A stretch of DNA of 64,000 bases from assembly GCF_000744775.1 (NCBI RefSeq), contig NZ_JQMP01000004.1, forward strand, positions 248,001-312,000. The letters are read 5' to 3'. Origin of the DNA: Thermorudis peleae. Its GTDB lineage: Bacteria > Chloroflexota > Chloroflexia > Thermomicrobiales > Thermomicrobiaceae. The notes under the pieces are model-generated. The model was not told the origin of the DNA. It saw nothing but the letters and a program-made list of their open reading frames with translations, and ran no database searches. Both the position numbers and the translations under genes were made by a program. The stretch's first letter is position 1. Each line of letters opens with the position of its first letter. Shown here piece by piece: positions 1 to 64,000 of the stretch.

Positions 1-183
1 GGCCTGGGCACGCTTCGCCTGGTCCCGGCTGGCGAGAACCAGACCCAGATCGAGTACGACGGCGACGTTGAAGTTGGTGGCCCGGTCGCTGGCGTCGCCC
101 AGCGGATGATGGGCAGCGTCGCCAAGCGACTGATCGAGCAGTTCCTCTCGTGCATCGAACAGCAGATCACGAGCCAGGGGTAA
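1..183 (+). CDS. coxG: CoxG-family (SRPBCC) protein, C-terminal part
   Basis: Only the last 60 codons are present; the start lies before the window. The reading frame is open from base 1 to TAA at 181-183. The visible tail has the pattern of CoxG (carbon monoxide dehydrogenase subunit G): a segment reading IEYDGDVEVGGPVAGV, then an amphipathic helix with AKRLIEQF. CoxG belongs to the SRPBCC/START-like fold and has been linked to membrane or quinone-side anchoring of CO dehydrogenase (family knowledge). It stands directly upstream of coxS, about 45 bases away, so it is probably the first visible gene of the cox operon. Confidence is limited by the truncation. Confidence 0.8.
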   Translation, partial: GLGTLRLVPAGENQTQIEYDGDVEVGGPVAGVAQRMMGSVAKRLIEQFLSCIEQQITSQG

Positions 184-228
184 CGCGGTGAAACCGGCGT
201 AGGAGTGGTCAGCGAAAGGAGCGGAGGT

Positions 229-705
229 ATGCAAGTGACCATCACCGTCAATGGCCAGCAGTACACGCACGACGTTGAGCCACGGATGCTGCTCGTCCAC
301 TACTTGCGCGACGTGCTCAACCTCACGGGCACCCACGTTGGCTGCGATACCAGCCAGTGCGGCGCATGCACGGTGCTGATGAACGGCAAAGCGGTCAAGT
401 CCTGCACCATCTTTGCGGTGGAGGCCGATGGTGCTGAGATCACAACCATCGAAGGCCTGGCGAAGGATGGCCAGCTCCACCCGGTGCAGGAAGGCTTCTG
501 GGAGATGCACGGCCTGCAGTGCGGCTACTGCACCCCTGGCATGATCATGACCGCCGTCGACCTGCTGCAGCGCAACCCAAATCCGACCGAGGAAGAGATC
601 CGGCACGGCATTGAAGGGAATATCTGCCGCTGCACCGGCTATCAGAACATCGTCAAGGCGATCCAGTACGCCGCCGAGAAGATGCGCGCCTCAGCCCGGG
701 CCTAA
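229..705 (+). CDS. coxS: Molybdenum hydroxylase [2Fe-2S] small subunit (CoxS type)
   Basis: A protein of 158 residues carrying the two [2Fe-2S] clusters that pass electrons from the molybdenum site to FAD. The plant-type ferredoxin cluster is held by C39, C44, C47 and C59 ([10 protein letters not shown]). The second cluster is held by C98, C101, C133 and C135 (CGYC and CRC). All eight cysteines are present and the length is normal for the family. I chose ATG 229 because AAAGGAG lies 7 bases upstream; a GTG at 205 gives an 8-residue extension that lacks family similarity. coxL follows after 81 bases. The gene order S-L-M differs from the M-S-L order of classical form I CO dehydrogenase operons. 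Confidence 0.95.
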
Positions 706-786
706 CGCATACGGTGGGGAGCTGGGCAGCGCACGCAGCACAACGGAGCCAGTCGGAGCGTCAAGCCCCAGAAAGGGGGAGCAGCA

Positions 787-3141
787 ATGGCAGTGACCAA
801 GCTCTTTGGCGCATCAGTCAAGCGGCGGGAAGATCCGCGGCTGATCACCGGCCACGGCAACTTCACCGACCATATTCGGCTGCCTGGCATGCTGGCGATG
901 GCGATCAAGCGCAGCCCGCACGCCCACGCCCGCATTGTCCGGATTGACACCAGCAAGGCCAAGGCGATGCCCGGCGTCGTCGCGGTCTACACCGGACAAG
1001 ACCTGGTCGACAAGCTGGGCCCCGTCCCCTGCGCTTGGCTCGTGCCCGACAGCGACCTGAAGGTCCCGACCTACCGCGCTGTGGCCGTCGACAAAGTCCG
1101 CTATGTCGGCGATGCCGTCGCGGTCGTGGTCGCGGAAAACCGCTATATCGCCGAGGACGCCGCCGACGCGATCGAGGTCGAGTACGAGGTGCTGCCGGCC
1201 GTCGTCGACCAGGAGAAAGCCGCCCAGCCCGGCGCACCGCAGCTGTACGATGACGTGCCCAACAACATTGCGTTCCATTGGAAGCTCCACGCTGGCGACT
1301 TCGACGCCGCCTGGAACCAGGCCGAGGTGCGGCTCACCCAACGCCTGATCAACCACCGGCTGATCCCAACGGCTATGGAGCCGCGCGGTGCGGTCGCGTC
1401 CTACAACCCATCAACGGGCGAGCTGACCGTCTGGTGCACGAGCCAGAACCCGCACATCCACCGGCTGCTCTTCTCCGCGGTGACGGGCTTGCCCGAGACG
1501 AAGATCCGGGTGATCGCCACGGACGTCGGTGGCGGCTTCGGCAGCAAGATCCCGATGTACGCCGGCGAGCTGATCGCCAGCGCGATCTCGCGCGACCTTG
1601 GTCGGCCGATCAAGTGGGTCGAAACCCGTCGCGAGAACTACGTGGCAACGATTCACGGCCGCGACCACATCCAGTATGTCGAACTGGCGGCCAAGCGCGA
1701 CGGCACGATCACCGGCCTGCGCGTCAAGGCCTATGCGAACATGGGCGCTTACCTCTCGACCGCCGCGCCTGGCGTGCCGACCTGGCTCTTCGGGCTGATT
1801 CTCGCCGGGCCCTACACGATCCCCGTCATCCACGTTGACGTCTATGGCGTCCTGACGAACACGACGCCGACCGATGCCTACCGCGGCGCAGGCCGGCCGG
1901 AAGCCACCTACTTGCTTGAGCGCATGATTGACCTCCTCGCTCGCGAGCTCAACATGGATCCTGCAGAGGTTCGGCGCAAGAACTTCATCCCCAAGGAGAA
2001 GTTCCCCTACACGACACCCACGGGCCTCGTCTACGACAGTGGCGATTATGAGGCGGCGCTCAACCGCGCTCTCGAACTCGTCGACTACCAGGCACTGCGT
2101 CGCGAGCAGGAAGAGCTGCGCAAGCAGGGGCGCTACCTTGGCATCGGCTTCTCCACCTATGTCGAAGTCTGCGGCCTTGCGCCCTCACAAGCAGCCGGCG
2201 CGATGGGCTTCCAGGGCGGGCTGTGGGAAAGCGCAACCGTGCGGGTGCATCCAACCGGCAAGGTGACGGTGCTCACCGGGTCGAACCCCCACGGCCAGGG
2301 CGAGGAAACAACCTTCGCCCAGATCGTTGCTGACGAACTCGGCGTGCCCTTCGAGGACGTCGAAATCATCCACGGCGACACCGGCATGGTGCCATTTGGC
2401 ATGGGCACCTACGGCAGCCGCTCCCTGGCAGTCGGCGGGACCGCGATCGTGATGGCGACCCGCAAGATCAAGGAAAAGGCTACGAAGATCGCGGCCCACT
2501 TGCTCGAAGTTGCGCCGGAAGACCTCGCTTTCGAAAACGGCCGCTTCTTCGTCAAAGGCGCACCCGACCGCGGCATGACGTTCCAAGAAGTCGCCCTCAA
2601 CGCCTATCTGGCCTGGAAGATGCCCGAAGGTGTCACGCCCGGCTTGGAAGAGACGTACTTCCACGACCCAAGCAACAACACCTTCCCGTTCGGCTGCCAT
2701 ATCTGCGTCGTCGAAGTCGATCCCGACACCGGCAGCGTGACGTTCCGCAAGTACGTGGCGGTCGATGACGTCGGGAACGTCGTCAACCCCATGATCGTCG
2801 ACGGCCAGGTGCACGGCGGCATCGCCCAGGGCCTTGCTCAGGCGGTCTACGAATTCGCCGCCTACGACGAGAACGGCCAGCTCTTGAGCGCGACCATGTC
2901 GGACTACGCCCTGCCGAAGGCCAGCATGCTGCCATCGTTCACGGTTGATCGCACGGTGACCCCGACGCCGGTCAATCCGCTCGGCGCTAAGGGCGCAGGG
3001 GAGACTGGGACGATTGCAGCAACGCCAGCCGTTGCCAACGCGATCATCGACGCGCTTGCCCCATTCGGCATCAAGCACATCGACATCCCGCTCACGCCGC
3101 AGCGGATCTGGCAAGCGGTGCGGGAGGCACGCGGGCACTAG
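787..3141 (+). CDS. coxL: Molybdenum hydroxylase large subunit, CoxL form II
   Basis: A protein of 784 residues in the xanthine dehydrogenase/aldehyde oxidase large-subunit family, which binds molybdopterin cytosine dinucleotide and carries the active site. Visible marks are GGGFGSK in the first Mo-cofactor domain, the signature AYRGAGR at about residues 364-370, and the catalytic glutamate E739 in [10 protein letters not shown]. Proven CO dehydrogenases (form I) have AYxCSFR here, with the copper-binding cysteine. AYRGAGR is the form II signature, whose CO-oxidising ability is disputed. The enzyme is therefore a CODH-like hydroxylase of uncertain substrate. ATG 787 is preceded by an AAAGGGGGAG stretch. 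A second paralogue lies at 8723-11023. Confidence 0.95.
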
Positions 3142-3154
3142 CACGCACGGTACC

Positions 3155-3186
3155 GGGCGAGACGCGGACCGACCCGCGTCTCGCCC
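3155..3186 (+). other. Perfect 13-bp hairpin between coxL and coxM
   Basis: The arms GGGCGAGACGCGG (3155-3167) and CCGCGTCTCGCCC (3174-3186) are perfect complements around a 6-base loop. The hairpin sits 13 bases after the coxL stop and about 40 before coxM. No T-run follows, so it is not a classical intrinsic terminator. It may protect the upstream mRNA end or attenuate transcription into coxM (inference). Confidence 0.7.
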
Positions 3187-3225
3187 TCGGCATGATCAAG
3201 TGATTCAGCGGAAGGAGCGCAGGGA

Positions 3226-4095
3226 ATGTATCCAGCCCCGTTCACCTATTTCCGAGCCTCATCGGTCAGTGAGGCCGTGAACTTGCTGGTCGAAAACCCC
3301 GACGCGAAGCTCCTCGCCGGAGGGCATAGCCTCATTCCGGCCATGAAGCTCCGCCTTTCAACGCCCTCCGCCTTGATCGACATCCGGCGCATTCCTGAAC
3401 TCTCCGGTATTCGGGAGGAAGGCGATCGGATCGTCATCGGCGCGACGACAATCTACGACGACATCATGCGCAACGAGCTCGTCCAGCGCACGCTGCCGAT
3501 TCTCCCCGAAGCGCTGAACGTTGTCGGCGACCTGCAGGTCCGCAACATGGGCACGATCGGTGGCTCGCTCGCCCACGCTGACCCTGCAGCCGACCTCCCA
3601 GCGGTCGTGCTCGCCCTCAACGCCGAACTGAAGGCCGTCGGGCCTAACGGCGAGCGCACCATCCCCGCCGATCAGTTCTTCGTCGACCTCTTCACCACGG
3701 CGCTCGAGCCGACGGAGGTGCTCACGGCGATCTCCTTCCCCAAGCCAGCACCCCGCACCGGCATGTCGTACCAGAAGTTCGCCAACCCGGCGTCAGGGTA
3801 CGCCGTGGTCGGCGTCGCCGCAGTCGTCACGCTGGGAGCAGACGGCAAGGTGAGCGCAGCGCGTGTCGCGGTGACCGGCGCGGGGCCGTATGCCGTGCGC
3901 CGGCAAGCAGTTGAGAACGCCCTGATCGGCCAGGAGCCGACCGCTGACGTCATCAAGCAGGCGGCGTCGCAGGCAAGCGAGGGCATGACGTTCAACAGCG
4001 ACATCTTCGCGTCCGAGGAGTATCGCGCCCACCTGACCCGCGTCCTCACCGAACGAGCGGTGAGCCGCGCTGTTGAACGGGCACGCAGCGCCTAA
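3226..4095 (+). CDS. coxM: Molybdenum hydroxylase FAD-binding medium subunit (CoxM type)
   Basis: A protein of 289 residues in the PCMH-type FAD-binding family. This subunit takes electrons from the small subunit's Fe-S clusters and hands them to the acceptor, presumably quinone or the respiratory chain. The two FAD signatures are clear: AGGHS at residues 31-35 and TIGGS at 110-114, the latter followed by HADPAADLP. The C-terminal CO dehydrogenase flavoprotein domain begins around residue 175 (FANPASGYAVVGVAA). ATG 3226 follows GGAAGGAG at a usable distance. Length is typical. It is the third structural subunit of the heterotrimer and is followed by the maturation genes. Confidence 0.95.
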   Translation: MYPAPFTYFRASSVSEAVNLLVENPDAKLLAGGHSLIPAMKLRLSTPSALIDIRRIPELSGIREEGDRIVIGATTIYDDIMRNELVQRTLPILPEALNVVGDLQVRNMGTIGGSLAHADPAADLPAVVLALNAELKAVGPNGERTIPADQFFVDLFTTALEPTEVLTAISFPKPAPRTGMSYQKFANPASGYAVVGVAAVVTLGADGKVSAARVAVTGAGPYAVRRQAVENALIGQEPTADVIKQAASQASEGMTFNSDIFASEEYRAHLTRVLTERAVSRAVERARSA

Positions 4096-4122
4096 CGCCG
4101 CGTACCCAAACACCGCGCAACC

Positions 4123-4154
4123 ACCCTGCACGGCACCTTGAAGCCGTGCAGGGT
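4123..4154 (+). terminator. Hairpin after coxM, terminator-like
   Basis: ACCCTGCACGGC (4123-4134) pairs with GCCGTGCAGGGT (4143-4154) around an 8-base loop, giving a 12-bp stem. Only a short TT follows (4155-4156), so termination may be partial. It overlaps an AT-rich imperfect palindrome, TGATAT-N5-ATATCA at 4156-4172, just before the MoxR gene, which could be an operator or the core of an internal promoter. Confidence 0.6.
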
Positions 4155-4182
4155 TTGATATCATGTATATCAGAGTAAAACG

Positions 4183-5115
4183 ATGATCGGAGATTGCGAG
4201 GATATGGTGGAAACGCAGACCGTACACGACTTGACATCCGTCGAAGCGGTGCAGCGGGCGCTTGCCGAGCAGCGCTACGTGTGTGAAACGAGCTTAGCAA
4301 CGGCCATTTACCTCGCCCTGAAACTGCCCAAGCCGCTCTTGCTCGAAGGCGAAGCCGGCGTTGGCAAGACGGAAGTCGCCAAGGTACTCGCAAGCGCGCT
4401 CGGCACCGACCTGATCCGCTTGCAGTGCTACGAGGGGCTCGATATCAGCCACGCCGTCTACGAATGGAACTATCCACGGCAAATGCTCGCGATCCGCTTG
4501 CTGGAAGACCAGCAGGTCGGCCGCGATGTGGCCATGCAGGAAATCTTTAGCGAAACCTTCCTCATCGAGCGCCCCCTGCTCAAGGCGATTCGCCACCAGG
4601 GCCGGCCACCCGTGTTGCTGATCGACGAGATCGACCGCGCCGATGAGGAATTCGAAGCCTTCTTGCTCGAGTTGCTCTCGGACTTCCAGATCACCATTCC
4701 GGAAATCGGCACCATCCGCGCAACGCAGCCACCCTACGTGATCATTACGTCAAACCGGACGCGTGAGCTGCACGACGCGCTCAAGCGCCGCTGCCTCTAT
4801 CACTGGATCGACTACCCGTCGCTCGAGAAGGAGTTCCAGATCCTCACCGTCCGGCTCCCGGGCATCTCGGAGCGGCTCGCGCGTCAGGTGGCGCGCTTCA
4901 TCCAAGCGCTGCGCCGCGAAGATCTCTACAAGCTCCCGGGCGTGGCCGAAACGCTCGACTGGGCTGCAGCACTCCTGGCTCTGAACCAGCAGGAACTGAC
5001 CGTTGAGGTTGCCTCGGCTACCCTCGGGGCCATTCTCAAGCATCAGGAAGACGTGCAGTACATCCGCAAGAAGAAGCTGGATGATCTGGTTGCAACTGCT
5101 GTAGCAGAGAGTTGA
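4183..5115 (+). CDS. coxD: MoxR-family AAA+ ATPase (CoxD type)
   Basis: A protein of about 310 residues with Walker A GEAGVGKT near residues 56-63 and Walker B LLIDEID near residue 145, followed by sensor-1 (VIITSNRTRE). MoxR ATPases beside cox genes (CoxD) are needed for insertion of the sulphur/copper part of the CODH active site in Afipia (Oligotropha) carboxidovorans. They normally act with the VWA protein encoded next, and the pair here is separated by only 12 bases. The start is uncertain: ATG 4183 is the furthest upstream, while ATG 4204 lies just after GCGAGGAT. Both give a full domain. A form II cluster would not need copper insertion, so the client could be another step of cofactor maturation. 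Confidence 0.9.
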   Translation: MIGDCEDMVETQTVHDLTSVEAVQRALAEQRYVCETSLATAIYLALKLPKPLLLEGEAGVGKTEVAKVLASALGTDLIRLQCYEGLDISHAVYEWNYPRQMLAIRLLEDQQVGRDVAMQEIFSETFLIERPLLKAIRHQGRPPVLLIDEIDRADEEFEAFLLELLSDFQITIPEIGTIRATQPPYVIITSNRTRELHDALKRRCLYHWIDYPSLEKEFQILTVRLPGISERLARQVARFIQALRREDLYKLPGVAETLDWAAALLALNQQELTVEVASATLGAILKHQEDVQYIRKKKLDDLVATAVAES

Positions 5116-5127
5116 TCACAGGGAACC

Positions 5128-6387
5128 ATGACAGCGACACAGAACTTCGCGCGACGCGCCATCACCTTCGCTCGGCTGCTCCGCCGGGCTGGAGTGAAGA
5201 CGACAACCGGACAAGCCATGGACTTCGTCCGGGCAATCGAGCACATTGACATCGGCAACCGGCTCGAGTTCAAGGAAGCTGCCCGCGCGTGCCTGGTGAC
5301 GAACAAGGACGAAAACCCGGTCTTTGATCGGCTCTTCGATGCCTTCTGGCGGGCCAAGCCGGAGTACGTCGACGGCTTGCCCGAGAACGCCCAGCCTGAC
5401 CAACTCGTCCCGATTCCGCCCGAAGAGCAACCGGAGGAGCAAGAAGGAGAAGGCGGGCAACAACTGCCACTCCTCGGCGCACAGGCGAAGACGCTCCTCG
5501 AAGTGAGCGAAGCGCCCGAGCAGTCCGACGAGGAGCCAAGCGAAGAGTCAAGCGACATCTTCAGCTACAGCCCGGTCGAAGTCTTGCGCGAAAAGGACTT
5601 TGCTGATCTCACCGAGGACGAGTTGCTAGCGATCCGCCGGCTCATGCAACAGATGGATTGGGAGATTAGCAAGCGGCACTCGCGGCGGAAAGCACCGTCA
5701 CCCAAAGGCCGCTTCGTCGATCCCCGGCGAACCATGCGCCGCAGCTTGCAGACCGGCGGCGTACCACTCACCATCGCCCGCCGCCAGACCAAGCTCAAGC
5801 CGCGACAACTCGTCGTGATCTGCGATGTCAGCGGGTCAATGGACCGCTACTCGCGCATCCTCTTGCAGTTCCTCTACGCTCTGGAGAACCGGGCTGCACG
5901 CGTCGAGGCCTTCGTCTTTGGCACCCGCCTGACGCGCATCACCCGGCTCCTGCGCAATCGCTCGATCGACGAGGCGATGGCGCGGGTTGCGCGTGAAGTG
6001 CAAGACTGGTCAGGCGGTACCCGCATCGGGCAATCGTTACAGACCTTCAACATGGAGTGGGCGCGCCGCGTGCTGCGTAACGGCGCGATCGTGATCATCA
6101 TCAGCGACGGCTGGGATCGCGGTGATCCCGCATTGCTTGCGCGCGAGATGGCGCGGCTCCAACGCAGCAGCTACCGGCTCATCTGGCTCAACCCGTTGCT
6201 TGGCTCACCACGCTATGAGCCGCTCACGCGGGGCATGCAAGCAGCCCTGCCCTACATCGACGACTTCTTGCCTGTCCATAACCTGGCAAGCCTGCAGGCG
6301 CTCGCAGCACACCTGAGCCGGATCGATCAGTCACGTCCTGACCGGCGACAACATCCTGTGCTGCCCGAGACGTCACAGGCTGCCTAA
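5128..6387 (+). CDS. coxE: VWA-domain protein, CoxE family
   Basis: A protein of 419 residues. The N-terminal half is helical with a strongly acidic, Glu-rich stretch (about residues 94-150). The C-terminal half is a von Willebrand factor A domain with the metal-ion adhesion site DVSGSM at about residue 233. CoxE-type VWA proteins work with the MoxR ATPase as a chaperone pair that matures metalloenzymes (established for MoxR/VWA systems; the specific client here is inferred). The gene starts 12 bases after the MoxR stop, and the next gene follows 23 bases later, consistent with one operon. The length fits the family. Confidence 0.92.
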   Translation: MTATQNFARRAITFARLLRRAGVKTTTGQAMDFVRAIEHIDIGNRLEFKEAARACLVTNKDENPVFDRLFDAFWRAKPEYVDGLPENAQPDQLVPIPPEEQPEEQEGEGGQQLPLLGAQAKTLLEVSEAPEQSDEEPSEESSDIFSYSPVEVLREKDFADLTEDELLAIRRLMQQMDWEISKRHSRRKAPSPKGRFVDPRRTMRRSLQTGGVPLTIARRQTKLKPRQLVVICDVSGSMDRYSRILLQFLYALENRAARVEAFVFGTRLTRITRLLRNRSIDEAMARVAREVQDWSGGTRIGQSLQTFNMEWARRVLRNGAIVIIISDGWDRGDPALLAREMARLQRSSYRLIWLNPLLGSPRYEPLTRGMQAALPYIDDFLPVHNLASLQALAAHLSRIDQSRPDRRQHPVLPETSQAA

Positions 6388-6410
6388 AGAGAGTGATCGG
6401 AGGGGTAATC

Positions 6411-6746
6411 ATGCGAGACGTGCTTCCCGAAGTCGAACAGTGGATCAACGAGGGTGAAGAGATCGCCCTGGCGACGGTCGTCCGGGCATATGGCTCAACG
6501 CCACGGCCGGTTGGGGCGAAGATGGCTGTCACCAAGAGCGGCCGGATGGCTGGCTCAGTCAGTGGCGGCTGCGTCGAAGGCGCCGTGTTCGAAGTGGCGC
6601 AGGAAGTGCTGGCCAGCGGCCGACCGCAGCTCGTCCACTTCGGCATTAGCGACGAGATGGCCTGGAACGTTGGGCTCAGCTGCGGTGGCGCGATCGACGT
6701 CTTCGTCGAGCCGCTGGTCGTGAAGTCTTCGCAGCAGAGCGAGTGA
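6411..6746 (+). CDS. XdhC/CoxI family protein, N-terminal domain only
   Basis: A short protein of 111 residues matching only the first (XdhC_CoxI) domain of XdhC proteins, with the motif GSTPRPVGAKMAV and, further on, SGGCVEGAVFEVA. XdhC proteins bind the molybdenum cofactor, assist its sulphuration and insert it into xanthine-dehydrogenase-type enzymes. I chose ATG 6411 because GGAGGGG lies at 6399-6405; a GTG at 6393 would add six residues. The Rossmann-like C-terminal domain is missing here, but the next gene, 4 bases downstream, supplies one, so the two look like a split pair. The LSCGG motif near the end is conserved. Confidence 0.9.
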   Translation: MRDVLPEVEQWINEGEEIALATVVRAYGSTPRPVGAKMAVTKSGRMAGSVSGGCVEGAVFEVAQEVLASGRPQLVHFGISDEMAWNVGLSCGGAIDVFVEPLVVKSSQQSE

Positions 6747-6750
6747 AACC

Positions 6751-7521
6751 ATGTCAGCAATTCTTTCAGCACTCCGTGAGGCCATTGAGCAGGAAATACC
6801 GGTCGTCCAGGCAACGCTCGTCCAGGGGGAGCCGCTGGGAGCCAAGATGCTGGTCTACGAGGACGGCCGAACCGTCGGCTCCCTCGGCGACCCCGACCTC
6901 GACGCCCAGGTAATCCGCGACGCGCAGGACGTGTTGCCGCGCGGCGAGGCAACGACGCGCAGTTACACCAGGGCCAGCGGCGAAACGGTCGATGTCTACC
7001 TCGAGAGCTTCCTGCCACCACGCCGCTTGATCGTGGTTGGGGCCGTGCACATCGCCATCCCGCTGGTCGCCATGGCCAAGGAGCTGGGCTACTACACAAT
7101 TGTGATCGACGCGCGCGAATTCTTCGCCACCCGTGAGCGCTTCCCCCACGCCGACGAGCTGATCGTTGCCTGGCCCGATGAAGCGCTGCAAAAGCTGCCA
7201 CTTGGCCCACAAACCGACATCGTCATCCTTTCGCATGACGAGAAGTTCGAAGACCCAGCGCTCGCCGTTGCCCTGCGCTCGCGTGCTGGCTACATCGGTG
7301 CCGTCGGCAGCCGGAAGACCAGCGAAGCGCGCAAGGAGCGACTGCGCCGCGCCGGGTTTACGGACGACGAGCTTGCGCGCATCCATGGGCCAATTGGGCT
7401 GGACATTGGTGCCAAGACCCCGGCCGAGATCGCCATCAGCATCCTGGCCGAGATCATCGCCGTGCGGAGCGGACGCGATCCACGGGCCCAGGGACTCCAG
7501 CCGGCGAAGGCAACGGCCTAG
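6751..7521 (+). CDS. XdhC family protein with Rossmann-like C-terminal domain
   Basis: A protein of 256 residues. The N-terminal part (1-85) is a shortened XdhC_CoxI-like domain without the GSTPR motif. Residues 95-240 form the XdhC Rossmann-like domain: RRLIVVGAVHIAIPLVAMAK, then a VIDAR strand, VILSHDEKFED, GYIGAVGSRKT and GLDIGAKTPAEIAISI. It probably acts with the preceding short protein to insert molybdenum cofactor into the CoxL-type large subunits. The gene starts 4 bases after its neighbour, and MocA-like cytidylyltransferase follows after 9 bases, so the maturation genes are tightly packed. In the VVGAVHIA segment the usual glycine-rich VxGaGhva pattern is slightly changed. Confidence 0.9.
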   Translation: MSAILSALREAIEQEIPVVQATLVQGEPLGAKMLVYEDGRTVGSLGDPDLDAQVIRDAQDVLPRGEATTRSYTRASGETVDVYLESFLPPRRLIVVGAVHIAIPLVAMAKELGYYTIVIDAREFFATRERFPHADELIVAWPDEALQKLPLGPQTDIVILSHDEKFEDPALAVALRSRAGYIGAVGSRKTSEARKERLRRAGFTDDELARIHGPIGLDIGAKTPAEIAISILAEIIAVRSGRDPRAQGLQPAKATA

Positions 7522-7530
7522 TAAACGGTC

Positions 7531-8151
7531 GTGGCAGCGATGGGCCAGATTGGCGGGGTTGTGCTCGCAGCTGGTTTGTCACGGCGCCTTGGCCAGCCGA
7601 AGCAACTGCTTCAGCTTGGCGGCAAGCCAGCACTGCAATACGTGATCGACGCCGCGAAGGCCGCCGGCCTCGACCCACTTCTCGTTGTCCTCGGCCATGC
7701 GGCAGACACGATTCAGCAGCACATCGACGTCGCCGGCTGCACGGTGCTCCTCAACCCCGATTATGCGGCGGGGCAGAGCACGTCGGTTCGGACGGCGCTC
7801 GATCACCTTCCCGAGGATGTCGAGGCCGTCGTGTTTCTCCTCGGCGACCAGCCACTCGTTGAGCCGGCAGTGATCCAGGCGCTGGTCGCGGCCTTTCGCG
7901 AGACCCGCGCTCCCATTGTCCAGCCACGCTATGCCGAAGGCCGAGGGAATCCAGTGCTCATCGCCCGCGCGCTCTTCCCCGAGCTGCAGCAACTCGAAGG
8001 CGATACCGGCGCTCGGCCAGTCATCGAACGGCATCGCGATAGAGTACACCTGGTCGACCTTGCGCACTACCACCGGCCAGCTGACCTTGACACCTGGGAG
8101 GACTACGAGCACCTTCGCCAAGCGTTTGCACACCGTGGAGAGGCAAGGTGA
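7531..8151 (+). CDS. mocA: Molybdenum cofactor cytidylyltransferase-like NTP transferase (MocA type)
   Basis: A protein of about 206 residues with the MobA-like NTP-transferase fold. The nucleotide-binding loop is LAAGLSRRLGQPKQLL near residues 12-27. Later motifs are a GxSTS segment (GQSTSVRTAL) and FLLGDQPLV for metal binding. MocA joins CMP to molybdopterin to make the MCD form of the cofactor that CoxL-type enzymes use, which fits its place between XdhC and a second CoxL. The start is a GTG at 7531 or ATG at 7540. It overlaps the next gene by 4 bases (GTGA), suggesting translational coupling. Confidence 0.85.
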   Translation: MAAMGQIGGVVLAAGLSRRLGQPKQLLQLGGKPALQYVIDAAKAAGLDPLLVVLGHAADTIQQHIDVAGCTVLLNPDYAAGQSTSVRTALDHLPEDVEAVVFLLGDQPLVEPAVIQALVAAFRETRAPIVQPRYAEGRGNPVLIARALFPELQQLEGDTGARPVIERHRDRVHLVDLAHYHRPADLDTWEDYEHLRQAFAHRGEAR

Positions 8152-8711
8152 TCAATCTGGATCCGAATCGCCCGGTGCGGTTTTGTCCGTACTGTGGCGG
8201 TGCCGTCATCGAACGCGTTGTTTCGGGCCGTCCGCGACCGCACTGCCCCGCCTGCCAGCAAACGTTCTTCGCCGATCCGAAGCTGGCCGTCGCCGTGCTC
8301 ATCGACGTGGACGGCCAGCTCGTCCTCCAGCGCCGAGCAATCGAGCCTGGCCTCGGCCGCTGGTCTTTCCCCTCAGGGTTCGTTGAGCGCGGGGAACGGG
8401 TCGAAGACGCCGCAATCCGCGAAGCACGCGAGGAGGTTGGGCTCGACGTCCGGTTGACGCGCCTCCTCGGGCTCTATTCGGAATCCGGCAATCCGGTCGT
8501 GTTGGCCGTGTACCTTGCCGAGCCGATCGGCGGGACGCTGCACGCCGACCACGACGAGAACGATGCGGTTGGCCTGTTTTCTCCTGACGCCCTTCCCGAC
8601 CTTGCCTTCAGTCACGACCACGCAATTATCGCCGATTGGCGTGCGCTGAGGCGAGCAGCGTCCACACCTGCTCATCATCCGCACGAGACGAACAGTGATC
8701 ACGCGGGATAG
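8148..8711 (+). CDS. NUDIX hydrolase with N-terminal zinc ribbon
   Basis: A protein of 187 residues. The first 45 residues hold a zinc ribbon with two CxxC pairs (FCPYCGG and HCPACQQ). A NUDIX domain follows, with the Nudix box GFVERGERVEDAAIREAREE near residues 77-96. Zinc-ribbon NUDIX proteins hydrolyse nucleoside diphosphate derivatives such as NADH or ADP-ribose; the substrate cannot be told from sequence. The GTG start overlaps the stop of the MocA-like gene by 4 bases. A NUDIX enzyme in a molybdenum hydroxylase island might act on cofactor precursors or NAD(P)H damage products, but that is only a guess from context. Confidence 0.88.
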   Translation: MINLDPNRPVRFCPYCGGAVIERVVSGRPRPHCPACQQTFFADPKLAVAVLIDVDGQLVLQRRAIEPGLGRWSFPSGFVERGERVEDAAIREAREEVGLDVRLTRLLGLYSESGNPVVLAVYLAEPIGGTLHADHDENDAVGLFSPDALPDLAFSHDHAIIADWRALRRAASTPAHHPHETNSDHAG

Positions 8712-8722
8712 GGAGGAAGGCA

Positions 8723-11023
8723 GTGGTGTACGTCGGACAGCGCATTCGGCGGCTCGAAGATGAGCGGTTTCTACGTGGCACAGCAACGTTCCTCGACGAC
8801 ATCACGCTCCCGGGCATGCTCCACCTCGTCCTTGTGCGCAGCCCCTATCCGCATGCCCGGATCCGCGCGATCCAGCAAGCAGACGCGCTGCGCGTTCCCG
8901 GCGTCGTGCACATCGAGACCGGTCAGACGCTTGCGAGCTGGCTCCAGCCCCTCCCAGAGCCCGGCGATCTCCCGCCCGACCGCCGTTTTCGACGTTATCC
9001 CCTGGCCGTCGATCGCGTGCGGTTCGTTGGTGACGCGGTCGCTGCCATTCTTGCCGAGACGACCGCAGCGGCTGTTGATGCTGCTGAACGTGTTTCTGTC
9101 GACTACGAGCCCTTGCCGGCGCTGACTGATCCCGAACAAGCATGCCAGCCCGATGCGCCGCGACTGTTCGAGGACTGGCCAGATAACGTTGCATTCATGT
9201 GGGAGCGTACCCACGGGGACATTGACGCTGCCTTTGCCCAGGCCGATCAGGTCGTCTCGCTGACACTCCGGAACCAGCGCATCTACGCCGCGTTCATGGA
9301 GCCCCGCGGTGCTGCAGCAACAGTTGATCCGCTGACCCAGGAGCTGACCGTTTGGGCATCGTCCCAAGTGCCACATACGCTTCGTGGCGCGATTGCTGCA
9401 ACACTTGGCATCCCAGAATACCAGGTACGAGTGATCTTGCCAGATATTGGCGGCGCATTTGGCTCCAAAGGAGGCGTCTACCCTGAATACGTCCTGGTTG
9501 CGGCGCTGGCCTGGAAGCTCCGCCGTCCAATCAAGTGGGTGGAGACGCGGAGTGAAAGTCTGCTCGCCACCAATCACGCGCGTGACCAGCACCAGCGCGT
9601 GCGTGCGGCCTTTCGCCGCGATGGAACCCTGCTCGGACTCGACATTGAACTACTCGCTGACCTCGGCGCATACAACGCGTCAACGACCGTCGTGCGAACG
9701 GCATTGCTTTCAGCCGGTCCATATCGGGTACCAGCGCACCACGTTCGCGCGCTCGGCGTGCTCACTAACAAGACGCCGCTGGGAGCCTACCGCGGCGCAG
9801 GTCGCCCAGAAGCTGCCTATCTCCTCGAACGGCTGATGGATGCTGCCGCAGCCGCGCTCGACCTTGATCCAGCGCTGGTGCGCCAGCGCAATCTGCTGCG
9901 GCCCTCGGATTTTCCCTACCGCAGCCCGACCGGCGCGGAATATGACAGTGGTGACTACCCCCGCGTGTTTCAGGAGGCGCTTGAGCGCTTTGGCTATGAG
10001 CACGCGCGTGCGCTGCAGCGAGAAGCGCGCCAGCGCGGCGAACTCCTCGGCATCGGCATTGCGTGCTACTGCGAATTTGCCGGACCCGGTTGGGAAACCG
10101 CAACAGTGCGCGTTCACCCCGATGGGAGTGTCACGGTCTTAAGTGGTCTTGCGCCGAGCGGGCAAGGGCATTGGACGATGCTTGCACAAGTGGTCGGCGA
10201 CGTGCTGCACCTTCCGCTCGAGCGTATCCGCGTCCGCACCGGTGATACCGCAGCAATCCCCCAGGGAATCGGCACGTTCGGCAGTCGCAGCACAGCGGTC
10301 GGCGGTTCAGCCGCCTATCTTGCCGCACAAACGGTGCGCCAGAAAGCACAGCGGATTGCCGCCACGCTGCTTGAGGCCAGTCCGGAGGATATCGAACTTG
10401 TCGAAGGCGGCTTCGCGGTGCGCGGTACCCCCGACCGGGTCGTCAGCTGGCAAGCTGTGGCGCGCGCAGCCTACCGCTTCGATGGGCCACCCGGCGAGGC
10501 TGAAGCCGGCCTTGAAGCAACGCAGTTCTTCATCCCGGCTGGTCGCACTGTTCCCTTCGGCGTCCATCTCGCGCTCGTCCGTGTCGAGCCTGAGACAGGC
10601 GAAGTCCAGCTCCTGCGCTACCTCGCCGTCGACGACTGCGGGCGTGTCATCAACCCGTTGCTGGCCGAAGGGCAACTCCACGGCGCCGTCGCTCAAGGGC
10701 TTGGTCAAGCGCTCTACGAGGCGATCATTTACAGCGAATCAGGGCAGCCACTGACCCAAACCTTCCTCGACTACGGCGTCCCGCGCGCTGCTCATGTGCC
10801 CGTCATCGACACTGCCCACGTTGAGACACCAAGCCCAGTGAATCCGCTCGGAGCCAAAGGCATCGGCGAAGCTGGCACGACAGCCGCTCCGCCAGCGCTG
10901 GTCAATGCCGTGCTTGACGCCTTACGGCCGCTTGGCGTGCAGCATCTTGACATGCCACTTACGCCAGAGCGGGTCTGGCGCGCAATACAGGCAGCCCGGC
11001 ACCGCATCACCCAACCGGTTTAG
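8723..11023 (+). CDS. Second molybdenum hydroxylase large subunit, CoxL form II paralogue
   Basis: A protein of 766 residues, full length for the family and clearly related to the large subunit at 787-3141. It has GGAFGSK in the first cofactor domain, AYRGAGR at about residues 355-361 and the catalytic glutamate E716 in GAKGIGEAGT. No small or medium subunit gene accompanies it, so it either borrows CoxS and CoxM from the operon upstream or has partners elsewhere. The substrate is unknown; form II enzymes include aldehyde, purine and other N-heterocycle hydroxylases. The start is GTG 8723 after GGGAGGAAGG (8711-8720). It ends 6 bases from the convergent ccmD stop. Confidence 0.93.
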   Translation: MVYVGQRIRRLEDERFLRGTATFLDDITLPGMLHLVLVRSPYPHARIRAIQQADALRVPGVVHIETGQTLASWLQPLPEPGDLPPDRRFRRYPLAVDRVRFVGDAVAAILAETTAAAVDAAERVSVDYEPLPALTDPEQACQPDAPRLFEDWPDNVAFMWERTHGDIDAAFAQADQVVSLTLRNQRIYAAFMEPRGAAATVDPLTQELTVWASSQVPHTLRGAIAATLGIPEYQVRVILPDIGGAFGSKGGVYPEYVLVAALAWKLRRPIKWVETRSESLLATNHARDQHQRVRAAFRRDGTLLGLDIELLADLGAYNASTTVVRTALLSAGPYRVPAHHVRALGVLTNKTPLGAYRGAGRPEAAYLLERLMDAAAAALDLDPALVRQRNLLRPSDFPYRSPTGAEYDSGDYPRVFQEALERFGYEHARALQREARQRGELLGIGIACYCEFAGPGWETATVRVHPDGSVTVLSGLAPSGQGHWTMLAQVVGDVLHLPLERIRVRTGDTAAIPQGIGTFGSRSTAVGGSAAYLAAQTVRQKAQRIAATLLEASPEDIELVEGGFAVRGTPDRVVSWQAVARAAYRFDGPPGEAEAGLEATQFFIPAGRTVPFGVHLALVRVEPETGEVQLLRYLAVDDCGRVINPLLAEGQLHGAVAQGLGQALYEAIIYSESGQPLTQTFLDYGVPRAAHVPVIDTAHVETPSPVNPLGAKGIGEAGTTAAPPALVNAVLDALRPLGVQHLDMPLTPERVWRAIQAARHRITQPV

Positions 11024-11029
11024 GGCGGA

Positions 11030-11224
11030 TTACGGCAGTTCAGTCAGCTGCTTCGAAAGCTCACCAGCCGTTGGTGCATCGCTGAGTTGGCGACGCTGCG
11101 CGCGGAGCATCTCAACTTCTGCCCGAAGCGCTTGGATTTGCCGGTGCAGTGCCAGGATGTAGGCACCAAGGATAATCCACGTGATGAAGAACGCGGCAAA
11201 GAGATACACCAGGCCATGGGACAT
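11030..11224 (-). CDS. ccmD: CcmD-like small membrane protein
   Basis: A protein of 64 residues: one N-terminal membrane segment (LVYLFAAFFITWIILGAYIL) followed by a charged coiled-coil tail. This is the layout of CcmD, which holds CcmC and haem-loaded CcmE together with the CcmAB ATPase and helps release holo-CcmE. The place directly after ccmC supports the call, since sequence conservation in CcmD is very low. I chose ATG 11224, preceded by GAGAGGGG; a GTG at 11242 overlapping the ccmC stop is possible but would add six polar residues before the membrane segment. Confidence 0.75.
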   Translation of the reverse strand: MSHGLVYLFAAFFITWIILGAYILALHRQIQALRAEVEMLRAQRRQLSDAPTAGELSKQLTELP

Positions 11225-11238
11225 GTCGCAATCCCCTC

Positions 11239-11946
11239 TCACAACTCCTGGTCGCGGAGATCAACCAGGGTATCCTTCATGCGCTCAAGTTCATACTTCT
11301 CAACCAACAAGAACAGGTAGAGCACGAAGAAGGCAAGCAGGGTGACCAGCATGGTGAGCAGCATCGCGGGCGGCATTGCTGGTCCGCCCGAGCGAACGAC
11401 AACCGGCTGCGGATGAAGCGTCCGCCACCAGAGCACGGACATGTGAATGATCGGGACATCAACAAAGCCGATAATCCCGAGGACTGCCGCATACCGTGCC
11501 TTGCGCTCGGGATCACTGACGTAGGAGCGCAAGGCGAAATAGGCGAGGTAGATAAACCAGAGGATCAACGTTGTCGTCAGCCGCGCATCCCATGTCCACC
11601 AGGTGCCCCAAATAGGCCGGCCCCAAATTGACCCGGTGAGCAGAACCAGCGTCGTAAAGACAAAGCCAAGCTCAGCCGAGGCACGCGCCAGCCGGTCCCA
11701 ACCGGTCCGGTGCGTCAAGAGATAGGCAATGCTCGAGACAAAGATTAAAAAGAACGAGAAGTACGCCAGCCATGCCGCAGGCAAATGGAGGTAGAAGATC
11801 CGCTGCGGCTGCCCCTGGACACTATCGGTCGGCGCATAGAGGAAGATCAGGATAAGCGAGAGGGCAACAAGCCCAACACCAAGCCATCCAAGCAGCGGGG
11901 TAACCCACCAGGTCCCTCGTCGGGAGCGTGCGAGCGGAAGCTGCAT
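11239..11946 (-). CDS. ccmC: Haem exporter / haem-handling protein CcmC
   Basis: A protein of about 235 residues with six hydrophobic segments. The tryptophan-rich periplasmic motif reads WGTWWTWDARLT, the WWD signature of haem-handling proteins, with histidines in the flanking loops (FYLHLPAAW and IIHMSVLWW). CcmC binds haem and attaches it to CcmE during cytochrome c maturation. ATG 11946 follows AAAGGAAGGTGGT; an upstream GTG at 11991 would add 15 charged residues with no family similarity. It lies between ccmB and ccmD in the operon, the canonical order. Confidence 0.93.
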   Translation of the reverse strand: MQLPLARSRRGTWWVTPLLGWLGVGLVALSLILIFLYAPTDSVQGQPQRIFYLHLPAAWLAYFSFFLIFVSSIAYLLTHRTGWDRLARASAELGFVFTTLVLLTGSIWGRPIWGTWWTWDARLTTTLILWFIYLAYFALRSYVSDPERKARYAAVLGIIGFVDVPIIHMSVLWWRTLHPQPVVVRSGGPAMPPAMLLTMLVTLLAFFVLYLFLLVEKYELERMKDTLVDLRDQEL

Positions 11947-12003
11947 CACCACACCACCTTCCTTTTCCGGCACACAATCGTGCCTCACCACGTCACGAGC
12001 AGG

Positions 12004-12681
12004 CTAGTCCTCCGCGGCTGCGCCAAAGATCAGGTATCCAACACCCAGAAAGAGCAGATCAAACCCGGCCAGCAGCTGTATCCAGGCCCAGGCATCGCGG
12101 GGCTGCTCGGTGAGCACCAGCACGGTTGCCCGAACCGCAGCAATGACGACCGGAACAGCGAGCGGAAAGAGCATCACGGGCAAGAGCACCTCACGAGCCC
12201 GCGTCGTTGCCGCCATTGGCGACAGGAGCGTCCCGAGGAGTGCCAGGCCGATCGTCCCCAACGCAACGATCCCGATCACAGGAAGGCGCAACACTGGCAC
12301 GCCGAACAAGCCAGCAAAGAGCACCAACACCACGGCGTCGACCAGGCCAAGGAAGAGAAGACTGCTAACAAGCTTGGCGAGGAACAGCGTCCCGCGGTCG
12401 ATGGGACTCAGCAGCACGCCTTCCCACGCACCGTGCATTCGCTCGACCGATGCGCTACGCCCAAGCCCAAGCAGACTCGCGAAGATGAGTGCAACCCAGA
12501 GCGCACCTGCACCCGCGACAGCACGATTGACCCCGGTGAGGTCAAACGCAAAATTGAACGTGAGCAACGCAAGAACGGCGAAGAGCACCATGCCACTCAC
12601 AAGCTCGCGGCCCCGCCACTCAAGCACCACGTCTTTGCGCACGACTGCCGCGAGTTGGCGCACGGCACTAGGGACGGACAT
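12004..12681 (-). CDS. ccmB: Haem ABC exporter permease CcmB
   Basis: A protein of 225 residues with about six membrane segments. It belongs to the CcmB family: a cytoplasmic N-terminal helix (AVVRKDVVLEWRGRE), the first hydrophobic segment, and the conserved loop RMHGAWEGVLLSPIDRG. With CcmA it forms the ATPase complex that uses ATP to release holo-CcmE from CcmCD. I chose ATG 12681, which overlaps the end of ccmA by 14 bases; the longer open frame back to 12846 lies wholly within ccmA and is not credible. Length is normal for the family. Confidence 0.92.
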   Translation of the reverse strand: MSVPSAVRQLAAVVRKDVVLEWRGRELVSGMVLFAVLALLTFNFAFDLTGVNRAVAGAGALWVALIFASLLGLGRSASVERMHGAWEGVLLSPIDRGTLFLAKLVSSLLFLGLVDAVVLVLFAGLFGVPVLRLPVIGIVALGTIGLALLGTLLSPMAATTRAREVLLPVMLFPLAVPVVIAAVRATVLVLTEQPRDAWAWIQLLAGFDLLFLGVGYLIFGAAAED

Positions 12682-13396
12682 GGTCGCCTCCAACCGGCGC
12701 AGGGATCGGCGATGCTGCCTGGCCTTCCGGAAGAGGCCAGAGTTGGCCATCACACAACTGGAATTGCCGCGTTGCCACGGTGGTCGCAAAATCCACCGCG
12801 TGAGTCGTGAGCAGCACTGCCCCGCCGCGCTGGCAATGCTCAGCAATCAGCGCATGCAGCAACTGGCGCCCCTGTTGGTCAAGCCCTGTATCTGGTTCGT
12901 CAAAAAGCAGGATGGTGGGATCATGGAGCAGTGCCCGGGCTAAACCCGCGCGCTGTTGCTGCCCGCGTGACAGGGTGCGCACCCGCTCGTGCACCAGGTG
13001 GGCGATACCGAGGAGCTCGACGACACGGGCAATGCGAGCAGCGACGTTGTCGAGCGCATAGAGCCCAGCGTAGAGCCTGAGGTTCTCGGCAACGGTCAAA
13101 TCCTCGTAGAGCAGTGTCTGATGGCCAACAAAGCCGAGACGACGGCGAATCTGGGCAAGCGGCAAACCGGGCGTGTCGAAATACCAGACGGTGCCCGCAC
13201 TTGGACGAACCAGCGTGGCAAGGATGCGGAGCAACGTCGACTTCCCCGCGCCATTTGGCCCAACGATCACCACTGCCTCGCCTGGCCCAAGCGTCAAGGA
13301 GACATCGCGCAGGACGCGGCGCACGCCGTACCGCTTGCTGAGGCCAGTCGCACGAATCAGCGGCGAAACAGCAGCCATCGCTCGCTCCGTTGCCAT
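12668..13396 (-). CDS. ccmA: Haem ABC exporter ATP-binding protein CcmA
   Basis: A protein of 242 residues with a complete ABC ATPase domain: Walker A GPNGAGKST, Q-loop near HQTLLYEDLT, signature LSRGQQQR (usually LSGGQ), Walker B ILLFDEP and the switch histidine in LLTTH. CcmA energises the CcmABCD complex. It starts 6 bases after the stop of the CcmI-like gene and overlaps ccmB. The N-terminus (MATERAMAAVSPL) may be shorter in life, with an alternative ATG seven codons in. The C-terminal 20 residues are Pro/Gly rich and poorly conserved. Confidence 0.93.
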   Translation of the reverse strand: MATERAMAAVSPLIRATGLSKRYGVRRVLRDVSLTLGPGEAVVIVGPNGAGKSTLLRILATLVRPSAGTVWYFDTPGLPLAQIRRRLGFVGHQTLLYEDLTVAENLRLYAGLYALDNVAARIARVVELLGIAHLVHERVRTLSRGQQQRAGLARALLHDPTILLFDEPDTGLDQQGRQLLHALIAEHCQRGGAVLLTTHAVDFATTVATRQFQLCDGQLWPLPEGQAASPIPAPVGGDHVRP

Positions 13397-13402
13397 CAGT
13401 GA

Positions 13403-13774
13403 CTAGGCGCGCGACTGCCGGCCGGCAGACACGCTGGCACTTTGCGCAAGCCGGCGCAACTGCTCGATCTGCCGGTCAATCTCGGCGCTCACGACCTGCT
13501 CATACTGCTCGAGCTGGCGCACGATCTGAGCCGCATCGCGCAAGTAACTCTGGCGCGTCTCGCGATATTCTTGCTCGGTTATCTTGCCCGTCTCGCGGTC
13601 AAGCTCAAGATCCCGCAATGCTTGCACAAGCGCATCACGCTGCGCCAGGAGGTCAGCAAGCCGGGCTGTCGCCTCATCCGGTGCAGCACGCTCCCAGGCA
13701 CGAAGGAGCGGGGCAAGGACAAAGCCAAAGATGACAAGGGCAAGGACACCGATCAGGACATAGCTCCACCACAC
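13403..13774 (-). CDS. CcmI-like short membrane protein
   Basis: A protein of 123 residues: one N-terminal membrane anchor (residues 4-25) followed by a soluble helical coiled-coil region. The segment with ALRDLELDRETGKITEQEY matches the start of the CcmI/CycH family, where the N-terminal part is a membrane-anchored leucine-zipper-like unit. Proteobacterial CcmI goes on to a TPR domain that holds apocytochrome c; here that part is absent. The place between ccmH and ccmA supports a role in the haem ligation step. Functional equivalence to CcmI is inferred. Confidence 0.8.
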   Translation of the reverse strand: MWWSYVLIGVLALVIFGFVLAPLLRAWERAAPDEATARLADLLAQRDALVQALRDLELDRETGKITEQEYRETRQSYLRDAAQIVRQLEQYEQVVSAEIDRQIEQLRRLAQSASVSAGRQSRA

Positions 13775-13786
13775 GTGGCCGCCGCC

Positions 13787-14257
13787 TTACTCGCTGGTTA
13801 ACCAGCGCTGTGCTACCGCTTCAACATCGGTGAGATCCGTCTCGTCAGCCGGCTGCACTGCGCTCGGGCGCTTCCGACTCTGGAAATAGAGGGTGAGCAC
13901 AGCGATCCCGATCACGAGCCCCACGACCGGACCCCACCACAGCGTCCAGACAAAGCCTTCCTTCGGCGGATCACGCAGAATGCCAACGCCATAGCGCTGG
14001 ACAAAGTAGGCCTTGATCTGGTCAGGCGTTTGGCCGGCATCGAGCATCTGCTGGATGAGCTGGCGCATCTCGCCAGCAAGCTGCGAATTCGAATCACGCA
14101 CGCTTTGTCCTTCACAGACGGGGCAATTGAGCTCATTGGCAATCTTCAGCGCCTCAGGCGAAAGCCCCTCGGCGGCAAACACAGGATACGCTCCAGCAAG
14201 CAGGCTGAGGACGACCATGGCCAGCAGAAGCATGAGTCGATGATGGCATTGCCGCAT
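13787..14257 (-). CDS. ccmH: Cytochrome c maturation thiol reductase CcmH
   Basis: A protein of 156 residues. It has a signal peptide (about 1-28), then the CcmH domain with the redox motif LNCPVC followed by GQSVRDSNSQLAGEMR, then a membrane helix near residues 110-130 and a short acidic tail. CcmH keeps the CxxCH cysteines of apocytochrome c reduced and hands the polypeptide to CcmF. It starts 18 bases after ccmF ends and precedes the CcmI-like gene. The length matches single-domain CcmH (CcmL type). An SD-like AAGGAGGTG lies directly upstream. Confidence 0.93.
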   Translation of the reverse strand: MRQCHHRLMLLLAMVVLSLLAGAYPVFAAEGLSPEALKIANELNCPVCEGQSVRDSNSQLAGEMRQLIQQMLDAGQTPDQIKAYFVQRYGVGILRDPPKEGFVWTLWWGPVVGLVIGIAVLTLYFQSRKRPSAVQPADETDLTDVEAVAQRWLTSE

Positions 14258-14275
14258 CGCGGCACCTCCTTGTCG

Positions 14276-16273
14276 CTAGGATGACGTCGCCTGGCTTGGC
14301 ACAGGCTCGGGCGCAGCGCGGCGAGCCGGCAGCCGCACCGCTGCAACTTGCGGCCAGAACAAGGTTAAGGTTCCAAGAATGTAGACGACACCACCCAGCC
14401 AGATCCAGCTGACCAACGGATTGAGATAGACTCGCAGACTTGCCGTGCCATCATTTTCCCAACGGTCGAGCACGACGTAGACGTCTGTCATCCCAAGTGT
14501 GGTAATCCCCATGCGGGCAGTTGGCTGGTCTTCATAGTTGCGGTAGAAGAAGCGATAGGTCGTGACGCTATCTTGTTGGCGACCATTGCGCAGAATCGAC
14601 ACCTGCGCCGCAATCACTTCAGCATCGGCGACCCGTTTGTCTTGCAGCCCGTTGTAGACGATGGTATACGGGCCGATCTGCCCCTGCTCGCCAGGCTTCA
14701 GGACAAACTGTCGCTCCTGCTGGAAGAGATTGGAGGCGATCACCCCGACGGCAATGCAGAGCATCGCCAGATGCACGATGTAGCCACCGTAGCGCCGGTT
14801 ATTCCGACGCAACAAGTGCACGAAAGCGGTCAGCACGGACTCATGTGCATTCCGCCGCCGCGCCAGCAGGGCATGGATGTACTCCAAAAGCGTGACAATC
14901 GCGGTGAATGCAACGACGGCATAGGCAACTGCGGCAACTGGCTTGCTCAAGAGGGCCAAGAGCGGAACCAGCACAAGACCAGCCCCAAGCAACGGCCAAC
15001 GCACTTGCCGCCAGAGTGGCCGCCAGGCGGTGCGCCGCCAGGCAAGCAACGGGCCAATCCCCATCAACGCAACGAGGACAAGCAGCAGTGGCCCATTCAC
15101 CTGGTTGTAGAACGGCGGCCCAACCGTCAGCTTGGTGCTTGAGAAGATTTCGCTAAAGAGGGGGAACACCGTCCCCCAGAACGTCGCAAATGCCATGGCC
15201 GTAAGCAGCAAATTGTTGAGGAGAAAGCCAGCTTCGCGCGATGTGACCGATTCAATGACCCGCTCACTCTGCAAGGAGGGAAGGCGATAGATCAGCAGGC
15301 CGATGCCGATAATGGTCACGGCAGCGACATACCCTAAGAACCATGGCGCGATGGGCGAGACGGCAAATGCATGGACGGACGAGAGGAGACCACTACGCAC
15401 GACAAATGTGCCGAAGACGGAGAGCAAGAACGAGGCAAGGAGCAGCGCCAGATTCCAGACCTTGAGCATGCCACGACGCTCTTGCACGATCACCGAATGC
15501 AAGAACGCGGTCGAGGTCAGCCACGGCAACAGTGCCAGGTTCTCAACTGGATCCCATCCCCAGTAGCCGCCCCATCCGAGAACGTGATAGGCCCACCAGG
15601 CACCGAGCAAGAGGCCGGTTCCGAGGATTCCCCACGCAATCAATGTCCAGCGACGAATTGCCCGCAGCCACTCTGCGCCCAGCCGCCCCGTGATCAAGGC
15701 AGCGGCACCGAAGGCAAACGGCACCGTAAAGCTCGCGTACCCAGCAAGCAAGAAGGGGGGATGGAACATCATCCCTGGGTCGCGGAGCAATGGGTTGAGG
15801 CCAGCGCCATCCGGCGGCGTCGTTGGCAAGAGGGTGAATGGGCTCGTCACGAAGTTGAGAATAACGAGCAAGTAGCCCATGACGGACAAGAGTGTTGCCG
15901 CAACATAGGGAATGAGCGCACGGTCACGGCGTCGATGGAGCACGAGCGCGAGCGAGCCAAGCAGGCCCACGATCATCGTCCAGTAGAGCAGGCTACCCTC
16001 CTGGCCACCCCAGAGCGCGGCTAGGACATACTGCGTCGGCATATCACGGCTTGACCGCCCGGCAACATAGGCAAGGCGGAAGTCATGGCGAAGGAAGGCG
16101 GTGACCAGTGCAGCGACCGCGATGACGATGAAGGCAGTCACCCCCCAGACAGCACGAATAGCGCTTTCAACGAGTTCCGCAAGCCGCCATCGTGCTCCGA
16201 CGATACTCGCTACCAGGCCATAGGCTGCAAGCACAAGTCCAAGGAGGAGCGATCCTGCGCCGATCTGCGCCAC
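14276..16273 (-). CDS. ccmF: Cytochrome c haem lyase subunit CcmF
   Basis: A polytopic membrane protein of 665 residues, full length for CcmF. The WWD haem-handling motif is at about residues 226-242 (WGGYWGWDPVENLALLPWL). Other conserved parts are an early GGQEGSLLYW segment and the late periplasmic loop before the last membrane helix. CcmF with CcmH and CcmI attaches haem from CcmE to apocytochrome c. It lies between ccmE and ccmH, as usual. No frame disruption is visible. Confidence 0.95.
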   Translation of the reverse strand: MAQIGAGSLLLGLVLAAYGLVASIVGARWRLAELVESAIRAVWGVTAFIVIAVAALVTAFLRHDFRLAYVAGRSSRDMPTQYVLAALWGGQEGSLLYWTMIVGLLGSLALVLHRRRDRALIPYVAATLLSVMGYLLVILNFVTSPFTLLPTTPPDGAGLNPLLRDPGMMFHPPFLLAGYASFTVPFAFGAAALITGRLGAEWLRAIRRWTLIAWGILGTGLLLGAWWAYHVLGWGGYWGWDPVENLALLPWLTSTAFLHSVIVQERRGMLKVWNLALLLASFLLSVFGTFVVRSGLLSSVHAFAVSPIAPWFLGYVAAVTIIGIGLLIYRLPSLQSERVIESVTSREAGFLLNNLLLTAMAFATFWGTVFPLFSEIFSSTKLTVGPPFYNQVNGPLLLVLVALMGIGPLLAWRRTAWRPLWRQVRWPLLGAGLVLVPLLALLSKPVAAVAYAVVAFTAIVTLLEYIHALLARRRNAHESVLTAFVHLLRRNNRRYGGYIVHLAMLCIAVGVIASNLFQQERQFVLKPGEQGQIGPYTIVYNGLQDKRVADAEVIAAQVSILRNGRQQDSVTTYRFFYRNYEDQPTARMGITTLGMTDVYVVLDRWENDGTASLRVYLNPLVSWIWLGGVVYILGTLTLFWPQVAAVRLPARRAAPEPVPSQATSS

Positions 16274-16307
16274 GGCCTACTCCATTTCTCTCATCGCGCT
16301 GCACCCG

Positions 16308-16763
16308 TCATTGCCCTTGCCCTGGCGTGGCTTGGGCCTGGAACTTTGACGGACACTGCGTCAACAGCGTATCAGCCTCCAGTGGTTGCCCTTGCCGGAA
16401 GACACCTTCGACGATCACTTGACGGCCATCGGTAAAGATGTCAGGCAAGACGCCGCTGTAGACGACGGGCAATGTCTGCTGGCCATCCGTAATGGCAAAA
16501 CGAATCGGCTCGCCTGGGCCACCAGTGTGGATTGAACCAGCGACGACCTGTCCGCCAACCCGGACGCGCTTCCCTTGGACCTCTGCGGCGCGCTGCTGCA
16601 GCTCACTGACCGTCACGAAGTATGACGCAGCAGTGCTCTGCAGGCTGGTGTACATGAGGTACCCCACCGCGCCCGCGATGATGAGCGCAGCAATCAACCA
16701 TCGGACATCGAGCCAGCGCCGTCGCGACCGCTCGACGGGCTGTGCGATCGCTGTCCCCGTCAT
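16308..16763 (-). CDS. ccmE: Haem chaperone CcmE with C-x3-F haem motif
   Basis: A protein of 151 residues: a membrane anchor (about residues 20-40) then the OB-fold periplasmic domain with GKRVRVGGQVV and FAITDGQQTLPVVYSG. CcmE carries haem covalently to CcmF. The haem attachment site of Escherichia coli CcmE is HxxxY, and variant CcmE proteins have CxxxY. Here the site reads QCPSKF, with C137 in the histidine position and F141 where tyrosine is expected. ATG 16763 follows AAGGAGGAG; the frame upstream to 16853 is not conserved. It lies between a CopD-like gene and ccmF. Confidence 0.92.
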   Translation of the reverse strand: MTGTAIAQPVERSRRRWLDVRWLIAALIIAGAVGYLMYTSLQSTAASYFVTVSELQQRAAEVQGKRVRVGGQVVAGSIHTGGPGEPIRFAITDGQQTLPVVYSGVLPDIFTDGRQVIVEGVFRQGQPLEADTLLTQCPSKFQAQATPGQGQ

Positions 16764-16782
16764 GCAACTCCTCCTTCCGTCC

Positions 16783-17280
16783 CTAGCGCTGGAGAACGGG
16801 GTACAGTGTGGCAAGCACGACACCAAGGAGATAGGCGAGCGAGCCGAGCGCAACGATCAGCCATGGTCGCGCATCGCCGAATCGGTTGGTGCGCCGTCGC
16901 GCCAACGGCCACGCCAACCAAAACGCTGCGACTGCTGCCCCCACCTTGAGGGCAAGCAAGAGTACGTAAGTTGCTGTCCCACGTCCATCGGCCAACCGGT
17001 CGAACATCAGCGGCACGCCCGTGGCGAGCAGCAACAACGTCGACGCGCTGGCCCAACGTGCGAACCGTCGCTGAGCCGCTGCGATCACGGCTGGCGCAGC
17101 ATCGACTCCCTGAGAGCGCAGGGGCCGCAATGCGAGCACGTAGTAGACACCCCCGCCAAGCCAAACTACTGCCGCTGCCGTATGCAGCAGGCGAAGCCCG
17201 ATGCGAAGAACTGTAGCGAGATCCACCGTTCTGCCGCACTTGCCCTTTTCGCACGCTACCCTCGCCACAAACCCTGGCAC
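16783..17280 (-). CDS. CopD-like four-helix membrane protein
   Basis: A protein of at most 165 residues with four hydrophobic segments. The first one reads LRLLHTAAAVVWLGGGVYYV, the pattern of copper-resistance protein D and related cytochrome-b561-like membrane proteins, with a histidine inside the helix and a WxGG turn. It is encoded between ccmG and ccmE on the same strand, 2 bases from one and 19 from the other, so it is very likely part of the ccm operon. A role in haem or copper handling for cytochrome or oxidase assembly is inferred. The start is uncertain: GTG 17280 or GTG 17226. A larger overlapping frame (16760-17383) is a shadow. Confidence 0.75.
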   Translation of the reverse strand: MPGFVARVACEKGKCGRTVDLATVLRIGLRLLHTAAAVVWLGGGVYYVLALRPLRSQGVDAAPAVIAAAQRRFARWASASTLLLLATGVPLMFDRLADGRGTATYVLLLALKVGAAVAAFWLAWPLARRRTNRFGDARPWLIVALGSLAYLLGVVLATLYPVLQR

Positions 17281-17282
17281 AC

Positions 17283-17876
17283 CTACGAGAGTGGTGCGCC
17301 GAGGTCACGGATGATCGACTCAAGCTGCTCAACTGACTTAATCGGCCCGGTGTACTTGCCCAGCAACCGGCCATCTGGCGCAATCACAAACGTCTCGGGA
17401 ACTCCGGAAACGCCATATTCAATCGCCACGTGGCCCGTGCTGTCAAGCGCGTTGGGATAGGCAAGGCCAAACTTGGCGATGAAGTCGCGGGCATCCGCCT
17501 CCGACTGTTCCCACAGGTCGATGCCCAGCAGGACAACGTTGCTGTTGGCGTGCCGCTGTGCGAATGCTTGCAGGACGGAAGCCTCGTCCTGGCATGGTGG
17601 GCACCAGGACCCCCAGAAGTTCAGGACCACCACTTTCCCACGGTACGAAGCGAGGGAGACGGGTTGACCATCAAATCCCGTCAACTGGAAGTCACCGGCA
17701 GTCCGCCCTTGAAAGCGATAGAGTTTGCCACCGGTGTTGATTTTGCCCCCTACGCCCAATTCTGATGAGGCCCGAGGAGATGCAATCGCGTAGGTGACAA
17801 CACCAAGGAGCCCAACGACGACAAGCGCGACAACGAGCGCGGGCAAGCGACTTCGCAGTGGATGCGTTGTGGCCAT
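17283..17876 (-). CDS. ccmG: Thiol-disulphide oxidoreductase CcmG/ResA
   Basis: A protein of 197 residues: an N-terminal membrane anchor (about residues 10-30), then a thioredoxin fold with NFWGSWCPPCQDEA and the cis-proline segment YGVSGVPETFVIAPDG. CcmG/ResA proteins reduce the haem-binding cysteines of apocytochrome c or CcmH. I chose ATG 17876; the frame continues upstream to 18080 into the end of murA but without homology. It is the first gene of the ccm operon, 92 bases downstream of murA. That gap holds a small dyad (CCTGCAC, GTGCAGG) but no convincing terminator. Confidence 0.93.
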   Translation of the reverse strand: MATTHPLRSRLPALVVALVVVGLLGVVTYAIASPRASSELGVGGKINTGGKLYRFQGRTAGDFQLTGFDGQPVSLASYRGKVVVLNFWGSWCPPCQDEASVLQAFAQRHANSNVVLLGIDLWEQSEADARDFIAKFGLAYPNALDSTGHVAIEYGVSGVPETFVIAPDGRLLGKYTGPIKSVEQLESIIRDLGAPLS

Positions 17877-17968
17877 CTTCACCGATGACCTTTCGCTCAG
17901 CGCCTGCACCCAGGTCGTGCAGGTCTTCACAAAGCAAGTATGTCCCAGCCGAGCGAGGATTGCTAGCG

Positions 17969-19294
17969 TCAGGATGAGGCGGCAAGGTCGTTGGCGTAGC
18001 CGATGTCGGCGCCGAGTGAGGCAAGCTTGCCAACCAGATCTTCGTAGCCGCGACGCAAGTGATAGGCATCGTGAATCCAAGTTTCGCCGTCAGCGACGAG
18101 TCCAGCCAGGACGAGGCAGGCACCGCTGCGAATATCGAGGGCTCGCACCGGTGCACCATGGAGCGGCGTCGGGCCTTCGATGAGGGCTTCTTGTTTATCA
18201 AGCACCTGAATCCGTGCACCCATCTTGGCCAACTCGGCGGCATAGCGTAAGCGATCGTTGAAGATCCGCTCGACGATTCGACTCCGCCCATGTGCCTGCG
18301 TCAGCAACGCGGCGAAGGCGGCTTGCAGGTCCGTTGGGAAGCCCGGGAACGGCAGGGCCTGGATTTCCGTTGCCCGCAGGTGTCCCGTCCCACGAACCAG
18401 CATGGACGATTCAGCCCACCATACTTCTGCACCGGTTTCCCGGAGTTTGTAGGTCAACGGCGCCATATCGTCTTCGACGACGTGATCAATAATCACCTCG
18501 CCATCGGTCATCGCGGCGGCAATGGCAATCGTGCCGGCTTCGAGACGATCAGGGAGGATCGACGCACGATAGCCGCGCAACCGGTCAACCCCCTGCACAA
18601 CGAGCTTCGGCGTACCAATGCCATGGATGCGGGCACCCATATCGCGCAGGATGTTGCCAAGGTTCACAATTTCTGGCTCAGCTGCGGCGTTGAGGATGGT
18701 CGTCGTCCCCTGCGCGAGCGTGGCTGCCATCAGGACGTTGTAGGTGCCGGTATTGCTTGGGTAGTCCATGTAGATTTCACTGCCGCGCAGGCGCCCAGCC
18801 CGCATTTCGTAGGCGCCATCGACGAGCTCAATCGTCGCGCCGAGCTTGGCAAAACCGCGGAGATCGACATCGACCGGCCGGGAACCGAGCTGGCACCCTC
18901 CGGGTGGAATCGAACGCGCGCAGCCAAAACGAGCGAGGAGCGGGCCAGTCACTAAGAATGAAGCCCGCATGCGCGCCACGAGCTCTGGCGGCGCTTCAAA
19001 CGCGTGAATCGTAGCAGCGCAGATCCGCACACGATGCTGCTCAGGGTCGAGGTCAACCGTTGCACCGAGCTGGCGGAGGAGTTCGACCATGACCAGCACG
19101 TCTTCGATGATGGGCACGTTTTCTAACGTGCACTCTTCCTCCGTCAGCAACGCTGCTGCCATTGCCGGCAACGCTGCGTTCTTCGCACCCCCAATGGCAA
19201 CACGCCCATGCAACCGCGTCCGACCACGTACGACGATGCAATCACGCGCTGCTGCAACTACTGCCACGACTTCCGCCTCCGCTGCCGCGTCCAT
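17969..19294 (-). CDS. murA: UDP-N-acetylglucosamine 1-carboxyvinyltransferase MurA
   Basis: A protein of 441 residues; it transfers enolpyruvate from PEP to UDP-GlcNAc, the first committed step of peptidoglycan synthesis. Conserved parts: VRGRTRLHGRVAIGGAKNAAL near the N-terminus and PPGGCQLGSRPVD with the catalytic cysteine at about residue 134 (the fosfomycin target), followed by PSNTGTYNVLMAA. The N-terminal 15 residues (AAEAEVVAVVAAA) are not conserved, so a start slightly downstream is possible. The gene starts 35 bases after atpC and appears to belong to the same transcript. A cysteine at this position predicts normal fosfomycin sensitivity of the enzyme. Confidence 0.95.
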   Translation of the reverse strand: MDAAAEAEVVAVVAAARDCIVVRGRTRLHGRVAIGGAKNAALPAMAAALLTEEECTLENVPIIEDVLVMVELLRQLGATVDLDPEQHRVRICAATIHAFEAPPELVARMRASFLVTGPLLARFGCARSIPPGGCQLGSRPVDVDLRGFAKLGATIELVDGAYEMRAGRLRGSEIYMDYPSNTGTYNVLMAATLAQGTTTILNAAAEPEIVNLGNILRDMGARIHGIGTPKLVVQGVDRLRGYRASILPDRLEAGTIAIAAAMTDGEVIIDHVVEDDMAPLTYKLRETGAEVWWAESSMLVRGTGHLRATEIQALPFPGFPTDLQAAFAALLTQAHGRSRIVERIFNDRLRYAAELAKMGARIQVLDKQEALIEGPTPLHGAPVRALDIRSGACLVLAGLVADGETWIHDAYHLRRGYEDLVGKLASLGADIGYANDLAASS

Positions 19295-19329
19295 TCATCA
19301 GATCGATCGAAAGAAGCGAGCGCCGGTGG

Positions 19330-19785
19330 CTATTCACCGGCGCCCGGGAACTCCTCCTGTCGCAGGGAAGCACTCCGCCCCCGACGCTTGCGTGCCACTT
19401 CTAAGCGCACGACTGCCCGGCGAAATGCCGCTTCTGCCCGCGCACGGTCAATCTCGGTCGTGCGCTCGCGAAGCCGAGCCAACGCACGCTGCCGGGCTTC
19501 TTCAGCGCGTGCCTCGTCGATCTCTTCGGCTCGCTCCGCCGTATCGGCGAGAACGCGCACAACGTTGTTGGCCACTTCCAGGAAGCCCCCGAAGATCGCC
19601 AGCGACTGCTCTGCGCCGCCTTTCTTGATCCGCATCTCCCCCATCGAGAGCAGGGAGATCAGGGGCGCATGCCGCGGCAGAATCCCGAGCATCCCTTCAG
19701 CGCCAGGGGCAACGACCATATCGACGTCGTCGGCTTCGTAGACGAGGCGCTCGGCAGTAATGACCTCGACGCGTAGTTTCGCCAT
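19330..19785 (-). CDS. atpC: ATP synthase epsilon subunit
   Basis: A protein of 151 residues: an N-terminal beta-sandwich (residues 1-85, with DDVDMVVAPGAEGMLGILP) and a C-terminal helical hairpin rich in Ala, Arg and Glu. Epsilon is part of the central stalk and inhibits ATP hydrolysis. It follows atpD by 21 bases at the end of the atp operon. The C-terminal tail, with several Arg/Glu pairs, is slightly longer than usual. Confidence 0.95.
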   Translation of the reverse strand: MAKLRVEVITAERLVYEADDVDMVVAPGAEGMLGILPRHAPLISLLSMGEMRIKKGGAEQSLAIFGGFLEVANNVVRVLADTAERAEEIDEARAEEARQRALARLRERTTEIDRARAEAAFRRAVVRLEVARKRRGRSASLRQEEFPGAGE

Positions 19786-19806
19786 GGCTCGCTCATCTCC
19801 TACCGG

Positions 19807-21246
<1,440 letters not shown>

Positions 21247-22140
21247 TTAGGATCCAAGGCTGCCAAGGGCATTCGCACCCGCGGCAATTTCAGTCACTTC
21301 GCGAGTGATCTGCGCTTGGCGTGCCTTGTTGTACGTCAGGGTCAACTCTTGCACGAGCTCGAGCGCGTTCTCGGTCGCGTTGCGCATCGCAACCATTCGC
21401 GCGCTATGTTCACTCGCAACCGCTTCAAGCAACGCGCGGTAGAGCTGGACTTCGATGAAGCGCGGCAAGAGCGCTTCCAGAACCGCTTGCGGGTTCGGCT
21501 CAAAGATGTAATCCGTGATCTCATGCGCCTCGGCTGGCGGCTCAATCGGCAAGAGCTGCATCACTCGCGGCTCTTGCCGCAGTGTATTAATGAAGTGCGT
21601 GTAGACGACGAAGACGGCATCGACCTTGCCCTCAATGAAGTCCTGGGTCGCGATCTCCGCGATCGGCCGAATGCCTTCGATCGATGGCCGATCGCCGACT
21701 TTGGTGAACTCGGCGATCATCGGCCAGCCGTAGCGAACCAGCCAGTCGCGCCCTTTGCGCCCAACAGCCACGATCTCAAAATCTTCCAGCCGCTCCGGAC
21801 GCTCATGCGTCATAAATTCGACCGCGCGGCGAATGACGTTCGTGTTGAGCGCCCCGGCGAGACCGCGATCGGACGTGATCATGATGACCTGGACACGCCG
21901 GATCGGCCGGCGGCTCAACAAGGGGAACGAGCGCAACAGATCCGCACGGTCAGCAATCGCTGCCAAGTCGGCCAGCATCAACCGGATGCGGTCAGCATAG
22001 GGGCGGGCAGCCAACACAGCTTGCTGGGCCCGCCGCATCTTGGAAGCCGACACCATCTCCATGGCGCGCGTAATTTGCGCCGTATTGCGAATACTCCGAA
22101 TGCGGCGGCGTATTTCTCGTGGCGTAATCGCCTGGGCCAT
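21247..22140 (-). CDS. atpG: ATP synthase gamma subunit
   Basis: A protein of 297 residues, the rotating central shaft of F1. The N-terminal helix has the typical EIRRRIRSIRNTAQITRAME, and the C-terminal helix has MVAMRNATENA and ELTLTYNKARQAQITREV. The middle Rossmann-like part contains ITSDRGLAGALN. Length is normal. The start ATG 22140 has a GGGAGGGAT upstream. Large open frames on the opposite strand (21067-22212) are shadows of this gene. Confidence 0.97.
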   Translation of the reverse strand: MAQAITPREIRRRIRSIRNTAQITRAMEMVSASKMRRAQQAVLAARPYADRIRLMLADLAAIADRADLLRSFPLLSRRPIRRVQVIMITSDRGLAGALNTNVIRRAVEFMTHERPERLEDFEIVAVGRKGRDWLVRYGWPMIAEFTKVGDRPSIEGIRPIAEIATQDFIEGKVDAVFVVYTHFINTLRQEPRVMQLLPIEPPAEAHEITDYIFEPNPQAVLEALLPRFIEVQLYRALLEAVASEHSARMVAMRNATENALELVQELTLTYNKARQAQITREVTEIAAGANALGSLGS

Positions 22141-22165
22141 GCTAATCCCTCCCTGACCCGGGCAC

Positions 22166-23710
<1,545 letters not shown>

Positions 23711-23723
23711 TTACTCTTGGATG

Positions 23724-24314
23724 TTAGGGCTGCTCTGCAGCGTTCGCCGAGCGACCATCAGCAGCGATGCGTATCCCGCCAGCTGTCACGAGTTGGCGAT
23801 GGAGTTGCTGGAGTTGTGTCCGAATGCTCGCGTCAATCACTTGATCGTCAACCTGAATGACGACGCCACCGAGAATCGCTGGATCGACCTGCCACGTGAT
23901 CTGAAGCCGATGACCAAGCAAGGCTTCCAGCTGTTCTTGCACCTGCGCTTGCTCATTGGGCCCGAGCTCGACCGCAGTGGTGATGGTCGCCTGGACAATG
24001 CCCTGATCAGCTAAGGCCAGATCGGTAAATGCCGTGATGACATCGTCAAGCTGGTGCAACCGTCCGCGCTCGAGCAACAGTACGAGGAGATTCCGAACGT
24101 ACCGCTGCTCCTGCGCTGGGAAAAGCCGGTCGAGAACCTGCACTTTGGCATCAAGTGGAATCGCAGGACTCTCGAAAAACTCGCGGGTTTGGGCATCAGC
24201 AAGCGCTTCACGAAACGCTTCGAGCGCTCGCTGCCATTCAGCGACAGCACGATGCTCCTTCGCAACTGCGAAGGCAGCCTGCGCGTACCGCCGGGCAATT
24301 CCTGCAACTGGCAT
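23724..24314 (-). CDS. atpH: ATP synthase delta subunit
   Basis: A protein of 196 residues, part of the peripheral stalk that holds alpha3beta3 to subunit b. The N-terminal helical bundle begins with GIARRYAQAAFAVAKE, and the C-terminal region holds VDPAILGGVVIQVDDQVID, the family's signature. The tail after DASIRTQLQQLHRQL is about 20 residues longer than in many species and carries no clear motif. It lies between atpF and atpA. Confidence 0.95.
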   Translation of the reverse strand: MPVAGIARRYAQAAFAVAKEHRAVAEWQRALEAFREALADAQTREFFESPAIPLDAKVQVLDRLFPAQEQRYVRNLLVLLLERGRLHQLDDVITAFTDLALADQGIVQATITTAVELGPNEQAQVQEQLEALLGHRLQITWQVDPAILGGVVIQVDDQVIDASIRTQLQQLHRQLVTAGGIRIAADGRSANAAEQP

Positions 24315-24329
24315 AGACCGCCCCGTCCC

Positions 24330-24833
24330 CTATCGCCGTACGCGCCCGTTCGCGACTTCGGCAAGCGTCTCTTCGATCAACGCAAGCTGATGCTCGCGAT
24401 CCAGTTGCTGGCGAATGATCTTCGAAGCCGCAGCAATCGCCAGGTCAGCGACATCGCGCCGCAGCTCATCCCAGGCCCGTTGCCGCTCAGCAGCAATCGC
24501 TTCCTGGGCTTGCGCAATGAGCTGCGCCGCTTGCTGCTGAGCCTCTTCACGAGCGCGGGCAATGAGTTGCTCAGCGCTCTCGCGAGCACTTGCGACAATA
24601 CGCTGTGCCTCACGCCGCGCCTCATTCAAAATCTCTTCGTTGCGCGCCTGGGCCTCGGCGAGCTCACGCTTCATGCGCTCAGCAGCCTCGAGCCCCTCCC
24701 GAATCCGCGCCTGCCGTTGATCGATCATCCGCGTGATTGGACCGAGGGCGTAGCGCCAGAAGAGGACAACGAAGATGATGAAGGCAATGAGTTGAACGAG
24801 GAAGTTTTCCCAGCTTAGTCCAAGGGCGCCCAT
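24330..24833 (-). CDS. atpF: ATP synthase subunit b
   Basis: A protein of 167 residues: one N-terminal membrane helix (about 9-28, LVQLIAFIIFVVLFWRY) followed by a long charged coiled coil, the peripheral stalk. ATG 24833 was chosen because the protein then starts MGALGLSWENFL, typical of subunit b; the open frame extends upstream to 24932 without similarity. A hairpin lies upstream, between atpE and this gene. Confidence 0.95.
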   Translation of the reverse strand: MGALGLSWENFLVQLIAFIIFVVLFWRYALGPITRMIDQRQARIREGLEAAERMKRELAEAQARNEEILNEARREAQRIVASARESAEQLIARAREEAQQQAAQLIAQAQEAIAAERQRAWDELRRDVADLAIAAASKIIRQQLDREHQLALIEETLAEVANGRVRR

Positions 24834-24909
24834 ATCGTTCCCTTCAGCCCCCTCCTGTACACACCGGTATTGAGGATAGCAGGCAATGCCATGTACTGCA
24901 TGGAAAATT

Positions 24910-24935
24910 GGCGTGCCGAGAATTCCCGGCACGCC
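24910..24935 (-). terminator. Intra-operon hairpin between atpE and atpF
   Basis: On the minus strand GGCGTGCCG and CGGCACGCC form a 9-bp stem around an 8-base loop, followed by AATTTTCC. The position, 14 bases after the atpE stop, suits a partial terminator or an mRNA 3' stabiliser that leaves more atpE message than downstream message, in line with the c-ring needing about 8-15 copies. Confidence 0.65.
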
Positions 24936-24948
24936 ACCACGTCCACGT

Positions 24949-25194
24949 TTAGAGCACGAATGCGATGATCAGCGCAATCACGAAGGCGTAGATTGCGACT
25001 GCCTCAGCCAGTGCCGCACCGATGATCATGTTCAGCTGCACCGCACCAGCAGCTTCCGGGTTACGGCCAATCGCGCTCAGCGCGCCATAGACGGCAATAC
25101 CGATACCAATACCCGGACCGAACGCCCCGAGGCCAATCGCCAATGCCGCTGCAAGCGGTACGACGACTGCGGGATTCGTAATATTGGAGAGCAC
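24949..25194 (-). CDS. atpE: ATP synthase subunit c
   Basis: A protein of 81 residues with two membrane helices joined by a polar RNPEAAG loop. The ion-carrying carboxylate is E64 in ALAEAVAIY. The sodium-binding pattern of Na+ c subunits (Gln in helix 1 and Ser/Thr after the Glu) is absent, so proton translocation is expected. The glycine-rich helix 1 (GLGAFGPGIGIGIA) is typical. It lies between atpB and atpF. Confidence 0.97.
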   Translation of the reverse strand: MLSNITNPAVVVPLAAALAIGLGAFGPGIGIGIAVYGALSAIGRNPEAAGAVQLNMIIGAALAEAVAIYAFVIALIIAFVL

Positions 25195-25266
25195 CGGTTT
25201 AACCTCCCTTCACCATTCCCTTGCGCACGCTAAACAAACCACGCGCCCACTCGATCACAACAGCAA

Positions 25267-26073
25267 TCAATGCCCAGCTTCACCATGGCCATGGGCTTCA
25301 CCAGCCGCCAGCACAATGTAAATCAGCGTCAGGATCGAGAAGATGAGTGCCTGAATAAATCCAAAGAGCACTTCAAGGTAGAGGAAGATGACAGGAACGA
25401 GTAACCCGACAACTGTGATCTTGATGGCATTGGCAATGGCGTACATCACCGTCATGAGCGTCTCGCCAGCGAAGATGTTGCCGAAAAGACGGAAGCCAAG
25501 CGAGACGATACGCGAAAGCTCACTAATGACTTCAATGGGGAAGATGAAAAATGGCGTAGCCATATGCTTGAGCCGACCACGCACGCCTTGACTCCGAATG
25601 CCAAGGATTTGGAACGTGAGATAGCTCAAGAGCGCCATCGAAAGCGTCATGTTCAAGTCAGCGCTTGGGGAGCGAAAGAGCGGGACAATGGCAACAGTCG
25701 AGCCGCCGTGCTGGCCTGCGGCCTCGGCAATCTCCCGCTTCAGACCAAACGTACCGACACCAGGCAGAAGCCCCGTGTAATTCGCCACAATGATGAAGAT
25801 AAAGAGACTGCCGATCAGCGGGAAAACTTGGCGACCAAGGCGCTTCCCGGCACTTCCCTCGACAACCCCCAGCAGAAATTCGACCACCATCTCAACAACT
25901 GACTGGAGCCGACCGGGGATAAGTGTTGCCGAGCGGGCAATCAGCGCACCGCCAAGCACAAGCACGGCCATGACAACGAGCATTGTGAGGAAGGAGTTGG
26001 TGATTCGCAACTCACCGCCCGGGAAGGGCAGCGTCCAGAGCGTTTCTGGGGCGACTTCAATATGCAGCTCCAC
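25267..26073 (-). CDS. atpB: ATP synthase subunit a
   Basis: A membrane protein of 268 residues with five or six helices forming the proton half-channels. The essential arginine lies in LGFRLFGNIFAGE. The C-terminus is histidine-rich (GEAHGHGEAGH), an uncommon but not unknown decoration. It lies between atpZ and atpE with 72 bases before atpE. Length is typical. Confidence 0.96.
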   Translation of the reverse strand: MELHIEVAPETLWTLPFPGGELRITNSFLTMLVVMAVLVLGGALIARSATLIPGRLQSVVEMVVEFLLGVVEGSAGKRLGRQVFPLIGSLFIFIIVANYTGLLPGVGTFGLKREIAEAAGQHGGSTVAIVPLFRSPSADLNMTLSMALLSYLTFQILGIRSQGVRGRLKHMATPFFIFPIEVISELSRIVSLGFRLFGNIFAGETLMTVMYAIANAIKITVVGLLVPVIFLYLEVLFGFIQALIFSILTLIYIVLAAGEAHGHGEAGH

Positions 26074-26089
26074 GGAGTCATCTACTCCT

Positions 26090-28718
<2,629 letters not shown>

Positions 28719-28764
28719 TCACCACCTACCTGCGGTCGTCAAGCGGCTCATCGAAGGGGCGTTT

Positions 28765-28780
28765 GGAAGTGAGCACTTCC
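28765..28780. promoter_or_regulatory. Dyad just downstream of the MBL-pyrG-atp promoter
   Basis: GGAAGT-GAGC-ACTTCC, an inverted repeat with 6-bp arms, lies about 7-22 bases past the expected transcription start of the promoter at 28794-28822. The position is that of a repressor operator or a short 5' stem-loop in the mRNA. No known regulator is recognised. Confidence 0.5.
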
Positions 28781-28793
28781 AGCTGCCTATCTG

Positions 28794-28822
28794 AGTATAA
28801 CAGTGTCCGTTCACCCGGGCAA
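28794..28822 (-). promoter_or_regulatory. Promoter for MBL-pyrG-atp run
   Basis: On the minus strand: -35 TTGCCC (28822-28817), a 17-base spacer, and -10 TATACT (28799-28794) with a TG two bases before it (extended -10, TGTTATACT). The expected start is near 28787, about 70 bases before the MBL gene. It is the best sigma-70-type promoter seen ahead of the atp genes. Confidence 0.75.
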
Positions 28823-28827
28823 GCAGT

Positions 28828-29517
28828 CTACGTTTCCGGCTCGTCATCGAGCGTCTCAGCGATGCCAACTTCGCGCAGCACTGTTCGGATCGTCTGCCAG
28901 GAGAACCCCCGCCGCTCGAGCATCCCCGCTAAGCGTCGTCGGGCGACGCGTTTCGGCACCTGCGTGAGTCGGGGAGCCTGCTTGGCGACAAACTGCCGCG
29001 CTGCTGCAAGTTCGTCATCGGCAGTTGGCAAGACCGCTTCGGCAAGCTCGGGCGCAACCCCCTTCTCGCGTAACTCCTGGAGCAGCCGCCGCCGTCCACG
29101 TGCCTGCTGGCGGCTTTGCACCCAGAGGGTTGCAAATGTGGCATCATCCACATACCGCCATTCCTGCAATTTCGCCACGGCTTGATCAATGGCTTCCGTT
29201 GAGAATCCTTTTCGCTGCAGGCGTTGGCGAATCTCGTGGGCACTCCGTGGGCGAGCAGCGATCAGCCGCAACGCAGCGTCAAGCGCTTGCTTCTGTTCGT
29301 CTCGCAGCAAAAGCGATGCAAAGGATGCTGCATCAAGTTCCTGGCCGACAGCCAAGCCTTGCTGGGCCGCAACCTCAGCCGAGATCTCACCAGCGAACGT
29401 GTCATTGAGATAGATCGCAATGCGCTCACCAGTGCGGCCACGCGGGACGAGGCGTGTGATGCGTCCGCTTATTCCTGTGGGAGAGGGTTGCCGGCCCTGA
29501 CGCTCCATACCGCACAC
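28828..29517 (-). CDS. recX: Recombination regulator RecX
   Basis: A protein of 229 residues made of repeated three-helix units. RecX binds RecA filaments and restrains recombination and SOS induction. Family marks: ALRLIAARPRSAHEIRQRLQ, followed by FSTEAIDQAVAKLQEWRYVDD and, in the last repeat, LERRGFSWQTIRTVL. The first 60 residues are a predicted beta-rich extension found in longer RecX proteins. recA is not in the window. The start could be ATG 29517 or ATG 29508. A divergent YdcF-like gene begins 54 bases away. Confidence 0.9.
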   Translation of the reverse strand: MCGMERQGRQPSPTGISGRITRLVPRGRTGERIAIYLNDTFAGEISAEVAAQQGLAVGQELDAASFASLLLRDEQKQALDAALRLIAARPRSAHEIRQRLQRKGFSTEAIDQAVAKLQEWRYVDDATFATLWVQSRQQARGRRRLLQELREKGVAPELAEAVLPTADDELAAARQFVAKQAPRLTQVPKRVARRRLAGMLERRGFSWQTIRTVLREVGIAETLDDEPET

Positions 29518-29571
29518 TCCTTCTTGTTAAGTATGCCGAGACAGTGCCATGAGTAGAATCGGGGGAGAACA

Positions 29572-30222
29572 GTGGGAGGTTCTGTGACAGAGGTTACATT
29601 CCCAACGCGTCGGACGGTACAACCCCTTTCCCTCACGCGCATTCTGAGCCTGCTGCTGCTCACCGGAGGTCTTGCCAGCGCTGTTGGACTCGCCGTCGTG
29701 ATTCTCGCAATTTATGTCGATGCGCGAACCGATGAACGCGGTCCAGCCGACGCGATCATTGTGCTCGGTGCCGCACAATATGGCGGACGGCCTTCAAGCG
29801 CGTTTCGTGCTCGGCTTGATCATGCAGCAACGCTCTTCCGAGCAGGTTTTGCCCCACGGATTGTCCTCGTCGGCGGTACAGCCAGCGCTAGTGAGCCAAC
29901 GGAAGCTGAGGTTGGCGCAATCTACCTCGAGCATCTCGGGATTCCACCGAGCAGTTTGCTGGTGGTGCCTAATGGCCGCAATACCTGGGAAAGCCTGGTC
30001 GCGGCCAAGGAGCCGCTTCACCGAGCGGGTGTGCGCCACCTCCTCGTCGTCAGCGATGGCTTTCATCTCTTCCGAACGAAGCGCATGCTCCACGACCTTG
30101 GATTTGCCGCTCGCAGCTCGCCAACACCAACCAGTCCAATTCGCCGCGGCTCGCGCGTTGAATATGCCTACATGGTGCGCGAGCTTGGCGCTTACCTGGC
30201 GTATCTCGCCGGATACGCCTAG
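29572..30222 (+). CDS. YdcF/SanA-like DUF218 protein
   Basis: A protein of about 212-216 residues: an N-terminal membrane anchor (around residues 20-45) and the DUF218 domain (residues 60-205) with ADAIIVLGAAQYGGRPS, IVLVGGTAS and VVSDGFHLFR. ElyC/SanA/YdcF proteins influence envelope integrity or vancomycin tolerance in enterobacteria; the biochemical activity is not settled. Two GTG starts, 29572 and 29584, both have purine-rich SD sites (GGGGGAG and GGGAGG). It is monocistronic, facing leuS tail to tail. Confidence 0.85.
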   Translation: MGGSVTEVTFPTRRTVQPLSLTRILSLLLLTGGLASAVGLAVVILAIYVDARTDERGPADAIIVLGAAQYGGRPSSAFRARLDHAATLFRAGFAPRIVLVGGTASASEPTEAEVGAIYLEHLGIPPSSLLVVPNGRNTWESLVAAKEPLHRAGVRHLLVVSDGFHLFRTKRMLHDLGFAARSSPTPTSPIRRGSRVEYAYMVRELGAYLAYLAGYA

Positions 30223-30245
30223 GCGCAGCCAAGCTCGCACATCGT

Positions 30246-30270
30246 CACGCCCGCACAGGATTATGGCGTG
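30246..30270. terminator. Dyad at the YdcF/leuS convergent end
   Basis: CACGCC (30246-30251) pairs with GGCGTG (30265-30270); the leuS stop codon falls in the loop. The YdcF-like stop at 30220-30222 lies in its own small palindrome, CGCCTAGGCG. Both are weak structures without T-runs, perhaps acting as a shared end. Confidence 0.35.
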
Positions 30271-32744
30271 CGGACGACCAGGTTGACGAGCCGTCCTGGG
30301 ACATAGACGACCCGTTCAATGTCCTGATTATCCAGGTACGGGCGAACGCGCTCGCTCGCCTTTGCCTGTTCCACAACCTCCGCTTCAGAAATCGTCGCTG
30401 GCACGAGCAATCGGTCACGCACACGGCCATTGACCTGGACAACGATCTCCACCATTTCTTCAGCAGCAAGCGCCGGATCCCAGGTTGGCCACGGCTGCTG
30501 GTGAATGCTGTACGGCTTGCCCAGTCGTTCCCAGAGTTCTTCGGTAATGTGCGGTGCGGCAGGCGCAAGCAAGAGCAAGAGCGTCTCAATTGCCTCGCGC
30601 CATGCTGGCTGCCGGACGACGTCCGTGTCACGCAACCGCGACAACTCGTTCACCAGTTCCATCATGCGAGCAATAGCCGTATTAAAGCTGAAGGTTTCAA
30701 AGTCTTCGGTAACCGCCTTGATCGTGCGGTGCAGCAGGCGCCGCAGCCCCTGGGCTTCCTGCCCATCCGGCAAGTCGGGCGCAATGTCAGCGGTCTCCGT
30801 CGTCAGCGCCCACACGCGGTTGAGGAAGCGTTGCACGCCGGCAACGCCCCGAGAACTCCACGGCCCGCCCTGGCTCCAGGGGCCGATGAACATCAAGTAC
30901 AGTCGGACGGTGTCGGCACCCATTTGCGCAACAAGGTCATCGGGATCGATGACGTTTCCCCGACTCTTCGACATCTTCTCGCCGTCTTCGCCCAGAATCA
31001 CACCGTGGTTAAACAGGCGAGTAAACGGCTCGCGGTGGTTGACGAGGCCTAAGTCGGCTAACGCCTTCGTCCAGAAGCGAGAATAGAGCAGATGCAGAAT
31101 CGCGTGCTCGATACCACCAGTGTATTGATCAACAGGCGTCCAGTAGGTGACTTTCTCGGACTCAAACGGGCCATCGGCGTAATGTGGACTGAGATAGCGA
31201 TACCAATACCAGGAGGAATCGACAAAGGTGTCCATTGTATCAGTTTCACGGCGGGCTGGCCGCCCACACTGCGGGCAGGTGGTATGCACAAACGTTGGGT
31301 GCGTGGCCAGTGGCGACTGGCCGGTCGGCATAAACTCGGCATCGTCGGGAAGCAGAACCGGTAGCTGTTCCTCTGGCACGGGCACAATGCCACAGGCATC
31401 ACAGTAAATGATCGGGATGGGCGTCCCCCAATAGCGCTGGCGCGAAATGAGCCAGTCGCGCAGGCGATAGGTTACCTCGCGCTTCCCGATGCCTTGCTCT
31501 TCAAGCCAATCGATCACCCGCCGAATCGCTTCACCCTGGGCCGTTGGCGTGCCATCAAACGGGCCAGAATTGACCATGACACCGTCGCCGTCATACGCTT
31601 CGGTCATCGTCGCCGGATCAAGCGTTGCATCCACTGGCTGGATGACTACAACAATTGGCAGGTTGAACTTGCGGGCAAATTCAAAGTCGCGTTGGTCATG
31701 GGCCGGCACAGCCATAATGGCGCCAGTCCCATACCCCATGAGCACGTAATCAGCAATCCAAATCGGGATACGCTGCTGGTTCACCGGATTGATCGCGTAG
31801 GCGCCGATAAAGACACCAGTCTTTTCCCGTTCAGTCGATGTGCGCTCAATGTCACTCCGACGGCGAGCTTGCTGGACATAGGCCTCGACCTCAGCCCGAC
31901 GATCAGGAGTGGTGAGTTTCTCAACCAGCGGGTGCTCGGGGGCCAACACCATGAACGTAGCGCCCCAGAGCGTGTCGGGCCGCGTCGTGAACACCTCGAT
32001 CGGATCGCCATGCTCGGTTCGGAAGACGATGCGTGCACCTTCAGAGCGGCCGATCCAGTTGCGCTGCATCGTGACGACCTGTTCGGGCCACTCAATCCCA
32101 TCGAAGCGCAGCAACTCTTCGGCGTATGCCGTGATCCGCAAGAACCACTGCTCTAGGTCGCGGCGGTAGACTTCCGTCCCACAGCGCTCGCAGCGGCCAG
32201 CAATGACCTGCTCATTCGCCAGCACTGTTTGACAGTTCGGGCACCACCAGACGGGAGCTTTCGCGCGATAGGCCAGCCCTCGCTTATAAAACTGCAGGAA
32301 GAACCACTGGTTCCACCGGTAGTATTCCGGCTGACAGGTAATAACTTCTTTGGTCCAATCGAACATTGCGCCCATGGTGCGGAGTTGCTGCTTCATGCGC
32401 TCGATGTTTTGCATGGTCCAGATCCGCGGGTGAATTCCGCGCTTGATCGCAGCATTCTCCGCAGGCAACCCAAACGCGTCGAAGCCGAAGGGGAAGAGGA
32501 CGTTGTACCCGCGCATGCGCCGATACCGTGCTGCGGCATCAGCGGGCGCATAGGAATACCAGTGACCGATATGCAGATTCCCGGACGGATAGGGGAACAT
32601 CACGAGGTGATACCACTTTGGACGGGAGGGATCCTCAGCCGTATAGGAATAAATCCCGGTTTCTTCCCAAATTTTTTGCCATTTTGGCTCAATCGCTTGC
32701 GGATGATACTGCTCAGTCTGGCGATTCTGCTTGGTGATTGCCAT
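30261..32744 (-). CDS. leuS: Leucyl-tRNA synthetase
   Basis: A protein of 827 residues of the bacterial class I type. The HIGH motif is GNLHIGHWYSY near residue 55, the CP1 editing domain has FTTRPDTLWG and MAVPAHDQRD, and the KMSKS motif is GEKMSKSRGN. Zinc-binding CxxC pairs are present (WWCPNCQTV and CERCG; FVHTTCPQCGRP in a later insert). The start ATG 32744 has GAAGGAGG upstream. Expression is probably controlled by the T-box leader at 32811-33036. A fully conserved, ordinary enzyme. Confidence 0.97.
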   Translation of the reverse strand: MAITKQNRQTEQYHPQAIEPKWQKIWEETGIYSYTAEDPSRPKWYHLVMFPYPSGNLHIGHWYSYAPADAAARYRRMRGYNVLFPFGFDAFGLPAENAAIKRGIHPRIWTMQNIERMKQQLRTMGAMFDWTKEVITCQPEYYRWNQWFFLQFYKRGLAYRAKAPVWWCPNCQTVLANEQVIAGRCERCGTEVYRRDLEQWFLRITAYAEELLRFDGIEWPEQVVTMQRNWIGRSEGARIVFRTEHGDPIEVFTTRPDTLWGATFMVLAPEHPLVEKLTTPDRRAEVEAYVQQARRRSDIERTSTEREKTGVFIGAYAINPVNQQRIPIWIADYVLMGYGTGAIMAVPAHDQRDFEFARKFNLPIVVVIQPVDATLDPATMTEAYDGDGVMVNSGPFDGTPTAQGEAIRRVIDWLEEQGIGKREVTYRLRDWLISRQRYWGTPIPIIYCDACGIVPVPEEQLPVLLPDDAEFMPTGQSPLATHPTFVHTTCPQCGRPARRETDTMDTFVDSSWYWYRYLSPHYADGPFESEKVTYWTPVDQYTGGIEHAILHLLYSRFWTKALADLGLVNHREPFTRLFNHGVILGEDGEKMSKSRGNVIDPDDLVAQMGADTVRLYLMFIGPWSQGGPWSSRGVAGVQRFLNRVWALTTETADIAPDLPDGQEAQGLRRLLHRTIKAVTEDFETFSFNTAIARMMELVNELSRLRDTDVVRQPAWREAIETLLLLLAPAAPHITEELWERLGKPYSIHQQPWPTWDPALAAEEMVEIVVQVNGRVRDRLLVPATISEAEVVEQAKASERVRPYLDNQDIERVVYVPGRLVNLVVRTP

Positions 32745-32810
32745 GGTCCAGCCTCCTTCGTCTGACGCTGGCGTTCGATCCTGTCCCGGTCAGGTAAGGC
32801 ACTTGACCAG

Positions 32811-32840
32811 AAGGCCCGCCCCCTGAAGGGACGGGCCTTG
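32811..32840 (-). terminator. Terminator hairpin of the leuS T-box
   Basis: AAGGCCCGTCCC and GGGGGCGGGCCTT pair to a stem of about 12 bp directly after the T-box, mutually exclusive with the antiterminator that uses the T-box bases. The downstream sequence CTGGTC has no U-run, so termination relies on the GC-rich stem or on another mechanism. Confidence 0.7.
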
Positions 32841-33036
32841 CCGTGGTACCACCCTCCTTGGTCAGAAGCGAGCGCTCCTGACCCACTCGAAGCGCGCTAA
32901 CGGGCGCATCCGGAGCCTGCTCCTGATTCGCAGACTCAGCTCCGAGGCGAGTTCACGCGCGGCAGGTCAACCAGGCTCCCACCCCTCCCTGGCTCGCTGA
33001 CGACGCCCGCGCGCTACTCCTCCTCTTCAACGCCGA
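32811..33036 (-). promoter_or_regulatory. T-box leader (leucine, CUC specifier) upstream of leuS
   Basis: Read on the minus strand, the leader starts with the stem I base GAAGAGGAGGAGTAG (about 33028 down), has a GNUG-type apical loop (GGGGTGGGAG, about 32984-32975), a specifier loop GTGAACTCG in which the triplet after GAA is CTC (32951-32949), and the T-box AGGGTGGTACCACGG (32855-32841). CTC is a leucine codon and the TGGT bulge pairs with an ACCA 3' end, as expected for uncharged tRNA-Leu. The match of specifier and downstream gene makes the call firm. Confidence 0.9.
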
Positions 33037-33082
33037 TCATGCTTTGTATGAGCGTGCGCCTTGAGTGCGGCATAAACCCCTG

Positions 33083-33154
33083 TGGAGCTGGGGGGACTCG
33101 AACCCCCGACCCCAACGCTGCCAGCGTTGTGCTCTCCCACTGAGCTACAGCCCC
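33083..33154 (-). tRNA. tRNA-Ala (anticodon GGC)
   Basis: Minus strand, 72 nt. The acceptor stem GGGGCTG pairs with CAGCTCC and includes the G3-U70 pair that identifies alanine tRNA. D-arm GCTC/GAGC, anticodon stem CAACG/CGTTG with loop CTGGCAG (anticodon GGC, reading GCC), T-arm with TTCGAGT loop. CCA is not encoded. It has its own promoter at 33186-33215 and is followed, about 45 bases on, by the leuS T-box leader on the same strand. Confidence 0.95.
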
Positions 33155-33185
33155 ATACTGCGCCACACTCAAAGGCGCAACATCG

Positions 33186-33215
33186 AGTATAGCAGACGGA
33201 CGCTCCGCCGGTCAA
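33186..33215 (-). promoter_or_regulatory. Promoter of tRNA-Ala (and perhaps leuS)
   Basis: -35 TTGACC (33215-33210), an 18-base spacer and extended -10 TGCTATACT (core 33191-33186) on the minus strand, about 25-30 bases before the mature tRNA. A small stem, TGCGCC/GGCGCA, lies between the start and the tRNA. No comparably good promoter was found between the tRNA and the leuS leader. Confidence 0.75.
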
Positions 33216-33326
33216 TTTCCCGAAGCCTCCTTAGTACCTAGCCGCAATTGTCTCGCGTTGCGCATACTTCCATCGCGATACGATGCGGCCCAAAGCGCCG
33301 CAGGATAGAGAAGCAAGGAGCAGAGA

Positions 33327-34748
33327 GTGGCCAAACAGGACGCGCGCTTTCATATCATCACGCTCGGGTGCGCAAAGAATCAAGTCGATTCAGAAGGCAT
33401 GGCTCAGGCGTTGAGCGCCTGCGGGCTGCAGTTGTCACCAACCCCCGAAGACGCTGACGTTATTATTGTCAATACCTGCGGGTTTTTAGCCGCGTCCCGA
33501 GCAGAATCAGTCGCCGCCATTAACGAGATGCTCGCGCGGCGGCGTCCAGGCCAACGCGTGATCGCCGCCGGCTGTATGGTCAGCCTCGATGCACATCGCG
33601 CAGAGATCCCCTCAGCTGTTGACGCGATGATCTCAACGCGCAACTGGCCACAGATTACTGAGCTCGTTGGGCAACTTTTGGACATTCCGATTGCGCCGGC
33701 ACGACCGGCAGACGAGCGTCCAGGCCTCGTCACTACCTTCCAGCGGACACCGACGCGTCGTCCCAGCGCCTACGTCAAGATCGCCGACGGCTGCGACCAC
33801 GCCTGCTCGTTCTGTACGATCCCCTTGATCAAAGGACGCCAGACCAGCAAACGCCCGATGGAGATTGTGCGGGAGATTCGCGAGCTGGTCGACGCTGGCG
33901 TGAAAGAGGTCGTCCTCGTTTCGCAAGATACGATCCGGTATGGAGCTGACCTTGGCATTCAGCATGGATTAGCTGGCCTCCTTCGGCTGATTGGGGAACA
34001 AGTTCCCGCGTTGCCCTGGCTCCGGCTGCTCTATCTCTATCCGAGCCCACTCATCTTCCGCGTCATCGACGCCATGGCCGAAGTGCCGGCATGTGTCCCC
34101 TACATCGACATGCCGATTCAGCATGCTGATCCTGAGATTCTTCGAGCAATGGCGCGGCCGAGCAATCTCGATCAGTACCGGCGTATCTTTGCCTATGCGC
34201 GTGAGCGCTTACCGAACGTCGCCCTCCGGACGACGGTCATCGTCGGCTTTCCTGGCGAAACAGAGCAGCACTTCGAACGGCTCTGTGCATTTTTGGAGGA
34301 AATTGCCTTCGATCACGTCGGTGTCTTCACCTACTCCCGCGAACTCCTGACGCCGAGCGCTCGTCATGAGCAGCAGGTCCCACCGGATATCGCAGAAGCG
34401 CGCCGGGCAACCATTATGGAACTGCAACAGCAGATCTCGCTTCGGAAGAACCGGGCGCTGGTCGGCCAAGTTCTGCCGGTCTTGATTGAGGGAGTCGGTG
34501 AGCTTGAGGCAGAAGACGGCTCAACCGAGCCCATCTCGGCCGGTCGCGCCGCACGCCATGCTCCCGAGGTAGATGGCCTCGTTTTTGTTCCAGGCGCGTG
34601 GCCGATTGGGGAATTCGTCCCCGTCCAGATTACGGAAGCTGGGCCGTACGACCTTTGGGGTGAAGCCCAGACCAAACGGCAGGCGCAGCGTGTCAGTAGT
34701 AATGGGCGAAACGCTCGGTCTCGCCGAGGACGAAAGGCATCGGCATAA
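33327..34748 (+). CDS. rimO: Ribosomal protein S12 methylthiotransferase RimO
   Basis: A protein of 473 residues in the MiaB/RimO family. The UPF0004 domain carries three cluster-binding cysteines (LGCAKNQVDSE, VNTCGF, AAGCMV). The radical SAM domain has CDHACSFCTIP, and the C-terminal TRAM domain ends near GPYDLWGE. LGCAKNQVDSE favours RimO over MiaB. It thiomethylates the conserved aspartate of S12. The start is GTG 33327 after AAGGAG. The last 25 residues form a basic tail (KRQAQRVSSNGRNARSRRGR) whose coding region overlaps the convergent acyltransferase gene by 56 bases. Confidence 0.95.
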   Translation: MAKQDARFHIITLGCAKNQVDSEGMAQALSACGLQLSPTPEDADVIIVNTCGFLAASRAESVAAINEMLARRRPGQRVIAAGCMVSLDAHRAEIPSAVDAMISTRNWPQITELVGQLLDIPIAPARPADERPGLVTTFQRTPTRRPSAYVKIADGCDHACSFCTIPLIKGRQTSKRPMEIVREIRELVDAGVKEVVLVSQDTIRYGADLGIQHGLAGLLRLIGEQVPALPWLRLLYLYPSPLIFRVIDAMAEVPACVPYIDMPIQHADPEILRAMARPSNLDQYRRIFAYARERLPNVALRTTVIVGFPGETEQHFERLCAFLEEIAFDHVGVFTYSRELLTPSARHEQQVPPDIAEARRATIMELQQQISLRKNRALVGQVLPVLIEGVGELEAEDGSTEPISAGRAARHAPEVDGLVFVPGAWPIGEFVPVQITEAGPYDLWGEAQTKRQAQRVSSNGRNARSRRGRKASA

Positions 34749-35670
34749 ACTGCGGACGCTGCTCAGGCCAAACCCGTTGAAATGTGACCCACTGCCCTGG
34801 GGTCTGGCGAATTGAGGCTTCGAGCATGGTTGCAATCCGCAAAAGCGCTCTGCGCAAATCGCGCTGTGCGTCAGCTGTTTGTTCAACGTAAAATGGCGGC
34901 TCAATGATTAACTGATAGCCACGAGCAAGCCGGCGGGCGAACGCGGCAAGAATTGGCGCATTCACCGCGCGAGCCAAACGCACCGGCCCAAGCGGTAAGA
35001 TGGTCGCCTTCCCAAAGAAGGGAACCAGTTCCCCGCGGCCACTGAAATCATGATCGGCAACCATACCAACAAACTCACCGCGGCGAAGGGCCTGTATCGC
35101 ACGGCGTAGGCCAACTGGTGACACGCGTTCAAGGCGGAGGCCGCGGCTGCTTCGCAATTGCAAGACCGCAGCATCGACAAGATGAGGCACGGTTCGAGCT
35201 GTAAGGGCAACAAACGGCAGGCGGCGCGCTGCCAGTAATTGCCCAACGTAATCGAACGCACCAAGATGCGCAGTTACCACAACTGCACCGCGACCTTGCT
35301 GCTGTAAGGACTCAACGGTTGCCCACTGCGCTGGATCAACCCAGATGGAACGAATAATTTCCGCATCGGAGAGGGAAGGAACACGCAGGAGATCGAGAAA
35401 GTTACGGGCACTTGTCCGAAAGATTTGCCGAGCAATACGCTCAACGTCCGGGCTATTCAGCGAAAGATCAAATGCGGTTGCGACATTGTGCAGCACATTT
35501 TGCCGGTAGTGGGGCAACAGATGGTATGCGAGATCCCCGACACGGTCCGCGAACGTATACGCCGGCTGAAGCGGCATGATGTCCGCGAAGCGGCTGATAA
35601 GTTGCGCCAGCCGCCCCATCGTCTCGCGCTCAGCTCGTGTGGTGTGTTCTGTTGTTCTCTCGTGTTGCAT
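34693..35670 (-). CDS. Lysophospholipid acyltransferase, HtrB/LpxL/PatA-like
   Basis: A protein of 325 residues in the family of lipid A and phosphatidylinositol mannoside acyltransferases. The catalytic HX4D motif is H135-LGAF-D140 in VVVTAHLGAFDYVG. Later conserved parts are GMVADHDFSGRGELVPFFG and a C-terminal WVTFQRVWP. I chose ATG 35670 with GGAGGGCGGAG upstream; the frame back to 35829 overlaps the preceding gene. Its partner upstream is a CDP-alcohol phosphotransferase, 28 bases away. As Thermomicrobia are not known for lipid A, a glycolipid or diacyl lipid acceptor is likelier (inference). Confidence 0.88.
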   Translation of the reverse strand: MQHERTTEHTTRAERETMGRLAQLISRFADIMPLQPAYTFADRVGDLAYHLLPHYRQNVLHNVATAFDLSLNSPDVERIARQIFRTSARNFLDLLRVPSLSDAEIIRSIWVDPAQWATVESLQQQGRGAVVVTAHLGAFDYVGQLLAARRLPFVALTARTVPHLVDAAVLQLRSSRGLRLERVSPVGLRRAIQALRRGEFVGMVADHDFSGRGELVPFFGKATILPLGPVRLARAVNAPILAAFARRLARGYQLIIEPPFYVEQTADAQRDLRRALLRIATMLEASIRQTPGQWVTFQRVWPEQRPQFMPMPFVLGETERFAHYY

Positions 35671-35698
35671 CTCCGCCCTCCACCGGCATACTGCAATT

Positions 35699-36379
35699 CT
35701 AGCGGAGACGCGTCGATGCTGCTGGATTCTCGGACTGCGGCGGATCAGCCCGATTGATGTGCTGGATATAAGGCAACGCATCGACCAGCACCGGCAAACC
35801 GCGCACGACGACGAGCGCAAGGGTGACATAGACCGTCACCCAGCCGACGGTGGTAAAGCCAGCAACCGTATAGAGCGCATGGAGCGGATCATTGCCCGAT
35901 GGAGCATGCCGAGCAGCAACCAGGCCAGAAAGAAACGCGAAGGCCAAAAGCTTCGCCACGCCATAGAGCGCACGCATAAACCGCGATGCTGTCAAAAACC
36001 GCGTGAGTGTCGTCCGTGCCATCGTCTGTTCACCAAATGGCGTCTTGCCTTGGTTGAGGGCAACACTCCGTAGTGCATCGACCAGGAACCCACGCGTTAC
36101 CACCAAGAGCGGAGCCCAGACACCAATGAGCCCGAGGTCGGCAAACACAATCCAGAGGGCATTTTCGACGACGCGATCACCGGCAATATCGAGGATGGCG
36201 CCAAATGCGGTCGCTTGCCCAGAGCGTCGTGCCACAATCCCGTCAACAGCATCGCCAACAAAGACGATGAGCAGCAGCCCGACCGCGAAGAGGACGACGG
36301 TATAGCTCGAGCTGTAGAGCATGGCGATGCCGACAAAGAGCAACGCAACACGGGCTAGGGTAATCAGGTTGGCCACCAT
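35699..36379 (-). CDS. CDP-alcohol phosphatidyltransferase family protein
   Basis: A protein of 226 residues with five or six membrane helices. The complete CDP-alcohol phosphotransferase motif is present: D43, D46-G47, A50-R51, G60, D64 and D68. Such enzymes join a CDP-diacylglycerol head to glycerol phosphate, inositol phosphate, serine or similar. The neighbouring acyltransferase recalls the actinobacterial pair of phosphatidylinositol phosphate synthase and PatA, but phosphatidylglycerophosphate synthase is also possible. The exact acceptor cannot be read from the sequence. Confidence 0.88.
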   Translation of the reverse strand: MVANLITLARVALLFVGIAMLYSSSYTVVLFAVGLLLIVFVGDAVDGIVARRSGQATAFGAILDIAGDRVVENALWIVFADLGLIGVWAPLLVVTRGFLVDALRSVALNQGKTPFGEQTMARTTLTRFLTASRFMRALYGVAKLLAFAFLSGLVAARHAPSGNDPLHALYTVAGFTTVGWVTVYVTLALVVVRGLPVLVDALPYIQHINRADPPQSENPAASTRLR

Positions 36380-36434
36380 CGCCTCTCCCCTATCGCCCCT
36401 GTGCCAGGTTGACCGGCGAGCCGGTCAATGCGGA

Positions 36435-37478
36435 TTATCCGCGAATGACCGAAAATAACGCCACCCAGGTGACGAGATGAACAAGGCTTGTTAATCCGAC
36501 GAGAAAGCGAGCTGCCATGCGGTCGATCTGAAAGAGCACCCAGGCCAGTACCAGATTTGCCACAGTCACCAACGTTGTAATAATGGGCAAAATCCAGATC
36601 TCTTGTCGATCGCCGATGCGGTCGGGCAGGCCATTGGCATTCCAATGGAGCACGAGCGTCTGGGGCAGGCGATTGTACTCGATCAGCAACAAGAGGATCA
36701 GGCCAACATTGAGGAGGACAGCGAGGATGAGGAACGTACGCAGAAGTGGGTCATCGCGAACGACCTGCACCGGTGACGGGAGGTGAGAAATTGGCCGAGC
36801 CCTGCGTAACAAGGCGACTGAGCTTCGCATCGTGCGCGGCTGAGCCTCCTCGAGGGATACCCGTGGCAGCGAACCGGTTATCTGCCGTTTCGCTGCCTGC
36901 GGCGACCAGGTTTGCTGGACGGCGCGTTGGGCAAGCGTGAGTTGCTCGAGGAACTCAGCAGAATGCATCGGCGAAATAGCAAAATGTGCCGTATCCGTCG
37001 AAACAAGGAGTTGACGGCTCAGCGACTGCGTTGCAACGACATGCACGGTGCCTAAGGCAGTATCAAGCTGATCCACGTAGTAGCCAGGCCAGAAACGCAG
37101 GCGGCGGTTTCGCGCAAGCCCAAGGATGGGTGCTGCTGGCCCCGCATAGGTAATGCGCTCAATCGGCACGCGGTGCCGCTGATGCGCCCACTGAATCCAG
37201 AGCTCTCGGCCAACAATGCTATAGCGCATCGAAAAATAACCAATGAGCAAATAGGCGAGGAATCCGCTTGCCCCGACGGCTGCCATCGCCGCCAGACCAA
37301 TGAGGATGCGAATCAGGGTGGAGTGTTCCGGTGAAAACGCGATCAACAAGCCAAGAACACCAATACCCAAGAGAATAGCGGCGACCATGCCAGCGATGAG
37401 GACGCCACGGGATCGAGCCGCCCGCATATGAAGCACCGGGGGAGGACGGAGCTGTTCTTCGGCTACATTCGACTCCAT
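36435..37478 (-). CDS. Membrane protein with PH-like and DUF1648-like parts
   Basis: A protein of 347 residues. Two membrane helices near residues 25-85 precede a bacterial PH-like domain (about 85-180: YSIVGRELWIQWAHQRHRVP, with GYYVDQLDTALGTV). After a polar linker come three more helices, with the DUF1648 motif LPQTLVLHWNANGLPDRIGD after the first of them. Function unknown; PH/DUF1648 proteins are membrane proteins of Gram-positive-type bacteria. It lies between the parvulin gene and the CDP-alcohol phosphotransferase on the same strand, 55 bases from the latter. Confidence 0.78.
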   Translation of the reverse strand: MESNVAEEQLRPPPVLHMRAARSRGVLIAGMVAAILLGIGVLGLLIAFSPEHSTLIRILIGLAAMAAVGASGFLAYLLIGYFSMRYSIVGRELWIQWAHQRHRVPIERITYAGPAAPILGLARNRRLRFWPGYYVDQLDTALGTVHVVATQSLSRQLLVSTDTAHFAISPMHSAEFLEQLTLAQRAVQQTWSPQAAKRQITGSLPRVSLEEAQPRTMRSSVALLRRARPISHLPSPVQVVRDDPLLRTFLILAVLLNVGLILLLLIEYNRLPQTLVLHWNANGLPDRIGDRQEIWILPIITTLVTVANLVLAWVLFQIDRMAARFLVGLTSLVHLVTWVALFSVIRG

Positions 37479-37555
37479 AGCGGCCTACGCCTCATCTACC
37501 CATACTCCGCGTCGCACGCAGCTCCCTCTAATGGTAGAGCAGCGCACGCCAGCGG

Positions 37556-39091
37556 TCATGGGGTTGGCGTCGCCTGTGCCGCTGGCGTGCCAGCAGGAAC
37601 TGGTGGCGTGCCGGTAGGCGTGGGGCCTGGCGTCGGTGTTGGGAGCGGCGTTGGTGTTGGCGTCGGCGGCGCATCCGGCGGTGGTTCAAAGGGCGCCGGA
37701 ACCGACGGCGTCACTGCCGGCTGTAAGCCAGCGTGCCAGACAATCTTCGCCTGCTGATGGAGCTGATCAAGCCATTGCTGCAGCTGACGATCTCGCAAGA
37801 CTTGGAGCATGTTCACGCTGAGCGGCCGATCAGCCTCGCGCTCCAGCACCTTAATGACGTGCCAGCCATATTCAGTCTTCACTGGGCCGCCAAACTGTCC
37901 GGGTTGCAACTGGAATGCCACATCGTCAAACGCCTTGGGCATATAGCCACGCGGGAACCAGCCGAGATCTCCACCATTGACCGCCGTTGTCGAATCGATG
38001 CTCAACCGCTTGGCGAGATCAGCGAAATCAGCACCCTGCTGCAGTTGCGTAATGATCGCTTTGGCGGCGTCTTCCGTTGAGACGAGGATATGCGCCGCAT
38101 GAATCTGCTCGGCACGCAAGGGAACACGTTCCTGGAGCACCCGCTGCACTTTCTCGCGCGCAAGCATCGGGCGAACGTAGAGGCGCTTGAAGTCTGAAAG
38201 TGACATGCCGGTCTGATTCAGCACAGAGCGCTGATACTGGCCAAGCTGGGCTGTCGCTGTTGCCTGAGCCTGGCCGGGAGAAAGTGTTGGCGTTGGAGTC
38301 GCTGTTGGAACCGGCGTGCCTGGTGTACTGGTTGGTGCCGGTGTACCGCTCGGTGTGGCACTCGTGGTCGGCGTCGTTGTGGCAGGGGTTGCCGTCACGG
38401 ACGCTGCTGGTGTTGGCGTACTACCCGGCGTCCCTGTTGGCGTCGTGCTCGCTTTCGCCGGCGTTGCTGTGGCAGTTGCAGACGGTGTTGGGGTCGGTGT
38501 CGGCACTGTTGCCGTTGCGGTCGCCGTGGCCCACGCGGCCGCTGTCGCATCAACGCCGAGGGTGGGGGTTGGGGAAGCGAGCGGGGCAGGAGCAAAGAAG
38601 CTGAGCAGATACTGGTCGACTTCCTGATCAGAGATGGTCACCCCAAGGTCGCCCATGTGCTGGACAATCAGGAGGTCGTCAACCATCTGGTCAAGCGTTG
38701 AGCGATCGACAGGATCACGCTCGACCGTCGAGAGCTGTGACTGCGCTTGCTGGGCAAGCTGCTGATACTGCACGCTTTGCTGCCCTGAGACAAGGCTTGC
38801 CAGTTGCTGGTACTGGGCAATCTCGTTGAGCAGTACCAGCTTGCGCATCTTCCAATAGTCACCCCGCGTAATTTGTTGGCCATTGACCTCGACCAGGACT
38901 TGGCGGGGCAGATAGAGGTACTGATACGCTGAGCCAACGCCAAGAATGACAAAGACCAGGGCAAGCGTAATAACGGTGACCAGAATGACCAGCCGTTGCT
39001 GGGCTTGTTCACGCTCTCGACGGGTGCGGCGCCGTTGAGGCTCGGTGGCAAAACGATCCCCTCTAAACCGGCGCCGGATCCGGTCAAGCAT
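37556..39091 (-). CDS. Parvulin-type peptidyl-prolyl isomerase (SurA/PrsA-like) with Pro/Thr-rich insert
   Basis: A protein of 511 residues. A basic cytoplasmic N-terminus (1-33), one membrane helix (34-58), a SurA-like N-terminal helical domain (60-166), a Pro/Thr/Ala linker (168-280), the rest of the helical domain (281-325), a parvulin domain (about 326-420, with IHAAHILVSTEDAA and YGWHVIKVLE) and a C-terminal Pro/Thr tail (about 455-511). It is expected outside the membrane, folding exported proteins. The insert splits the chaperone domain, which is unusual. The downstream gene is the PH/DUF1648 protein. Confidence 0.9.
   Translation of the reverse strand: MLDRIRRRFRGDRFATEPQRRRTRREREQAQQRLVILVTVITLALVFVILGVGSAYQYLYLPRQVLVEVNGQQITRGDYWKMRKLVLLNEIAQYQQLASLVSGQQSVQYQQLAQQAQSQLSTVERDPVDRSTLDQMVDDLLIVQHMGDLGVTISDQEVDQYLLSFFAPAPLASPTPTLGVDATAAAWATATATATVPTPTPTPSATATATPAKASTTPTGTPGSTPTPAASVTATPATTTPTTSATPSGTPAPTSTPGTPVPTATPTPTLSPGQAQATATAQLGQYQRSVLNQTGMSLSDFKRLYVRPMLAREKVQRVLQERVPLRAEQIHAAHILVSTEDAAKAIITQLQQGADFADLAKRLSIDSTTAVNGGDLGWFPRGYMPKAFDDVAFQLQPGQFGGPVKTEYGWHVIKVLEREADRPLSVNMLQVLRDRQLQQWLDQLHQQAKIVWHAGLQPAVTPSVPAPFEPPPDAPPTPTPTPLPTPTPGPTPTGTPPVPAGTPAAQATPTP
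38252..38590 (-). repeat. Pro/Thr/Ala low-complexity coding repeat inside the parvulin gene
   Basis: Codes for residues 168-280 of the parvulin: runs such as PTPTPTP, TATATA and TPTGTPGSTPTP. On the + strand this appears as imperfect repeats of GTTGGCGT/GGCGTTGGTG type. A second, shorter block of the same nature at 37556-37690 codes for the C-terminal tail. Such tracts are prone to slippage and assembly error. Confidence 0.85.
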
Positions 39092-39140
39092 GCTTTGCTC
39101 CTAACCCCTCCTCAGTTGTCCACCTGCGGCGCCGTTCACC

Positions 39141-39446
39141 CTAGGCAACGAACGGCAACAAGGCAAGATGGCGCGCACGCTTGATAGCGACCGCAAGCTG
39201 TCGCTGGTGCTTGGCGCAAACACCGGTCGAGCGACGAGGCTCAATCTTGGCATGCGGTGAAATATAGCGGCGAAGGCGTCCAAAATCCTTATAGTCAATC
39301 ACCTTCACCCCTTCGACGCAGAACGGGCAGACCTTGCGGCGCGGGTAATAGCGGGCTGTCCCAGTCGGTCGGCGCGCCGTCGTTTCTTCGGCTGCTCCCT
39401 GCGCCGTTGCTGTCGTCTCTTCCTGCGTTACCGGTTCATCGACCAT
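39141..39446 (-). CDS. rpsR: Ribosomal protein bS18
   Basis: A protein of 101 residues. The conserved core begins [11 protein letters not shown] and continues with [19 protein letters not shown] and ending [20 protein letters not shown]. The zinc-type cysteines (CPFC, later C and H) are kept. The N-terminal 25 residues are a Thr/Glu-rich extension. ATG 39446 follows GGAGGAG; eight further codons upstream are open. It closes the rpsF-ssb-rpsR operon. Confidence 0.95.
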
Positions 39447-39475
39447 CGTTATCCAACTCCTCCGCGACACGTCTG

Positions 39476-39934
39476 CTAAAAGGGAACGTCTCCGAGATCT
39501 TCTTCTTCACCTGGCGCTACGCCGTACTCCCCTGGGAAAGTATTCCCACTCTCCCAATCGCGGCCTGATACCGTCTCATCGCCGATATCGGCCATGTCAC
39601 TGCGGGACGAGAGCACGATCACGTTGTTGGCGATGATCTCGGCCACTGCTCGCGGCTGGTTCATCCGGTCAAGGTAGGCCCGCACCTGCAGGCGCCCCTC
39701 GACATAGACACGCGCGCCTTTGCGCAGCATCTGGTCCGAGATCTCAGCAAGACGGTTCCAGCAGATCACCCGGAACCATTCTGTTTCATCAGTCCACTGG
39801 CCCTCAGCGTCACGGCGGCGCCGATTAACCGCGACGCTGAACTCCGTCACCGGCGTGCCACTCGGGGTATAGCGCATTTCCGGGTCGCGTCCGAGGTTGC
39901 CGATAATCTGGATACGATTGAGCCCCCGCGACAT
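39476..39934 (-). CDS. ssb: Single-stranded DNA-binding protein
   Basis: A protein of 152 residues: an OB fold (residues 1-110) with [19 protein letters not shown] and [12 protein letters not shown], then a short acidic tail ending [10 protein letters not shown], the protein-interaction tip (usually DIPF). It lies between rpsF and rpsR, the classic arrangement. The linker is short compared with Escherichia coli SSB. Confidence 0.96.
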
Positions 39935-39990
39935 TGTCTTCTATCCTTTCCCCTGCCCCGGCACGCCCGACACGCTCGTGTAACCTCCAC

Positions 39991-40308
39991 CTATTTGTCT
40001 TGACGAACGAGCAGGAACCGAATCACCTGTTCATTGATCCGTAACTCTTGCTCGATCTCGCGAGTCTTCGATGGTGGGAAGGTGAACGTATAGAGCACAT
40101 AAATCGCATCTTGAAAATGCTGAATAGGATAAGCTAGGCGCCGGCGCCCCCACGGCGTGTCACGCTTGATCTGCGTGACGGTTCCGCCGAGAGACGTCAG
40201 CAGTTGCTGAATGCGCTCGACGGCCGCGTCGAGACCATCGCTCGCAAGATCAGGCCGGAACAGCACCATCAACTCATACGGCCGGGGTTCAGGCTCATAG
40301 CGTGGCAA
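39991..40308 (-). CDS. rpsF: Ribosomal protein bS6
   Basis: A protein of 105 residues: PYELMVLFRPDL at the start, then WGRRRLAYPIQHFQDAIYVLY, matching the S6 fold. It is the first gene of rpsF-ssb-rpsR. The start ATG 40308 has AAAGGAGG upstream. S6 with S18 is known to bind the rpsF leader in many bacteria and repress its own operon; the leader here is 133 bases long and structured. Confidence 0.95.
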   Translation of the reverse strand: MPRYEPEPRPYELMVLFRPDLASDGLDAAVERIQQLLTSLGGTVTQIKRDTPWGRRRLAYPIQHFQDAIYVLYTFTFPPSKTREIEQELRINEQVIRFLLVRQDK

Positions 40309-40441
40309 CGGTTCCTCCTTTCCATGGGCTTACGCTGGCTCGCGGCGCGGGCCGTTGCCAGATCCCGCGTCCGTCACAGCGCAGAAAGGCTCACACCTGC
40401 TGGCCCGAGTGCCAGCGTCCTGTTGAGTATACCCAATTCAC
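40309..40441 (-). promoter_or_regulatory. Promoter and structured leader of rpsF-ssb-rpsR
   Basis: The -10 is TATACT (40431-40426, minus strand); the -35 is poor and falls in the end of thrB. In the leader, GCCAGCGT (40411-40418 on +) can pair with ACGCTGGC (40332-40339) near the start codon, or locally with GCTGGC (40399-40404), so two exclusive folds are possible. This fits an S6:S18 autoregulatory leader but the consensus was not confirmed. Confidence 0.55.
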
Positions 40442-41365
40442 TCAGGGATTCACCGTATCAGGCTCAACGTCGCGTTCAGCTATGACGTGACATTGCGCCC
40501 CGTGTTCAACAACCGGAAGCACGGCAATGTCAGCAGGGATGTCACGCTGGGCAGCAAACTCACGAAACGCGAACGCTACCTGCTGCACTCGCTCGTTGCT
40601 CGTCAACGCGATGACAGCCGGTCCAGCACCGCTCAGCGCCGCACCAAACGCCCCGGCATTGCACGCAACAGCGATCGCCTCCGGCAAGTAGGGATAGAGA
40701 CGAGCGCGGTACGGCTGATGAAGCTCATCCGTCATCGCTTCTCGCAGCAACTCAAGTTGTCCGGTCGTGAGCGCAAGCGTCAGCAGCGCACAACGAGCCG
40801 CGGTGGCGACCGTCACCGTCCGGGAAACGGTGTGCGGTAGGACTGCACGCGCTTCGCTGGTATAGCCATGGGCATGCGGAATAAAGAGGACCGCCATGAG
40901 TGGGACACGCAACGGGATCTGGTACGCACGAGGATGGTCGGCCGTACCATAGGCGAGGACAGCACCGCCGAACAAGGCAGCCGCGACATTGTCACCATGC
41001 CCCTCGAGGCTCCAGGCAAGGTGCAAAAGCTCGCGTTGCGTCAGTGGTGCCCCCAGCAACGCATTCGCGGCAACTAATCCCCCGACAATTGCAGCCGCTG
41101 AACTGCCTAACCCCCGTGCAACCGGGATCGCTGAGGCGACTTCAACACGGCAGGATGGCAATGAACGGCCGGTAGCCTCAGCCACGACGTGCATCGCTTC
41201 TTCAACCAGATTGCGCCCACCATCGGGAAGCGGCGAGACCACATGGAAACGCGATGCCGGTAGCACCGTGATAGTCAAATAGGATCCGAGCGCAAGTGCA
41301 AGCGAATCGAAACCCGGGCCAAGATTGGCACTCGACGCTGGAACGCGAACGTTAAGCCAGGGCAT
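40442..41365 (-). CDS. thrB: Homoserine kinase
   Basis: A protein of 307 residues in the GHMP kinase family. It begins MPWLNVRVPASSANLGPGFD, and the ATP-binding loop is VARGLGSSAAAIVGG. It phosphorylates homoserine, the step before threonine synthase. ATG 41365 overlaps the end of thrC by 14 bases, so the two are translationally linked. The frame upstream to 41404 is not conserved. It is the last gene of the peptide-transporter/threonine operon. Confidence 0.95.
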   Translation of the reverse strand: MPWLNVRVPASSANLGPGFDSLALALGSYLTITVLPASRFHVVSPLPDGGRNLVEEAMHVVAEATGRSLPSCRVEVASAIPVARGLGSSAAAIVGGLVAANALLGAPLTQRELLHLAWSLEGHGDNVAAALFGGAVLAYGTADHPRAYQIPLRVPLMAVLFIPHAHGYTSEARAVLPHTVSRTVTVATAARCALLTLALTTGQLELLREAMTDELHQPYRARLYPYLPEAIAVACNAGAFGAALSGAGPAVIALTSNERVQQVAFAFREFAAQRDIPADIAVLPVVEHGAQCHVIAERDVEPDTVNP

Positions 41366-42683
41366 CGAGCACCTCACGCAGTGCAGCAAGAGTCGGCTCG
41401 ACAACGATCGGGCGGTTCACCCACGCAGGGGAAGGCTCAGCGGCGGTCTGATGCATCGCCATGATTGTCTCAGGATCCTTGAGCACGTGACCAGTCAACA
41501 CGGCGACGACGTTGGACTTCGCGTCAATGACACCCTCGCTGATCAGACGTCGCAGGCCAGCGACGGCAGCTGCAGAGGCTGGCTCACACCCGATGCCGGC
41601 GCGGTCGATCATCGCTTTTGCTTCGAGAATCTCCGCATCGCTAACGGCAGTCACAACACCGTCTGTGGCGACGATCGCATCACGTGCCCGCTCGTAGTTC
41701 ACAGGATTGCCAATACGGATTGCGGTTGCGATGGTCTCAGCTTGCACCGGCGAAAATGCGGTAAAGCGCCGCTGGAAGGCAGCATAGAATGGCGCTGCCC
41801 CCTCAGCCTGGACGGTCGCCAGGCGTGGCAGGCGCGCAATAAGGCCAGCAGCGTGCGCACGTACTAATGCCTGGCCAAAAGCGGCCGTATTCCCAAGATT
41901 GCCGCCCGGCAGGACAATCCAGTCCGGCGCGTCCCAGGCAAGCTGGTGTAGCATTTCAAACATAATTGTCTGTTGCCCGAGCAGCCGGAATGGATTGACC
42001 GAGTTCAAGAGATACAGGCCGAATGCTGCGCTTGCCTCCTGGACCAGCCGCATCGCCGCGTCGAAGTCGCCGCGGATTTGGACAATCCGCGCTCCGTAGG
42101 CAATTGCCTGGCCCAACTTCGCAGCCGTAATCTTGCCTTCAGGCAAAAAGACAACAGCTGGTAAGCCAGCAAGAGCTGCATAGGCTGCAACCGAGGCAGA
42201 GGTATTCCCTGTTGAGGCACAGGCGACGGCCCGAGCGCCAATCCAGCGAGCGTGACTGACCGCAACGGTCATGCCACGATCTTTAAACGAGCCGGTAGGA
42301 TTTTCCCCTTCATGCTTCAGCCAAAGCTGAGCGCACCCAGCCCATTGGGCGATGCGTGGCACAGGGTAGAGGTTTGTATTCCCTTCCGGCCGCGTGACAA
42401 TGACAGGAGATGGTAAGGGAACAAGGAATTCGCGATAACGCCAGACGCCACTTCGGTCGAGCAGGTCATGACTCGCGAGGCGTCGCGTGAAGACATCACG
42501 ATCAAGGCCAGATGGAACCGCGATATCGAGGTCGAGGAGTCCTCCGCAAGAGCAACGTCCAGGGGCTTGCTGTGCTGGATATTGCATGCCGCATGCGCGG
42601 CAACGCAAGGATGGCATGGCATCGGCGTCCAACGCCGTCACTGGCGTTGTCATTTGCCCTGGACGATCGTCAGCTCCATCCAT
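41352..42683 (-). CDS. thrC: Threonine synthase
   Basis: A protein of 443 residues, PLP-dependent fold type II. An N-terminal zinc-ribbon-like stretch (CRACG, then CSCGG) is followed by the PLP lysine in NPTGSFKDRGM and the phosphate-binding glycine loop. It converts O-phosphohomoserine to threonine. It starts 15 bases after the dppC-like gene, so it is probably cotranscribed with the peptide transporter. An alternative start is ATG 42653 (MTTPVTALD). Confidence 0.94.
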   Translation of the reverse strand: MDGADDRPGQMTTPVTALDADAMPSLRCRACGMQYPAQQAPGRCSCGGLLDLDIAVPSGLDRDVFTRRLASHDLLDRSGVWRYREFLVPLPSPVIVTRPEGNTNLYPVPRIAQWAGCAQLWLKHEGENPTGSFKDRGMTVAVSHARWIGARAVACASTGNTSASVAAYAALAGLPAVVFLPEGKITAAKLGQAIAYGARIVQIRGDFDAAMRLVQEASAAFGLYLLNSVNPFRLLGQQTIMFEMLHQLAWDAPDWIVLPGGNLGNTAAFGQALVRAHAAGLIARLPRLATVQAEGAAPFYAAFQRRFTAFSPVQAETIATAIRIGNPVNYERARDAIVATDGVVTAVSDAEILEAKAMIDRAGIGCEPASAAAVAGLRRLISEGVIDAKSNVVAVLTGHVLKDPETIMAMHQTAAEPSPAWVNRPIVVEPTLAALREVLDALA

Positions 42684-42698
42684 CCGAACCGCCTCGCC

Positions 42699-43658
42699 CT
42701 AGACATTCATCCGCCGCGGATCGAGCGCATCACGGAGACCGTCACCGACGTAGTTGATGCAGAGGACAGTAAGGAAGATTGCAAGCCCTGGGAAGATTAC
42801 CATCCACGGCGCAAATTCAATCATGTTCTGGCCATCGTAGAGCAAGCGCCCCCATGTTGGAATGTCTGGCGGAAAGCCGAGACCGAGGAAGGAGAGCGCG
42901 GATTCCGTGATGATCGCTTCCGCAACACCAAGCGTTGCCGCAACAATAACGGGGCTCAGGGTATTCGGCAGGATGTGCTTCACAATAATGCTCAGCGTCG
43001 GTACACCAATGCAGTGAGCGGCTTCAATGAATTCCTTTTGCTTGATCGAAAGGAAGGAAGCACGCACCAGACGGGCAACCGGCATCCAGTTCAGCGCACC
43101 GATCACCGTCACAATCAGGATAAAGGTACCAAGCTGGAGACCAAAAATCGCCTTCATGCGATCGCGGAAGAGATAGGTTACGAGCAGCAACAGTGGCAGA
43201 CTGGGCAAGGAGATAAAGAGGTCGGTTAGACGCATTAAGAGCGAATCGATGAGTCCACCGAAATAGCCTGCGAGTGATCCAATCGTTGTACCGAGGAAAA
43301 TCGAGACAAGCATGGCCACGATGCCAACAGCGATCGAGATCCGTCCACCCCACAGAACGCGGGCCAGCATGTCATAGCCAAGGTCACTTGTCCCAAAGGG
43401 ATGCTGCAGCGACGGAGGTTGCATTGCCTGGGCCATGTCAAACACATTCCACGGAATTGGCCAAACGAGCGGTCCAATAAGCGTCGCAAGAACAATAACA
43501 ACAAGAACACCAACACCAAGGAGGGCAAGACGATGGTGTCGGAATTGTCGCCAGGCATCACTCCAGAGTGAGCGCGGCTTCTGCGAGCGAAGTCCAGCCA
43601 GGCGCTCGACGGCTGCCGGCGTTGCTGCTTGCACTTGTCCTCCCGTCACTTCTGCCAT
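42699..43658 (-). CDS. Peptide ABC transporter permease, DppC/OppC type
   Basis: A membrane protein of 319 residues with six helices. The N-terminal OppC cytoplasmic part reads SLWSDAWRQFRHHRLAL; the EAA loop is EFIEAAHCIGVPTLSIIVKHI. It pairs with the DppB-like permease encoded upstream to form the inner-membrane channel for di- or oligopeptides. The C-terminal end has the typical YVGDGLRDALDPR. Gene spacing is 33 bases from the upstream permease. Confidence 0.93.
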   Translation of the reverse strand: MAEVTGGQVQAATPAAVERLAGLRSQKPRSLWSDAWRQFRHHRLALLGVGVLVVIVLATLIGPLVWPIPWNVFDMAQAMQPPSLQHPFGTSDLGYDMLARVLWGGRISIAVGIVAMLVSIFLGTTIGSLAGYFGGLIDSLLMRLTDLFISLPSLPLLLLVTYLFRDRMKAIFGLQLGTFILIVTVIGALNWMPVARLVRASFLSIKQKEFIEAAHCIGVPTLSIIVKHILPNTLSPVIVAATLGVAEAIITESALSFLGLGFPPDIPTWGRLLYDGQNMIEFAPWMVIFPGLAIFLTVLCINYVGDGLRDALDPRRMNV

Positions 43659-43691
43659 CCTGCACCCCCCAACTGCCCGGCAGGCGGGCGC

Positions 43692-44651
43692 CTAGTCGTA
43701 TTTGATCCGTGGGTCAAGGACGCCGTAGAGAATGTCGGCGATCAAATTAAAGAGCACAACGAGTACCGCAAAGATGATGGTAATCGCCATCACAACCGGA
43801 GTATCGCTGTCGTTGATCGCCGAGATTAAGAGCGACCCCATGCCCGGGACACGGAAGATCTGTTCGGTAATGACCGCGCCCGTAAAAACGCCTGGGATGC
43901 TTAACGCAACGATGGTGACGACAGGAATTAAGGCATTACGCATCACGTGGCGCGTGATGACCGTAAACTCACTGAGCCCCTTGGCGCGGGCTGTCCGCAC
44001 ATAATCCTGCGGGATCGCCTCAAGCATTGCCGCACGAGTGTAGCGCATCAGTGTCGCTGTCTGGAAGAGACCAAGCACCGTGATCGGCATAATGGCCTGT
44101 TTAATCTTTTCCCACAGTCCAGCTAAGCCCGGAGTATCGATGGTTGTGCGGTAAATCATTGGAAGCCATCCAAGTTTGACGCTGAAAATGAGAATTAACA
44201 GCAAGCCGGTAAAGAAGGTGGGGAGCGAGAAGCCGATAAACGCAAATGTCGTCGCGATATTGTCAAAGATCGAATACTGTTTCACGGCCGAAATGACACC
44301 GATGGGAATAGCCAGCAGCACCGAGATCAGGTACGCCGTCCCGATCACGTAAATCGTCGTAGGCAAGCGCTGAACAATCAAGTCGCGCACCGGGCCGTGG
44401 GTACGGAACGAGTACCCAAAATCACCCGTTGCCATGGACTTGAGCCACTTGACGTAGCGAACCGGAATAGGCTCATCGAGCCCAAGGCTATGGCGAATTC
44501 GTTGACGCACTTCCGGCGGAACAGCTGGATTAACCGCGAACTCCGACAGCGGATCACCTGGAGCAAGAGCCAAGATCGTGAAGATCACCACACTGATCGC
44601 CAGCAACGTCGGAATTGCTGTGAGTATTCGCCGGATCAGATAGCGCGTCAT
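43692..44651 (-). CDS. Peptide ABC transporter permease, DppB/OppB type
   Basis: A membrane protein of 319 residues with six helices, beginning TRYLIRRILTAIPTLLAISV. Family marks are the loop LGLDEPIPVRYVKWL, the EAA loop DYVRTARAKGLSEFTVITRH and the end LIADILYGVLDPRIKYD. It sits between the binding protein and the second permease. No ATPase genes (dppD, dppF) follow. Confidence 0.93.
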   Translation of the reverse strand: MTRYLIRRILTAIPTLLAISVVIFTILALAPGDPLSEFAVNPAVPPEVRQRIRHSLGLDEPIPVRYVKWLKSMATGDFGYSFRTHGPVRDLIVQRLPTTIYVIGTAYLISVLLAIPIGVISAVKQYSIFDNIATTFAFIGFSLPTFFTGLLLILIFSVKLGWLPMIYRTTIDTPGLAGLWEKIKQAIMPITVLGLFQTATLMRYTRAAMLEAIPQDYVRTARAKGLSEFTVITRHVMRNALIPVVTIVALSIPGVFTGAVITEQIFRVPGMGSLLISAINDSDTPVVMAITIIFAVLVVLFNLIADILYGVLDPRIKYD

Positions 44652-44737
44652 CGCACACCTACCTCATCACCGCAATTGCCCCGCAAGAAGGCCTGCAGGC
44701 ACGTCCCGGCAGACTACACGCGAAGAACAGAACGGGA

Positions 44738-44761
44738 GAGACAGGAAGGTCATCCTGTCTC
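44738..44761 (-). terminator. Hairpin between binding-protein and permease genes
   Basis: GAGACAGGA and TCCTGTCTC form a 9-bp stem with a 6-base loop, 19 bases downstream of the binding-protein stop on the minus strand, followed by a pyrimidine-rich TCCCGTTCTGTTCTTC. A partial terminator here would give more binding protein than permease, as is common in ABC operons. Confidence 0.6.
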
Positions 44762-44779
44762 CCCCCTCAGGATACGCCG

Positions 44780-46675
44780 TTATTGCGTGCGAACCCAGTT
44801 CGCAATATTCCAGGTATCATCCGTCCAGCCAGAAAGATTCAAGTTGGAGAGATTCTTGGCCTTTACACCAACAAGCTTCCGGGCAACAAGCGGAATGCTG
44901 ACGACATTGTTGACGACGAGATCGTTCATCTGAATAAAGAGTTGCTTCTGCTTCTCTGGGTCGAGTTCGGTCTGCGCCTGCTCGTAGAGCTTATCGTAGT
45001 CGCTATTCTGCCAGCGCTCGTAATTATTGCCAGACCAATTATTTGACTTCTGCGCGATGTTATCGGGCTTCCCATACCAGCTGACCATATAATCGAGCGG
45101 ATAGACGGAGGAAGGACCGTTGGTAAACATCTCAATATCAGTGTAGAAGTGAGCGGCGGTATCTGGGTTACCAGGATCGCTGGAGAAGAAGACCTTCGCA
45201 TCAACCGTCTTCAGGTTCACTTTAATGCCAACTTGCTCGAACGCCGCCTTAATAATCTCTTGCGTCCGCTGGCGAACCTGGTTGACCGTCGTCTGGTAGG
45301 TGATCTCCATCCGGACGCCATTCTTCTGGCGGACGCCGTCCGGCCCTTTCGTCCAGCCAGCCTGGTCAAGCAACGCTGCGGCCTTCTGGGGATTAAACTC
45401 CCACTTCGTATTGGGCGAGACAAACGCCTTCGGCGCCACGAGAACATTGCTCGTTGCATCGCCAGCCTGCCCATAAAGCTGCTTGGCAATCACGTCACGC
45501 TGGCAGAGCAACGCATAAGCCTGCCGGACGTTCGGGTCAGATTGGAAAGGATGCGGATTGCCAAGCTTCGAGCGCTCGCCATCAACCTCTTTGTTTGGAT
45601 CAGTAAAGTTGATGAGGATGCGCTCCACATTCGTTGCACTACCTGTAACTATTTCTCCTTTGCCACCTTGCATAAGCTGATTGAGAATGCTTGGCTCGAC
45701 CTGAATGTTCCAGGCATAGTCATACTCGCCGGTTTGCAGAACAGCGCGCGCTGCGCTCGCCGCATCCCCACCACCTTTCATCTCAACGGTGGCAAAGAAG
45801 GGCTTATTGGGATCACGATAGTTCTCGTTAATCTCAAAGGTAATCACGTCGCCAGGCTTGAAGTCCTTCACCTTATAGGGGCCAGTGCCGACTGGATTGA
45901 GGTTAAACGGAGCGTTCTGCAGCTTCGAGCCGACGTAGTCCTTGAGGATATGCTCAGGGACGATCATCCCGTAGGGGCCAACAAAAACGTTCATCCAACC
46001 CGGCGTCGGCTGCTTGAAGTTAATCTTGACGGTGTAATCATCTGGGGTTTCAATCGAATCGATGACCTCATAGTTGGCAGCCGTTGTCGCATTGGAGTCC
46101 TTGTTGGAAACAAGCTGCCAGGTGAAGAGCACGTCCTTCGACGTGAACGGCTGACCGTCCGACCACTTGACGCCTTGCTTCAGCTTCCACGTGACCGACT
46201 TGCCGTCCTTCGCTACGCCACCATTTTCGAGTGACGGAATCTCAGCTGCGAGAACTGGTACCAGCTGGCCATTGTCATCAATGTCAGCAAGCGGCTCGAG
46301 GACGATGTGTGATGCATCAAAATCCTTCGTTCCCTGCGACAGATGGGGATTCAGGATCGTTGGGGCTTGCCACCAGAGCAGCTTGAGCTGCCCGCCGGCA
46401 CCACGCTTTTGTGCCGTTGGCTGGGTCGTTGCTGTCGCAGCGGGCTTGGTTGCGGTTGCTTGTTGCGTGGTGGCCTGCGTTGGCGAAGGCTGCGCCGCTG
46501 GAGCCGTTGTCGGCGTTGGCGTCGCATTCCCGCCGCCACCACCACAGGCTGCAAGTAGCGCAGCAATCGCTGGCGCACTCAACCCAAGCGCAGCCGCACG
46601 TTTGAGCACCTCACGTCGGTTCATCGTGCCAGCAAGCGCAGCCTGACGGAGCTCCTCAAATGCCGATTGGCTCAT
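44780..46675 (-). CDS. Peptide ABC transporter substrate-binding lipoprotein (family 5)
   Basis: A protein of 631 residues. The N-terminus has a twin-arginine-like NRREVLKRAAALGL followed by a hydrophobic stretch and a lipobox LLAAC, so it is probably exported by Tat or Sec and lipidated. After a glycine run and a Pro/Thr/Ala linker comes the solute-binding family 5 domain (about 85-630), with LNPHLSQGTKDF, LEPLADIDDNG and VTWKLKQGVKWSDGQPFT. ATG 46675 follows GAGGAGGAGG; the frame upstream to 46807 covers the promoter and is not used. Ligand is likely a peptide, though nickel or sugars occur in the family. Confidence 0.93.
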   Translation of the reverse strand: MSQSAFEELRQAALAGTMNRREVLKRAAALGLSAPAIAALLAACGGGGGNATPTPTTAPAAQPSPTQATTQQATATKPAATATTQPTAQKRGAGGQLKLLWWQAPTILNPHLSQGTKDFDASHIVLEPLADIDDNGQLVPVLAAEIPSLENGGVAKDGKSVTWKLKQGVKWSDGQPFTSKDVLFTWQLVSNKDSNATTAANYEVIDSIETPDDYTVKINFKQPTPGWMNVFVGPYGMIVPEHILKDYVGSKLQNAPFNLNPVGTGPYKVKDFKPGDVITFEINENYRDPNKPFFATVEMKGGGDAASAARAVLQTGEYDYAWNIQVEPSILNQLMQGGKGEIVTGSATNVERILINFTDPNKEVDGERSKLGNPHPFQSDPNVRQAYALLCQRDVIAKQLYGQAGDATSNVLVAPKAFVSPNTKWEFNPQKAAALLDQAGWTKGPDGVRQKNGVRMEITYQTTVNQVRQRTQEIIKAAFEQVGIKVNLKTVDAKVFFSSDPGNPDTAAHFYTDIEMFTNGPSSVYPLDYMVSWYGKPDNIAQKSNNWSGNNYERWQNSDYDKLYEQAQTELDPEKQKQLFIQMNDLVVNNVVSIPLVARKLVGVKAKNLSNLNLSGWTDDTWNIANWVRTQ

Positions 46676-47028
46676 GGGACAGCCTCCTCCTCTGTGGTTC
46701 CCATCACTGCCTGCTCCCGCAGATGCTGTTTCCGTTCTGTCATCGCCGACTTGCGACGCCAGACGGAATGACGGCGTCATTCTAAGACGCCGAATGCGAT
46801 CTGTCAAGAACGACCGAAGCCCTCCCGATGGTTTTTAGGGCGGTCAACGCATGTCACACCCGCGTCACCGACAGGAAGTCGACGCAGCGTTGGCAATGAA
46901 AGCTCGCTGCCTCCGTGCTGCGCTCCGTTGCCAAGAAGAGCGTCCTTGAGGCTAAATCACAGGTGCAGCGGCGATATTGAGCACACACCGATCGATCAGC
47001 AGCCACAATGACCCGGCACAAACGCTGT
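46676..47028 (-). other. Intergenic region upstream of the transporter operon
   Basis: 353 bases without a gene. The left third (46676-46807) holds the promoter and leader of the binding-protein gene. The remainder, up to the end of the GalT-like gene, contains a weak dyad (GCCCT ... AGGGC, about 46815-46838). I see no terminator for the GalT-like gene, no ORF with coding character and no RNA motif I recognise. Confidence 0.6.
46755..46807 (-). promoter_or_regulatory. Promoter of the transporter operon with GACGCC half-sites
   Basis: On the minus strand: consensus -35 TTGACA (46807-46802), 17-base spacer and -10 TAGAAT (46784-46779). Three copies of the hexamer GACGCC/GGCGTC lie at 46755-46760, 46773-46778 and 46786-46791. 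The last two form an inverted repeat flanking the -10, where a bound repressor would block RNA polymerase. Confidence 0.75.
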
Positions 47029-48198
47029 TTAAATCGGCATACCAGTCTCGATGAGGCACGGCCACAGGGCATCAGCGACGCGGAATGGATCGCTCGCTAC
47101 AACGCTCGCAGCATAGAGTTCCATTGCGCCAAAGTCGGATGTACGCGACAGTGGATCACCCCGGTCAAGTACTCGAACGACCACCGGAAAATCGCTCCAG
47201 TCTTCGCCGGTTGCCGCAAGCGGTGGCAGCCAGATCACCAGATTAAACGAGACAACGTTCAAATCGTCGACAAGACAACGGAGTGTGCGATAGATCATGT
47301 GACCAAGATCACGATTCAGCTCAGGTGCATAGAGCACAATCTCTTTTTCTTTCAGGGGAACAATGCTCGCCATAACCTGAATCTGCCCGATTTGCCTGCC
47401 AAGTCCGAGTGCCGCGTGCAGCGCAAACCAATCGGCGAAGTAGCTGCTACCCGTTGCCTGACGATAGTGTTCGGCGGCTTGACGCTCACGTTCAACCTTG
47501 CCGTAGTGAATCCCACGGGTCAAGCTAATCTGCGCATGACCGTGCGGGATGGAAGCCCCACTCTTCCAAAGACAGTTCCACATGAAAAGCGGATACACCG
47601 CTTCCTGGTCATACTCGTGTGCGCGGCGAAGCCATTCTTGCGCAACCTCAAGCACATCTAAGACGAGGGCTTCGTGGAACGCAAGAGGATCATGCTCGTG
47701 AAAGATAATCACGCCATGGAGACCATCATACTTCGCGATGTTGCTTGCTGTTAGCGCATAGCGACCTTGAACACGCCCAAAAATATCCTCCGGCGTGTTG
47801 AGCTCAGGCTCGCAGAATGGATCCGGAGCCGTCTTCGCAAGCTCATCGGCCAACTCAGCAGGAATTCGGGCGCCGAGGGGGCGCCGTGCCCGTAACTCGT
47901 TGAAGAGCGTGGCATCAAGCGTCCAGCGATTCGTAACCTTCACGACCTTTTGCCTGAGCACAGCCTCCGTCGAACCGAAGTAGCGCTCCACCCAGCGGGT
48001 CATGTGGGCCGGCAGGACAAGCTCTCCCACCGTTTCGTCGACACGCAACAGTCGATCGAAGCGTGCTCGATCTTCGGGTGTCAATCCCTCACGTAGCTCG
48101 AGAAGATGCAAAATCGATCGTCGTGCAACTTCTTCATGAATTGGCGTACATGCACCGTCCATCAATGTGTCGGTTCCCTTCCCTCTGGCAACGATCAT
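47029..48198 (-). CDS. GalT/HIT-superfamily nucleotidyltransferase-like protein
   Basis: A protein of about 389 residues. The central part has NCLWKSGASIPHGHAQI, which matches the HxHxQ active-site pattern of galactose-1-phosphate uridylyltransferase and related sugar-1-phosphate nucleotidyl transferases or phosphorylases. Upstream lies a GVIIFHEHDPLAF segment of the same fold. It is not close enough to name as GalT. The next gene upstream on the same strand is glgC, which also handles glucose-1-phosphate, so a role in nucleotide-sugar turnover is plausible. The start is uncertain (ATG 48198 or ATG 48162). Confidence 0.72.
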   Translation of the reverse strand: MIVARGKGTDTLMDGACTPIHEEVARRSILHLLELREGLTPEDRARFDRLLRVDETVGELVLPAHMTRWVERYFGSTEAVLRQKVVKVTNRWTLDATLFNELRARRPLGARIPAELADELAKTAPDPFCEPELNTPEDIFGRVQGRYALTASNIAKYDGLHGVIIFHEHDPLAFHEALVLDVLEVAQEWLRRAHEYDQEAVYPLFMWNCLWKSGASIPHGHAQISLTRGIHYGKVERERQAAEHYRQATGSSYFADWFALHAALGLGRQIGQIQVMASIVPLKEKEIVLYAPELNRDLGHMIYRTLRCLVDDLNVVSFNLVIWLPPLAATGEDWSDFPVVVRVLDRGDPLSRTSDFGAMELYAASVVASDPFRVADALWPCLIETGMPI

Positions 48199-48224
48199 GC
48201 TGCGTTCGTACGCGTGATAGTGCC

Positions 48225-48276
48225 ATTGTAGCATATCCTGAGACCTTAGCCGATTCGCCAGGTCTCAAAGTGTCAA
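48225..48276 (-). promoter_or_regulatory. Extended -10 promoter with 8-bp palindrome before the GalT-like gene
   Basis: Minus strand: TGCTACAAT (core TACAAT 48230-48225). In place of a -35 there is an inverted repeat TGAGACCT-N13-AGGTCTCA (48239-48267), and a TTGACA further up (48276-48271). The layout suits an activator-dependent promoter, or a second promoter start driven from TTGACA. Confidence 0.55.
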
Positions 48277-48337
48277 GTGTACTCCGTTCACCGCTCCCGA
48301 GCATGCTATCCTGTCATACACTCGATGCGCTGACAAG

Positions 48338-49624
48338 CTACGACCAGACAACTGTGGCAAGCGGATTAATCGTTTCACCACTCGGAATTTCACGGCTCGG
48401 AAAATCCGATTCGTTCACATCTGGGCCAATGAGGACATTTCGTCCAACGACAATCCCGGGCGGAATCACTGCTTTGCGCCCAACGAGAGTGATGCCGCTA
48501 TAGAGTCTTGTCGGCTCCAGCCAGTTCGGCGTAAAGTCATCCCCATACCCGAGATAACTTCCAGCCCCCACCTGCACGCTTTTGTCAAGAATGCAGCGAT
48601 CGACAACAGCCCCAGGCCCAATCACCGTATCTGTCATGACGATTGAATCGCGAACGACCGCGCCTTCATGCACAATGACCCCTGGTGAGAGCACCGAATG
48701 CTCTACACGGGCACGAATGATGATGCAGCCATTGGAAATCAGGCTACGCGAGACTACTGATCCGTCCATGATTTTGGCTGGAGGGCGTTCCTCGCTGCGT
48801 GTGTGGATTCGCCAATTCGGGTCATAGAGATTCAGCTTCGGCAAATCCTCAAGCAGGGCCATGTTAGCTTCCCAGTATGACTGAATCGTGCCAACATCCT
48901 GCCAGTATCCTTCAAAACGATACGCAAACACTTTCCCGGTAGGAATCAGGAAGGGGATCACATCCTGCCCAAAGTCGATGAATTCGGGAACGTCTGGACC
49001 ATGGAGGGAGAAGAGGTCAACGAGCACATCGCGCTTAAAGAGATAGATTCCCATTGACGCCAAATTGCTCTTGGGCTTGGCTGGCTTTTCTTCAAACTGA
49101 ATAACCCGGTCTTCATCATCGACGAGCATAATCCCAAAGCGACTTGCCTCTTCCCAGGGGACTGGTTGCACGGCCAGCGTTACATCGGCATCGTGTTGAC
49201 GATGAAAGGCGATCATCGGTCGATAATCCATGGCATAGACATGATCACCGGCCAAAATGAGCACATCGGTATATGGCCGGCGCGTGATATAAAAGAGGTT
49301 GTGGTAGACCGCGTCAGCGGTACCGCGATACCAGCCGGAATGCGAGCGGCCAAGATAGGGTTGCAAGATGACAACGCCGCCATTGCGTTCGCGGTCGAGA
49401 TCCCACGGGCGGCCATGACCAATATGTTCATTAAGCGAATGCGGACGGTACTGCGTGAGGACGGCAATATCAAACAAGCCAGAGTTGACACAGTTACTCA
49501 GTGCAAAGTCAATGATGCGATATTTCCCAGCAAAGGGAACAGCCGGCTTGGCACGCTGACGTGAGAGGATACTGAGTCGTTCTCCCTGTCCTCCTGCCAG
49601 GATCATAACCACGACATCGTTCAT
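48338..49624 (-). CDS. glgC: Glucose-1-phosphate adenylyltransferase
   Basis: A protein of 428 residues that makes ADP-glucose for glycogen. The NTP-transferase domain starts VMILAGGQGERLSILS and includes KPAVPFAGKYRIIDFALSN and the glucose-binding GWYRGTADAVYHN. The C-terminal left-handed beta-helix carries hexapeptide repeats (SVLSPGVIVHEGAVVRDSIV). ATG 49624 has AAGGGGGCGGG upstream; the open frame to 49741 is not conserved. No glycogen synthase or branching enzyme gene is in the window. Confidence 0.94.
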   Translation of the reverse strand: MNDVVVMILAGGQGERLSILSRQRAKPAVPFAGKYRIIDFALSNCVNSGLFDIAVLTQYRPHSLNEHIGHGRPWDLDRERNGGVVILQPYLGRSHSGWYRGTADAVYHNLFYITRRPYTDVLILAGDHVYAMDYRPMIAFHRQHDADVTLAVQPVPWEEASRFGIMLVDDEDRVIQFEEKPAKPKSNLASMGIYLFKRDVLVDLFSLHGPDVPEFIDFGQDVIPFLIPTGKVFAYRFEGYWQDVGTIQSYWEANMALLEDLPKLNLYDPNWRIHTRSEERPPAKIMDGSVVSRSLISNGCIIIRARVEHSVLSPGVIVHEGAVVRDSIVMTDTVIGPGAVVDRCILDKSVQVGAGSYLGYGDDFTPNWLEPTRLYSGITLVGRKAVIPPGIVVGRNVLIGPDVNESDFPSREIPSGETINPLATVVWS

Positions 49625-49753
49625 GCCCGCCCCCTTGCGCCCGATCCGGCCGCGTGCTCGATCTGTCACATTCGCATGGTGGGGAACACCGTAGGCGGCA
49701 GCCCTCCTGCTTGTACATGTATCATACGCCGGGAGCAGCACGAGGAGGCATCC

Positions 49754-50653
49754 ATGTCACGAGTGTGGCGACCACGGCGAAAGCAACCCGACAATCCGGA
49801 ATCAACCGGCCCCATGATTCCAGATGACCTCTGGGTCAAATGCGAGCGGTGCCGTGAGCTGATCTACGTCCGCGAGTTTGAGCGACAACTCTACGTCTGC
49901 CCGCGGTGTGGCTATCATGCCCGCCTTACCGCTCAACAGCGGATTGCGACGCTCGTTGACCACAATACGTTTACGGCGTGGGATACTGACCTCATTACTG
50001 GCGATCCACTGCAGTTCGTCGCCCTTGGCGAATCGTACCGCGAGAAAGCGCGGCAGACAGCGCAGCGCATTGGCGAGAATGAAGCACTGGTCACCGGCCA
50101 GGGTTCGATTTGCGGCGTGCCAGTCGCGATCGCCGTAACAGAATTCCGGTTCTTCGGGGCGTCCATGGGAGCCGTCTTTGGCGAAAAGCTTGTCCGCCTC
50201 GTCGAGCGCGCCTGTGAACGGCGGTTGCCGGTGGTGACGGTCTCGTCAAGCGGTGGCGCCCGGATGCAAGAAGGAGCCGTCGCACTCATGCAGCTTGCTC
50301 GCACGATCGCTGCATTCCGCCGCCTTACTGACCAGCAACTCCCGCATATTGCGGTCTTGGTTGATCCATGCTACGGCGGAGTGACAGCAAGCTATGCCAC
50401 GAGTGCTGATGTCATTTTCGCTGAGCCCGGGGCGATGATCGGGTTCGCTGGCCCACGTGTGATTGAGCAGGTAACACGGCAGAAGTTGCCAAAGGGCTTT
50501 CAAACCGCGGAGTTCCTGCTCGCGCATGGCATGATCGATGCGGTTGTCCAGCGACGGGAACTGCCGCAACGCATTGCCACCGTGATTTCGGTACTACAGG
50601 GCAATCGTCAGAAGGCAAAGGAACGCCCGGTTGTCGAAGGGATCACGCAATGA
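49754..50653 (+). CDS. accD: Acetyl-CoA carboxylase carboxyltransferase subunit beta
   Basis: A protein of 299 residues. A zinc ribbon (CERC, then CPRCG) lies near residues 36-59 and the carboxyltransferase domain follows, with SSGGARMQEGAVALMQ and YGGVTASYATSADVIFAEPGA. With AccA it transfers CO2 from carboxybiotin to acetyl-CoA, the first step of fatty acid synthesis. I chose ATG 49754 after GAGGAGG. Its last 4 bases overlap accA (ATGA). Confidence 0.96.
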   Translation: MSRVWRPRRKQPDNPESTGPMIPDDLWVKCERCRELIYVREFERQLYVCPRCGYHARLTAQQRIATLVDHNTFTAWDTDLITGDPLQFVALGESYREKARQTAQRIGENEALVTGQGSICGVPVAIAVTEFRFFGASMGAVFGEKLVRLVERACERRLPVVTVSSSGGARMQEGAVALMQLARTIAAFRRLTDQQLPHIAVLVDPCYGGVTASYATSADVIFAEPGAMIGFAGPRVIEQVTRQKLPKGFQTAEFLLAHGMIDAVVQRRELPQRIATVISVLQGNRQKAKERPVVEGITQ

Positions 50654-51486
50654 CAGAGACGCTGTCAGCCTGGGAACGGGTAACCTTAGCACGACATCCA
50701 CAACGACCGCATACCCTGCACTACATTCAGGATCTGCTCCACGACTTTGTCGAACTCCACGGTGATCGCCTCTACGCCGACGATCCAGCAATCGTGGGCG
50801 GAATCGGCTATTTCAACGATTGGGCCGTTGTCGTCATTGGCCATCAAAAAGGTGAGACAACCCAGGAAAACGTCCGCCGCAACTTCGGCATGCCGCATCC
50901 TGAGGGCTATCGGAAGTCTGAGCGGCTCATGCGGCTTGCTGAACGCTTCACCCTGCCGCTGATCACCTTTATTGATACCCCAGCAGCAGATCCAGGACTT
51001 GGTTCCGAAGAGCGTGGCCAAGCCTGGGCAATTTCCTCGTGTCTGCAGACAATGGCAGCCCTCCGTGTCCCAATTGTTACGGTTGTCATCGGCGAAGGGG
51101 GGAGTGGCGGAGCCTTAGCCATCAGCGTTGCTGATCGCATCCTCATGCTCGAAAACGCGGTCTACACCGTTGCTTCGCCAGAAGCGTGTGCATCAATTCT
51201 CTGGCGCGATCCAGCACGCGCACCAGAAGCCGCCACGGCACTTCGTCTCACCGCAGCAGATCTCGCCGCGCTCGGCATTATCGATGAGGTTATTCCAGAG
51301 CCGGTACCAGCACACGAGGCACCACATGAGACAATTCAACGCGTCGGAGCCGCGCTTGCCCGCCATCTTCACGAGCTCTGCGCAACCTGGACTGCTCAAG
51401 GCTACGACGCGCTTCTCGCAAAGCGATATCAGAAATATCGACAACTGAACTATTGGGAACTCCAATCAGCGAACGCCTCGCAGTAG
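50650..51486 (+). CDS. accA: Acetyl-CoA carboxylase carboxyltransferase subunit alpha
   Basis: A protein of 278 residues, slightly shorter than typical AccA (about 320) because the N-terminal helical part is reduced. Conserved parts are LARHPQRPHTLHYI, GDRLYADDPAIVGG, FIDTPAADPGLGSEERGQ and GEGGSGGALAISVADRILML. It forms the heterotetramer with AccD. Biotin carboxylase and carrier protein genes are elsewhere. It ends 9 bases before the stop of the convergent Hsp20 gene. Confidence 0.95.
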   Translation: MTETLSAWERVTLARHPQRPHTLHYIQDLLHDFVELHGDRLYADDPAIVGGIGYFNDWAVVVIGHQKGETTQENVRRNFGMPHPEGYRKSERLMRLAERFTLPLITFIDTPAADPGLGSEERGQAWAISSCLQTMAALRVPIVTVVIGEGGSGGALAISVADRILMLENAVYTVASPEACASILWRDPARAPEAATALRLTAADLAALGIIDEVIPEPVPAHEAPHETIQRVGAALARHLHELCATWTAQGYDALLAKRYQKYRQLNYWELQSANASQ

Positions 51487-51499
51487 TGCGACGCACTAC
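51483..51499. terminator. Hairpin holding both stop codons of accA and Hsp20
   Basis: GTAGTGC (51483-51489) and GCACTAC (51493-51499) form a 7-bp stem with a 3-base loop. The accA stop TAG lies in one arm and the Hsp20 stop lies in the other arm, so the same hairpin ends both convergent mRNAs. No T-run is present on either side. Confidence 0.5.
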
Positions 51500-51927
51500 A
51501 TACGGCTTGGGCGCCGGATCGGGATAGACCGAGCACCGCTCTCAGCTGCTTTCGGCAAGCGGACGATGAGGACACCGTTGCTATATTCTGCTTCGGCGTC
51601 CTCGACGCGTACTGCGCCTGGCAGAGGCAGACGACGACGGAAATGGCCAAAGCGGCGCTCACGTGAGAGCCAGTTTCCACTCACGCTCGGCTCGCGCACT
51701 TCGCCACTGAGTTGCAAGGTATTGTCAATAACCTGGAGTTGGATCTCCTCAGGGCGTACGCCTGGAATAACAGCGTAGACCACATATGCATCGTCTGTTT
51801 CGAGGATATCGACCGGGACACCAACGCCGCTGACCGCTCCTGGGCGCCGTACACGTGGAGCAGGGTCACGAGCAACATCGACCGGCTCGTATCCAAGCAA
51901 TTCTCCCCATGGATCCCAAGGATGCAT
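51496..51927 (-). CDS. Hsp20/alpha-crystallin family small heat shock protein
   Basis: A protein of 143 residues: a Pro/Arg-rich N-terminal arm, the alpha-crystallin domain (about 40-130, with VDILETDDAYVVYAVIPGV and ending AEAEYSNGVLIVRLPKA) and a short tail SIPIRRP with an IxI/V-like motif. It is an ATP-independent holdase. ATG 51927 follows AAAGGGG. No CIRCE element is seen upstream. The neighbour upstream is a site-2 protease, 55 bases away. Confidence 0.92.
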   Translation of the reverse strand: MHPWDPWGELLGYEPVDVARDPAPRVRRPGAVSGVGVPVDILETDDAYVVYAVIPGVRPEEIQLQVIDNTLQLSGEVREPSVSGNWLSRERRFGHFRRRLPLPGAVRVEDAEAEYSNGVLIVRLPKAAESGARSIPIRRPSRM

Positions 51928-51982
51928 TGCATTCCCCTTTCTCGTGATACTCTCATCCTGCACAGGCAACGCGCGTGCGCTT

Positions 51983-53128
51983 CTAGCGGGCAACAAGGCC
52001 AAGCAGTTCAGCGAGGACAAGCGAATAATCACGCTTTCGTTGTTGCGAGCCGAGGAAGCGGTAGACATGCAAGAGCCGATCAGCGGTGAAAATGCCGCGA
52101 TAGCGCCCTCGCTCGGTCACTGGCACGGCTGGATGCCCCGTTTCGAGCATGCGCAAATAGGCATCGTAGACCGGGAGTGACAGATCAACCGTCACTGGAT
52201 GAGGATCCATAACATCGCGGACAGTTAACTCATACGCAAGCGCAGCGTACCGGAGCACATCTTCGCGCCAGAGCATCCCGACAACCTGTCCCTCAGCATC
52301 AACAACGGCAAGATCGCGTGGCCCGCCGTGCAAGGCATGAACCAACGAGGCATCGGGAGCAATACCGCCCATGTCCCACACGGCGAACTGGCCAACTGGC
52401 AGACGGCGCATCGCAAGCTCGAGACGGAGCAACCGCTGCTCGATCAGCGTCGCTGCAAGCATAAAAACCGCGATAATCCCAATCAGGGGATCACGGAAAT
52501 ACAAGCCAGCAAGCAATAATGCCACGCCAGCAGCATACCCGAAGAGTACAGCGACCTGTCCGGCAATGCGACGCCCAAAGATGACCGTGAGCCAGGCACG
52601 CAGCACACGCCCACCGTCAAGCGGGAATGCCGGTACGAGGTTAAAGAGTGCCAGGCAAAGGTTTGCCCCCCAGACGACCAAGACAAAATTGGTCACGCTC
52701 GCCTCACGCATAACCATCGCGAGCTGGACGATGGAATTGATGCCGCGCGAAAGGCAACTCACCACAACCACCGGGGTGAGCAGCAGCGTTACGCAGAGAT
52801 TCAACGCGGGACCAGCCCAGGCAATACGTGCTTCCTGGGTTGGGAGCAACGGTGCTGGTTCGATTTGCGCCACGCCACCGATTGGGAGCAAGGTAATGCC
52901 ATTTACTGCGAGCCCACTCCGGTGTGCAAAGATCGCATGGGCGAGTTCATGGCCAGCAACACTGACAAAGATCGCGATAATCAGGAACAAGCTGAACAGC
53001 ACGCCGAGGAGAGGATCAAACGCGTGCGTTCCCCAGTGCCAGGCCGCCCAGCACACCACTAGGAGCATGGTGGGATGCACACGAACTTCGATACCACGAA
53101 CCGTAAACAGTCGCCATGTCCAGGTCAT
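51983..53128 (-). CDS. Site-2 protease (M50) with C-terminal CBS domains
   Basis: A membrane protein of 381 residues. The zinc motif HELAH is at residues 60-64 and the second motif NLVPAFPLDGGR at about 163-174, with the third metal ligand D171. After six membrane helices a pair of CBS domains follows (about 255-370), where adenosine nucleotides may bind. This is the Rip3-like group of intramembrane proteases. The client, often an anti-sigma factor, is not encoded next to it. ATG 53128 follows GAGGCGGGG. Confidence 0.92.
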   Translation of the reverse strand: MTWTWRLFTVRGIEVRVHPTMLLVVCWAAWHWGTHAFDPLLGVLFSLFLIIAIFVSVAGHELAHAIFAHRSGLAVNGITLLPIGGVAQIEPAPLLPTQEARIAWAGPALNLCVTLLLTPVVVVSCLSRGINSIVQLAMVMREASVTNFVLVVWGANLCLALFNLVPAFPLDGGRVLRAWLTVIFGRRIAGQVAVLFGYAAGVALLLAGLYFRDPLIGIIAVFMLAATLIEQRLLRLELAMRRLPVGQFAVWDMGGIAPDASLVHALHGGPRDLAVVDAEGQVVGMLWREDVLRYAALAYELTVRDVMDPHPVTVDLSLPVYDAYLRMLETGHPAVPVTERGRYRGIFTADRLLHVYRFLGSQQRKRDYSLVLAELLGLVAR

Positions 53129-53237
53129 ACCCCGCCTCACCTGTTTGTTTCAGGATATCGGCAAATTCACCATTCTGCCAGAGGGAAACGGCTATCAGTA
53201 CCCTCACGTTACATCGACTGCGTACGAACGACCCCTC

Positions 53238-53266
53238 TTGTTCCAACGGTGTCAATACGCTATGAT
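53238..53266 (+). promoter_or_regulatory. Promoter of pyrB
   Basis: -35 TTGTTC (53238-53243), 17-base spacer, -10 TATGAT (53261-53266). The expected start is near 53273, leaving an untranslated leader of about 107 bases before ATG 53380. No PyrR-binding loop consensus was recognised in the leader. Confidence 0.65.
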
Positions 53267-53379
53267 CGGATATGGGTTCCTGCAGACGGGCTCATCCCCC
53301 ATGATCCAAGCTGGAGTTGCTCGTGCGGAGCAGCGTGTGCTGAGCGTGTGTGACGTGTGTGAAAGGAGTATCGGCACGG

Positions 53380-54351
53380 ATGGAGATGCCCCGTCACGTT
53401 GTGTCGGTTGAGCAGTTTGATCGCGCAACACTTTTTCTCCTCTTTGAGCGGGCCGAAGCCCTGCGTCACTGCACAGCTGAAGCGCTGGCGAGCCGTTTGC
53501 GACATAAGGTCATGGCAACGCTCTTTTACGAACCAAGCACGCGAACGCGGTTGAGCTTCGAAGCGGCCATGGTTCGGCTTGGTGGCCAGGTGATCTCAGC
53601 CGAATATGCAGCCGCCACATCCTCCGCAGCGAAGGGCGAGAGTATCGAAGATACGGCCAGGATTATCTCGGGCTATGCCGACGTGCTGGTTATCCGGCAT
53701 CCCCAGGCAGGTGCAGCTGCGCGTGCGGCATCCGTTGCCACGATTCCCGTGATTAACGCCGGTGATGGCGCGAATGAACACCCAACCCAAGCCCTACTTG
53801 ACCTCTACACGATCTGGCGCGAACACGGGCGCCTCGACCATCTCCGCATCGCTTTTGTCGGCGACTTACGCTATGGCCGCACGGTCCATTCGCTTGCGCG
53901 TCTGCTCCGCCATTGCCAGGATATTGAGGTCTTTCTCTGCGCACCTTCGGTCGCTCGGCTGGACACAGAATTGATCGCGGAGCTCATTACTGCCGGCTTG
54001 AACGTGCAGGAATGTGATGATCTCCTCGCGCTTGCGCCAACCCTGGATGTCGTCTATCAGACTCGCGTCCAGCGTGAGCGTTACCAAACCCAGGCCGAAT
54101 ATGAACAGGCGCGAAGCCGGTTTATTCTCGATGAGACGTTCCTCGATGCATTCAACCCGCGCGGCATTATTCTGCACCCCTTACCACGCAACGAGGAGAT
54201 CGCCCCCAGCGTGGATCGTGATCCACGTGCGGCCTATTTCCGCCAGGCGCACAATGGCCTCTTTCTCCGGATGGCATTGCTCGAGTGGGTCTTTAATCTC
54301 CTCCACGCCGACTTGACGACCTCGGATGGTTCGGCCTGGACAATACGTTAA
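53380..54351 (+). CDS. pyrB: Aspartate carbamoyltransferase catalytic subunit
   Basis: A protein of 323 residues. The carbamoyl-phosphate binding motif is [16 protein letters not shown]; later conserved parts are [26 protein letters not shown] and [11 protein letters not shown]. It makes carbamoyl-aspartate, the second step of pyrimidine synthesis. GAAAGGAG lies about 12 bases before ATG 53380; ATG 53386 and GTG 53350 are alternatives. No pyrI, pyrC or carA/B is adjacent, so the gene stands alone. Its stop overlaps that of the convergent slipin gene in the palindrome TTAA. Confidence 0.95.
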
Positions 54352-55184
54352 TCGCCAGATGACGAGCCCTTGCTGGATGACGCGCCGTCGCTCGGCTGCG
54401 GCTCCTCACCCCCAGCAATTGGCGCAGTCGTTAAGCGGCGATCGCCAAGAAACGGGGTAATCAAGTCGATCGGCAGAGGGAAGATGATAGTACTGTTGCG
54501 CTCGGCAGAAATCTCGGTCAGCGTCTGCAGATAGCGCAATTGCAACGCCCCAGGCACTGTCAGGAGGACGCGCGCAGCTTCGGAAAGCTGATTTGCCGCA
54601 GCGTATTCGCCTTCGGCGTGGATGATCTTGGCCCGCCGTTCGCGTTCGGCTTCAGCTTGTCGTGCCATTGCCCGCTGCATTGTGTCGGGCAACTCCACAT
54701 CCTTGACCTCCACAATGCTGACTTTAATACCCCAGGGCTCAGTCTGTTCATCGATAATCGTTTGAAGCTTCTGGTTAATCTTCTCGCGTTCCGCCAGCAA
54801 CTCATCGAGCTCGACTTGGCCAAGGACACTGCGTAATGTCGTCTGGGCAATTTGCGAGGTTGCGCGGAAGTAATCGGTAACGTTGTTATAGGCCGCACTT
54901 GGATCGACGACTCGGAAATAGGCAACGGCATTCACGCGGATCGTGACATTATCTCGCGTAATCACCTCCTGAGTTGGAATATCCATGGTGACAACGCGAA
55001 GATCGACCTTAACCATTCGCTCGATGAACGGCACAAGTAGGATGAGCCCTGGTCCGCGGATCCCAGCTAACCGGCCGAGCCGGTAAATGACCCCCCGCTC
55101 ATATTCCTGCACGACACGCACTGCCGAACTGAGGACAATCAACGCAAAGAGAACGATGATGACGGCAACAATGAGCCCACCCAT
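54348..55184 (-). CDS. SPFH-domain slipin (stomatin-like) protein
   Basis: A protein of 278 residues: one N-terminal membrane helix (about 2-25), the SPFH/Band 7 domain with [22 protein letters not shown] and [20 protein letters not shown], and a coiled coil ending in a Ser/Gly-rich tail. Bacterial slipins with NfeD proteins form membrane assemblies linked to protein quality control. ATG 55184 follows GGGAGGAGAG. It lies 29 bases downstream of the nfeD gene, the standard pair. Confidence 0.93.
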
Positions 55185-55213
55185 TGTCTCTCCTCCCTTC
55201 TCTGGAAGTCTCG

Positions 55214-56653
55214 TTAGACCCGCGACGAGCGAACGCCGATCACACTCTGCATGAGCCGTCGAGCGAGAGGTCGCCATCCACGCTCAAGCGAAGCGGGAGC
55301 AAGCGTTGGCAAATGGTCAGGAGAGCCGACTTCAAGTTCAGGAGTAACAAGCAGCGTGAGTCCTTCGACAGCAACAACCCGTACACGCTCGCCAACATTG
55401 ACTGGCCCATTGATCGAGCGCGCACGCCATAGCTCGCCCATGACGAAGACCATGCCTTCAGGATCAAGCTTCTCGCGTACAACGGCAATCTGATCAATCA
55501 AGGCTTCGCGTCCCGTCGTTGGCTGTCGTGTGTGCACATGGGCAACCAGCACAACGACGAGAACAAAGAGGCCCGAAATGAGGCCGACCACCGTTGCAAT
55601 GACCAGGCGTGAAACCTGAAACACTGGACTTGCTGGTGAGCTAAGCAGCAAGAACGAACCAAGCGCAAACGCAATGATACCGCCAACCGTCAGTGCCCCA
55701 TGGGTCGGGAAATACACGTCGGCGAGGAAGAGGAGGAAGGCGAACGCCATCAGCAAGACACCAGTCCAATTGGCATCGAGATTACCCAAGGCAAAGAGGC
55801 CAAGAAGGAGGAGAATGCCCCCGATAATGCCCGGAAGCACTCCACCCGGATTCGCAAGCTCAAAGAATAGGCCAAGCATGCCAAGACTGAGCAGGATATA
55901 GGCAATGTTTGGATCAGTCAGCAATTGGAAAAACCGCTCAGAGAGCGACATCGAGATGGGAATCACCTGAGCATCACGCGTATGGAGCACAACCTCGCCA
56001 GTCGCGACCTTGACGACTCGTCCATCGACCTGCGCAAGCAAATCAGGAAGGGTGGGCGCAATCAGATCAATCACGTGGAGTTGCAGTGCTTGATCGGCAG
56101 TGATATTGACCGCTTCGCGAACCGCTTGCTCAGCCCAATCAGCATTGCGACCGCGTAGGGTAGCAAGGTTCCGAATCTTTGCAACGGCATCATTGACAAC
56201 CTTCTGGCGCATCGTCTGATCAGGTGATGTGGCTTCGCCAGACGGGCCTAGGAACACCGGACTTGCCGAGCCAATATTGGTCGTTGGCGCCATCGCGGCA
56301 ATGTGGGCTGCATAGGTGATAAAGACCCCAGCAGACGCAGCCCGCGCTCCTGGCGGTGCAACGTAGACAATCACCGGGATCGGGCTTTGCAGAAAATCGG
56401 TCACAATGTCATCCATCGCGCTTGAGAGCCCGCCCGGCGTATTCATCTGGACGACAATCGCGTTCACCTGCTCGCGCTGCGCTTGTTGCAGTCCACGATG
56501 CAGGTAATTCGCCATCATGGGCGTGATGGCACCATCGATGTGGAGGAGCGCGACTCGAGACGGCGGGTCTTGGGCATACGCAGATGGCCCATAAGTTAAT
56601 AGGCAGAGAAGACTAAAGAAAAAGAGTCCCAGTCGGAGGTGCCATGTTCGCAT
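55214..56653 (-). CDS. NfeD-family membrane-bound serine protease
   Basis: A protein of 479 residues: a signal peptide (1-27), a ClpP-class protease domain (about 30-230) with nucleophile serine in [15 protein letters not shown] and candidate catalytic lysine in the following helix, a block of membrane helices (about 245-375), and a C-terminal NfeD OB-fold with [19 protein letters not shown]. The related archaeal protease cleaves stomatin near its C-terminus. It is the upstream partner of the slipin gene. Start ATG 56653 with GAGTGAGG upstream. Confidence 0.93.
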
Positions 56654-56677
56654 TCTGCCAGTTCCTCACTCAACACA

Positions 56678-56683
56678 AGTATA
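56678..56683 (-). promoter_or_regulatory. -10 box upstream of nfeD
   Basis: TATACT on the minus strand, about 25-30 bases before the nfeD start codon. The -35 is not recognisable, so the promoter may need an activator; see the direct repeat at 56771-56787. Confidence 0.4.
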
Positions 56684-56770
56684 CCGTAGGGCTATCTGGT
56701 GCATTTGGCCGTACACAATCTCCCACAAATAAAACGCCAGCAGCCATCATCCCGATCCCGTGAGGCGGAA

Positions 56771-56787
56771 AGTTAAAGGGAAGTTAA
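56771..56787 (-). promoter_or_regulatory. TTAACT-N5-TTAACT direct repeat (OmpR/PhoB-type box)
   Basis: On the minus strand the hexamer TTAACT is repeated with an 11-bp period (bases 56787-56782 and 56776-56771). This spacing is that of binding sites for OmpR/PhoB-class response regulators, and TTAACA-N5-TTAACA is the Bacillus PhoP box. It lies about 95 bases upstream of the nfeD -10 box and just beyond the end of sbcC. Confidence 0.45.
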
Positions 56788-56864
56788 GGGAGCGCAGGAA
56801 GCGGGAACGTGCAGCCGAAACGGCACACCGGCATCCGGCTTGAACGTGAGACAAGCGAACGAGC

Positions 56865-59423
56865 CTAGTTCACATAGATCTGCGATCCCTCAACGGTTTT
56901 GACGACTGTAATGCGCGTTGGGAACAGATCCTTGAGTTCCTCAAGATGCGTGATGACCAGGATCAGCGCAAACTCGTCTTCGACTGCTCGAAGTGCCTGA
57001 ACAATCCCTTCACGCCCTTTTGCGTCCTGTGAGCCAAAGCCTTCATCGATTACGAGGGTTTCGAGGCGTGTCCCAGCCCGATGAGCAAGCAACATGCTGA
57101 GCGCAACGCGGATCGCAAAATTCAAGCGGAAGGCTTCACCGCCACTGTACAGCTCATATGGGCGTTGGCCGAGTTCATCACTAATGATGATATCGAGCGT
57201 CTCCGTAAGCTGGTTGTCTGTGCGCTTCGGTCGCTGGGTCCGGAACGAGAGGCGCATGGTATTGCCGGGCATACGATCAAGAATGGCATTCGCGCGCTCT
57301 TCAAGTTCCGGAAGCATATCCTCGATAATCATTGCCTGAATCCCATCGCGACCAAACGCACGCACTAACACGTCGAGGGACTGCAGATCATCGCGCAATT
57401 GCTGCTGCGCGCGCTCCAAAACCTCGAGTTGTTCGGCACCCTGACGCGCATCAGCAAGTCGTTGCTCAATGCGACCCAATTCAGCGTGTGCCTCACGCAG
57501 GCTGAGATCAACAGCGTTGAGCTCTTCAGCGAGGGTGTTCATCTGCGCTCGCAACGGCGCCAACCCCGTGAGCTGCTGCTCAATCCCGCTGAGCTCATTC
57601 ACCAGCGCATCGATGTCCTGCTGCACGTGCTCGAGTTGCTCAGTGAGAGAACAGAGTTCACGTTCCTCCTGCTCAATCGTCGCAGCTTTCTGGAGTAGAT
57701 CATGGTAACGCGCTTCGGCATCGGCCAGATCACGCACTTTCGCTTGTGCAGCGAGATGAGTAGCTTCATCGTACGGGATAGCGGCGAGCGCCTCTTGAAT
57801 CTGTCGCAACTCATCGCGATAGGCTTGGCCCAGCGTCCCCGATTGCAACTGCTGCCGTAGTTCGTCCGCCCGTACGGCCAAGGCAGACTGCTGCTCACGC
57901 TGTTGCTGCATAAGCTGCACACGCTCTTGCAAGCGCAGGAGACGCTGCTGCAGCTGTTCGCGGGCCGAGAGGTCTTGCCGTACACGATTCCGCTCAGCTT
58001 CGAGGCGTTGCAGTTCTGCCTTGAGATTTGCGATTTCTGCCTGTTTCTGCCGATACTCTGCGTTCAACTCTTGCCCATGTTGGTTGAGCTCTTGCATCAG
58101 CCGTTCACGATCCGCCTGATCAAGCGGCCGGAGACAAACCGGACACGTTGCACCGATGGCATTCAGCTGGCGCAGTTGCTGTTTCAATTGCTGACCCTGT
58201 GCCTTGAGTTGCTCACACTGTGCTTGCAGTTCAGCAAGTTTGGCATGTGTTGTTTGGATGGTTGTTTCAATCGCATCCCGCTGACTATCAAGATCAGCAA
58301 GGGACTGGTATTGGGACGCAAGTTGAACGATCTCCTGCTCCAATGCAGGGAGATGCTGGAGATCCTGAGCAAAACGCGCAAGCTGCTGCTCCACGGCATG
58401 CAGTTCACGTTCGACGCACGCGACCTCTTGCGTAAGCAAGGTCCGAAGCTCTTGCTGGCGCACTAAGAGCCCTTGCCGCTGACGCAGTTGTTCATTCAGC
58501 TCTTGTAATTGATTGCGTGCCTCTTGCAGCGCCTGGTATTGCTGGGTAATTTCCTCGGCCCGCGCGAGGATCTCTTTCGCTATTGCGAGCCGCTGCGCGC
58601 GCTCTGCCCGTCGCGCCTGAAGCGTCGCTGCCTCTGTCTGAAGATTCTTCAAGCGCTCTCGCCGATCTGCAGCAAGCTCCGCTAAGTGCTCAAGTGCGCG
58701 GACAGCTTGTGCAAGAGACTCGTAGCGCTGCTGGAGATCGTCCCGCCGTGCCTCTTGTTGCTGAATGATGGCATGCTGCTGAGTAGCTGCAGCTTCAAGC
58801 TCCGGGAGCTGATCAACAAGTTGACGCAGTCGGGCTCCTTCCCGCTCCCCTTCTGCCAGCTGTGCCTCGATGGCCCGAGCTTGTTCTCGGGCATATTTCT
58901 GACACAGGTCATAAATTTGCAGGTTTAAGATGTCACCCAAGACCTGCTTACGCTCAGCCGGCGTCTTCCGCGTAAACGCATCAGCCCGGCCTTGAAGAAG
59001 GAAGGCTGAATTCACGAACGTTTCGTAATCAATGCCAAGCAAGCGGTTCAGCCGCTCTTGCGTCTGCCGCATGCCGCCTTCTGTCAGGACATGCCAGCGC
59101 TCGCCATCACGCGCGTGTAACTCAAGCACGCCTTTTGCGGCACTACCAGGGGCAGCTGCGGAACGACGCCGGATAACGCGAAATTCACGGCCATTGAGAC
59201 TGAATGTCAACTCAACACGTGTCTCGGTACCACCAAGGCTAATCAGATCCTGATCGTTTGCTCGCGCCTTGCCCCACAACGCCCAGGTTATGGCATCAAG
59301 CAATGCTGACTTGCCAGCCCCATTTTCGCCGCAGAGACATGCAACGTGCATGCCGCGAAAATCGAGCTCAACCGGTTGGCGATAGCAAAGGAATTGGCTT
59401 ATGCGCAGCAGCTGTGGAACCAT
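56865..59423 (-). CDS. sbcC: SbcC/Rad50-type SMC ATPase
   Basis: A protein of 852 residues. The N-terminal half-ATPase has Walker A GENGAGKSALLDAITWALWG; a long coiled coil is broken at about residue 425 by the zinc hook CPVC; the C-terminal half has the signature segment ELYSGGEAFRLNFAIRVALS and Walker B LETLVIDEGFG. It works with the Mre11/SbcD nuclease on DNA ends and hairpins, but no sbcD gene flanks it here. Start ATG 59423 (GTG 59435 is possible). The next gene divergently upstream is the primary sigma factor. Confidence 0.93.
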   Translation of the reverse strand: MVPQLLRISQFLCYRQPVELDFRGMHVACLCGENGAGKSALLDAITWALWGKARANDQDLISLGGTETRVELTFSLNGREFRVIRRRSAAAPGSAAKGVLELHARDGERWHVLTEGGMRQTQERLNRLLGIDYETFVNSAFLLQGRADAFTRKTPAERKQVLGDILNLQIYDLCQKYAREQARAIEAQLAEGEREGARLRQLVDQLPELEAAATQQHAIIQQQEARRDDLQQRYESLAQAVRALEHLAELAADRRERLKNLQTEAATLQARRAERAQRLAIAKEILARAEEITQQYQALQEARNQLQELNEQLRQRQGLLVRQQELRTLLTQEVACVERELHAVEQQLARFAQDLQHLPALEQEIVQLASQYQSLADLDSQRDAIETTIQTTHAKLAELQAQCEQLKAQGQQLKQQLRQLNAIGATCPVCLRPLDQADRERLMQELNQHGQELNAEYRQKQAEIANLKAELQRLEAERNRVRQDLSAREQLQQRLLRLQERVQLMQQQREQQSALAVRADELRQQLQSGTLGQAYRDELRQIQEALAAIPYDEATHLAAQAKVRDLADAEARYHDLLQKAATIEQEERELCSLTEQLEHVQQDIDALVNELSGIEQQLTGLAPLRAQMNTLAEELNAVDLSLREAHAELGRIEQRLADARQGAEQLEVLERAQQQLRDDLQSLDVLVRAFGRDGIQAMIIEDMLPELEERANAILDRMPGNTMRLSFRTQRPKRTDNQLTETLDIIISDELGQRPYELYSGGEAFRLNFAIRVALSMLLAHRAGTRLETLVIDEGFGSQDAKGREGIVQALRAVEDEFALILVITHLEELKDLFPTRITVVKTVEGSQIYVN

Positions 59424-59445
59424 GCACCACCCCACTGATTCTCGG

Positions 59446-59476
59446 CCTGCAGGCCTTCTGCAGGAATGTGAGTATA
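59446..59476 (-). promoter_or_regulatory. sbcC promoter with palindrome over the start site
   Basis: Minus strand -10 TATACT (59476-59471), weak -35. Directly downstream is the inverted repeat CCTGCAG-N5-CTGCAGG (59446-59464), covering roughly +1 to +19. The site may be an operator for sbcC, for example under DNA-damage control; the Chloroflexota LexA site is not known to me. Confidence 0.5.
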
Positions 59477-59528
59477 GCGGAGCGCTGAACGGACGTTGAT
59501 CGGCTACCAGAAGGACTTGCCTGGAACG

Positions 59529-59534
59529 TATACT
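59529..59534 (+). promoter_or_regulatory. -10 box upstream of the sigma factor gene
   Basis: TATACT on the plus strand, about 110 bases before the sigma factor's likely ATG. No good -35 is seen at 16-18 bases, although AGAAGG precedes it at about that distance. Confidence 0.4.
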
Positions 59535-59595
59535 GGGAGGAATGAAGGGAGCTAGACCGTAGCCAGGTCAACCTCTCCTCCGCGCGTCATAGTGC

Positions 59596-60678
59596 GTGAG
59601 GTTCAGGGAGAATGCGCGTTCAGGTACATGGGAGGGTCACGCAGCACCGATGAGTCCGAGGCGACGGAAAGAGCGAGAGTTCTCTTTGGAAGATGACAAC
59701 CCAGCAGTGCAGGGTGGCGCAGCCTTTGAAGCGGAGGCAACGGAGGAACCATCGGAGCTGCTGCCAGATGTTCTTGAGCCGGATGCGGTTGAACTCGAAC
59801 CGCTCAGTGAAGACGACCTCAGCAAACTCCTGGAAGCTGATCCTTCAGCGACAAGTGACCCGCTCCGGCTGTATTTGAAGGAAATTGCCCAGGCCCCGTT
59901 GCTGACGCCAGAGGAAGAGGTAGAACTCGCCAAGCGGATTAAAGAGGGCGATACCGAAGCACTGCAACGCTTTGTACGATCGAATTTACGACTGGTCGTG
60001 AGCATTGCCAAGCGCTATGTTGGACGTGGCCTCTCCCTCTTAGATCTGATTCAAGAGGGCAACATTGGGCTCATGCGGGCGGTTGAAAAATTCGACTGGC
60101 GCCGCGGCTACCGGTTTAGCACTTACGCCACCTGGTGGATCCGCCAAGCCATTACCCGAGCCATCGCCGATCAAGGGCGCACCATTCGTCTCCCCGTTCA
60201 CGTGACCGACAGCATCACGCGCTACCACCGGGTCATGACGCAACTTTCGCAGGAACTCGGTCGACCACCGCGACCCGAAGAAATTGCCGAGGCTATGAGC
60301 GTCCAACCGGAGAAAATCGCGCAGATTGTCCGCGCTGCACAGCGAACGATTTCGCTGGACCGGCCACTGACGGACGAGGACGATACCAGCCTGAGTGACC
60401 TCATTGCAGACGAATTTACCCAAAGTCCCGAAGAGTTAGCCGAAGAAAGCCTCATGCGGCGAGATATCGCCGAAGCCCTTGAGATGCTTTCCCCGCGGGA
60501 ACGGCTTGTGCTGCAACTCCGGTACGGCCTCACTGACGATCAGCCACGCACCCTTGCGGAAGTCGGCGAATTACTTGGCATTAGCCGTGAGCGTGTCCGA
60601 CAGATCGAAAATGAGGCTTTGCGGAAACTGCGGCATATTGCCAAGGAACGCCTTGCGGAGTATTATGCAGGGCTCTAA
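59596..60678 (+). CDS. sigA: Primary RNA polymerase sigma factor (RpoD/SigA)
   Basis: A protein of 342-360 residues. Region 1.2 begins [17 protein letters not shown]; region 2 reads [31 protein letters not shown] and [13 protein letters not shown]; region 4 has the helix-turn-helix ending [18 protein letters not shown]. The acidic N-terminal part is shorter than in Escherichia coli, as in many non-proteobacterial SigA proteins. The start is uncertain: GTG 59596 or ATG 59650, the latter 14 bases after GGGAGGG. It is divergent from sbcC. Confidence 0.95.
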
Positions 60679-60690
60679 TCCCGAGTGTAA

Positions 60691-60754
60691 TGCTATACTT
60701 TGTGTTGACGCTGTTCCTCGTGTCAGTAGCTGTCTTGGATACACGAGGGAACAG
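60691..60754 (+). promoter_or_regulatory. Extended -10 promoter and 5' hairpin upstream of the CNNM-like gene
   Basis: TGCTATACT (60691-60699) lies just after the sigma factor stop. About five bases past the expected start, CTGTTCCTCGTGT (60711-60723) pairs with ACACGAGGGAACAG (60741-60754) with a single bulged base and a 17-base loop. The hairpin could instead end the sigma factor mRNA, but no T-run follows. Confidence 0.5.
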
Positions 60755-60805
60755 TATTGCCAACACTGCATGACGAACTGAAGGGAATGGACGCAACCAA
60801 GGACG

Positions 60806-62194
60806 ATGGATATTCCACAACCTCTTGCATTGACACTTCTCCTTCTCCTCATTGCAATGAATGCGCTCTTTGTCACTGCTGAATTCGCGCTCGTCTCAGC
60901 TCGGCGCACGCGACTCGAACAGCTCGCTGAGCAGGGCAACCGTCTTGCCCGTACTGCGCTACGGTTCATGGATGACCCCAATCTGTTTATTTCTGCGGCG
61001 CAGGTTGGGATCACCATTGCCAGCCTTGGAATTGGTTGGCTGGGCGAACCAGCGCTTGCCAATCTCTTTAGCCAATGGCTCACGGCGGTGCCGAGCCGTT
61101 TTCAGGCAGTTGCGGCGCACACGCTTGCATTTGCCCTTGCGTTCATTCTGATCACGCTGTTGCATATCGTCTATGGCGAGCAAGTGCCCAAGATGATCGC
61201 GATTCAGCGCGCCGAGCAGCTCGCCATGGTCACCGCTGCCATCATGCGGGCAATCTCAATCGTCTTCCGCCCTGCGATCTTGCTGGTTTACTGGTTAACC
61301 GAACTCACGCTGCGGCCATTTGGGCTTCGCTACGAGCCAGAGCGACACCTTGTCTACTCCGTCGAAGAACTCGAAATGCTCGTTGAGTCAAGCGCCGAAA
61401 GTGGAGAAATCGACCCACATGAGCGCGAACTCATCCAGCGCGTGCTGGCCTTTAGCGAACTGACGGCATACCAAATTATGGTGCCGAGAACCGAGCTGAT
61501 CGCACTGCCAGCGACCATCTCGTTTCCTACTCTTATCGAGACAATCGCCCGCGAACGACGCTCGCGCTACCCTGTCTATGACGGGACGATTGACCAGATC
61601 ATTGGCGTGCTGCACGTGAAAGACCTCTTTCGCCTTTTGCAAGGGCAGTGCTTTCCAGAAGAGCTGAACCTTCGCGGTCTCGTGCGGCAAGCGCTGACAG
61701 TGCCAGAAAGCTTACCAGTGAGCGAGCTCCTGCGCTTAATGCAGGCGCAACACACCCAGGTAGCGATCGTCATTGATGAGTTTGGCGGAACGGCTGGACT
61801 TGCGACACTTGAAGACGTTGTCGAGCACATCATTGGCGAAACGCAAGACGAATTCGAGCGTCCAGAACGTGATATTGAGATCCTTCCCAATGGCGATGTC
61901 CTGGTGAACGGACTGCTGCTCATTGATGAGGTGAACGAGCGCTTCGGCTTGGCCATTGAAGATGAGAACTTCGATACGATTGGCGGCTACGTCTTTGGTC
62001 AGCTTGGGCGTAAGCCAGAAGTTGGTGATGAGATCCAAGTTGGTAACTATCGACTGCGCGTCGAGGCCCTCGATGGTCTCCGCATTTCCCGACTTCGACT
62101 GAGTCCAATCCAGCCTGGCGAGGAAGTACTGGAGGAAACAGCCAGCACGCCCGCATCTCCCACTGCAGGGGATGCCAAAGCGTCGCGCTCGTAG
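60806..62194 (+). CDS. CNNM/CorC (HlyC)-type transmembrane CBS protein
   Basis: A protein of 462 residues: a DUF21 membrane domain (about 1-190, beginning LLLLLIAMNALFVTAEFALVSARR), a CBS pair (about 215-335, with MVPRTELIALPA and RSRYPVYDGTIDQIIGVLHV) and a C-terminal CorC/HlyC domain (about 345-440). Relatives act in Mg2+ or Co2+ efflux and Mg2+ homeostasis; the old name haemolysin is not functional evidence. It stands alone and faces a PPDK regulator tail to tail. Confidence 0.93.
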   Translation: MDIPQPLALTLLLLLIAMNALFVTAEFALVSARRTRLEQLAEQGNRLARTALRFMDDPNLFISAAQVGITIASLGIGWLGEPALANLFSQWLTAVPSRFQAVAAHTLAFALAFILITLLHIVYGEQVPKMIAIQRAEQLAMVTAAIMRAISIVFRPAILLVYWLTELTLRPFGLRYEPERHLVYSVEELEMLVESSAESGEIDPHERELIQRVLAFSELTAYQIMVPRTELIALPATISFPTLIETIARERRSRYPVYDGTIDQIIGVLHVKDLFRLLQGQCFPEELNLRGLVRQALTVPESLPVSELLRLMQAQHTQVAIVIDEFGGTAGLATLEDVVEHIIGETQDEFERPERDIEILPNGDVLVNGLLLIDEVNERFGLAIEDENFDTIGGYVFGQLGRKPEVGDEIQVGNYRLRVEALDGLRISRLRLSPIQPGEEVLEETASTPASPTAGDAKASRS

Positions 62195-62210
62195 CAGCGC
62201 GCTTACGAGC
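62187..62210. terminator. Hairpin over the stop codons of the CNNM-like and PPDK-regulator genes
   Basis: GCTCGTA (62187-62193) pairs with TACGAGC (62204-62210), with a 10-base loop. The CNNM-like stop (62192-62194) and the regulator's stop (62203-62205) both fall at the loop boundary, as in the accA/Hsp20 pair. Confidence 0.45.
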
Positions 62211-63078
62211 CGATTAACTTGTCAACACTCGCAGGTGAAGACGTTCCACGTGGTCGAAACCACTGTCGTTCAATGACTGAGACGACCTCCTTGGCCGATT
62301 CCTCGATTGACTTACCCGTAATATTCACCAACGGCCAAGGGTAGCCCCGTCGGGCAATCCGCCGGAAATAAATCAGCTCTTCGGCGACTTTCTCGGGATC
62401 GGCATATTCACCTGGCAGTGTCCCGCCAAGCGCTTGGAGCCGATTCTGGCGAATCCGCACTAACTCATCCTTATCGATGATGAGCCCAACGATTTTCCGT
62501 TGATCGATCTGTTCAAGTTGCGGTGGAATCGGCACGTTGAGAACAATCGGCACGTTTGCGACCTTCCAGCCTGAAAGTGACAGGTAGACACTCAGTGGCG
62601 TTTTTGACGTGCGGGAGACACCGACCAGCACAATATCGGCTTCATCAAGCGTGTCGAGCCCTTGTCCGTCGTCATGGCGGACCGTGTACTGAATGGCATC
62701 AATCCGCTGGAAGTAATCAGCGTCAATGCCGCGGGCTGCGCCAGGACGCAAAATTGGGCGAACACCCACTTTCTGTGAAATCTGGCCCAATAAGGGACCA
62801 AGTAAGTCGACATGGTCAATCAACCGCTGGCGACATTCACGTAAAAGGAACTGTCGCAGCTCCACGAGAACGATCGTATGCACAATAATGGCGTTGCAAC
62901 GCGCCGCTTCTTCAACAATATCGAGGATCTGGTTCTTCGTACGCACACCAGGGTAGCGCTCGATGGTGAAATCGACACCCGGAAACTGCACTTGCGCCGC
63001 CTCGACAGCAGCCTGGGCCGTCGACCCTAAGCCATCAGAAACGATAATAATCGTGCAGTGAGGGCGGACGTTCTCCAT
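62203..63078 (-). CDS. PEP synthase / pyruvate phosphate dikinase regulatory protein (DUF299)
   Basis: A protein of 291 residues of the bifunctional kinase/pyrophosphorylase family. Conserved parts: IIIVSDGLGSTAQ at the start, the P-loop-like GVSRTSKTPLSVYLS near residue 150, and NTG-like VNITGKSIEESA near the end. It switches PEP synthase or PPDK on and off by ADP-dependent threonine phosphorylation and Pi-dependent removal. The target enzyme is not encoded in the window. ATG 63078 follows GGGAAGGATC; longer frames reach 63126. Confidence 0.93.
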   Translation of the reverse strand: MENVRPHCTIIIVSDGLGSTAQAAVEAAQVQFPGVDFTIERYPGVRTKNQILDIVEEAARCNAIIVHTIVLVELRQFLLRECRQRLIDHVDLLGPLLGQISQKVGVRPILRPGAARGIDADYFQRIDAIQYTVRHDDGQGLDTLDEADIVLVGVSRTSKTPLSVYLSLSGWKVANVPIVLNVPIPPQLEQIDQRKIVGLIIDKDELVRIRQNRLQALGGTLPGEYADPEKVAEELIYFRRIARRGYPWPLVNITGKSIEESAKEVVSVIERQWFRPRGTSSPASVDKLIGS

Positions 63079-63211
63079 GTTGATCAGATCCTTCCCAACG
63101 CAGCCTGGTTTCATTTGAGAGAGCATACGCCGCTTCTGTATGGCTCGCCAACGAGGCGTGTGCGTACGTGATAGAATCGCGCGCGAGGAAAGCTGGTAGA
63201 CGAACTCGACA

Positions 63212-64000
63212 ATGGTACGAGAGCAAGCAACGCAACCTGAGCAGACAATACAGCAGCCTTCGCGGTTACCACGAACAGTGCAGCTGCCCCAACCATCTTT
63301 CGCCTGGTCGTGGCAACTCCTCCACCCTACTCTTGAACAGGTTGCCTATACACTTCTTGCCCTCGCCGCAATCGTCACGCGCTTTTGGGATCTCGGCTCG
63401 CGCGCTCTTCACCACGATGAATCGCTCCACGCCTATTTCTCGTGGGTCTATGCAGAAGGCCGAGGGTATATTCACCACCCGCTGATGCATGGGCCGGCGC
63501 TTTTTCATCTGGTTGCTTTAGCGTTCCTCCTCTTTGGATCAAGTGATTTCGCCTCGCGGATTCCCGCTGCTTTGTTTGGCGTTGCGCTGGTCCTGATGCC
63601 CGCTTTGTTACGTGATGAACGACTCCTCGGGCGTTGGGGCGCGTTGATCGCTTCACTGCTTCTGCTTTGCTCGCCAAGCATCCTCTACTACAGTCGTTTT
63701 ATCCGCCATGACATTTTTGCTCTAGCCGGCACCGCATTACTCGCCATTGCGATATTGCGCTATCTTGAACATCCCGAACGCCGCTGGCTGATTACTGGTC
63801 TGGCAACAATCGGGTTCCTCCTCACCACACACGAGGTCACCTACATTCTCATCGCACTGTTCATCATCTTTCTGGGCATCGCCGTGGCCTTTCGCGTTGC
63901 ACCAGCACTGTTCTGGGTTGCTGGCGCTGGATTGGTCGCTGAAGGCGCACTCATAAGCATTCTCCACCGGCTCGGTGTTGGATCCTTGCCAGCAATCCCG
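63212..64000 (+). CDS. TIGR03663/Agl23-like polytopic membrane protein, N-terminal part
   Basis: 263 codons are present and the frame runs off the window end. A polar Gln/Pro-rich N-terminus (1-40) precedes a series of membrane helices. The segment LHHDESLHAYFSWVYAEGRG, followed by HHPLMHGPALFHLVALAFLLFG, is the signature of the TIGR03663 family, related to GT39/GT83-type membrane glycosyltransferases (DE motif in the first external loop) and called flippase activity-associated protein in archaea. No clear SD; ATG 63212 is the first in-frame start. A TAGAAT box at 63172-63177 may be its -10. Confidence 0.85.
   Translation, partial: MVREQATQPEQTIQQPSRLPRTVQLPQPSFAWSWQLLHPTLEQVAYTLLALAAIVTRFWDLGSRALHHDESLHAYFSWVYAEGRGYIHHPLMHGPALFHLVALAFLLFGSSDFASRIPAALFGVALVLMPALLRDERLLGRWGALIASLLLLCSPSILYYSRFIRHDIFALAGTALLAIAILRYLEHPERRWLITGLATIGFLLTTHEVTYILIALFIIFLGIAVAFRVAPALFWVAGAGLVAEGALISILHRLGVGSLPAIP

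Follow-up and report, generated by a model that had tools for sequence, protein, structure and literature searches.

The 64,000-nucleotide stretch of Thermorudis peleae DNA analysed here (the window) encodes a CcmE protein whose haem site reads CPSKF in place of the usual HxxxY. We estimate a probability of about 0.85 that this protein works as a haem chaperone of the Cys type (System I*-like) within a complete Ccm operon and that the tyrosine of the motif is dispensable to it. The variant is of a known kind; what the sampled sequences add is that the Cys/Phe form is fixed across a large part of Chloroflexota, mostly within a single large clade.

The ccmE gene and its operon

Over positions 16308-16763 the plus strand is interrupted by stops, so the ccmE ORF is read on the minus strand, from 16763 to 16308, with an AGGAGG immediately 5' of its ATG as a clear ribosome-binding site. 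The 151-amino-acid translation ends in DTLLTQCPSKFQAQATPGQGQ, and the codons of the CPSKF motif lie at approximately 16338..16355 on the minus strand, as placed from the sequence and the protein reading. The residue numbers given in the preliminary description are correct in this ORF: Cys137 stands where HxxxY has histidine and Phe141 where it has tyrosine, and the iron-ligating tyrosine is missing as described, Phe141 occupying the place of the residue that ligates iron in E. coli. The protein matches the Pfam CcmE family PF03100 with 101.6 bits against a curated cut-off of 24.6, and a PF03100 search found it to be the single CcmE of the genome. Its neighbours include ccmABC and ccmF, as expected for a member of the family, and C137 supplies the histidine or cysteine of the haem-attachment position, while the tyrosine at +4, the iron ligand, is replaced by F141. 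Tyrosine at that position is common in CcmE yet not defining, since the position varies within the family and phenylalanine occupies the Tyr134 position in about 3% of CcmE (PMC6204919).

The operon is transcribed from the minus strand. It opens with a ccmG/ResA-like gene for a thiol-disulfide protein with a WCPPC site (17283..18080; profile matches, with a true start that may be internal to the ORF), followed, immediately before ccmE, by a gene for a CopD-like membrane protein of four helices (16783..17280; profile match, locus comparison and predicted structure). After ccmE (16308..16763; translation and Pfam match) come ccmF, encoding the haem lyase subunit (14276..16273; profile matches and conserved residues), ccmH (13787..14257; profile match) and a short ccmI-like gene corresponding to the N-terminal part only (13403..13774; TIGR03142 at 21.4 bits, under its cut-off of 29.3). 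The series ends with ccmA (12668..13396; TIGR01189 above cut-off), ccmB with its start set at an internal ATG (12004..12681; profile match), ccmC with a WWD motif and two haem histidines (11239..11991; profile matches and conserved residues) and a ccmD-sized ORF of 64 amino acids (11030..11224; assigned by position and size). The earlier list of Ccm genes, CcmA-D, F, G and H, is thus accurate, CcmD by position and size, and a CcmI-like gene can be added to it.

Relation to described CcmE proteins

E. coli CcmE (PDB 1SR3, 8CE8) is homologous to the window protein (phmmer E 3e-13 to 8CE8) and holds the same place in the pathway, but it carries HxxxY, with a covalent His-haem bond and Tyr134 as iron ligand, whereas the window protein carries CPSKF. 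The System I* CcmE of Desulfovibrio and archaea, which belongs to the same family, shares with it the cysteine in place of the haem-binding histidine and the CPxxx pattern; the window differs in having phenylalanine rather than tyrosine at +4 and in possessing CcmG and CcmH. The original definition of System I* specifies that CcmH and CcmG are absent, whereas this operon has both ccmH and a ccmG-like gene. The window system is therefore a Cys-type CcmE system but not a reduced System I*, because the absence of CcmH is not characteristic of the Cys-type, about one third of Cys-type bacteria having CcmH (PMC3601427). For the same reason, the contrast that had been drawn with the described reduced systems stands as regards the presence of CcmG and CcmH here, but was overstated.

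Both surprises, the Cys-type CcmE with phenylalanine and the CcmH alongside it, have already been published in brief. The review by Stevens et al. 2011 (PMC3601427) reported Cys-type CcmE in delta-proteobacteria, Chloroflexi and Firmicutes, with CPSKY as the commonest motif (25 of 36) and a change of Y to F in four cases. These Phe-for-Tyr proteins resemble that of the window in being Cys-type, in a survey that names Chloroflexi and finds CcmH to be commonly present; they are given as a count, without distribution, neighbours or function.

Distribution of the motif

At the level of the order, 61 genomes (the window's own and 60 relatives) were searched with PF03100. The search found 26 CcmE proteins in 25 genomes, all 26 reading CPSKF or CPSRF; whether C-x3-F is lineage-wide, a check proposed in the preliminary description, can thus be answered in the affirmative. 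Such uniformity rules out both chance and a sequencing error as the source of the motif.

In a phylum sample of 400 Chloroflexota genomes, CcmE was found in 265, and motifs were taken from one to several per family (families bear arbitrary f-codes). CxxxF, CxxxY, HxxxY and HxxxF all occur, as does CxxxL. CxxxY is the motif with the most families, while CxxxF is found, for example, in families f1, f2, f10, f17, f27, f31, f36, f46, f49 and f72, the CxxxF group including Dictyobacter and Ktedonobacteraceae. HxxxY occurs in f14, f19, f24, f30, f40 and f62, HxxxF in f21, f33, f39 and f53, and CxxxL in f62. Among loci with enough flank, ccmH accompanied 25/32 CxxxF and 21/36 CxxxY forms. Proline follows the cysteine in nearly all Cys-type CcmE sampled; some Chloroflexota proteins of this type read CASKY or CASHY and so lack it (L037/L090, L069, L072 and L106). 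Family f13 has a tandem ccmE pair with CPSKY and CPH[SR]Y (L028 and L029), and genome G217 has two ccm loci, ccmE-A-B-C-G and ccmE-F-H-I (L086 and L087), both with a CPSKF CcmE.

Outside Chloroflexota, motif frequencies rest on 80 loci picked by similarity. The Cys-type loci of Acidobacteria, Latescibacterota, Nitrospinota, Deferribacteraceae, Desulfobulbaceae and others read CPSKY, as do two Bacillaceae plasmid CcmE with ccmH within the same operon, and three Myxococcota-type loci (L186, L201 and L205) read CPSKF.

History of the motif

A CcmE-only tree was poorly resolved, and relationships were read from a 120-row tree of CcmF together with CcmE stripped of its motif. Nearly all Chloroflexota non-Tyr CcmE form one clade of 66 rows with 100% SH-aLRT; it takes in the HxxxF and CxxxL proteins, and L093 is its only Tyr form. 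The CxxxF proteins of Myxococcota and of family f79 fall outside it, and on this tree CxxxF arose separately in Myxococcota. The nesting of HxxxF within an otherwise Cys-type clade implies at least one Cys-to-His change; two independent changes, as seen in the best tree, were not adopted, a single origin not being rejected (AU p 0.49).

These placements bear on current views of CcmE function. In models of holo-CcmE release, the haem iron exchanges a CcmC histidine for Tyr134 of CcmE (PMC9616876), and a phylum-scale clade with phenylalanine or even leucine at the Tyr134 position indicates that such an exchange of ligands is no general rule. Engineered Cys/His swaps in CcmE fail (PMC9084895), yet in this clade the attachment residue has itself changed naturally from Cys to His. 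The non-Tyr operons of Chloroflexota are useful natural test cases, even though the literature already contains the basic variant.

Function and haem ligation

The haem-ligating histidines of CcmC (69 and 193) are retained, with few exceptions, whatever the motif class, and those of CcmF (171, 259, 301 and 501) are conserved throughout. Among the proteins of the host are a lipoprotein cytochrome with CVACH and a CoxB fused to a CIGCH domain, and a search of its genome for ResB gave no match; Ccm is thus the apparent route of cytochrome c maturation in the host, and its CcmE most likely works. We infer from these genomic features that this C-x3-F CcmE is very probably the working haem chaperone; the literature searched held no experimental work on any protein with this motif.

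In the pathway proposed, CcmC would offer haem at its WWD/two-His site, and Cys137 of CcmE would take it up, most likely through a thioether to a vinyl group, although ferric thiolate ligation may also occur. Holo-CcmE would then be freed by CcmAB(D), and CcmF/H/I, with CcmG as reductant, would pass the haem on to apocytochromes. With Phe141 in the usual place of the tyrosine ligand, the iron of released holo-CcmE may be only loosely held, having just water or no ligand from the protein, or else a ligand supplied by a different residue of CcmE or by a partner protein, for example CcmF. The short C-terminal tails of the CcmE sequences compared contain no conserved Tyr, His, Met or Cys that might serve as a replacement. 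Simple tolerance of the loss is the most economical reading, because in E. coli CcmE the tyrosine (Tyr134) matters for efficiency without being indispensable (PMC6204919, PMC3601427).

A covalent link between Cys137 and haem is probable, because covalent haem has been shown on Cys-type CcmE from both D. desulfuricans and M. acetivorans (PMC3601427, PMC9084895). It is less than certain because D. vulgaris Cys-type CcmE reportedly binds ferric haem non-covalently via the cysteine (PMC3884852). That report, and the proline that makes the site resemble a Cys-Pro haem motif in nearly all Cys-type proteins, lend some colour to the idea that Cys137 is a non-covalent ferric thiolate ligand and a tyrosine ligand superfluous. 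This idea is nevertheless doubtful, given that most Cys-type CcmE retain the tyrosine, that HxxxF forms occur, and that the haem-stained adducts of M. acetivorans require the CcmE cysteine (PMC9084895). The loss of two textbook residues could instead mark a degenerate, non-functional protein or an error in the sequence, but this reading is refuted by the same motif in all relatives of the order and many other families, and it fits poorly with an intact operon in a genome that has neither a second CcmE nor ResB; we regard it as practically negligible.

The CopD-like neighbour and CcmF residue 230

A gene for the CopD-like protein, which has about 165 amino acids, lies directly upstream of ccmE only at non-Tyr loci: at 53/79 CxxxF, 6/6 HxxxF and the CxxxL loci, as against 0/83 CxxxY and 0/8 HxxxY loci. 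Several non-Tyr genomes without this adjacency have the gene elsewhere, family f17 between ccmG and ccmF. In a genome-wide search whose matches split cleanly (at least 96 bits versus at most about 55 bits), it was present in 23/28 non-Tyr and 4/42 Tyr-only genomes. The one further genome of this search, G281, has two CcmE (L123 and L210), one HSSVY without a CopD-like neighbour and one CPSRL adjoining the CopD-like gene. The protein is predicted to form a four-helix bundle (mean pLDDT 90.2) with R..H..A..W.GG and Y...L..K conserved, the Arg, His, Trp and Lys being invariant or nearly so. Foldseek returned no match to the model at E <= 0.001; in VIA-align, haem-binding four-helix bundles such as cytochrome b561 and bd subunits reached Z 8-10, a range common for helical bundles. 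Additionally, CcmF residue 230, beside the WWD loop, is His or Arg in 83/87 non-Tyr sequences.

These associations, with the conserved His and Lys of the membrane protein, would suit a scheme in which a partner compensates for the missing tyrosine, the CopD-like protein and/or the extra CcmF His/Arg ligating or handling the haem. We consider such compensation unlikely. It is not established by the associations, because the CopD-like gene and CcmF 230 both mark one clade, the independent CxxxF proteins of Myxococcota and f79 lack both traits, and the Tyr form L093 within the clade keeps the CcmF histidine. Families f28 and f79 have phenylalanine without a CopD-like gene of this type, and independent-pairs tests were not significant. 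The CopD-like protein was accordingly rejected as cause or consequence of the tyrosine loss, the strong raw association tracking one clade, and CcmF His230 as a compensating ligand is confounded by that same clade. The broader proposal of a Tyr-less System I in a large Chloroflexota clade, where the CopD-like protein (its gene lying between ccmG and either ccmE or ccmF) would be an overlooked Ccm component and, with the CcmF His/Arg, would replace the tyrosine in holding or releasing haem iron, is equally improbable.

Short of compensation, the CopD-like protein is a candidate for an additional Ccm component in a single Chloroflexota clade. The papers searched contained no mention of a CopD-like gene restricted to non-Tyr ccmE loci, and the association, which may be new, is the part most worth following. 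In CcmF of the non-Tyr clade, the His or Arg at 230 falls in the stretch WAY[HR]VLGWGGYW, and residue 165 is Asp, against mostly Asn in the Tyr group; both residues are markers of the clade.
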